A DNA stretch of 32,344 nt from Bacillota bacterium. GTDB taxonomy: Bacteria > Bacillota > SHA-98 > Ch115. The notes below the pieces were generated by a model that ran no database searches, was not told the DNA's origin, and saw nothing but the letters and a program-made list of their open reading frames with translations. Made by a program: the position numbers and the translations under genes. Numbering within the stretch: the stretch's first letter is position 1; each line of letters starts with the position of its first letter. Location: positions 1-32,344 of the forward strand of contig JABLXA010000026.1 in NCBI GenBank assembly GCA_013178415.1, in the 5' to 3' direction. Shown here piece after piece: positions 1 to 32,344 of the stretch.

Positions 1-19
1 TGAAGCGTATAATTATAGC

Positions 20-94
20 GTAGCTAGCCGTCATCATGCTGTGCCTCCATTATTTGGTTTTTGCTTACCTTAATGGTAGCACAGGGCTAGCTAC
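20..94. repeat. Large nested inverted repeat (hairpin-forming)
   Basis: Perfect 10-bp arms GTAGCTAGCC (20-29) and GGCTAGCTAC (85-94) enclose a second perfect pair, CTGTGC (39-44) with GCACAG (79-84), and a third, CCATTA (47-52) with TAATGG (71-76). The apical loop is about 18 nt and there is one 9-nt bulge on the left side. The 22 paired bases in one 75-nt element are seen directly. Whether it is an RNA structure, a transposon end or a terminator is unknown. No T-run follows it. Confidence 0.6.
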
Positions 95-124
95 TTTGTT
101 TAGCGGCAAATGTTGGATACTCAC

Positions 125-190
125 CGCATAACTAACAACCTCACCGCTACCTATCCCAAGAGTTATGCGTGCTAAGAATTTTTTCTCAGC
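125..190. repeat. Two further consecutive inverted repeats
   Basis: CGCATAACT (125-133) pairs perfectly with AGTTATGCG (161-169) across a 27-nt loop. Immediately after, GCTAAGAA (171-178) pairs with TTCTCAGC (183-190) with one mismatch across a TTTT loop. Together with the element at 20-94 this makes three hairpins in 171 bp. No coding sequence is recognised in this part of the window. Confidence 0.45.
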
Positions 191-217
191 ATCTTCGACA
201 CCATAAACTTGAACAAC

Positions 218-253
218 GTTGCAGTCCTTGACCCGATGACGAGGGGATTGAAA
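218..253 (+). CRISPR. Solitary CRISPR repeat (36 nt)
   Basis: A 36-nt sequence starting GTTGCAGTCC and ending GGGGATTGAAA has the length and the ATTGAAA 3' end typical of Bacillota type I/III repeats, where the last 8 nt become the crRNA 5' tag. A 19-base core, CCCGATGACGAGGGGATTG, recurs exactly at 10771-10789 on the far side of the cmr operon. No second repeat follows or precedes at spacer distance, so this is a single relic or an array edge rather than an array. Confidence 0.7.
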
Positions 254-311
254 TTGTTAAAGTCAATGGGGTTATGCAAAATTTTCTTTAATTTACCTAT
301 TGACATCGCAC

Positions 312-324
312 CGTAAGTCTTACG
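312..324. repeat. Short perfect palindrome downstream of the WYL gene
   Basis: CGTAAG-T-CTTACG is a perfect 6-bp inverted repeat lying 19 nt past the stop of the minus-strand WYL gene. It could help end transcription of the cmr/WYL operon, but no T-run follows in either direction, so the role is unproven. Confidence 0.3.
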
Positions 325-342
325 ACAACTACGGGTTTTCAG

Positions 343-1524
343 TCAAGAGGTTGCATCCCATGGCCTGCCTCTCCCTTCATAGAGCGAGAGCAATGCCTCG
401 GCGGTCTTCCGCATGACCAGGCGAAGTTCTGGTGGATCCAATACCTCCGCCGAACTACCAAAGGACCGCAGCCACCGGCGAAATTCGTCAAGGCCTGCGA
501 CCACGTCGGCATATATGTACGTAGTGTTGGACTCTCTTTCAAGCCGTGCTTCTCGCCGCGAAGCTGCGCGGTTGGCCACCTTCTCGATCACATTGAAATC
601 ATCATAGAATCTCACACAGACTGCCACGGGCTCTTCGTCAACCCCTATGCCCCAAGCCGGGGCAAAGTAGTCCTCCATATTAAAATTCGGCCGCCTGAAC
701 GAGGTTGACAGAATCTCTACTCTATCGGTACGGTCAGTCGACAATATAATGATCTGTCCATCCACGACTCCCGGCAGCGGCTGAGATCGCCTTTCGATAT
801 AGCGCCCTACCAGGTACCATACTCCCCGCTCATTTTCGAGAACAACGCAAAGAGGCTCCACGACCACAGAAAAAACCGTACACCTAGAGACCGAGGCAGA
901 GCCAACGTTCTTTGGACGATACAGAACCTGCACGTGACGAGCAAGCCTCGCTGCGTCTTCAAACATATGCACGTACGTTTCAATAGCATGGGATTCATAG
1001 AATGTACGCAAGCCTTTAATTACCCTGTAACGATTCTCCTCCCCCATCCATGAGCTTGTGCTGACAGTAGCGGAGGAGCCCGGATCATGGTCAGGCCCGG
1101 TAGGCCCGGCGAACCCGGCACCGCCGGACATACCAGGCGGGTGCAGCGCCTGGTATGCTTTCTTCATTGCCGATGCGAGGACCGGGTCCTGCACCCCTGC
1201 GGCGATATCGAGGAAAGCACGCGCTTCCCGGTCGGTAAACCTCAGCGGAGGCCACAACCGCGTTTCCCCGTCCTGCACGAGTGCCCATCTTATATAGCCA
1301 TGCCGCTGCGCCTTCGGTAACCCCGAGAGTCCTTTTTCGTCTAGATCATAGAGGGGAACCCCCCAGTCCTCCAGCTTCTTCAGATCACTCGCAATCACCT
1401 CGGTGGAAACCACACAGAGTTTGCTCAACTCCTCGACAGTTAAGCCCTCAGGGTGAGTTTCCAGTAAAGATAGGATCCTGCCAAGTCGTTCCACCGGCCA
1501 CATTTCCAGTAAAGACTCCATCAT
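343..1524 (-). CDS. WYL-domain transcriptional regulator (distal copy)
   Basis: This 393-aa protein starts with a DeoR/winged HTH (residues about 10-60, around VERLGRILSLLE and LTVEELSKLC). A WYL-type domain follows, with the core WYLVGRYIE, and then a WCX-like C-terminal extension (VRFYDDFNVIEKV, LRSFGSSAEVL). The ATG at 1524 has AAGGA six bases upstream. WYL proteins are ligand-sensing regulators often encoded beside CRISPR-Cas loci, where they can repress or activate cas genes; that role here is inference from position. Its first 77 nt overlap the 3' end of the upstream WYL gene, so the two are probably translationally coupled. The two proteins share the C-terminal pattern and look like diverged paralogues. 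Confidence 0.85.
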   Translation of the reverse strand: MMESLLEMWPVERLGRILSLLETHPEGLTVEELSKLCVVSTEVIASDLKKLEDWGVPLYDLDEKGLSGLPKAQRHGYIRWALVQDGETRLWPPLRFTDREARAFLDIAAGVQDPVLASAMKKAYQALHPPGMSGGAGFAGPTGPDHDPGSSATVSTSSWMGEENRYRVIKGLRTFYESHAIETYVHMFEDAARLARHVQVLYRPKNVGSASVSRCTVFSVVVEPLCVVLENERGVWYLVGRYIERRSQPLPGVVDGQIIILSTDRTDRVEILSTSFRRPNFNMEDYFAPAWGIGVDEEPVAVCVRFYDDFNVIEKVANRAASRREARLERESNTTYIYADVVAGLDEFRRWLRSFGSSAEVLDPPELRLVMRKTAEALLSLYEGRGRPWDATS

Positions 1525-2992
1525 GCTCAGTCCTTTGGTTCAATCCATTTCCTTTATTCAGTCCCTTATACATCATAATATGGTAGCGCTCCAGCAACTT
1601 GCGAGCGCTCTGGTACATGGCGTCCCTTAGACCCACAGGTTCCAGCACTTCTGCCGAAGCCCCAAACCCTCGGAGCCACATTCGAAAGTCGTCAAGGCCC
1701 GATATGTCATCCTCAAAGATACAGCTGCCGTCTAAGAGCTCGCATATCTTCCTGTTTCTGCGGTGAACCGTCTCCCTTTGCATCCGGCTGATCACATTAA
1801 AATCATTATAGAAGCGAACCTTCACATGAACCTTTTCCCCGCCTTGCACACCCCAACGGTCAGCAAATACCGAACGCAGGTCGAAATCCTCTGGGTAAAC
1901 ATAAGGGATATCCGTGACGGATAGAGATCGTATCCTGTCAAGGCGCCATAATTGTAAGTTATCTGTGGCACCCTGGTTGTATGAAAGGAAATCCCCTTGC
2001 CCTGTCCTCGCACCGCCACCATGCATCTCGGAAACCAGGTACCATGCATCCAAAATCCAGTAATACAGGACCCCAAGGGGATCTACCAGCTGTGGTGAAC
2101 CGCCAATTGGACCGGGCGCCCCCGGAATGGTGGCATCCGCGGCAGCCGCCTCAGGGATGACAGTGCTCGGGCTTTTCCATTGATAAACAACGCGCAGCTT
2201 TCTCCGTTGAGAGATAGCTATCTCTACTGCATATAGCATCAAGGTTTCTTGGATGTCCACCCGGGGACGTCTTCCCTGGATAATGCAGTAGCGCGAATGA
2301 GTCAGCACATCGGATACAAGTCCGGCAAAGGAAGCCCGTCCCAGTCCAAGCCGAGCGAGGCGCGCAACCTTCGCATACACCCCAGCGAGAGCACTGCGGT
2401 CCGGACAGGTCCGCATGCGAAGCTCCAGGTAACCCAATAAGCGGGCCGCTTCTTCGCTGGAAAATTCAGGATTGGAGGCTACCTGGGGCCCCAGGCGATA
2501 GCAGGCAGAGGACGAATCTGGCCCAACTCGCTCAATACATCCCTCGGCTATCAGGCCGGCCATGTCGCGTTCCCTGGTTCGTTCTGAGATATCTGCATGG
2601 CGTTGCCTGGCCATGGCAATGAGTTCATCGCGACGGGCGATACGCCGGCACCACAGGAAATTAAGGTAGTCCAGCGCCCTCCATTCCTTATCGGTTACGG
2701 GCGTAGCTTTCATTGAGAGAACATGCTCCATACCGGCCTGCTGTCCTGACTTATGTGACCGGACAGCTACAGCTGGGATAGCCTGTGCCGCGGCGCGCGT
2801 GGCGGCGCGCGTCCTGAATGGGCCGGTCGTCGCGCCGGATATCGCCCTCAGCCATCGCTGTAGAGTGCGCCGCGAGACACCAAACCGCTTCGCTAGTTCG
2901 GCAGTATTCAGCGGCTTACCGTCCCGTAATAGCGCCTCGAGTTCCTGATAATGCTCAGGTAGCTTGTTCTTCTTCAGTATAGCTTCCTTCAT
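1448..2992 (-). CDS. WYL-domain transcriptional regulator (proximal copy)
   Basis: From the chosen ATG at 2992 the protein is 514 aa, with GGGAGG about 11 nt upstream. The frame stays open to a TTG at 3076, which has no ribosome site. It contains an N-terminal HTH (LNTAELAKRFGVSRRTLQRW), a second winged-helix region around EWRALDYLNFLW, a WYL core (ILDAWYLVSEMH) and a WCX domain (VRFYNDFNVISRM, LRGFGASAEVLEP). The last roughly 25 residues are a tail that overlaps the next gene. It follows cmr6 by about 100 nt, so it is likely the seventh gene of the cmr operon and a candidate regulator of it. Ligand and target are unknown. Confidence 0.83.
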   Translation of the reverse strand: MKEAILKKNKLPEHYQELEALLRDGKPLNTAELAKRFGVSRRTLQRWLRAISGATTGPFRTRAATRAAAQAIPAVAVRSHKSGQQAGMEHVLSMKATPVTDKEWRALDYLNFLWCRRIARRDELIAMARQRHADISERTRERDMAGLIAEGCIERVGPDSSSACYRLGPQVASNPEFSSEEAARLLGYLELRMRTCPDRSALAGVYAKVARLARLGLGRASFAGLVSDVLTHSRYCIIQGRRPRVDIQETLMLYAVEIAISQRRKLRVVYQWKSPSTVIPEAAAADATIPGAPGPIGGSPQLVDPLGVLYYWILDAWYLVSEMHGGGARTGQGDFLSYNQGATDNLQLWRLDRIRSLSVTDIPYVYPEDFDLRSVFADRWGVQGGEKVHVKVRFYNDFNVISRMQRETVHRRNRKICELLDGSCIFEDDISGLDDFRMWLRGFGASAEVLEPVGLRDAMYQSARKLLERYHIMMYKGLNKGNGLNQRTEHDGVFTGNVAGGTTWQDPIFTGNSP

Positions 2993-3098
2993 AACAAGGC
3001 CAGCCTCCCGACTCCCGGGCGAATGAGGGGTTACGAAGCGTCTCATGGAAAACCTGCCTGGCAGGAGATAGCTCAATTATAATGCGACCCCACGAACA

Positions 3099-3932
3099 TC
3101 ATGAAAATATCCCATAGCCTACTGCGGTTTTGCCGCCGACCCCGAGGGTTTGCAGCGCGTCCATCAGCAACTTTGCCTCCTGGTCCAGGTCCTCAGGATG
3201 CCACCCGCCACATGCAGGCAATAAGATAAACTCAAATTTTTGCCCTGCCGCCACAGTCAGAAACGGGACCGGGACCGGCGAGTAATAATCAGCAGGCGGG
3301 GGGCCCGCTGGATCACGGTAATAAGGACCATAATGGGGGTTTACGATGTCTATCTCCAGAAGCGGCCTGGACACAGGAAGTCCATCTAAAATGATGAGCC
3401 GCCCGCAACCGTGTTCATCAGTATCGCCGAAGAGTTCAAACACGCGTTCGCGGCTACCCAGCGCGCCCCATCCCTTCACCTTGTCATTCCCTGGATCCGC
3501 CCAGGCCCGGAGCAAACCCTTGATGGAGGAGCCTGGTATGTACGGCACCCCCAGCGTACGGTGGAATATGAACCCGGTCTCAAAGGGGTGCTGGCTCCCA
3601 AGCCCGATAACCAGCCGGCTAGCGGTTGTAGCCTGGAGCACCTTACCTCCCAATCTACAGGCCAGCGTTCTTCTTCGCTGGTGTAGATCTAGAAGGAGGG
3701 CGCCAACTTGCTTGTGCTGCTGTAGATGATCCGCTATCTGATCCACCAGGAAGTCCCTGAATCCTTTTTTTTGTGCTTTCCATTTTTCTGCACCGAGGTC
3801 GAGGTCCTCTTCTGGCCAGTGTGGCCAGAGGTTAATAAACTTATCGTAGATCAATCCTACATTGGCGGTCCCAGCTTTCAACCCCTGAAGGCCTTCCAGT
3901 GCCTTACGAATTCCCGGAGGAACCAGATACAT
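3099..3932 (-). CDS. cmr6: Type III-B CRISPR RAMP protein Cmr6
   Basis: At 277 aa this fits Cmr6, the RAMP subunit near the 3'-target end of the Cmr backbone. Family hallmarks seen are the N-terminal LVPPGIRKAL, the RAMP loop YIPGSSIKGLLRAW, the IDIVNPHYGPYY block and a glycine-rich end, GVGGKTAVGYGIF. The ATG at 3932 is preceded by GGTGAAGGA. It overlaps the end of cmr5 by 29 nt. Cmr6 contacts crRNA and Cmr5/Cmr1 in the assembled complex (known for the family). Nothing is missing relative to normal length. Confidence 0.93.
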   Translation of the reverse strand: MYLVPPGIRKALEGLQGLKAGTANVGLIYDKFINLWPHWPEEDLDLGAEKWKAQKKGFRDFLVDQIADHLQQHKQVGALLLDLHQRRRTLACRLGGKVLQATTASRLVIGLGSQHPFETGFIFHRTLGVPYIPGSSIKGLLRAWADPGNDKVKGWGALGSRERVFELFGDTDEHGCGRLIILDGLPVSRPLLEIDIVNPHYGPYYRDPAGPPPADYYSPVPVPFLTVAAGQKFEFILLPACGGWHPEDLDQEAKLLMDALQTLGVGGKTAVGYGIFS

Positions 3933-4359
3933 TATCCTTCACCCCGCTTCTCGAGTCCGAGACCGGCTTTAGGAAAGCAACTGCAAACCGCTTGAGCCAG
4001 GCAAGGAGCGCCAGGCTCTCCTCCTGCGCAGCTAGGTACTGATCCGTATTGCCATCTATGATAAGCCCCAGGAGACCTCTTTGCTGATCCTGGCTCGGAG
4101 TATACAGGTGCCGTTTATCAGTAAGCCACCCAGACAGGTGGTTATATAGGAGCCACGAGGCATCATGGTGGTGATTCCCTCTTCCATTTTGGCAGTTATC
4201 AAGCCAGAATGCCACGGTCTGGCCCAGCCCGTTGGCGATAATCATGGCAGGCGCGCCTTGCACAAGCGTTACGTACTTCGCCTGTTGGTCGCTGTTGACC
4301 TTTAACATTTCCTTGACGTAGCTCAATGCGTACGAAGCCCGCTGTTGCTCCAACAGCAT
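3904..4359 (-). CDS. cmr5: Type III-B CRISPR small subunit Cmr5
   Basis: From the ATG at 4359 (GGGGG about 8 nt upstream) the product is 151 aa, starting MLLEQQRASYALSYV, the usual Cmr5 opening. A longer frame to 4413 adds 18 residues without a better ribosome site. Cmr5 is the all-helical small subunit that lines the target-RNA side of the Cmr filament. The block LVQGAPAMIIANGLGQTVAF is typical of the family. The order cmr4-cmr5-cmr6 supports the call. Confidence 0.92.
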   Translation of the reverse strand: MLLEQQRASYALSYVKEMLKVNSDQQAKYVTLVQGAPAMIIANGLGQTVAFWLDNCQNGRGNHHHDASWLLYNHLSGWLTDKRHLYTPSQDQQRGLLGLIIDGNTDQYLAAQEESLALLAWLKRFAVAFLKPVSDSRSGVKDNVSGSSGNS

Positions 4360-4388
4360 CTTTACAACCCCCTCATGACACGATTCGA

Positions 4389-5303
4389 TTATGATACGGC
4401 CCTGACAAGACACCAGCCCTGGCCGACTGTCTCGTTACCCCCTATACGCAAGAACCCATCAGAGAGCACGGTACCCGAGAGGTAATCCATGACATCCCTG
4501 GCATCCTTGATATCTGAGGCGGCCTGGGGTGAACGTGGTTTTCGCGCCATCAGGATCGAGTAGAACACAGTCTCCGGTGGAATAGTCTCCTCATACCACA
4601 GGTTCCCGCCATCCCCGGTTGTCGTTTTTCGTTCATTAAGTGCTATACGCGCGGAGACCTGTGTCCCGTAGCGAGCGAAATAGGAAAAGCGGTTATCACT
4701 CAGGATAACGAAATCCCTTTTGAATTTCTCAAAATAATGAGGTCCAATGCTGCCAGGCAATAATTTCTGGGCAATCTCCTGGGCTATTGCACTGGCCTCA
4801 TTTGACTCACTCACTCTGAAATCTACATCCTCCAGCACCAGTATATCAGGGAGGCCAGCACCTGCGGGTACAAATGCTTGACTATTTTCTATCGGCCTGG
4901 GCGCTACCAGGTTCAGCTCGATTCCGGCTATCTCGGCGTCTCGCGCCAGCCGCTGCAAAACGAGTGGGCAGGTCGTCCACATGAATGTGTTTGTCACAGA
5001 ACGGACCGGCATAGCGAGTAGTCTCGCATCACCTACCGAGAGACATCCCGCATAAGCTGACTCCTCTGCGCCGCCGGTTTCTGGGCCGAAGACAATCACA
5101 ACTCGAGGATCCTTCTCCCCGTTCTCTCCATTCCGCTCAGCCTTTTCGCGCAGGCTCCCCTTCAGGCCCGAGCCTGCAGCATATGGGAAATCCGTGTGAA
5201 CCTCTCTCTGAACCGGAAGGTCCACTGTCCCGGTAGTAGAGCCAGAACCGGGGTGCAGGAAGGTGGTTGCGTAGAATACCAGCACTACATTTTTCTCTTG
5301 CAT
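4389..5303 (-). CDS. cmr4: Type III-B CRISPR backbone subunit and target-RNA nuclease Cmr4
   Basis: The 304-aa protein starts at the ATG at 5303, because GAGGAGG lies 7 nt upstream; an in-frame ATG at 5321 sits on top of that ribosome site. The N-terminus has TGTVDLPVQRE. The Asp in this loop (residue 28) corresponds to the conserved Cmr4 Asp that cleaves target RNA at 6-nt intervals in characterised complexes. YAAGSGLKGSLRE is the RAMP glycine motif. The C-terminal GGNETVGQGWC is also family-typical. With an intact Asp, RNA slicing should be retained. Confidence 0.94.
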   Translation of the reverse strand: MQEKNVVLVFYATTFLHPGSGSTTGTVDLPVQREVHTDFPYAAGSGLKGSLREKAERNGENGEKDPRVVIVFGPETGGAEESAYAGCLSVGDARLLAMPVRSVTNTFMWTTCPLVLQRLARDAEIAGIELNLVAPRPIENSQAFVPAGAGLPDILVLEDVDFRVSESNEASAIAQEIAQKLLPGSIGPHYFEKFKRDFVILSDNRFSYFARYGTQVSARIALNERKTTTGDGGNLWYEETIPPETVFYSILMARKPRSPQAASDIKDARDVMDYLSGTVLSDGFLRIGGNETVGQGWCLVRAVS

Positions 5304-5364
5304 CGCAATTCCTCCTCGCATTCTGTATTAGTCTTGCTTTGCGACTCAGCGCCACGTCCCGGGC

Positions 5365-6660
5365 TTACCAAGCCCCCACCATTACCTCGCCAAATCCAAT
5401 ACGTGTCTCGCGCCCCAGTTTTACACCATGGAGCGCCTCCACAATCTCTTCTCCCACGGCCCGCGCTTCAAAAAAGAACACGCTGCCGGCGGGGATGACG
5501 TGCTCCATTGGGATAGACTCTCCGCGCCCTTCACGAGCTGCCATGTTCCATCCACCAATCCGCTGCGGCCTGGGTTGACAGGCTGACACCAGTATAGCGC
5601 CGAGATCTTTAGGGAGGCCCGAAAAGACAACGGACGAATGCCCAAATGGAGACCGGAGTTTCACAATACCCAGAGTCCCTCCAGTCACGGGGAGGATCGC
5701 ACCATCTAAGTCCAAGAGACCAGGTTGCAAAAAGACCAACTTAAACCGGCCTCCAGCTGCGTCGATTTTCCGGGCAATGTGCTGTTTCAGCCCGGGATCC
5801 CCGAGATTCGCATTCCATCCAGCGGCAGCCGCCCTGTCTAAATAAGACAGCCGCTTTTCTCCGCCAAGAATCTGAATCCTGGATGGCTGCGTCTGAGGGG
5901 GAACGCCTGACACCCATTCAGCAAACTTGTAACCCTTCTTTAGACGCACATGTCCGAGGGAATAGAGGAGTCCGGTCTTCACTGCACCCGTTGCATTATT
6001 GCGCCCGATCCCTGTGCGGTTTTCATTCCCGAAAATATTCCCTGCGTGACGCAGGTCTTTCCTATGGACTTCCCCACCTTTGAGATACTCGATGAACCCC
6101 TCTTCGGTGATCCAATAATCTGCAAGATCCTCTATTCGTTCATGTTCAGTGGTACCTTCCGAGGCTCGCTGGCTCCCGGAACTCCTCTCCGTCACGTCCT
6201 CATCTAGGATCCGCGGCAACCTGACCGAACCGAGGTCGCATACTATCTCCTTGCCCCCCGGAGCCAGCCTGACCAGTTTCTCCCCTTTGCACACAAGGTC
6301 CCTTGGAGCAGGAAACAGCAGTGTTGAGGGCCCACCTCCGATATCTTCTGCTATCACGGGCCCTCGAAGGTCGAGTTTCATATCATCGTAGCACCCGGCG
6401 GATCCAACTGTGGCCAATACCTCACATAGTGACGCTGGTTTACCACATATATTGCAGTAGTCCTTGTAATATGAATCCCAATCCACCCCATGGGCAGCCA
6501 GTATGGCTGTGCGGACAAATCCCTGCATGATGCGTGGAGATGGGGGGAAAATGGAATGAAGATAGCCACCTTCTCCTGCGTTAAATGGCATGCCACCACC
6601 GAAGTAGACTGTATCCCGCGGCGTCATATACCACAGTTCTGCTGCGCCCATTGCCCTCAC
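5365..6660 (-). CDS. cmr3: Type III-B CRISPR RAMP protein Cmr3
   Basis: 431 aa. The start MTPRDTVYFGGGMPFNAGE and PPSPRIMQGFVRTAI are diagnostic for Cmr3, the Cas5-like RAMP that binds the crRNA 5' handle next to Cas10. The C-terminal HGVKLGRETRIGFGE is a RAMP glycine-rich loop. The GTG at 6660 shares GTGA with the cmr2 stop; an in-frame ATG at 6651 is an alternative. Translational coupling to cmr2 is evident. Sixty nt separate it from cmr4. Confidence 0.92.
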   Translation of the reverse strand: MRAMGAAELWYMTPRDTVYFGGGMPFNAGEGGYLHSIFPPSPRIMQGFVRTAILAAHGVDWDSYYKDYCNICGKPASLCEVLATVGSAGCYDDMKLDLRGPVIAEDIGGGPSTLLFPAPRDLVCKGEKLVRLAPGGKEIVCDLGSVRLPRILDEDVTERSSGSQRASEGTTEHERIEDLADYWITEEGFIEYLKGGEVHRKDLRHAGNIFGNENRTGIGRNNATGAVKTGLLYSLGHVRLKKGYKFAEWVSGVPPQTQPSRIQILGGEKRLSYLDRAAAAGWNANLGDPGLKQHIARKIDAAGGRFKLVFLQPGLLDLDGAILPVTGGTLGIVKLRSPFGHSSVVFSGLPKDLGAILVSACQPRPQRIGGWNMAAREGRGESIPMEHVIPAGSVFFFEARAVGEEIVEALHGVKLGRETRIGFGEVMVGAW

Positions 6661-8834
6661 ACCTCTTTTTGCGCCAGGAATCTAGCCAGTATGAAAGCAC
6701 CTGGCTCTATTCGCTGCTTATAGCTGACCTTATATTCCCCGGAACCGCTCCCGCCCCTTTCCCAGGACGCTGGCTTGGAGAGCCTTATGAGAAGTCGGAC
6801 ACGTTCCCGCGCTTTCCGCTCGACCTCATGAGGTTCCTCTTCCTTTTTTCCTATCTCTCGATTGTCAAGGTATTCAGCGACTATGATGTCCTCGAGGTCC
6901 TCATCGTCCAATTGGATCTCCCCGGGAGCACCGGGCTTTTCAGCCTCTCTGCAATCGGATGAAGGTCCCTCAATCAACTGGAAGATCTCCCGGAGTTTAT
7001 AAAGGAATTTGGATGAGTACTCTCCGCTGGATATCCCGTCACCGAACTTCTCGAGGTCCTTTATGAAACTCATCGGCCTTCTCTCTCCGTCGCCGGCCGG
7101 GTCTTCCCATGGTCTCGAGAAAGTGAGATCAGGACCACCGCGTCTCCAGATTCGCACAGCGAATGCATTCCTACCTGCAGCATCCTTTGCCTCTTTGTCC
7201 AACAGCCGGTGCGCATCGGCTACTACTTGCTGGAGGGAGGAGTTCATGTGGGCGAATATGATACCCGCTGAAGTGGTAGCTGTTACCTCCGGTACTGCCT
7301 GCCGGAAGCATTCCAGGTATAGATCACGTAGATCCAGGGCGCAGTTGAGCGCAGAGCCCACCGGCAAGATCGCCAGGACATCATCGCCGCCCGCGTAAAT
7401 GGTTTCACCGTCGTAACGATGCACGATTTCAGGAACCTTGTGGCTGAATCGTGACAAGGCCATAGATATCTCGCGCCTTTCACTGGCGTGCCGGGACAGG
7501 AGAGCTCCCATCCAGTCACCGTCCATCACGAGGAGGGCATAGTATGGTGATGGCCCTTCAGGGAAACCGGTCAATTTCTGAAGCTCAACGAGGGCCTCGA
7601 GCAAAGGCGCCCGTCTTTCTGGACGACGTAGCAAGTCCTTTTGCGCCTTTATAGATTCGGGGAAATAGACATGGCCGTTGAATCTTCTCAACTTGTTCAA
7701 GTAGCCTTGTCCCAGCCTCTCTCCAGCGTCCCCCGTGCTGACCCGCGTCCTAAGGTCTTCACATTCGAACTCGCTGTCCTCCGTCGTTCCCTGCGAACTT
7801 CTTTCGGTGCTAACGCCAGCCTGCTCTGCCTCAAGAATAAATCTCTTGACGGCCTCGATAACTGCGGGATCCTCTGCGGCCATCTGCGCGACCCTTTTTA
7901 GCCAGTCCCGGGCAGCCATATGCGGAGTGGAAGGGAAGTATCTTCTCTCCTCAAGGTCGGGAATCTCACCGGAGATCCATGGGAATAACCGCTTTATAGT
8001 GCATATGGCGCAGAGACGTTCACTACCGTCTAATTCAAACTGTGGCCCGAGCCCCGCCGAAGCAACAGCGTAAGCGAGCTTCGCCCAGTACTCCCGTACC
8101 TCCCTCCTTGTTGCGCACTTAGGTGCAGGTGACGCATCCCTTTCCCAGCGGGGTGGCGACTGGCAGGGCGGGGATAATGCCTCCCTTTCTCCACAGACAG
8201 TGCAGCGCTCTCCCGGTTCCGCGGGAGGGAATACAATTCTCCATTGCTTGCGCTCTTCCATTGCAGCGCCATTTCCTGCGACCCACAGGACCTCCCAGAG
8301 GTTCTCAGTCTGGCGCCGCCAAACCTCTTCCTGGACCGGTCCCAGGAGCGTCTCCCCTTTATTAGCGATCCTGGAGAGAAGACCCCAAACCTTGTCCACG
8401 ATCCTTTTCCATGTAGCAGAAAGTCTCTCTTCCGCCATCCTGGCAAGTTTCTCGGGACAATCGCCATCAGCCTGGAATCTATTAGGAAGCGACCCTATCA
8501 GGTAGGGTCTCAGGTCCCCTATCCTGGGTGAGCCTGTCTGATATTCATTAGCCTTTCTGACATCCTGAATAGACTTGGACTTGCCCTCCTCCGACGATCT
8601 GCAGGCCTGGATGCCAATCAACATCTCCATCAGCGGATCGCTCTCGACGCATGGAAAGGTCACACGCCGCCGGATCGGCAACATCGCCGAACCCGCAAGG
8701 TATGAGAGAAGGTAAGAACCCGCCCAGAGATCCCGGGTCTTCTTCGCCTGCGCCACGAACGCCTGCACAGGAGAAAAGGTGAATTGGAGACTCTGCTGCG
8801 GCTCCTCGTTCGAAATGATATCTTCACCGGTCAT
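6657..8834 (-). CDS. cmr2: Type III-B CRISPR large subunit Cmr2 (Cas10)
   Basis: 725 aa. It opens with FTFSPVQAFVAQAKKTRDLW, a Cmr2 signature. Cysteine pairs (CTVCGE, CAICTIKRLFPW) mark the zinc region. The first palm shows YYALLVMDGDWMG and the second AGGDDVLAILPV, with GGDD at residues 482-485. In this family GGDD converts ATP to cyclic oligoadenylate on target RNA binding. No HD motif is visible at the N-terminus, so the ssDNase domain seems absent, as in many shorter Cmr2 proteins. Its ATG overlaps the cmr1 stop (ATGA). Intact GGDD predicts a cOA-responsive effector elsewhere, since none is found here. Confidence 0.94.
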   Translation of the reverse strand: MTGEDIISNEEPQQSLQFTFSPVQAFVAQAKKTRDLWAGSYLLSYLAGSAMLPIRRRVTFPCVESDPLMEMLIGIQACRSSEEGKSKSIQDVRKANEYQTGSPRIGDLRPYLIGSLPNRFQADGDCPEKLARMAEERLSATWKRIVDKVWGLLSRIANKGETLLGPVQEEVWRRQTENLWEVLWVAGNGAAMEERKQWRIVFPPAEPGERCTVCGEREALSPPCQSPPRWERDASPAPKCATRREVREYWAKLAYAVASAGLGPQFELDGSERLCAICTIKRLFPWISGEIPDLEERRYFPSTPHMAARDWLKRVAQMAAEDPAVIEAVKRFILEAEQAGVSTERSSQGTTEDSEFECEDLRTRVSTGDAGERLGQGYLNKLRRFNGHVYFPESIKAQKDLLRRPERRAPLLEALVELQKLTGFPEGPSPYYALLVMDGDWMGALLSRHASERREISMALSRFSHKVPEIVHRYDGETIYAGGDDVLAILPVGSALNCALDLRDLYLECFRQAVPEVTATTSAGIIFAHMNSSLQQVVADAHRLLDKEAKDAAGRNAFAVRIWRRGGPDLTFSRPWEDPAGDGERRPMSFIKDLEKFGDGISSGEYSSKFLYKLREIFQLIEGPSSDCREAEKPGAPGEIQLDDEDLEDIIVAEYLDNREIGKKEEEPHEVERKARERVRLLIRLSKPASWERGGSGSGEYKVSYKQRIEPGAFILARFLAQKEV

Positions 8835-10084
8835 GGCAGTGTCACCTCCACAGCGCCTTGATGCGTAAGCCTCCTGAGGAAATCCTCGATCGGGGCGTAA
8901 TCATTGGCGGAAACAGGAACCTTTACCTCTGTGTTTCTGCCACGCACTTCGCCTGATATACTGATCCTGGCGCCTGCAGGTAGGAATTCGCAGGGCAAGA
9001 AGGTCAATACCGGCACGTACTGCGTCACCTTGTCGTTTTTTAAAGGATGAATATGAATGAAAAGTGGACTCGCGCGGCGCCCAGAGGATTCACCACCGCC
9101 GCCGGCCACATTTACAGACGCCTTTCTGCTGTCCTTAGGAAGACTGGTAAAAAAGTAGTTGTGGGGCAGTCCGAATACCACGCGGCGGGGAGCCTTATCA
9201 GCTTTGCCCTTTGTAAGAAAATCGGCAATCAGGTCGTGGTCATCAGGGAAGTTCCTCTGCCTCTTGAAAGACCTGAAATTCAACATTTCGGCCCCCACAT
9301 AAGCTAGGGCCTGTTCCCAGCTATTCTTGGGCTGCGCGACTACTATTTTCGTGCCCTGGCAAAACCTGGTGTAGGGAATCTCATCATCTTGTCCACCGTT
9401 TTGTCCACCGTTCGCCGTGTCCGTCCCGGTATCGCTGGTGGACTGGTTGCGCCAGGCAGAAATCAGCCCTCTCAGCAAACGTGCCAATTCCACTGGGGTT
9501 CTGACGCTATCAGCGGCAAAGATATCCGGGACCCGCAGGCCGGTCACATCAAGGTGTTCAAGCCCAATAGAACCATACCCACGCCTGCTCCGCGACCCGG
9601 CACCGCCAAAGTGCCAAAAAGCCCAGAGGCTTCGTAATACCCATTGAATATCCTTAGGGTCAGCTTGCGGGTGGAAGGTAAGGTCAAGCTGGAATGTGGA
9701 GCCCGGCGCGAAGCATTCGCGAACCGGAGTACAGCCATTCGGACCCGTCGACTTTGTCACACCATATCCAAGGTAGGCCAGGCCACTCCCAGACCATTCA
9801 TGCCCCTTGGGGAGGCTGGAAACCTTCTGAACTGACAGTTCCCTGACGTTCAGCAGGACTAGAGACTGTCCTGCCGGCTGCCCCGCAGAATCCTTAAATT
9901 CCGATGTGCTGCCAAATATCCTGGCTTCCTGCATACAGTCAAACCTGAGCGTACGGAACCAAAACCTCAGGAGCCCTTTAAAGCTAGCAGCACGCAACTC
10001 CGCCCGGGTATTCTGCGCGCCCCCCATGAAGAGCGGGGTCGTAACTCGCAATACAACACTTACTTTCCTCAATTCCCGCACCAC
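8831..10084 (-). CDS. cmr1: Type III-B CRISPR RAMP protein Cmr1
   Basis: 417 aa. It begins VVLRVTTPLFMGGAQNTRAE, followed by AASFKGLLRFWFRTL, both standard for Cmr1, the subunit capping the 3' end of the crRNA. GAGSRSRRGYGSI is the glycine/arginine RNA-binding loop. The likely start is the GTG at 10084. The first 16 nt overlap a short upstream coding remnant, which suggests the original operon had at least one gene before cmr1. The C-terminal half after about residue 270 is more variable. Confidence 0.92.
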   Translation of the reverse strand: MVRELRKVSVVLRVTTPLFMGGAQNTRAELRAASFKGLLRFWFRTLRFDCMQEARIFGSTSEFKDSAGQPAGQSLVLLNVRELSVQKVSSLPKGHEWSGSGLAYLGYGVTKSTGPNGCTPVRECFAPGSTFQLDLTFHPQADPKDIQWVLRSLWAFWHFGGAGSRSRRGYGSIGLEHLDVTGLRVPDIFAADSVRTPVELARLLRGLISAWRNQSTSDTGTDTANGGQNGGQDDEIPYTRFCQGTKIVVAQPKNSWEQALAYVGAEMLNFRSFKRQRNFPDDHDLIADFLTKGKADKAPRRVVFGLPHNYFFTSLPKDSRKASVNVAGGGGESSGRRASPLFIHIHPLKNDKVTQYVPVLTFLPCEFLPAGARISISGEVRGRNTEVKVPVSANDYAPIEDFLRRLTHQGAVEVTLP

Positions 10085-10257
10085 CTCGCAATCGAGATCT
10101 TCCGGCGCACCGACACAAGCTCGAACCTTAGTCCGTAGCCCTCCGCCACAAACCCGGACCCGGGCCCGTAGCTCGCCAGTATCTGCACTTGATGCTCATT
10201 GCTAGACTTGACCCTATCCAAAATCTCCTTCTGGGGAATCCGCCAGGAATCGGTGTT
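10069..10257 (-). pseudogene. C-terminal coding remnant upstream of cmr1, unidentified
   Basis: An open minus-strand frame of about 62 codons runs from just after a TAG at 10258 to a TGA at 10069-10071. It includes QILASYGPGSGFVAEGYGL and RFELVSVRRKISIARW, and overlaps cmr1 by 16 nt in the same way as true operon neighbours. The DNA is GC-rich like cmr1, while sequence beyond 10258 turns AT-rich, suggesting the 5' part was lost there. A TTG with AGGAG just upstream could still allow a product of about 50 aa. I do not recognise the family. Lost Cas6, CARF effector or another ancillary gene are all possible. Confidence 0.45.
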
Positions 10258-10713
10258 CTAAAAATTCTTGCGGAATTCATTCCGTAATAAGGTAGAATGA
10301 GACTCTAATCTGCTGCATCTGAAATTGGGTTGGAGATCGCCCCACTTTCTGGAATAATTCGACGCCATTCCCCATATTCCTTTATCGAAATGTCCTTTAG
10401 ATTGAGCGGGTTCCCGCAGGAATCGCATAGTAGAGGTGTTCGGGAGGTTGCATTGCCCGGGTACGAAGCCTCTCGACATAGATCAAGCCAGATAGATCAG
10501 GCCAGAAGAAAAATTAGGATTAATCAGAACCCTGCGGCCACAGGCAAAGGGACTGAGTCACCGATTGACCAAACCGGGCAGCTCCGGTGGCACGATAATT
10601 TGTACAAAATACCTATCCTTGCGGAGGAAAACCCCGCCCAAGGTGGAATATTTAAATAAGGATAGAGGGCTGAAGGTTCTGATAAATCTGTATTGATGTC
10701 AGGAGCGCGCCTT
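10258..10713. other. Non-coding stretch upstream of the cmr operon
   Basis: No convincing gene is seen. Composition is lower in GC than on either side. A strong hairpin, CCTTG-CGG-AGG with loop AAAA and a CAAGG closing arm, occupies 10617-10643. A short direct repeat, AGATAGATCA, occurs near 10490-10503. The cmr promoter should lie here, but I could not place a convincing -35/-10 pair. Confidence 0.4.
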
Positions 10714-10789
10714 ATTGCGATTCCCGGCCTTATAACGAGGGGATCGAGATGTTGCAACCCTTACCCTTAGCCCGATGACGAGGGGATTG
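10714..10789 (+). CRISPR. Two degenerate CRISPR repeats with a 1-nt gap
   Basis: The second unit (10751-10789) matches the repeat at 218-253 over GTTGCA, CCTT and the 19-base core CCCGATGACGAGGGGATTG, but carries a 6-bp tandem duplication of ACCCTT. The first unit (10714-10749) has the exact 36-nt length and about two thirds identity, including AACGAGGGGAT. Only one base separates them, so any spacer is gone. Both point the same way as the left-hand repeat. This looks like a collapsed array end. Confidence 0.6.
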
Positions 10790-10805
10790 TCGCACGGAGG
10801 AAGCA

Positions 10806-10835
10806 ATGAAAAAGGAATGGGAAGTGGGAAGATGA
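10806..10835 (+). promoter_or_regulatory. Possible 9-codon leader ORF coupled to the URO-D gene
   Basis: GGAGG at 10796-10800 is the best ribosome site here and sits 5 nt from an ATG at 10806. That frame encodes MKKEWEVGR and stops with TGA overlapping the ATG at 10832 (ATGA). The URO-D start itself has only a weak GGGAAG. This suggests translational coupling through a leader peptide, but it could be fortuitous. Confidence 0.35.
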
Positions 10836-12301
10836 ATACGGAACAAGTTTACCAGGAACGGCTTCGGCGTTATGTGACGGCGATGCGAAACGGGAAGCCC
10901 GACCGGATCCCGATCCGGCCGTTTGCCGCCGAATTCACAGCCAAGTTTGCAGGCTACACCTGTCAAGAAGTGACGCATGATTATGAGAAGGCTTTCGACG
11001 CGGTCCGCAAATGCGCTGCCCACTTCGATTGGGATGCTGTTGTCGGCAATATGGTCTATGTATGGACCGGGCTTACCCAGGCCATTGGCTTGAAGTACTA
11101 TGGGGTTCCCGGGATCGATCTGCCCCCGAACACAGGCTTTCAGTATCGCGAACCCCCGGAGGGCCAGGCGTTCATGCGGGCTGATGAGTACGACCAGCTC
11201 ATCGAGGACCCGACCGGCTTCTTGTTTAACGTTTGGCTGCCACGCGTGTCGCAAGATGTGTGTCCCCCGGGCACACCCGCCACATACCGCAATAACCTAT
11301 CCTTCCTGAAGGGCGGGATGGCGATGATGCAATACTTCAGCGCCCTGGGGGAGCAAAGTGCGCGCCTGCGGTCGGAGTTCGGCATGGTGTCGGCTATTTC
11401 CGGCATATTGAAGGCCCCGTTTGATATACTGGCAGACAAGCTGCGCGGCTATGTTGGGCTTGCAATGGATATGCTCGAGCGGCCGGATAAGGTGCTTGCT
11501 GCCTGCGAAGCCCTGATGCCGCATCTATTGCACGTCGCTCTCGGCGGCGCAGACCCCGAGAAGAACGTCCCGGTAGGCCTCTGGATGCATCGCGGCTGCG
11601 TCCCATTCTTCTCCCCGGAACAGTTCGATTCCCATTACTGGCCGACCCTCAAGCCGGTCATCGAGGAGCTGTGGGCGCACGGTCACCAGACCCTCTTCTA
11701 TGCCGAAGGGGACTGGAACCGCCATCTCCACCGGTTCGCCGAGCTGCCCGATGCGAGCATCGTTTATCATGTCGACAGGGGCGACATCTTCGAGGTTCAC
11801 AGGAAGCTCGGCCATAAGTTCTGCCTGAGCGGCGGCATACCAAACCTCATCCTGGCCATAGGGTCGCCGGATGAGGTCCGGGACCATTGCAAGAAGGTAA
11901 TCGACGGAGTAGCGCGAGACGGGGGCTACATCCTCGATGCCAGCGCCATCATCCAGAACGACGCCAGGGTTGAGAACATTGAGGCCATGACGGATTTCGT
12001 CAGGGAATATGGTGTCTACTCATCATCGAGTTCCCCCCAGGGTTCTATCACTGCCCATGCTGGACCGGAAAAGGAGAAGGCGGACCTTGCCCCGAACCTG
12101 GACCCGGGCGACCGGATTCCGGGATCCGCCGGGTCGAAAGCCGCCCTCGGCAAAGCTGCTCCCGGTGTCTGCATCCCCTGGGATGAGAAAGCGAAGGAAC
12201 TCCCCTACATTACGGGCGATCCCGATCTCGCCCGGCAGATCTGGGAGAAGATCGATAACCTTGGCCACATGTACATCTGGCATTGCCTGGTGTCCTTCTA
12301 A
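10832..12301 (+). CDS. Uroporphyrinogen decarboxylase (URO-D)/MtaA-like family protein
   Basis: 489 aa from the ATG at 10832. The longest frame opens at 10775 inside the relic CRISPR repeat and is unlikely. The fold is suggested by the N-terminal RYVTAMRNGKPDRIPIRPF, mid-region GLWMHRGCVPFFSPEQF, and FCLSGGIPNLILAIGSPDEV then DGGYILDASAIIQNDARVEN, all placed as in URO-D and corrinoid methyltransferase MtaA/MtbA proteins. The HxC zinc motif of MtaA is not evident at the expected place (FYAEGDWNRHL), so methyl-transfer chemistry is uncertain. About 80 extra C-terminal residues, Ser/Pro-rich then ending WEKIDNLGHMYIWHCLVSF, go beyond the family core. No corrinoid protein gene is adjacent, so the substrate is unknown. 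Confidence 0.8.
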   Translation: MNTEQVYQERLRRYVTAMRNGKPDRIPIRPFAAEFTAKFAGYTCQEVTHDYEKAFDAVRKCAAHFDWDAVVGNMVYVWTGLTQAIGLKYYGVPGIDLPPNTGFQYREPPEGQAFMRADEYDQLIEDPTGFLFNVWLPRVSQDVCPPGTPATYRNNLSFLKGGMAMMQYFSALGEQSARLRSEFGMVSAISGILKAPFDILADKLRGYVGLAMDMLERPDKVLAACEALMPHLLHVALGGADPEKNVPVGLWMHRGCVPFFSPEQFDSHYWPTLKPVIEELWAHGHQTLFYAEGDWNRHLHRFAELPDASIVYHVDRGDIFEVHRKLGHKFCLSGGIPNLILAIGSPDEVRDHCKKVIDGVARDGGYILDASAIIQNDARVENIEAMTDFVREYGVYSSSSSPQGSITAHAGPEKEKADLAPNLDPGDRIPGSAGSKAALGKAAPGVCIPWDEKAKELPYITGDPDLARQIWEKIDNLGHMYIWHCLVSF

Positions 12302-12358
12302 CACTACAAGTCAGCGTGACGAGTCAGGAAAACAATATTGTCAGGGATACCAGGGACG

Positions 12359-12736
12359 CTATTCAGACTCGAGTTCGACATCGGGAGACTCCTCCAGGTC
12401 AGCTTCGGTTATGTTCGCTTTGGCCATAACCTCTTTTAATGAGAGAAGCTTTGCGTTAGTAGGATCAGCGGCGGACATAACACGGCGGAGCGATTCAAGC
12501 TCCAGGAGGAGCTCGGAGCTTTCTTGAGCCTTTTGCCAGAGGGCCTCAAACTTCTCATAATCCATTATAGTAGCCTTAGGTTTGGACCCTGAGAACATCA
12601 CAAGGTAGGGTTGATGCCGTAGCTTTGATTCCACCTGTGATCTCCATTTGCGCTGAACTTCGCTGGAACCTATTATTTGCTCTTTCGTAAAGGTCGGTTT
12701 CGTAAATTTACTCAAATTAGGCACCCCCGAACTCAC
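12359..12736 (-). CDS. Phd/YefM-like antitoxin, orphan
   Basis: 125 aa. The GTG start at 12736 has a textbook AGGAGG 7 nt upstream and a consensus promoter about 65 nt away. The segment QPYLVMFSGSKPKATIMDYE followed by KFEALWQKAQE resembles the Phd/YefM pattern (a strand-turn-strand with G-K-P and then YE-x-Y/F). Two acidic helices follow, ending ADLEESPDVELESE. No toxin gene lies next to it on the same strand. Family membership is inferred from pattern only; a stand-alone DNA-binding regulator is the alternative. Confidence 0.6.
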   Translation of the reverse strand: MSSGVPNLSKFTKPTFTKEQIIGSSEVQRKWRSQVESKLRHQPYLVMFSGSKPKATIMDYEKFEALWQKAQESSELLLELESLRRVMSAADPTNAKLLSLKEVMAKANITEADLEESPDVELESE

Positions 12737-12797
12737 CGTAAATCCTCCTTCCTATCGTATGGATTGCTGAAGCGAAATATGAATAGCTCACGTAGTT

Positions 12798-12826
12798 ATT
12801 ATCACATTGAAATACATGAATATCAA
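12798..12826 (-). promoter_or_regulatory. Sigma-A promoter for the Phd-like gene
   Basis: Read on the minus strand: -35 TTGATA (12826-12821), 17-nt spacer, -10 GATAAT (12803-12798). It points at the GTG at 12736. Confidence 0.65.
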
Positions 12827-12937
12827 GTAGTTTCTTTATACCTGAAGAAAGATAAGGCAGGACAGGTTAAGGCTCTCATATCGATGGCTAGTAGAAGGTG
12901 GATACAGGAGGCAGCGTACAGTCCTTACATGATGTAA

Positions 12938-12966
12938 CCAGAACGATGCCAGGGTTGAGAATATTG
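12938..12966 (+). repeat. 29-bp copy of a URO-D gene segment
   Basis: CCAGAACGATGCCAGGGTTG and the following bases match 11953-11981 inside the URO-D gene at 27 of 29 positions, both differences being C-to-T. The flanks do not align convincingly. This looks like a leftover from a decayed paralogue or a short templated insertion. Confidence 0.5.
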
Positions 12967-12968
12967 TA

Positions 12969-13216
12969 TTAATTCAAATAACTCCTGGGCGAGGGGGCCT
13001 GTTGTGGGTACTGGACAGGGTCTATTCCTTTCCAAATATCCTTGTCCAGGTTACGGAGCGTAGCCGCAAGATCCTTGGGTTTCTTCATCATGTGAAGAGA
13101 GTCCCCCGCTCATCCATTTCAATAAGGATCTCATCCACTTCCTGGATGTCTATTTTATGTCGAATGCTGACTGGTAGTATCATAGTTCCACGTTTTCCAA
13201 TTCGAACCACAGGCAT
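12969..13216 (-). pseudogene. AbrB/MazE-type antitoxin, frameshifted
   Basis: An ATG at 13216 (GAGGTG 7 nt upstream) starts MPVVRIGKRGTMILPVSIRH, a SpoVT-AbrB swapped-hairpin domain, but hits TGA at 13088 after 42 codons. A -1 frame, opening at overlapping ATGs (13091, 13088), continues KKPKDLAATLRNLDKDIWKG and IDPVQY to a stop at 12969. That tail is typical of the C-terminal half of the same roughly 80-aa antitoxins. One missing base near 13090-13100 would explain it. The partner toxin, usually a PIN-domain VapC, is absent. Re-initiation at ATGATG could still give two pieces. Confidence 0.7.
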
Positions 13217-13321
13217 ACTAGATCACCTCAACGAATTATTTCCCACGATTCCTTCATAAAACAAGGACTGTGCCGTTACTTGTCGAATATTTGGGAGTAA
13301 AAGATGCCATGAGGCCATGTG

Positions 13322-13348
13322 AACCCACTTTCTGAAAAGCGGGTTTTT
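13322..13348 (+). terminator. Rho-independent terminator or attenuator
   Basis: AACCC-A-CTTT pairs with AAAG-C-GGGTT across a CTGA loop, followed by five T. It stands 84 nt before the GTG of the MFS-LuxR gene on the same strand, with no plus-strand gene closely upstream. It could insulate that gene or attenuate its leader. Confidence 0.65.
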
Positions 13349-13432
13349 GTATATCACCTCATACATACATTTTTATTTAAGTAAGGTATTTCAGACTCGT
13401 CACAGGCTGAATTATTCCTGGAGGCTTATTTT

Positions 13433-15028
13433 GTGGCTATCAAAGGTTATTATGTAAAAGCTTTGAGGGATTACGGGTTTCTTGGTGTTATAATGGGATT
13501 TTTCTTCGGTTGGCTTCTAACATTCCCGATGCTTGGTCCATCTCTCATGGCCCTCGCTGCCAGCCGGGGTGTAGATTCAACGAACATCGGGGTTATATTC
13601 ATAGCATTTCACGCCTTTGGCCTGGTAATATACGGCATATGGGGTCCACATTGCCGCACGCAGTTTGTATATAGAATGAATTATATGCATGTTACTGGCA
13701 AGGTGGCTGATGCTGTTGACAATATTATTATTGACAATATTATGATGAAGCTCTCCTGCCTTCTGTGCTTTGGGTTAACCCTGGCCTTCATATCTACCCA
13801 TCATAATGCCTGGTTGTGGCTGGCCTCCATGCTGGGCTTGGCGTCCTCCCCATTTGTCATAACTGTGGCTTCTACAATTGCCCGAGCTGTCCCGCTGGAC
13901 GAGCGGGGCCGGGTGCTCTCGTTCGCCATGGTTATCGCCAATATCATATTCTATATTCATACCGCGTTTGGGCCCTTTCTGAGGCCCTCTCTAGTTGCGC
14001 CTGCAAGCGCGGGCTGGCTTCTTATTCCATTAGTTATTCTTCATTTTAATCTTAGGCCGTCATGTGTGCGGGAATGGCGTTATTCTGGAGCTTATGGGGA
14101 AGAGCGCGGGCATGGAGTGAGAGATTTCCCGTTGCATTTAGCCATTCTGATAGTAAGTTTTTACGTTATAGCAGGGTTCGCGTACCAGGTTATCTTCCCC
14201 ACCCTCGCTTCAGTTCATAATCTCGACAGATATTATAACGCCTTGCCATATATTTTCGTCAGTATACTCGGCGGGCAAATCTCTGATAGCGTTGGGAGAC
14301 GCCCGCTCGCGTACGCTGGTTTCATAAATCTTGGGGTAGCTACGGCCATCTTCCCTCTCATGAAGGGGGCCTCGGGATATTTTATAACCCAGACGCTCAT
14401 CCAGGGGGCATATGCTTGCATTGACCTTTTCATCTGGGTCACCCTCGCTGATATCGCTCCCAGGGACCGGGCTAGTTGGTACTATGGTATAGGTCTCGGT
14501 TTGAACGTGCTGGCTATCTTCATCGGCATGTTTCTAATTCGCCTTTTTCTACACATGCCTCAAATGGACCTTGAAGAAACGTGTTTGGCCGCGAGCATTA
14601 TAATGTTTTTGGGCGTTCTGGGGCTAGCCGGGCTCAAGGAGACATTACAGGGCCAGCCTTCTATTGGGAAAAAGGTTCAATTCCCTATTACCAACGAGGG
14701 TGATGATAATTCATGTGCGATGATGTCTTCTGTTTCTGCTTTATCCTCATCGCGAGCACCGAAAGGGCTAGAAAATGTTGTAGATCAATATATTCTAGCT
14801 TTGTTGGGCTCAGAGTATAACCTCACTCCTCGTGAATTAGAGATCACAGGGTTGCTTCTACAGGGTTTATCTAACAATGCAATAGAGAAGAAACTTCTCA
14901 TTTCGAAGGGAACCCTCAAAACACACCTGCGACATATCTTCCAAAAGATAGGTGTAGCCAACCGTAAAGAGCTCCTGCTCCGCTTCACACATTTTTTAAT
15001 CTCTGATTTGGGTCCCAATAACCGGTAA
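13433..15028 (+). CDS. MFS-type membrane protein fused to a LuxR helix-turn-helix
   Basis: 531 aa starting at GTG 13433, with GGAGG about 8 nt upstream. Residues 1 to about 410 form some 12 hydrophobic segments in a major-facilitator layout, for example GFLGVIMGFFFGWLLTFPML and GGQISDSVGRRPLAYAGF, the latter resembling the loop motif DxxGRR. After a linker of about 50 residues, LTPRELEITGLLLQGLSNNA and IEKKLLISKGTLKTHLRHIF (about 464-516) form a LuxR/GerE HTH. Such fusions are thought to sense a ligand at the membrane and bind DNA directly. Ligand and target are unknown. An internal 13-bp direct repeat (13716-13728, 13731-13743) encodes VDNIIIDNI. Confidence 0.85.
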   Translation: MAIKGYYVKALRDYGFLGVIMGFFFGWLLTFPMLGPSLMALAASRGVDSTNIGVIFIAFHAFGLVIYGIWGPHCRTQFVYRMNYMHVTGKVADAVDNIIIDNIMMKLSCLLCFGLTLAFISTHHNAWLWLASMLGLASSPFVITVASTIARAVPLDERGRVLSFAMVIANIIFYIHTAFGPFLRPSLVAPASAGWLLIPLVILHFNLRPSCVREWRYSGAYGEERGHGVRDFPLHLAILIVSFYVIAGFAYQVIFPTLASVHNLDRYYNALPYIFVSILGGQISDSVGRRPLAYAGFINLGVATAIFPLMKGASGYFITQTLIQGAYACIDLFIWVTLADIAPRDRASWYYGIGLGLNVLAIFIGMFLIRLFLHMPQMDLEETCLAASIIMFLGVLGLAGLKETLQGQPSIGKKVQFPITNEGDDNSCAMMSSVSALSSSRAPKGLENVVDQYILALLGSEYNLTPRELEITGLLLQGLSNNAIEKKLLISKGTLKTHLRHIFQKIGVANRKELLLRFTHFLISDLGPNNR

Positions 15029-15572
15029 AATGCCCCTCCCAGGGTGTGCTTCTGGGGGCATCCTAACTAAATCAGTGCGCATAAATCTTTACCACTTATG
15101 GGGATCACCTTCTTGATATTACTACCATACCTCATACCTCGGGATGATAGTAATATTTTGATTTCCGGAAGGATGCGATAACAGGCGGTCATCTTTACAT
15201 CATCCCTAAGGACGATTGACAAGGTGAGGAGTAATGGCACATTCTGAATTAAGGCATTTTGAAAGATAGTAATAGGTGACGAAGGAAATAGACGAGCGGC
15301 CTTCTAACCAGAGTCATTGCGCCGCCAGGGGGGATAACGCTAAGAGGGTAAAGGACGAAGGGTACGAGGTCTGGGTGAATACGAAAACATAGCCAGAGTT
15401 GGAGCCAATGAAGACTGCCCTTTACCCGGTCGCTTGGGGCTGTTCGAGGCAATAGCGAGACCGGCCACTGGCCATCCTTACTCTGCTCTTCTGGTGAATG
15501 TTATAGCTTTATGTTTTTGCAGAGTTGGGGAAATGAAACGAGTAGGAGCAAGGTGGTGGGTGGATAGATGCT
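15029..15572. other. Intergenic stretch, no confident gene
   Basis: Just past the MFS-LuxR stop, TGCCCC..CAG and CTGGGGGCA (about 15031-15061) can form an imperfect hairpin without a T-run, possibly the gene's terminator. The rest shows no open frame with a ribosome site and recognisable product. Confidence 0.35.
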
Positions 15573-15749
15573 ATGGGGGCGACGATTGAGGCGATATTAT
15601 TATACAGAATATGGGAAATTTATGGCTTATCTTTTAACTTCATTATTAGCCTTGATGTTGGTGGGTTTGATAGCCTTATTAATTCGGTTTATGACATAGG
15701 AAAGGATCTATATTCATTCTTCGTTTCAGGGGAGGAGATGATAATTTGA
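15573..15749 (+). CDS. Possible 58-aa small protein coupled to the lipoprotein gene
   Basis: An ATG at 15573 opens 58 codons (MGATIEALLLYRIWEIYGLS and onward to SFFVSGEEMII) that stop at a TGA overlapping the TTG start of the next gene (TTGA). The upstream G-rich GGTGGTGGGTGG is a weak ribosome site. The product is moderately hydrophobic, with no recognised domain. The overlap is suggestive, but the frame could be open by chance. Confidence 0.3.
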   Translation: MGATIEAILLYRIWEIYGLSFNFIISLDVGGFDSLINSVYDIGKDLYSFFVSGEEMII

Positions 15750-17746
15750 AATCCTTTCGCGTTTCGACGATCGCCTTCTGGTACCTTGTCGCAGGCGCAT
15801 TATTCGCCGTTATCGTGATCTCATTATCAGGGTGCTTCGGGGGTTCTTCTCCCTCCGCGCCACAGTCAAACGTCATATCCCTTAGCGGGACCGTAACCGC
15901 TCCGTCTGGGACTCCTGTCGCTTTTGTGCAGCCGTCATTTTTCGACAGACTGGTAAGGTTAGTGGAGAGCGTGGCATACGCCGGAGTTAATGGAAACCCA
16001 GTCCAGGGTGCAAGGGTTGTTGCCACGAACTTTGCTGACGGTAAGCAGGTTGGGACCATCGCTTCTACTAATAGCAATGGAATATATACGATTTCTCGCG
16101 TACCGAAAGGGATAGATGTGGTAATCATTGCCACCAAAGAGGTCAATGTCGCGGGGACCAAGAAACAGATAAGACTTTCCGCTTTAATTCCTAACGCAGG
16201 AAATCAGTCCAGCATAACCCCTGATATAGATGCAGTCTCCACCATTGCGGCCGAGACATGGGGGAAACGACGTGGGGAAGGTATCGACATCCTTACAGAA
16301 GATGTAAGAAGCACGTATGATGCAGCAAGAAAATATGCTGATTCTCATCCCTCCATTGATCTTACAGTTGGCGGTTCGCTTATCGGGGAAAATTATGGTG
16401 CAGGATTGCAGGAAGGAGCTAATGCAGATGAGGTTGAAAATAGCGTGCCTTCCACCATTAACCCCGCGGTTGCGCCAGCAAAGGCTATTGTTCAAGACCT
16501 GCGAGACGCTGGACTTACTGTCAAGGGCACTTATGAAGAGCAAATTAAGCTTCAGAAGGAGAATATAGAACAAAAAGTTGCCCCGTACCTCACAGCTGTT
16601 GGAGATTACCTTCAGGCGATTCATCCATATGCACTTAACGGGAATTTGTTTACACTGGAGCCCGGGGAGTATACAGAGGAAAAGGTCTATACTACTTATG
16701 CGGCGAACCCAGAGGGTGCCTATAAAACAGGCACGTGGAAAGTAACCATGGAGAAAGGGCTCGTTAAAGGGCTCATTGGAGAATACACAGTATCATCCTT
16801 GTATGAGAGCCCCGCCAGCGGAGTTAGTGTCCCGAAAAGCGTAACCTTTAAGATCATCGATCCTAAAAATGCTTCCCTAACCTTTTTCGGGAAGCTTACT
16901 ATGAATTACGCGGACATGAACATGGTTATCCCTGATTCTCCGCAACAGATTACGATCTCCATGCCCATCTCCGGACACCTGGAATTCACTCTTCAAGACC
17001 CCAAGCAGGTGCTTCTTGTAAATGCCACCACCTTTAAGGGAGACTACTCTGGAGAATTTAACTCAGATGGGTCCCCAAAACAGGTGAGCTTTAATGGATT
17101 GTTTACGTCTAGTGCTATTACGGCCTCCGGCAAACTTGATATCAAGCATGAGGAGAATTCCGGTGGGAGTATATCATTTGACGGCACTATAACGACCGCA
17201 ACTGCTATTATCAAGGGAAGTCTCTCGATTGAACACTCGATTGAACAGAGTTCTGTAAAGGCAAACGCCGAATTTAAAGACCGCAAGGTGACTCCCACAG
17301 TCTTGGATGGCAGCTTCAACCTCACGATATCAAATGCCAATGCATTCCACTTTGAACAGCCGATAAGCCAAAATAACTGGCCTATGGGAATAGTTGAATT
17401 TGACGGGTCAGTGAAGGCACCGGGCCATCCTGAGGTTGAAGCCGAAATATGCATCAAGACTAACGAATATCAGGTATTCTCATCAGATGTTCATTATGGT
17501 CACGGCGCAAGCACCCTGGATGGAACTATAACCTACAATGGTGGTAGTGGAGTTGCTACCATGGCGTTCAAAAACCAGGCCAAACTCGTAGTCTCGATCG
17601 ACGTCAGCGGGTTGAATCAACCAGGCCAGGCTAAAGCTACAGGTACGATAAAGGATTCCAGTTCCAAGCTGCTCGCGCAAATAACAACGGACAAGGGCAT
17701 AATAAAGGTCACATATGAGGATGGTTCTTTTGAAACCCTTTTTTAG
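15746..17746 (+). CDS. Secreted lipoprotein with carboxypeptidase-regulatory-like domain
   Basis: 666 aa from a TTG start with GGGGAGGAG about 8 nt upstream. A signal peptide with hydrophobic core (residues 10-27) ends in lipobox LSGC, with Cys30 as the likely lipidated residue. Residues about 45-140 (ISLSGTVTAPSG, VQGARVVATNF, SNGIYTISRVPKG) look like a CarboxypepD_reg/transthyretin-like beta-sandwich. The C-terminal half repeats short strands of the type G-x-L/F-D-G (ISFDGTITTATAIIKGSLSI, TLDGTITYNGG), suggesting an elongated beta structure. It is followed 82 nt later by another exported protein, so the two may form an envelope pair. Function unknown. Confidence 0.75.
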   Translation: MKSFRVSTIAFWYLVAGALFAVIVISLSGCFGGSSPSAPQSNVISLSGTVTAPSGTPVAFVQPSFFDRLVRLVESVAYAGVNGNPVQGARVVATNFADGKQVGTIASTNSNGIYTISRVPKGIDVVIIATKEVNVAGTKKQIRLSALIPNAGNQSSITPDIDAVSTIAAETWGKRRGEGIDILTEDVRSTYDAARKYADSHPSIDLTVGGSLIGENYGAGLQEGANADEVENSVPSTINPAVAPAKAIVQDLRDAGLTVKGTYEEQIKLQKENIEQKVAPYLTAVGDYLQAIHPYALNGNLFTLEPGEYTEEKVYTTYAANPEGAYKTGTWKVTMEKGLVKGLIGEYTVSSLYESPASGVSVPKSVTFKIIDPKNASLTFFGKLTMNYADMNMVIPDSPQQITISMPISGHLEFTLQDPKQVLLVNATTFKGDYSGEFNSDGSPKQVSFNGLFTSSAITASGKLDIKHEENSGGSISFDGTITTATAIIKGSLSIEHSIEQSSVKANAEFKDRKVTPTVLDGSFNLTISNANAFHFEQPISQNNWPMGIVEFDGSVKAPGHPEVEAEICIKTNEYQVFSSDVHYGHGASTLDGTITYNGGSGVATMAFKNQAKLVVSIDVSGLNQPGQAKATGTIKDSSSKLLAQITTDKGIIKVTYEDGSFETLF

Positions 17747-17828
17747 GGAGCTCACCGTTGAAGAGAACGCTAGAAACAGCATCACTGGGTGTTGTCACGT
17801 GAGGGCTATCTCACCTCGGGAGGGCGAC

Positions 17829-19205
17829 ATGCCCTCCCTTCCGATTTTGGATGCGAAGATATCGAGAAGGCCCCGTATAGCAGGGTGTTTTGTGATTTTT
17901 CTCGTGCTTTACATCGGTGTCTTCCTACCCCAAAAGATTCAGGCGCAATCATGGGGATCGACTTTGATTGGCGACGACCGCAGCCTTCTTTCTCATTGCT
18001 TCCAGCTGGTCGCTGATAATGAATCCAAAATACCTCCTGTGCTAGCTAACGAGTATTCAGGATATATAAATCTAAATCCGCGGGTGATAAGACCAAGAGT
18101 CGAATTTTTTCTATCGACTAACTTGTTCCCTGTCGCAAGACTATTGAATCCCATGGCCACGGATCTCGGGGAGATGGGTCCCGCGATATCAGAAGAGTCA
18201 ACCTCGGGCCAGGATCACGGCATCTTTCTTGCCCGATATGCAACTCTTATAGACCAAGATTTTCGTAGAGAAGTGGGGGAAATCAGCGCGGTGCAGGCAG
18301 GGTCAATCGGCGTGTGGCTCAACCGTTACGTAGGCCTCCTGTTTCACCAAGATTCTCTTGATGATCTTATTGCAACTAAGGACGCGGTGAGGTGGCTAAG
18401 GCAGATTGGTAGTGACACGAGTAACACAGGTAATGAGATGATTTATGAAGTAGGCATCCGCGGCCGCCAATCATCATATCATGGTCTCACTCTTCTGCTG
18501 GGAAGGGATTACTTGATCGGTCACAGGCCGGTCGCCTTAGGATGTAGCATATGCGAAATTCGAGGGAGAGCCCTTAACGACCTGGAAATTAGCGGTACCG
18601 GCACCATTTCACACGATAGACAGATGGGGCTCGTCGCGTTCATGCGTGAAAAAGAATGGATCGAAGATAAGGCCGCGGGGCCTGCTTACGGTTTCTCCTT
18701 TGACATTGCTGGTGCAGTTCGTATTACCAGGGATGCCATGTTGGGTGCCCAGATCCATAATTTCGTTGGATTCATGAAGTGGAAAGGCGCTAAATGGACT
18801 GAGGGCATCATAAATACGAACACCATTACTACTGATAGTCAGGGGTATATCACCCATGCACCTACCATAATTGGAAGGGAATTTCGGAAAGATATTACAG
18901 AATTTCCCGACCAAGGCCTTGAATTGGCATTGAAACTGCGTAGATCTTCTGTCAGCGACCTGGATATAGGATTGTGGTACGGGGGGAAGACGCTTTTACC
19001 TTTTGGTCGGGTATCTTTTAGAGATATAGGCAGAGGGCCCGGTTTTGGAATTGGGTACCTGCCTGCGCCTGAAGCGGGAGATCGTATGGTCTGGTCGGTT
19101 GAGTTATATAAAGATGACTGGAAGCTGGTAGTAACTTCTGATGCCTTTGATCTGAGCCGTTGCGAAGTGGTTGGGGCTCAATTTGAAGGTACAATAAGAT
19201 TTTAG
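17829..19205 (+). CDS. Exported protein, possible beta-barrel, unknown function
   Basis: 458 aa from the ATG at 17829 (GGGAGGG closely upstream). The longest frame starts inside the preceding gene and is rejected. An N-terminal basic stretch (KISRRPRIAG) and hydrophobic core (CFVIFLVLYIGVFL) are followed by QKIQAQS, a plausible signal peptidase I site. The mature part alternates polar and hydrophobic residues, with many Gly and aromatic residues (VGIRGRQSSYHGLTLLLGRD, DIGLWYGGKTLLPFGRVSF), and ends EGTIRF. A terminal Phe after alternating residues is the outer-membrane barrel signature in diderms. No family is recognised; a secreted beta-rich protein is the alternative. Confidence 0.65.
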   Translation: MPSLPILDAKISRRPRIAGCFVIFLVLYIGVFLPQKIQAQSWGSTLIGDDRSLLSHCFQLVADNESKIPPVLANEYSGYINLNPRVIRPRVEFFLSTNLFPVARLLNPMATDLGEMGPAISEESTSGQDHGIFLARYATLIDQDFRREVGEISAVQAGSIGVWLNRYVGLLFHQDSLDDLIATKDAVRWLRQIGSDTSNTGNEMIYEVGIRGRQSSYHGLTLLLGRDYLIGHRPVALGCSICEIRGRALNDLEISGTGTISHDRQMGLVAFMREKEWIEDKAAGPAYGFSFDIAGAVRITRDAMLGAQIHNFVGFMKWKGAKWTEGIINTNTITTDSQGYITHAPTIIGREFRKDITEFPDQGLELALKLRRSSVSDLDIGLWYGGKTLLPFGRVSFRDIGRGPGFGIGYLPAPEAGDRMVWSVELYKDDWKLVVTSDAFDLSRCEVVGAQFEGTIRF

Positions 19206-19253
19206 CGCCCTGCCTGATCAGTGGAGCGCCACCTTCCTCGCTCCGAACCATTC

Positions 19254-19269
19254 CCCGGCCCGCGCCGGG
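19254..19269 (+). terminator. GC-rich hairpin after the exported-protein gene
   Basis: CCCGGC-CCGC-GCCGGG is a perfect 6-bp stem with a 4-nt loop, 49 nt past the stop codon. There is no T-run, so termination is only possible. Confidence 0.3.
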
Positions 19270-19389
19270 AGTCTATGTATATCAATATCATGATACATAA
19301 AATCAATCATCAGGTAGAGCAAGGTGGTTTTCTCGCTTTCTCGCCTCGCCCGCCCGTTGCCTCACGTAAAAATATGCTTGAAAGGCCCG

Positions 19390-19418
19390 TTGCTTTTCCA
19401 TGCAAAATATGGTATAAT
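19390..19418 (+). promoter_or_regulatory. Sigma-A promoter for hsp20
   Basis: -35 TTGCTT (19390-19395), 17-nt spacer, -10 TATAAT (19413-19418) preceded by TATGG. It points to the hsp20 gene with a leader of about 165 nt. No CIRCE (TTAGCACTC-N9-GAGTGCTAA) was found, so HrcA control is not supported. Confidence 0.75.
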
Positions 19419-19591
19419 TTATTCGACATTTTAAAACTAAAGATGGGGAGTTGCGGCAAGGAAGCCTTTGCTGCGTAAAACCTTCAAGGTGCCAAGGTTT
19501 GGTCCGATGCGCCGGCCATCACTATCAGTCGAAGTAGGTGGGGCAAGGGACACCCGAGGACAAGCCCTAAGTAAGATGGAGGTGTCGAGAT

Positions 19592-20041
19592 ATGCCTGAT
19601 TTGATACCATGGAATCCGTGGAGGGAGCTGGCAGAGTTCGCAGACGCCTTTGAACGCTTCTGGGGCCATAGGTTCCCAAGGCGCCGGGGAGAGGGTTGGT
19701 TCTCCGGGGGGCCATGGCTCCCGGCGGTTGATGTGTACGACCGAGGAGATTCGATAGTAGTAAAGGCTGAGATACCAGGGGTGGATAAAGATGAGGTCAG
19801 CCTCACCCTGACCGATGATGCCCTTACCATTAGCGGTGAAACCCGCCGCGATGAAGAAGTCAAGGACAAGGATTACTACCGCCGCGAACGGACTTACGGG
19901 AGCTTCACCCGGACAATCCCACTCCCGGCGCCAGTGCGGAGGGAAGGCGCCAAAGCGACCTTCAAGAATGGGGTCTTGGAAGTGGTCCTGCCAAAGGCCC
20001 GAGGCGCCGAATCACGTGGCACGCAGATCCAAATAGAATAG
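19592..20041 (+). CDS. Small heat-shock protein, Hsp20 family
   Basis: 149 aa, with GGAGG about 10 nt before the ATG. The alpha-crystallin domain spans residues about 45-140: WLPAVDVYDRGDSIVVKAEI, PGVDKDEVSLTLTDDALTIS, GSFTRTIPLPAPV and the conserved AxxxNGVLxVxLPK (ATFKNGVLEVVLPKA). The C-terminal tail ends TQIQIE and holds the short I-x-I motif used in oligomer contacts. The protein is an ATP-independent holdase. It is monocistronic with its own promoter. Length is normal for bacterial Hsp20. Confidence 0.95.
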   Translation: MPDLIPWNPWRELAEFADAFERFWGHRFPRRRGEGWFSGGPWLPAVDVYDRGDSIVVKAEIPGVDKDEVSLTLTDDALTISGETRRDEEVKDKDYYRRERTYGSFTRTIPLPAPVRREGAKATFKNGVLEVVLPKARGAESRGTQIQIE

Positions 20042-20044
20042 GCC

Positions 20045-20150
20045 TCAGGTTCAATAGGTCTTAGGTGCAATGGGTTTTTGGGTCCGATAGATTTTTAGAT
20101 CCGATAGATTTTAGTTCCGCTATAGGTTTCAGATCGCGGATTTCAGGTCA
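20045..20150. repeat. Degenerate 16-18-bp tandem repeats
   Basis: Consecutive near-copies follow the hsp20 stop. GGTCCGATAGATTTTTAG (20081-20098) and ATCCGATAGATTTTAG (20099-20114) are clearest. They are flanked by weaker units such as TTCCGCTATAGGTTTCAG (20115-20132) and TTCAATAGGTCTTAG. The array is non-coding and decayed. Confidence 0.55.
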
Positions 20151-20242
20151 CGGACTAGAATAGGCTTTGAACCTCGGGGGCCCAGATGGAACCAGGTTCC
20201 GGGTAATTCCGGCAACCTGAGCATGTCCCAAGGCATTGGCTG

Positions 20243-20355
20243 CCTCGCGCACAGGTTTTGCCGCGCACAGGTTCTACGACCCTCGCGCATGGGCTTGACA
20301 CTATAACAATCCTCGCATGGGCTTCGCACTGCGACCCTTGCGCATGGATTTCGCT
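20243..20355. repeat. Second set of degenerate direct repeats
   Basis: Variants of CCTCGCGCATGGGCTT recur: CCTCGCGCACAGGTTT, CCGCGCACAGGTTC, CCTCGCGCATGGGCTT, CCTCGCATGGGCTT and CCTTGCGCATGGATTT, each spaced by 5-15 nt. No open frame explains them. Confidence 0.5.
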
Positions 20356-20366
20356 ACCGAAGCGCG

Positions 20367-20393
20367 GCCGGCCTGGGACATGCCGGCGTTTTT
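20367..20393 (+). terminator. Rho-independent terminator
   Basis: GCCGGC (20367-20372) pairs with GCCGGC (20382-20387) across CTGGGACAT, followed by GTTTTT. It could end hsp20-strand transcripts that read through the repeats. Confidence 0.65.
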
Positions 20394-20526
20394 ATATTTA
20401 TAAGAGTTTTTTATAGGAGTTTTATCAGACAGGATTTATAAGATGAAATCCACATTAAATCCAAATTGTTGAATTCGCCCTCGGCTGTCGGAGCTGTCGG
20501 AGGATGATTGATCCGGAGACAATCAT

Positions 20527-20961
20527 TCAATGCAAGTCTCTAGGCTTAGGCTCGATCGTTACACTATCAAGATACAGCGTATCCGGGCATAGGTCCTGAC
20601 CATTTTCCCACTGAATACCCCCTCGTGGATCATCCTGTGAGGATGACTTCACCTCACCGAACAAAAACCTCGTTTGTTCACTGCGGTGAAATCCGACCAG
20701 ATCAGGGCCTGGTAGGCTAGCCGCAGGTGTCCGCTTGTCAAGCGACCTTGTGCGCACATCGGCAATGACAAAGCCTGTGGCCTGAAGCGAGTCCTGGATG
20801 GCGTTCCATAGAGCCCAGGCTTCCCAGAGGAAGTTGAGTTCAGAATACATCAAGTTGCCGCCGAAGGGGGGATCAGTGAAGATGTAATCACAATAAAATC
20901 GCGTGCTGCCCTCAAGAGATGTGCTACGATTCCGATCAAGACAGACGGAGAGCCTATCTGC
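20527..20961 (-). pseudogene. DNA methyltransferase fragment joined to a PD-(D/E)XK-like piece
   Basis: The open frame has no good start and runs from a TAA at 20962 to a stop at 20527. The first part reads DYIFTDPPFGGNLMYSELNF then LWEAWALWN and GFVIADVRT. The DPPF motif with YSELNFLWE is characteristic of site-specific DNA methylases. After VRT the sequence changes to GPDLVGFHRSEQTRFLFGEV-K, a D..ExK arrangement seen in PD-(D/E)XK nucleases. It appears to be a chimera of two truncated genes, without SAM-binding motif I. Function is presumably lost. Confidence 0.6.
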
Positions 20962-21599
20962 TTAACACGTGCTATGGTCTTAGGTATGCGGTTTTCCCAA
21001 GTCTCAAATACTTGGACTTCAATTTGATTGATTCCTCTCACGAGTTGGTCAATAGCCGCGGTAAGCCGACCCTGGTCCCCCACCCGCGCCGGTTCATCAA
21101 ACAACGAACCGGTGAGAGTCGGGCCCTGCTCCACAGGCTGTTCCTCTTGGGTTTGGAGGAGCTTCTCGTCTTGAACTATATCTTCCACGAGCGACGAATT
21201 GACGTAAATACAATTGCCCGGCTTATTCAAAAAAATGAGGTAGCAGCGCGCAGCGTGGTCGAGGGGCTTGTAGAACGCGGTTTTCTAGAGCGGCAAGGCG
21301 AACGCGGGGTACGCACCTACCATCTCTCGGCTGCCATTTACCGCAGGCTTGGCCAAAAGGCGGCCTATGTCCGGATTCGGGGTTTTGAGCCCGAACAGCA
21401 GAGACAGATGATTATCCAATATGCGGGAAGACACGGCAGGATCACTCGTGGCGAAGCAGCCGAACTATGCAAAATCAGTGAATTCCAGGCGAGCCGGCTT
21501 CTAAGAGCCTTGGTTGCAGATGGCTATCTTGAATTGCGCGGCAAGGGCCGAGGAGCATACTACGAACCGAAAGACCATTCATCACACGGACGCCCCTGA
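20919..21599 (+). pseudogene. C-terminal part of an AlbA/ATPase-type regulator
   Basis: The 226-codon frame probably becomes coding near 20960-21000, after a junction with the methylase fragment on the other strand. From LLHRLFLLGLEELLVLNYIF it carries two winged-helix units: IDVNTIARLIQKNEVAARSV with VEGLVERGFLER, and GRITRGEAAELCKISEFQAS with RLLRALVADGYLELRGKGRG. This tandem is typical of the C-terminus of large AlbA_2/AAA_4-type putative regulators. The N-terminal DNA-binding and ATPase parts are missing, as is a ribosome site. Family assignment is moderate; expression is doubtful. Confidence 0.5.
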
Positions 21600-21668
21600 C
21601 GGTTTGCAGGGGCACGGCATTTCGATGACACCCTAACCACAACTGGACCCAAAACGAATTAATTGCGC

Positions 21669-21714
21669 AAAAACGAGCGCGCTCGTTTTTTGTCGGCTCG
21701 GAAACGAGCGCTCG
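21669..21714. repeat. 22-bp perfect palindrome plus a 10-bp half-copy
   Basis: Positions 21669-21690 form a perfect 22-bp palindrome (centre CGAGCGCGCTCG, outer A5/T5, followed by one more T). At 21705-21714 CGAGCGCTCG repeats the core, and AAACGAGCG occurs in both. The first is a possible terminator of the preceding fragment (stem plus T-run). The repeated core also looks like an operator pair. Confidence 0.55.
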
Positions 21715-21804
21715 ATTATCTGTTCCATCTGCCATCCGCTGCGAAGGAGAAACGGGGCTATCAAAGATGGTCTCCTGCCTCCTGAACACCGGCGTTAAAT
21801 GCAG

Positions 21805-22077
21805 CTACAGATATTCACCCCACCCCCGCCGCTTCAGCGCAGAGACAAGTGCCCGTATATCGGACGCTCTATCTTTCCGGCATACCAGCGTTACGTCCGG
21901 GGTCTCGACTATAACCAAGTTGTCCACTCCGAGTGTAACAATGAGCCGATGAGTAGGCTCTTTGCTTCCAGCCGCCATCCCCTTTGCAATAGGTCCATTG
22001 CCGTTACCATTGCCGTTCATATCCTGCACCAGAATGCAATTTCGCGTATCGATGCCGAAGGGAATTTCAAAGGGATG
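21805..22077 (-). pseudogene. Mannose-1-phosphate guanylyltransferase, C-terminal fragment
   Basis: From just after a TAA (22078-22080) the frame reads GIDTRNCILVQD, a Gly/Asn-rich insert, then LIVTLGVDNLVIVETPDVTL and VCRKDRASDIRALVSALKRR, ending WGEYL. LGVDNLVIV-TPD-LVCRKDRA is the conserved end of GDP-mannose pyrophosphorylases (GT-A fold). The nucleotide-binding N-terminal 70-80% is absent, so this cannot be active. The NGNGNGNG stretch is unusual for the family. Confidence 0.75.
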
Positions 22078-22123
22078 TTATAGAAACCCCTGAAAGGAGC
22101 ATTGAACTTGGGTTACAGCTCCG

Positions 22124-22379
22124 CACTATCCCGACCGGATAGTTGCAACTATCAGCACTATTCCCGGGGGATAGTTTAAGCTATTGTCACTATCCCAACT
22201 GGATAGTGATAACCATTGACACTATTCACGCCGGACAGTTTAAGCCATTAACACCATCCCAACCGAATAGTGATAACCACCAGCACTATCCTCACTATAT
22301 AGTTTAAGCCATCGACGCTGTTCCTATCGGGTAGTGCTAACCATTTAAACTGTCCCTACCAGACGGTGCTGACTATATG
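22124..22379. repeat. Eight palindromic units in exact 32-bp register
   Basis: Units start at 22124, 22156, 22188, 22220, 22252, 22284, 22316 and 22348, each 32 bp. The best unit (22188) has CACTATCC (positions 1-8) pairing with GGATAGTG (14-21) around a 5-nt loop, then an 11-bp linker. Sequence diverges toward the hsdR side, but spacing never changes. Linkers alternate: odd units end GATAACCATTGA-like, even units TTTAAGCCATTA-like, giving a 64-bp superrepeat. It lies between the hsdR stop (22412) and the guanylyltransferase fragment. It is not CRISPR, because there are no unique spacers. Confidence 0.9.
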
Positions 22380-22411
22380 ATCTGACATTGAAGTAAGAGA
22401 AAAATCCAATA

Positions 22412-25400
22412 TTAGCTTTTCACCCAATCCTTGCAGAGCACTTCCGCCTGCTCCACTACGAGCTCGGTCGCCCGGGCCTGTTTATCCGGCGGATAGCCGT
22501 AACGCCGGAGGATTCGTTTAATCATTACGCGCATTTGGGCACGAACGTTTTCCCGCATGGTCCAATCAATTGTCAGGTTGTTCCGCACGGTGCGCACCAG
22601 TTCCTGGGCGATGGTCCGCAGGGTAGCGTTGCCCAGAACCTTCACGGCGCTGTCGTTGACCTCCAGGGCATCATAAAAGGCGACCTCGTCTTCGGTCAGC
22701 CCAAGCTTCTCGCCGCGCCGGCCGGCCTCCCGCATCTCCCTAGCCAGCGCGATGAGTTCTTCGATGACCTGTACTGCCTCGATCGCGCGGTTTTGATACC
22801 GTTTGATCGACTGCTCCAGCATTTCGGCGAAGGATCGGGCCTGGATGATGTTCTTCTTGCCACGCGTCTTAATCTCGCCTTCCAGCAGTTTGCGTAGCAT
22901 TTCGATGGCCAGATTGCGATGTGGCATCCCCCGCACTTCTGCCAGGAATTCATCCGAGAGGATGGAGATGTCGGGCTTCTTCAGTCCGGCGGCGGCAAAG
23001 ATATCGATGACTCCATCTGAGGCCACCGCCCTAGATACGATCTGGCGGATGGCATGATCCAGCTCATCGGGGCTGCGCTGCTCGCCGATCACGCTTTTAC
23101 TCAAGGCCGCTTTCACTGCCTGGAAGAAGGCCACATCGTCCCGGATTTCCAAAGCCTTTTGGTGCGGAACAGCCAACGCAAAGGCCCTGGACAGTGCTGT
23201 CACGGCCTTCGCCAGCCGGTTCTTGCCATCATCCTGCCGGAGCACGTGTTCCTGGGCGGCAGGAATTATGGAGAGCCTTTCCTGTGGCCCACCGCGCTTC
23301 CAAGGAGACCAACCAAAGCCGTGGAAGATGTCGCAACAAACCTCATACTCTCTCAGCATCACCGCCACCGCCTCTTCCTGTTCGATGGCCGTCTGCCCCT
23401 TGCCTCCGCTTTCTGTGTATGTAGCCAGTGCTTCCTTCAGCTCATGGGCCAAACCCAGGTAATCCACCACAAGGCCGCCGGGCTTGTCCTTGAACACCCG
23501 GTTCACCCGGGCGATGGCCTGCATCAGCCCGTGCCCCCGCATGGGTTTATCCAGGTACATCGTGTGCAGGCAGGGAACATCGAAGCCGGTCAGCCACATG
23601 TCGCGAACGATGACGACCTTGAACGGGTCAGCCGGATCCTTGAACCTTTTCTCTAGCTCTTCGCGCCGGGATTTGTTACGAATATGCTGCTGCCATTCCG
23701 CCGGATCTGACGCCGACCCCGTCATCACGATTTTCAGGACACCTTTGTCATCGTCATTGTGGTGCCAATCCGGCCGGATGCGGATAATAGCGTTGTAGAG
23801 ATCCACACAAATCCGGCGGCTCATACAGACCACCATGGCCTTGCCATCCATGGCCTCGAGCCGGCGCTCGAAGTGGTCGACTATATCCTGGGCGATCAAC
23901 CTGATGCGTTTTTCAGTGCCTACCAGAGCCTCCAGTTGCGCCCATTTGGTCTTAAGCCGTTCCTTGTGCTCGACCTCTTCGCCTTCGGTGACTTCCTCGA
24001 AGTCCTCGTCTAGCTTCGGCCGCTCGGCCTCATCCAGTTCCAGCTTGGCAAGGCGGCTTTCGTAGTAGATGGGGACTGTCGCCCCATCCTTTACCGCCCG
24101 CTCAATATCATAAACGCTGATGTAATCGCCGAATACCGCCCGGGTGTTCTTGTCCGTCAACTCGATGGGCGTACCCGTAAAGCCGATAAATGAGGCGTTA
24201 GGTAAGGCCTCACGCATGTACCGTGCGAAACCGTCAATAAAGTCGTATTGGCTGCGGTGGGCCTCGTCAGCGATGACCACAATGTTATGCCGGTCGGACA
24301 ATAGCGGGTAATGATCCTCGCCTTCCGCCGGGAAGAACTTCTGCACGGTGGTGAACACGACGCCGCCTGACGCTGTGTATAGAAGCTGGCGCAAGTGGGC
24401 CCGACTCTCCGCTTGAGTAGGCTTCTGACGTAGTAGCTCGTGGCAGCGAGAGAACGTGCGGAAAAGTTGACCGTCCAGGTCGTTCCGATCGGTAATCACT
24501 ACCAACGTCGGGTTTTTCATCGCCGGTTCCAGTATCACCCGCCCGGCATAGAAGGCCATGGTGAGGCTCTTGCCTGAACCCTGAGTATGCCAAATGACCC
24601 CAACACGTTGATCACCGGGCTTTGCGTCACGCTGCCCTCTAACAAAATATGTACCTTCACCGTCACGCGTCAGCCAGGGCGGAGATGACGGCGCACAAGC
24701 GCGAATGGTCTCAGCCAAAGCCACATTCACCGCGTGGTACTGATGATACCCGGCCATTTTCTTGACCAGTGCCCCGCCGCCCGTGTCCTCAAACACAATG
24801 AAATGATGAATTAGATCCAGGAATCGCCGCCGGTCGAATACGCCTTTCAGGAGCACCTCAAGCTGAGGCAGCGTCTCCGCAGCCAGTTCCCCACCCTCGA
24901 TGGTCCGCCATGGCAGGAACCATTCCCGGCCTGCCGTCAGGGTGCCGATACGGGCCTGCGTACCGTCGGAGACCACTAAAGCCTCGTTATAGGCGAAAAG
25001 TGCCGGGATTTGCTGCTTATAAGTCTGCAACTGATTGAAGGCCGACCAGATGGTGGCGTTTTCGTCGGCGGCATTCTTCAGTTCAATAACGGCCAGCGGA
25101 AGACCGTTGACGAAAAGGACAATATCCGGCCGCCTCTCATAGCGATCCTCCACGACTGTGAACTGGTTGACGGCCAGGAAATCATTGTTCTCCGGGTTGT
25201 CATAGTCAAGCACACGAACAAGATCGCCCCTTATGAAACCATCTATTCGCTGGTACTCTACCGGCACGCCCTCAACCAGGTACCGGTGTAGAGTGTGATT
25301 ATCCGCCACCAACGAGGGCTGATCCAGCCTCGTGAGCTTACGAAACGCCTCCTCCAGAGCATCCGCCGGTACATACGGGTTAAGCTGCTGGAGAGCTTGA

Positions 25401-25561
25401 CGCACGCGGCGCTCCAGGACAACTTGTCGGTATTCCCTACGCTCGGCCTGGGGCTCACCTGGCGCAATCTCCGGCCCGGAAAGGATAGCGTAGCCCAGGC
25501 TTTCTAGCCAGGCAAGGGCGGCCTGCTCGACGGTGGATTCAGTAAAACCGGAATTAGTCAT
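22412..25561 (-). CDS. hsdR: Type I restriction enzyme, motor/nuclease subunit HsdR
   Basis: 1049 aa. The N-terminal PD-(D/E)XK nuclease is visible as D146 in [11 protein letters not shown] and ELK at 160-162. The SF2 translocase has Walker A GSGKS (328-332), DEAH (432-435) with [19 protein letters not shown] (motif III region), and later motifs [15 protein letters not shown] and [20 protein letters not shown]. The C-terminal helical part binds the methylase core. The ATG overlaps the DUF1828 stop (ATGA), so translation depends on the upstream gene. An IS630 element two genes upstream separates it from hsdM/hsdS, so expression may be reduced. All catalytic motifs are intact. Confidence 0.96.
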
Positions 25562-26322
25562 GCGACAAGCTCCTCTCTCACATCCTCCCGCCTGCTCCAG
25601 GGAATCGGTCGTACACCATAGCTTCTCAGCGCCTCAAGGATATCGGTTGAGACTGACTGCTCTGAGTCATTAAGAAAGGCGTAAGCCCTTGAATTTGGGG
25701 GGCGAACTTCTTTCGTATCGATCCATGCAAACGCGAAAGCCTGGGCGGTGTCTCGACTCGGGCGATTGATGGCACGGAGAATCCGCTCCGGCTGGCGCCG
25801 CGACTTGGGGATCACGAAATCGAAAAGGTGATCATAGCCGCTTTTGCCTGTAAATTTGACCTTAGGGGTATAACGCACGTCATGGAGGTCGAGCCAGGCC
25901 ACCACATCCTCGTAAAACAGGTTGGCCACCACTGGCGCTGCCAAATAAAACATATCATTAATGGCCAGGATCGCCTGCACGAGATTATGCTTACGCAAGG
26001 CGAAATTCTCAGGTGAGGCGTGTACCTCCAGCGAAGTGTCATGAAGCTGTACCCCAAAACCGTTCAAAGTCATCTTGAGTAATTCCTGGCGCTTCGGACT
26101 CTCGAGTTTGCATCCGCTTTGCTCCAGGTCCGCGATTGTAAAGCCATCGTCGGTCAACAAATAGCCGCTATTTTCCTTCCGTGCATAAATCTGAATATAG
26201 TCGTTATGGCGATCGAGATAAGGCGTCGTAATCTCGACCCATTGACCAACCTGGCGAAGCAAGGTCTTATCCCGTAGCCATGCCAGGTAGTCATCTACAA
26301 GTTTTTGGATCTCCTGAATCAT
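25558..26322 (-). CDS. DUF1828/DUF1829 protein inside the hsd operon
   Basis: 254 aa from the ATG at 26322, which overlaps the stop of the DUF6978-like gene by 4 nt. The N-terminal half fits DUF1828 ([40 protein letters not shown]). The C-terminal half fits DUF1829 ([33 protein letters not shown]). Function is unestablished. The D-x-F-D..K/R arrangement hints at a nuclease-like core, but I cannot confirm it. Four-base overlaps on both sides tie it to hsdR, suggesting an accessory cassette in the restriction operon. Confidence 0.8.
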
Positions 26323-26684
26323 AGGAATAACCCCCGCTCGATATGCGGTGGCTGCGTGACGTTGCAGAACCGCATGAAGTCCCATAACGTAACCCAGATA
26401 TCCGATGTGTTACAGAAATGTTCAACAGGAAGGGGCATAGCCCATTTGTCGCCATAGCCCTCCCGGTACCTGTGAATGTGCGGGCAGGGAATGTCAACAC
26501 CATCCGGATTGCGGTGAGGCGGACCAGCAAGTTCGAGACGAACCAATATCACCACCTGTCGGGCGCGGTTCTGATACTTGATTTTCAATGAGTTGATCTG
26601 TCCTCTGTTAATGTCAAGAAGAAAAACCTCTCGCTTATCCGGCGACTGGAGCGGCATTACTAGTAGTCAGTTCGTAAAATAACA

Positions 26685-26713
26685 TTGCAATATGGTTGAT
26701 AGTGGTGTATAAT
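26685..26713 (+). promoter_or_regulatory. Transposase promoter
   Basis: -35 TTGCAA (26685-26690), 17-nt spacer, -10 TATAAT (26708-26713), 29 nt before the transposase ATG, with GGGGGG as ribosome site. Confidence 0.75.
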
Positions 26714-26742
26714 CTTCTCAAAGGAATTTGGGGGGATTGTGA

Positions 26743-27902
26743 ATGACACCACGAAGAGTAAGGCCAAGAATTCAATGGTCAAATGAGGAACGAATGATGT
26801 TAAGACGGATCGCCAACTCCAGAACAGAGGCCCATTTTAGGGTTACGCGGGCTAAAATACTACTGGACTTCGCGGATGGCAAGTCCGTATCCCAGATGGC
26901 CCGGGAGCTACATCTGAGCAGGCCAACTGTCGAGCGATGTATTGATAAGGCCTTGGATCTTGGCCTACAGGCAGCTCTCGAAGACCTGCCGCGTTCTGGG
27001 CGTCCTCCTCGGATATCTTCTGAAGCTAAAGCGTGGGTGGTGGAATTGGCTTGCCGAAGACCGGTAGACTTCGGGTATCCTCATGAACTTTGGACAGTTA
27101 AGTTACTGGCTGACCACGTGCGCAGGCATGCTGAAGAAGCGGGTTTTCCCAGCCTAGCGCGGGCCGGCAAGAGTGTAATCCACGGTATCCTGTCGGGGCA
27201 CTCACTACGGCCATGGGCAGTGCAGTATTATCTGCAGCGTCGGGATCCGGAATTTGAAGTTAAAAAAGCCCATGTCTTGGCGGTTTACAAGGAGGTGGCC
27301 TTACAACAGGAACGTATCAAGCAAGGACAATCATCTGATAACACCGCCGTAGTCTCAGTTGATGAACGTCCTGGCTGTCAAGTACTAAAGAATACGGCGG
27401 AGGATAGACTACCTGTTTCAGACAAGTATCCGGGGATATCACGGGACCATGAGTATATCAGGTTGGGAACCGTGTCTCTTTTAGCGGGGCTTGACATTCA
27501 GAGTGGTGTAATCCACGGTCTTGTCAGGGAGCGCCACCGGAGCAGAGAATTCATCGAGCTTCTGGAGAAGATTGATGCATACTATCCCCAAGATTGGATC
27601 ATCAAGGTTATTTGCGACAATCACTCTGCTCACATCTCCAAGGAAACCCGGGCCTATCTCAAAGGACACCAGGGACGCTTTGAGTTTGTTTTCACTCCTA
27701 AGCATGCTTCCTGGTTGAACATCATAGAATGCTCTTTAGCAAGATGTCACGCACGGTCCTACGGAGCATCAGAGCAGATTCTGTTGAAGAATTCTGCAGA
27801 CGGATTGAAACCTATTGGGCTCAACTAAATGAAGAACCTGTGGTATTCCGTTGGCATTACGAGGTTGGACAGGTTGATGAAGACCTATCTGCCATAGGAT
27901 AG
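26743..27902 (+). pseudogene. IS630 transposase, frameshifted near the C-terminus
   Basis: The frame from ATG 26743 has an N-terminal HTH (KSVSQMARELHLSRPTVERC) and the DDE catalytic core: VSVDERP, VICDNHSAH and NIIE. After NIIEC the reading frame changes. The expected continuation, LFSKMSRTVLRSIRADSVEE to QVDEDLSAIG, lies in the -1 frame and stops at 27900-27902, while the zero frame ends at 27828 with unrelated residues. The change occurs around 27728-27736. A one-base deletion is the simplest cause; no classical slippery heptamer is visible. All three acidic residues precede the break. Confidence 0.85.
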
Positions 27903-27906
27903 CAGT

Positions 27907-27935
27907 ATGACAATTTATTTGAGGAACGCTATACT
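27907..27935 (+). promoter_or_regulatory. Outward promoter at the IS630 right end (left copy)
   Basis: ATGACA (27907-27912), 17-nt spacer, TATACT (27930-27935). The last T of the -10 is the first base of the TA target duplication. Each hexamer matches the sigma-A consensus at 5 of 6 positions. In this copy it fires rightward, antisense to the DUF6978 5' part and hsdS. Confidence 0.5.
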
Positions 27936-28041
27936 AGCTTTTCACCACATAAGGGAAAATTATAATGCTGTTCATCTGCTCGATGCTTTTCCATGTTGAT
28001 TAAAGCATCGGCTTCCGCCTGCGTAAGGTCTAAATCAGCCA

Positions 28042-29325
28042 TCAGAAACACCTCCCGACAATTCGCTCCGCATCAGGAGTGCGTAGTTCTCCGAAGATCA
28101 GCTTGGGCAGAAGGGAGTCGCGCAGTGCGACGAGGGTGCGGGATTGCTCCATCGCAGACCTCATCCTCTCAAACAAGGGAGTTACTATCCGTCCAAATAC
28201 CTTTAAGACCAACGAATCGACAGCTGGAGCAATAATCTGGTAATCAGCCAGGCTAGTTGAGGGCACCCGCTGCCTACCACTCGAACCAGTCATCCGCTGA
28301 ATCGTAAATGCACGAAAATCACTATTCCGGGCCAGTAGATATGCAAATACCGTTGGGATCGGCTCTCGTGGTCGAAGTACGATATATTCGGTTGATCCCC
28401 AGCCTACCTCGCCGTCTTTCAGGAAATCCACATAGGCGGTCTTGCCATTCTCTAGGCATGGGGTAATTCGGGCAAGCAAAGTATCGCCATTAATGAACTT
28501 CATTCCTGATCCGACCTCACGCCTAATCCAGAAATCAGGAGCGTGCCCCTGGGTGGGCATACCTGCCATGTCAAGATACGGTGCGATAACTCCTCTTGGG
28601 ATATGCCTTGGGGGATTGATATCAATGAGTGCTGGTAGAGGATATATGCACCACCCTTTCGGTACTTCACCAATCTGCGATTCCTCAAATGAATCCGGAA
28701 ACAATTCGGCTATATGCGGCGCCAGTCCAGCGGGCTGCCGGCCAGCGGCCTTAGCGCGCACCGGGTCAAAGTCTATGAACCATGACTTGAAGATCGCTCG
28801 CGCCATCGCCTCCAACACTTGGTTCATCCGCCGATTCAGCTCGATCTTGTCATCCAAGGCCCCAAGGATGCAGGCGATAGCTTGCTGCTCAGCATGGGGA
28901 GGAATCCGACACATGAAGCGTGTAACGAACTCCCACTTGGCCCTTGGCATTCTCGTTCCCTCCGAGCCCCGATTCGCGGCATCAACGAAATCCTGCGAAG
29001 CCATCAAATAGAATAGAAACCTGGCATCGATACCTGGTTTTGGGCGTACTACCCAAATGTCGGTTGAACAAATACCATCAAACGGTGCCATAATCACCTT
29101 TCGGAAGTAAGGCCGAAGCTTACCGAAGAGAATATCGCCCTTGCGAAACCGCAACTTTGCACTCGTCACTTCATCCGAGCTGCCCCATCCATACAGTGAT
29201 AAGGTTCCTTCGCCTATATGCTCTAATCCAACATAGCATGCATTTCTTGCTGCCTCTGGTGAAACTGTATCGCGTACCAACGTCGCACAATCACCAAAAC
29301 TTCTGATCCACCTTTCACCTCCCAT
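28042..29325 (-). CDS. hsdS: Type I restriction-modification specificity subunit HsdS
   Basis: 427 aa from the ATG at 29325, which overlaps the hsdM end by 11 nt; the frame extends further upstream within hsdM. Two target-recognition domains are visible. TRD1 covers about 1-150 ([35 protein letters not shown]). A central coiled repeat follows, [26 protein letters not shown]2 begins near GEVPKGW and includes [20 protein letters not shown]. The spacer segment [20 protein letters not shown] is common in this HsdS class. The target sequence cannot be read from the sequence. Confidence 0.93.
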
Positions 29326-30904
29326 ACCCGATCTCCCCCAGATTCGCCCAGATCGCCTCATCCAGCCGCGCCGCCTCTTCCATTTGCTTCCGCAACTCCG
29401 CCGTCAGGCGGGCCATCTTCTCCTCAAATGGCTCATCATCCTCTTCAGTTTTAGCTGCGCCCACATAGCGGCCGGGGGTTAGGATATAGTTCTGTTGGCG
29501 GATCTCGTTTATGGTAGCCGACTTACAGAAACCGGGAATATCCTCGTAAGGAGGTAGCTCACGCTCCTCGGCCAGGGGCTGGGGCACACTGGCGCCAGCG
29601 GCGTCGCGCTTAGCGCGCCAGGCATGGTAGGTGCCAGCAATCTTCTGGATGTCCTCATCCGTCAATTCCCGGTGAACGCGGTCGATCATTGTGCCAAGCT
29701 TACGGGCATCGATGAAAAGCACATGGCCACGGCGGTCCCGGAAGCGCCCGTTCCTTTTATCGCGGGCGATGAACCAAAGGCACACCGGAATCTGCGTAGA
29801 GTAGAAGAGCTGACCCGGCAAGGCGACCATACAGTCCACCAGGTCGGCCTCGATAATGTTCTTGCGGATTTCACCCTCACCGGACTGATTGGAGGACATG
29901 GAGCCGTTGGCCAGAACGAAACCAGCCAGACCGGTGGGGGCAAGATGATGAATAAAGTGCTGAACCCAGGCAAAGTTGGCATTAGAGACCGGAGGAATGC
30001 CATACTTCCAACGCTTGTCCTCCTTGAGCAGCTCGCCGTGCCAATCGCTATCGTTGAAGGGCGGATTGGCCAGGACGTAGTCGGCTTTCAGATCAGGGAA
30101 ACGGTCGTTGTGGAAGGAGTCGCCGTGTTCGATCTTCCCGTCAATCCTCCGGATGGCTAAGTTCATTTTAGCTAGCCTCCAGGTAGTGTAATTGGACTCC
30201 TGACCGTAGATGCTAATGTCGCCAATCCTGCCGCCGTGGGCTTCGACGAACTTGTCCGACTGCACGAACATACCCCCGGAGCCGCAACAGGGGTCGTAAA
30301 CCCGGCCCTGATAGGGGGCGAGCATTTCCACCAGCAAGCGGACGACGCAGCGGGGCGTGTAGAACTGACCGCCTTTCTTCCCCTCGGCACTGGCAAACTG
30401 CGAGAGGAAGTACTCATAGACCCGGCCCAGGATATCCTTGGAACGATTCTCCCGGTCGCCCAGGCCGATGTTGCCAATAAGGTCAATGAGCTCGCCAAGG
30501 CGCCGCATGTCTAATCCGGGCTTGGCGTATTCCTTGGGTAGAACTCCCTTGAGCGATGGGTTATCGCGTTCGATGGCCAACATAGCCTCGTCGACAATCT
30601 TGCCTATACCAGTTTGTTTGGCATTGTCCCGCAAACGAGCCCACCGGGCCTCCTGTGGTACCCAGAAGATATTGATAGCGCGGTATTCGTCAGGATCCTC
30701 AGGATCAGCCCCTTCACTACGCTCAACCTCGAGTCTGGCGTGCTGCTCTTCGAAGGCATCCGAGATGTATTTGAGAAATATCAGCCCTAAGACGACGTGC
30801 TTGTATTCGGCAGCATCCATGTTGGAACGAAGCGCATCGGCAGCCTGCCACAACTCCCGCTCGAAACCGAGATTCGCCCCGTTATTGTTTTGCCTTGTCA
30901 CCAC
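29315..30904 (-). CDS. hsdM: Type I restriction-modification methyltransferase subunit HsdM
   Basis: 529 aa. The N-terminal helical domain ([30 protein letters not shown]) precedes the SAM-binding motif DPCCGSGG (204-211) and catalytic NPPF (280-283), marking an N6-adenine methylase. [17 protein letters not shown] is conserved in HsdM. The C-terminal helices ([22 protein letters not shown]) contact HsdS. The start ATG overlaps the stop of a small upstream ORF (ATGGTGA). Length and motifs are normal, so modification is likely functional. Confidence 0.96.
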
Positions 30905-31176
30905 TTATCTCCTTCCAAATGAAAAATCCATATGTCAGATCCATACCTTATTCCCCTGTGATATAATGACTCCTTTAGCAGAGGGACTTCTAGATCGCGC
31001 CCTCTATCTGTGGCATGCCAGGTTGCCATACCTAGCGCGAGGGAAAGTGTCTCTAGTCCCTTCTCCTCCATGTTTGAAATGGCCCGGCGTCGAATTTCTG
31101 TGAGCTTCTCTTCTGCTTCGATCTCTGCTCTTGAGTTTTCGCTCCCCTGTTGAGAGGTGTCTTTATGCTGCTCCAT
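30898..31176 (-). CDS. Small hypothetical protein coupled to hsdM
   Basis: 92 aa from the ATG at 31176; a TTG at 31191 would add five residues. It is acidic and helical at the start ([20 protein letters not shown]), then [20 protein letters not shown] and [15 protein letters not shown]. The 7-nt overlap with hsdM suggests a genuine operon member. No HTH of the restriction-controller (C protein) type is seen. The family is not recognised. Confidence 0.55.
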
Positions 31177-31286
31177 CTGCTCCTGAGCCAATCAAGCATC
31201 TTCCCAAGTTTATTGGATTACAGCCAGGAAAGCATTCGACATATGCCAGTATTCTCCTGCAATTATCAGCAGGTCATTCCTGATCC

Positions 31287-31490
31287 TTATATGAGTCCTG
31301 GTAGGATAGTGCTGCACCCAGGGCCATAGCCTCCCTTGAGCGTGGGATGGACCCATGTTCCTTGCGCAACCCTTCTCCAGATGCCGTCACACTGAAGAAA
31401 TTGTGGAAGGTCACCCGCGAGTATTGCCCGATCTGCATACTCAGCATTGACTCGAGCGTTCCGAAATGCACGGCTAAACCTCAGGGTCAC
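31287..31490 (-). CDS. Doubtful 67-aa ORF between the HEPN gene and hsdM
   Basis: A GTG at 31490 overlaps the HEPN-gene stop (GTGA) and opens 67 codons (VTLRFSRAFRNARVNAEYAD and onward). A competing 65-codon frame (31471-31274) overlaps it, and neither has a recognised domain. The overlap pattern matches the rest of this operon, but composition is unconvincing. From 31192 to 31286 I see no feature beyond possible weak promoter-like sequence. Confidence 0.25.
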   Translation of the reverse strand: MTLRFSRAFRNARVNAEYADRAILAGDLPQFLQCDGIWRRVAQGTWVHPTLKGGYGPGCSTILPGLI

Positions 31491-32110
31491 CGAACTTCCA
31501 GCGATGCGGGCAAATCAGCCTTCCCCATCTTCACTAGCGCCAACCGGAGTAGTCTCACCCCCAGGTCGAGTGTTTCGTAGAGCATACCTTCAAAAATGTC
31601 AAAGTGAGCATTATGGACAATATTATCTCTGATAGTCCAGAACTTCCTTATGGGTGGCAAGACTTCTACCGGAACTAGTCTCTTATCAACAAGCAGAACG
31701 GCCAAATCGGGGACAGATACAAGTTGGTTAGCTTCAGGAAGGCCATTGGCGTCTGCCCGTTCCCGCAGAAGGGATTCCAGTTCGCTGGCTAGCAAGACAA
31801 AAGCCCCCCTCGGGTCGGGGTAACGGAAGACACGCTCCTCCGCTAATATCAAACGCTCTCGATCCAGTTCCTTCCCTCTGCTCTTCGATTCAGCCTCCGA
31901 TGTTTGCTTCGCCAGGTCGCTAAACTTGAGTTTCAAGCCCGGGACCTCAAGGTTTTCTATTTGATTGAGCAATCTCTCAATCTGCGGGAGTATTAGAAGT
32001 CCGATGGCAATACAGGTAAGAGTAAGGGAAAGAGCGTCAAATGCTAAATCTGGCAATACCATACGAGCCACTACAAGCGCTATTAAGAATAGAGCAGCGA
32101 TATATCTCAT
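31487..32110 (-). CDS. Membrane-anchored HEPN/DUF4145-like protein
   Basis: 207 aa; GGGGGAG lies 7 nt before the ATG. Two hydrophobic helices (residues 3-20 and 26-43) anchor it. A linker with coiled-coil character (LNQIENLEVPGLKLKFSDLA, then a charged stretch to about 95) leads to a helical domain. In that domain, FWTIRDNIVHNAHFD contains R161-x4-H166, the Rx4-6H signature of HEPN RNases, in a context like DUF4145. Such domains are common beside restriction systems as toxins or effectors. Here the gene leads the hsd operon and sits 27 bp from an IS630 end. Ribonuclease activity is inference. Confidence 0.65.
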   Translation of the reverse strand: MRYIAALFLIALVVARMVLPDLAFDALSLTLTCIAIGLLILPQIERLLNQIENLEVPGLKLKFSDLAKQTSEAESKSRGKELDRERLILAEERVFRYPDPRGAFVLLASELESLLRERADANGLPEANQLVSVPDLAVLLVDKRLVPVEVLPPIRKFWTIRDNIVHNAHFDIFEGMLYETLDLGVRLLRLALVKMGKADLPASLEVR

Positions 32111-32136
32111 TACCTGGCTCCCCCAGTCTCTACCTC

Positions 32137-32344
32137 TAGTATAGCGTTCCTCAAATAAATTGTCATACTGCTATCCTATGGCAGATAGGTCTTCATCAAC
32201 CTGTCCAACCTCGTAATGCCAACGGAATACCACAGGTTCTTCATTTAGTTGAGCCCAATAGGTTTCAATCCGTCTGCAGAATTCTTCAACAGAATCTGCT
32301 CTGATGCTCCGTAGGACCGTGCGTGACATCTTGCTAAAGAGCAC
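32137..32344 (-). mobile_element. Second IS630 copy, inverted, cut by the window edge
   Basis: The sequence from the TA at 32137 rightward is the reverse complement of the right end of the element at 26661-27936, through the last roughly 55 transposase codons (WAQLNEEPVVFRWHYEVGQV). At the very edge it reads GTGCTCTTTAGC where the left copy has ATGCTCTTTAGC, just where the left copy loses frame. The rest of the element lies outside the window. Confidence 0.92.
32138..32166 (-). promoter_or_regulatory. Outward IS630 promoter facing the HEPN gene
   Basis: On the minus strand: ATGACA (32166-32161), 17-nt spacer, TATACT (32143-32138). Transcription would start near 32131, giving a leader of about 20 nt that contains GGGGGAG before the ATG at 32110. 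This is the only promoter candidate that fits in the 27-bp gap. Confidence 0.6.

Follow-up and report, generated by a model that had tools for sequence, protein, structure and literature searches.

Dispersed arrays of 32-bp inverted units that keep a purine/pyrimidine pattern and exact spacing: putative protein-binding platforms in a Bacillota genome

The window analyzed here, a stretch of 32,344 nucleotides from a Bacillota bacterium (contig JABLXA010000026.1), contains an array of eight contiguous units at 22120-22375, each exactly 32 bp long and free of indels. About 20 unlinked arrays with the same period occur in two genera. What is kept in these arrays is a pattern of purines (R) and pyrimidines (Y), rather than the base sequence. 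With a probability that we put at roughly one half, the arrays are putative cooperative binding platforms, on which a dimeric or polymerising protein would read the R/Y pattern together with the spacing, and which have been spread in part by MITEs.

The window array has a small unassigned ORF on one side and hsdR, with its 3' end, on the other. Its register begins TTAG-CACTATCC..., 4 bp to the left of where a first-pass annotation of the sequence had placed it, and on the forward strand the units start at 22120, 22152, 22184, 22216, 22248, 22280, 22312 and 22344. Tandem Repeats Finder and a repeat finder report it as a 64/32-bp array. When the array is compared with itself at shifts of 32, 64, 96 and 128 bp, base identity is 0.61, 0.68, 0.61 and 0.66, respectively; the maximum from 2000 shuffles (shifts of 20-69 bp) is 0.40, and the best identity elsewhere in the window is 0.415. 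The eight exact 32-bp units described in that annotation are thus confirmed. At shifts of 32 and 64 bp, R/Y identity is 0.85 and 0.92, well above the base identity, and this result comes from the window array alone, independent of the profile described below. The annotation had also described two alternating linker types that give four 64-bp superunits. This holds for units 2-6, with TTTAAGC(C/T)A in units 2, 4 and 6 and GATAACCA in units 3 and 5; the alternation is broken at units 1, 7 and 8, although the 64-bp register is still the strongest of those compared.

In register, a unit reads TTAGCACTATCC-N5-GGATAGTGCTAA-CCA, with two inverted arms; dyad A is centred on the 5 nt between them and dyad B on the 3-nt linker that follows. 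In unit 1, dyad A spans 22120-22148 on the forward strand, with the left arm at 22120-22131 and the right arm at 22137-22148, and the 3-nt linker after the right arm forms the centre of dyad B. Every unit presents two inverted half-sites, CAYYRT and AYRRTG, so that there are two dyads per 32 bp; the first half-site can be seen as CACTAT at 22124-22129 (forward strand), and the inverse half-site is present in the right arm of unit 1 as ATAGTT. Given two inverted arms, a 5-nt centre and a 3-nt linker, the array can also be described as an unbroken series of 16-bp half-units in alternating orientation.

Pooling 104 units from the different arrays gives the code YYRRCAYYRTY-YYYRNYRR-AYRRTGYYRRYNR. 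Most positions are nearly pure R or Y, and the letters within a class are mixed, often at about 50:50. The only fixed letters are C5, A6, T10 and the mirrors A20 and T24, with G25 kept less strictly: A6, T10, A20 and T24 are constant in 96-100% of the units, C5 is C in 97/104 and G25 is G in 84/104, with four transitions at each of the last two. Positions 7-11 and 20-24 show 0-1 transversions each, and in most of these positions transitions amount to 30-50%. In pairwise comparisons inside arrays, the core differs by transitions at 26.0% and by transversions at 4.9%, whereas the loop of the same units differs at 26.9% and 18.5%. For reference, four-fold sites in paralogous or orthologous genes near the arrays have a transition/transversion ratio of 3.0-4.5 when divergence is low and of about 1 when it is high; by this comparison, the loop appears to evolve neutrally, unlike the arms. 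Mutation could account for some of the excess of transitions. Y-R steps recur mostly every 3 bp (by arithmetic on the pooled unit counts), out of phase with the helix, which counts against a simple bending code.

Against 724 substitutions, counted as differences from the array consensus over 3328 positions, the 104 units contain one internal indel, a 31-bp unit in array L019. Irregular steps are found at the array ends in L017, L020, L026 and L031, and full arrays otherwise keep the 32-bp step. Among MITE copies compared in the array-carrying genomes, gaps appear beside few substitutions, unlike in the units. The proposal that constant spacing with drifting sequence reflects selection on geometry is supported by this imbalance and by the recurrence of the 32-bp period in unlinked arrays.

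The window array belongs to a family. A DNA search of the window's own genome (G000) returns seven further stretches that match the window array; a profile of 64 positions, built from 30 unit pairs, returns about 14 intergenic arrays there, the window's included: two each on contigs C3 and C4, one or two on C5, three on C17, and others on C8, C26 (the window), C31, C39 and C43. The same search finds about seven arrays in G003, which belongs to the same order but to a different family, and a single short, degenerate copy in G002. Arrays were not found in 14 other genomes of the class, and they are absent from G001, a family-mate of G000. At the level of the phylum, two of the 398 genomes searched have arrays and the other 396 do not. 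This patchy distribution, together with the absence from G001, argues against a core host function. The consensus pattern has one match in the GTDB contig set, chance-like, in Paenibacillus arenosi, and zero matches in viral contigs; searches of plasmids and phages for arrays were negative, and a literature search did not find a description of such arrays. The view that the array belongs to no standard repeat class is borne out to the extent that no catalogued class matched it.

The arrays are intergenic, lie in all orientations and have unrelated genes as neighbours, and a neighbour common to them was not found among the nearest genes examined in the local gene tables (gene calls were simple ORF picks, and unit edges were placed by profile score). 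Several familiar arrangements were considered and rejected. The array is not a coding repeat: the period of 32 bp cannot be divided by 3, the frames hold stop codons, and the ORFs that overlap arrays are only short, chance ones. Nor is it a CRISPR array, which would consist of identical repeats and unique spacers; here the units are contiguous and diverged, without spacers, and the CRISPR spacers of G000 have zero matches to the arrays. Closely spaced pairs of arrays occur on C17, C4 and C5, but no transposase was seen among the genes between the C17 pair, and so the idea that two arrays form the ends of a larger transposon was discarded.

The gene for the type I restriction subunit R, hsdR, occupies 22412-25561 on the reverse strand; 37 bp separate its stop codon from the array, and the gene lies outside the element. 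A second type I restriction locus, on contig C39 of the same genome (L023, 2239-8000), is 82-94% identical to 22411-29764 of the window. The hsdR region on C39 is 91% identical, and the match ends at the stop codon, with no array there. Because this site is empty of the array and other arrays lie beside unrelated genes, the link to hsdR suggested in the first-pass annotation falls away: the tie is incidental, and the array as part of the hsd locus was rejected. Between hsdR and hsdM, at 26743-27828, the window carries an IS630-family transposase gene; since the similar hsd locus on C39 lacks this interval, it looks like an insertion.

Other genes near arrays were also considered. L013 (8283-9146, forward strand) and L019 (5220-5960, reverse strand) contain paralogous genes, 83% at the amino acid level, each 200-250 bp from an array. 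From a reading of the sequence, the product appears to be a wHTH plus restriction-endonuclease-like protein; in Pfam it has only a sub-threshold match to MarR_2. The two genes are 86% identical in DNA, and the two arrays only about 69%. Other copies of these genes lie away from the listed arrays, and a tie between gene and array was rejected. In two genera, arrays have nearby ATPase_2-like genes that are related to each other and weakly match an Mrr nuclease (L021, 2794-4626; L024, 3886-5754); possibly, these are selfish genes in intergenic niches that they have in common with the arrays.

In G003 and G002, the arrays L026-L031 are enclosed by ends that recur from copy to copy (left, CTTAGCACGCATAACCCTTGGGATGGGCAACGATGCTGGTGG; right, CAGACATCGTGTGGAGCGGATGAAGCTGACATTGGATACTTTCTTATCC...TTATGCGTGGCAAG) and that carry terminal inverted repeats. 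These array-MITEs hold one to eight units, and the ends are degraded in some copies. The same terminal repeats, shared by L026 and L031 and partly by L027-L030, bound an autonomous IS on contig C16 of G003 (L055), which is 1.7 kb long, encodes a 484-aa transposase (L055, 1940-3394) and is flanked by the duplication AAGATT. The transposase matches UPF0236, and also NF033572 with 111.4 bits; because the equivalog cut-off is 205, the IS is best described as a divergent relative of the ISKra4 family. It contains no 32-bp unit inside, and its terminal repeat includes TTAGCAC, seven letters of a common unit arm. The G002 copy (L031) is surrounded by a clean 6-bp target duplication, AACAAG; target duplications were not seen at L026 or L027. 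A MITE of about 90 bp on contig C8 of G003 (L056, 3512-3599) has the same end type (GCGCATAA) and the duplication AAAATT, without 32-bp units. The short array-MITE copies seem to derive from the long one by in-register deletion; for example, L031 consists of the left part of L026's second unit and the right part of L026's last unit. In G003 and G002, several arrays are thus the bodies of small elements, MITEs that share terminal inverted repeats with an ISKra4-like IS of these genomes, and the arrays are therefore mobile there.

In G000, inverted flanks of the arrays, the window's and the best preserved ones included, are not clearly above shuffles, and there is no match to the MITE ends beside the arrays. 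Without terminal repeats, transposition would be no more than a presumption for the G000 arrays, the window's included. The annotation had allowed that the array might be a fragment of a known transposon, which would speak against selection on spacing. Elements with ISKra4-like terminal repeats do enclose several arrays of G003 and G002; none of these repeats flanks the window array.

The first-pass annotation had also read the arms as partly co-varying and had suggested a ladder of RNA hairpins. Such a ladder, of RNA or of cruciform DNA and acting as transcript structure, would be in keeping with the strong predicted fold of the forward strand across the window array (z = -7.7) and with the 77.5% of dyad-A cells that are standard pairs, but most of the fold is the symmetry of the repeat itself. 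Compared with shuffles of partners within arrays, the arms show neither an excess of pairing nor any sign of compensatory changes: dyad A shows no covariation, with the arms slightly worse matched than in the shuffles (z = -2.3 to -2.7), dyad B, formed between neighbouring units, shows none (z = 0.1), and covariation is also absent for more distant arm partners. An independent counter agrees for dyad A. For dyad B, an unstratified counter gives a weak excess (12/500 shuffles), but this count ignores relatedness inside arrays, and the excess is gone with within-array shuffling. A-C mismatches occur at the expected frequency, with no preference for G-U over them. The arrays have no fixed orientation to genes, and the window array has no Rfam match. 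With arms that do not covary, hairpins of either kind are very improbable. Since the arms of one unit match no better than others, the symmetry is rather of the kind that a protein dimer would require, with two half-sites independent of each other; selection against true palindromes could explain why self-complementarity is slightly reduced.

The chief rival to a protein-binding platform is that the units serve a transposon, as extra transposase-binding or other element-serving sites in ISKra4-like MITEs, with the G000 arrays as old copies that have lost their ends. The arrays of G003 and G002 in which matching ends enclose one to eight units, the 6-bp duplication at L031, the autonomous IS in G003 with ends of that IS also in G000, the TTAGCAC shared by terminal repeat and unit arm, and the fact that MITE copies have gained and lost units precisely in register can all be cited for it. 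However, the autonomous IS does without any unit, and all of the G000 arrays, even the best preserved, lack terminal repeats; old endless copies should decay, yet the R/Y core and the phase persist. We consider this explanation doubtful. Still less probable is transition-only mutation, RIP-like or by a deaminase, of a GC-rich palindromic ancestor, CCGGCACCGTCC-CCGSC-GGACGGTGCCGG-CCG, which would later have undergone C-to-T and G-to-A changes. Transitions do dominate, the strictly fixed positions are mostly A/T (A6, T10, A20, T24), replacing each variable R by G and each variable Y by C throughout yields a perfect palindrome, and T at Y and A at R show a weak negative correlation inside units (r = -0.21). 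A mutator of this kind could explain part of the pattern, but not the normal loop transversions beside nearly absent arm transversions in the same units, nor the rarity of transitions at C5 and G25. Moreover, the supposed ancestor is far from every array (GC 0.44-0.59), and transition/transversion ratios are ordinary in other duplicated genes of the genome. It is also improbable that the arrays are host sites of centromere or nucleoid type, wrapped in many copies by a ParB-, Lrp- or histone-like protein. The 6-10 inverted, phased sites per array are on a scale like that of F sopC or pSM19035 parS (PMC6238139, PMC9499535), and the arrays are dispersed in intergenic DNA; against this reading, the closest family member and almost all of the phylum lack them, par-like genes are not seen among the nearest array neighbours examined, and plasmid matches are absent.

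The protein-binding platform, which is nearest to the cooperative protein-binding array suggested in the first-pass annotation, would work on double-stranded DNA as a multi-site array. Each 16-bp half-unit would show one half-site within a longer R/Y pattern. Because successive half-units are inverted, the 5-nt and 3-nt centres are both dyads and gapless coverage is possible; a dimeric or polymerising protein could thus cover the array unbroken, with every second contact three helical turns off. The protein would read mainly the order of purines and pyrimidines, through purine N7 contacts and/or step geometry, along with a few exact A/T contacts, so that transitions would be tolerated and transversions and indels would not. 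Selection would keep class and phase while the letters drift, and arrays may gain or lose whole units and reach new intergenic sites, in G003 and G002 as MITE bodies with ISKra4-like ends. We infer the binding, the dimeric or cooperative nature and identity of the protein, and the benefit, whether to host or transposon, from these patterns.

The window array does not show the full defining features of any named known system, although the arrays would fit the broad kind of mobile or dispersed arrays of putative protein-binding repeats. REP and BIME sequences are similarly short, palindromic, dispersed and intergenic, with multiple units in alternating orientation. However, REP units are conserved in sequence and form hairpins, whereas the array arms do not covary, and BIME spacing is not known to follow an exact 32-bp phase. 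The IS that shares the MITE ends is related to the ISKra4 family through its transposase, which scores below the family cut-off, and the IS does not include the arrays. The F plasmid sopC site has twelve 43-bp repeats with inverted 16-bp motifs (PMC6238139), and the pSM19035 parS site consists of contiguous heptads, with contiguous sites being required (PMC9499535). Both resemble the arrays in being tandem binding sites (putative here) of regular geometry, but they occupy one or a few plasmid loci, are accompanied by par genes of their own and have kept their sequence well, in contrast to about 14 chromosomal arrays that have drifted to an R/Y pattern. In Galileo, internal tandem repeats are reported to hold additional transposase-binding sites (PMC4079207). 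Galileo and Tetris, which are MITEs or foldback elements, resemble the array-MITEs in being non-autonomous, in sharing terminal repeats with an autonomous relative and in having internal tandem repeats that vary in number; they differ in being eukaryotic, with 220-bp repeats inside their TIRs, and are not known to have an exact phase or an R/Y code. They also have ends, whereas most arrays here, including all of those in G000, do not.

It is possible, although we offer it only tentatively, that the arrays represent a dispersed chromosomal system in which recognition depends not on base sequence but on R/Y order and an exact spacing of 16/32 bp. With recognition by R/Y class, copies could diverge almost wholly in letters and stay functional, escaping both homologous recombination and hairpins. 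If a protein binds the arrays, it would read purine versus pyrimidine and geometry across long stretches; to our knowledge, natural sites with these as the main determinant are hardly documented. The arrays would then be a mobile means of sowing high-order binding platforms across a bacterial genome. Since about 20 natural arrays are available that differ in sequence and follow a single R/Y code, the model is directly testable.

Three further features of the window were seen. The sole Rfam match in the window is a c-di-GMP-II-GAG riboswitch at 15392-15472 on the forward strand (55.7 bits; gathering threshold 40), upstream of an ORF of 666 aa that weakly matches CarboxypepD_reg. The contig end is marked by a perfect repeat of 208 bp (27730-27937 and 32136-32343). 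At the other end, positions 1-178 (reverse strand) are the end of an ISKra4-like IS, with the terminal repeat TCTTAGCACGCATAA that also bounds the array-MITEs of G003 and G002; such an end is also found at the end of G000 contig C12 (L060). In the window, the IS end is followed at 218-254 by a CRISPR repeat, GTTGCAGTCCTTGACCCGATGACGAGGGGATTGAAAT, and at the C12 end 30 repeats of this type run into the IS. Probably, the ISKra4-like IS split a CRISPR array and broke the assembly at the C12 end and the window start.
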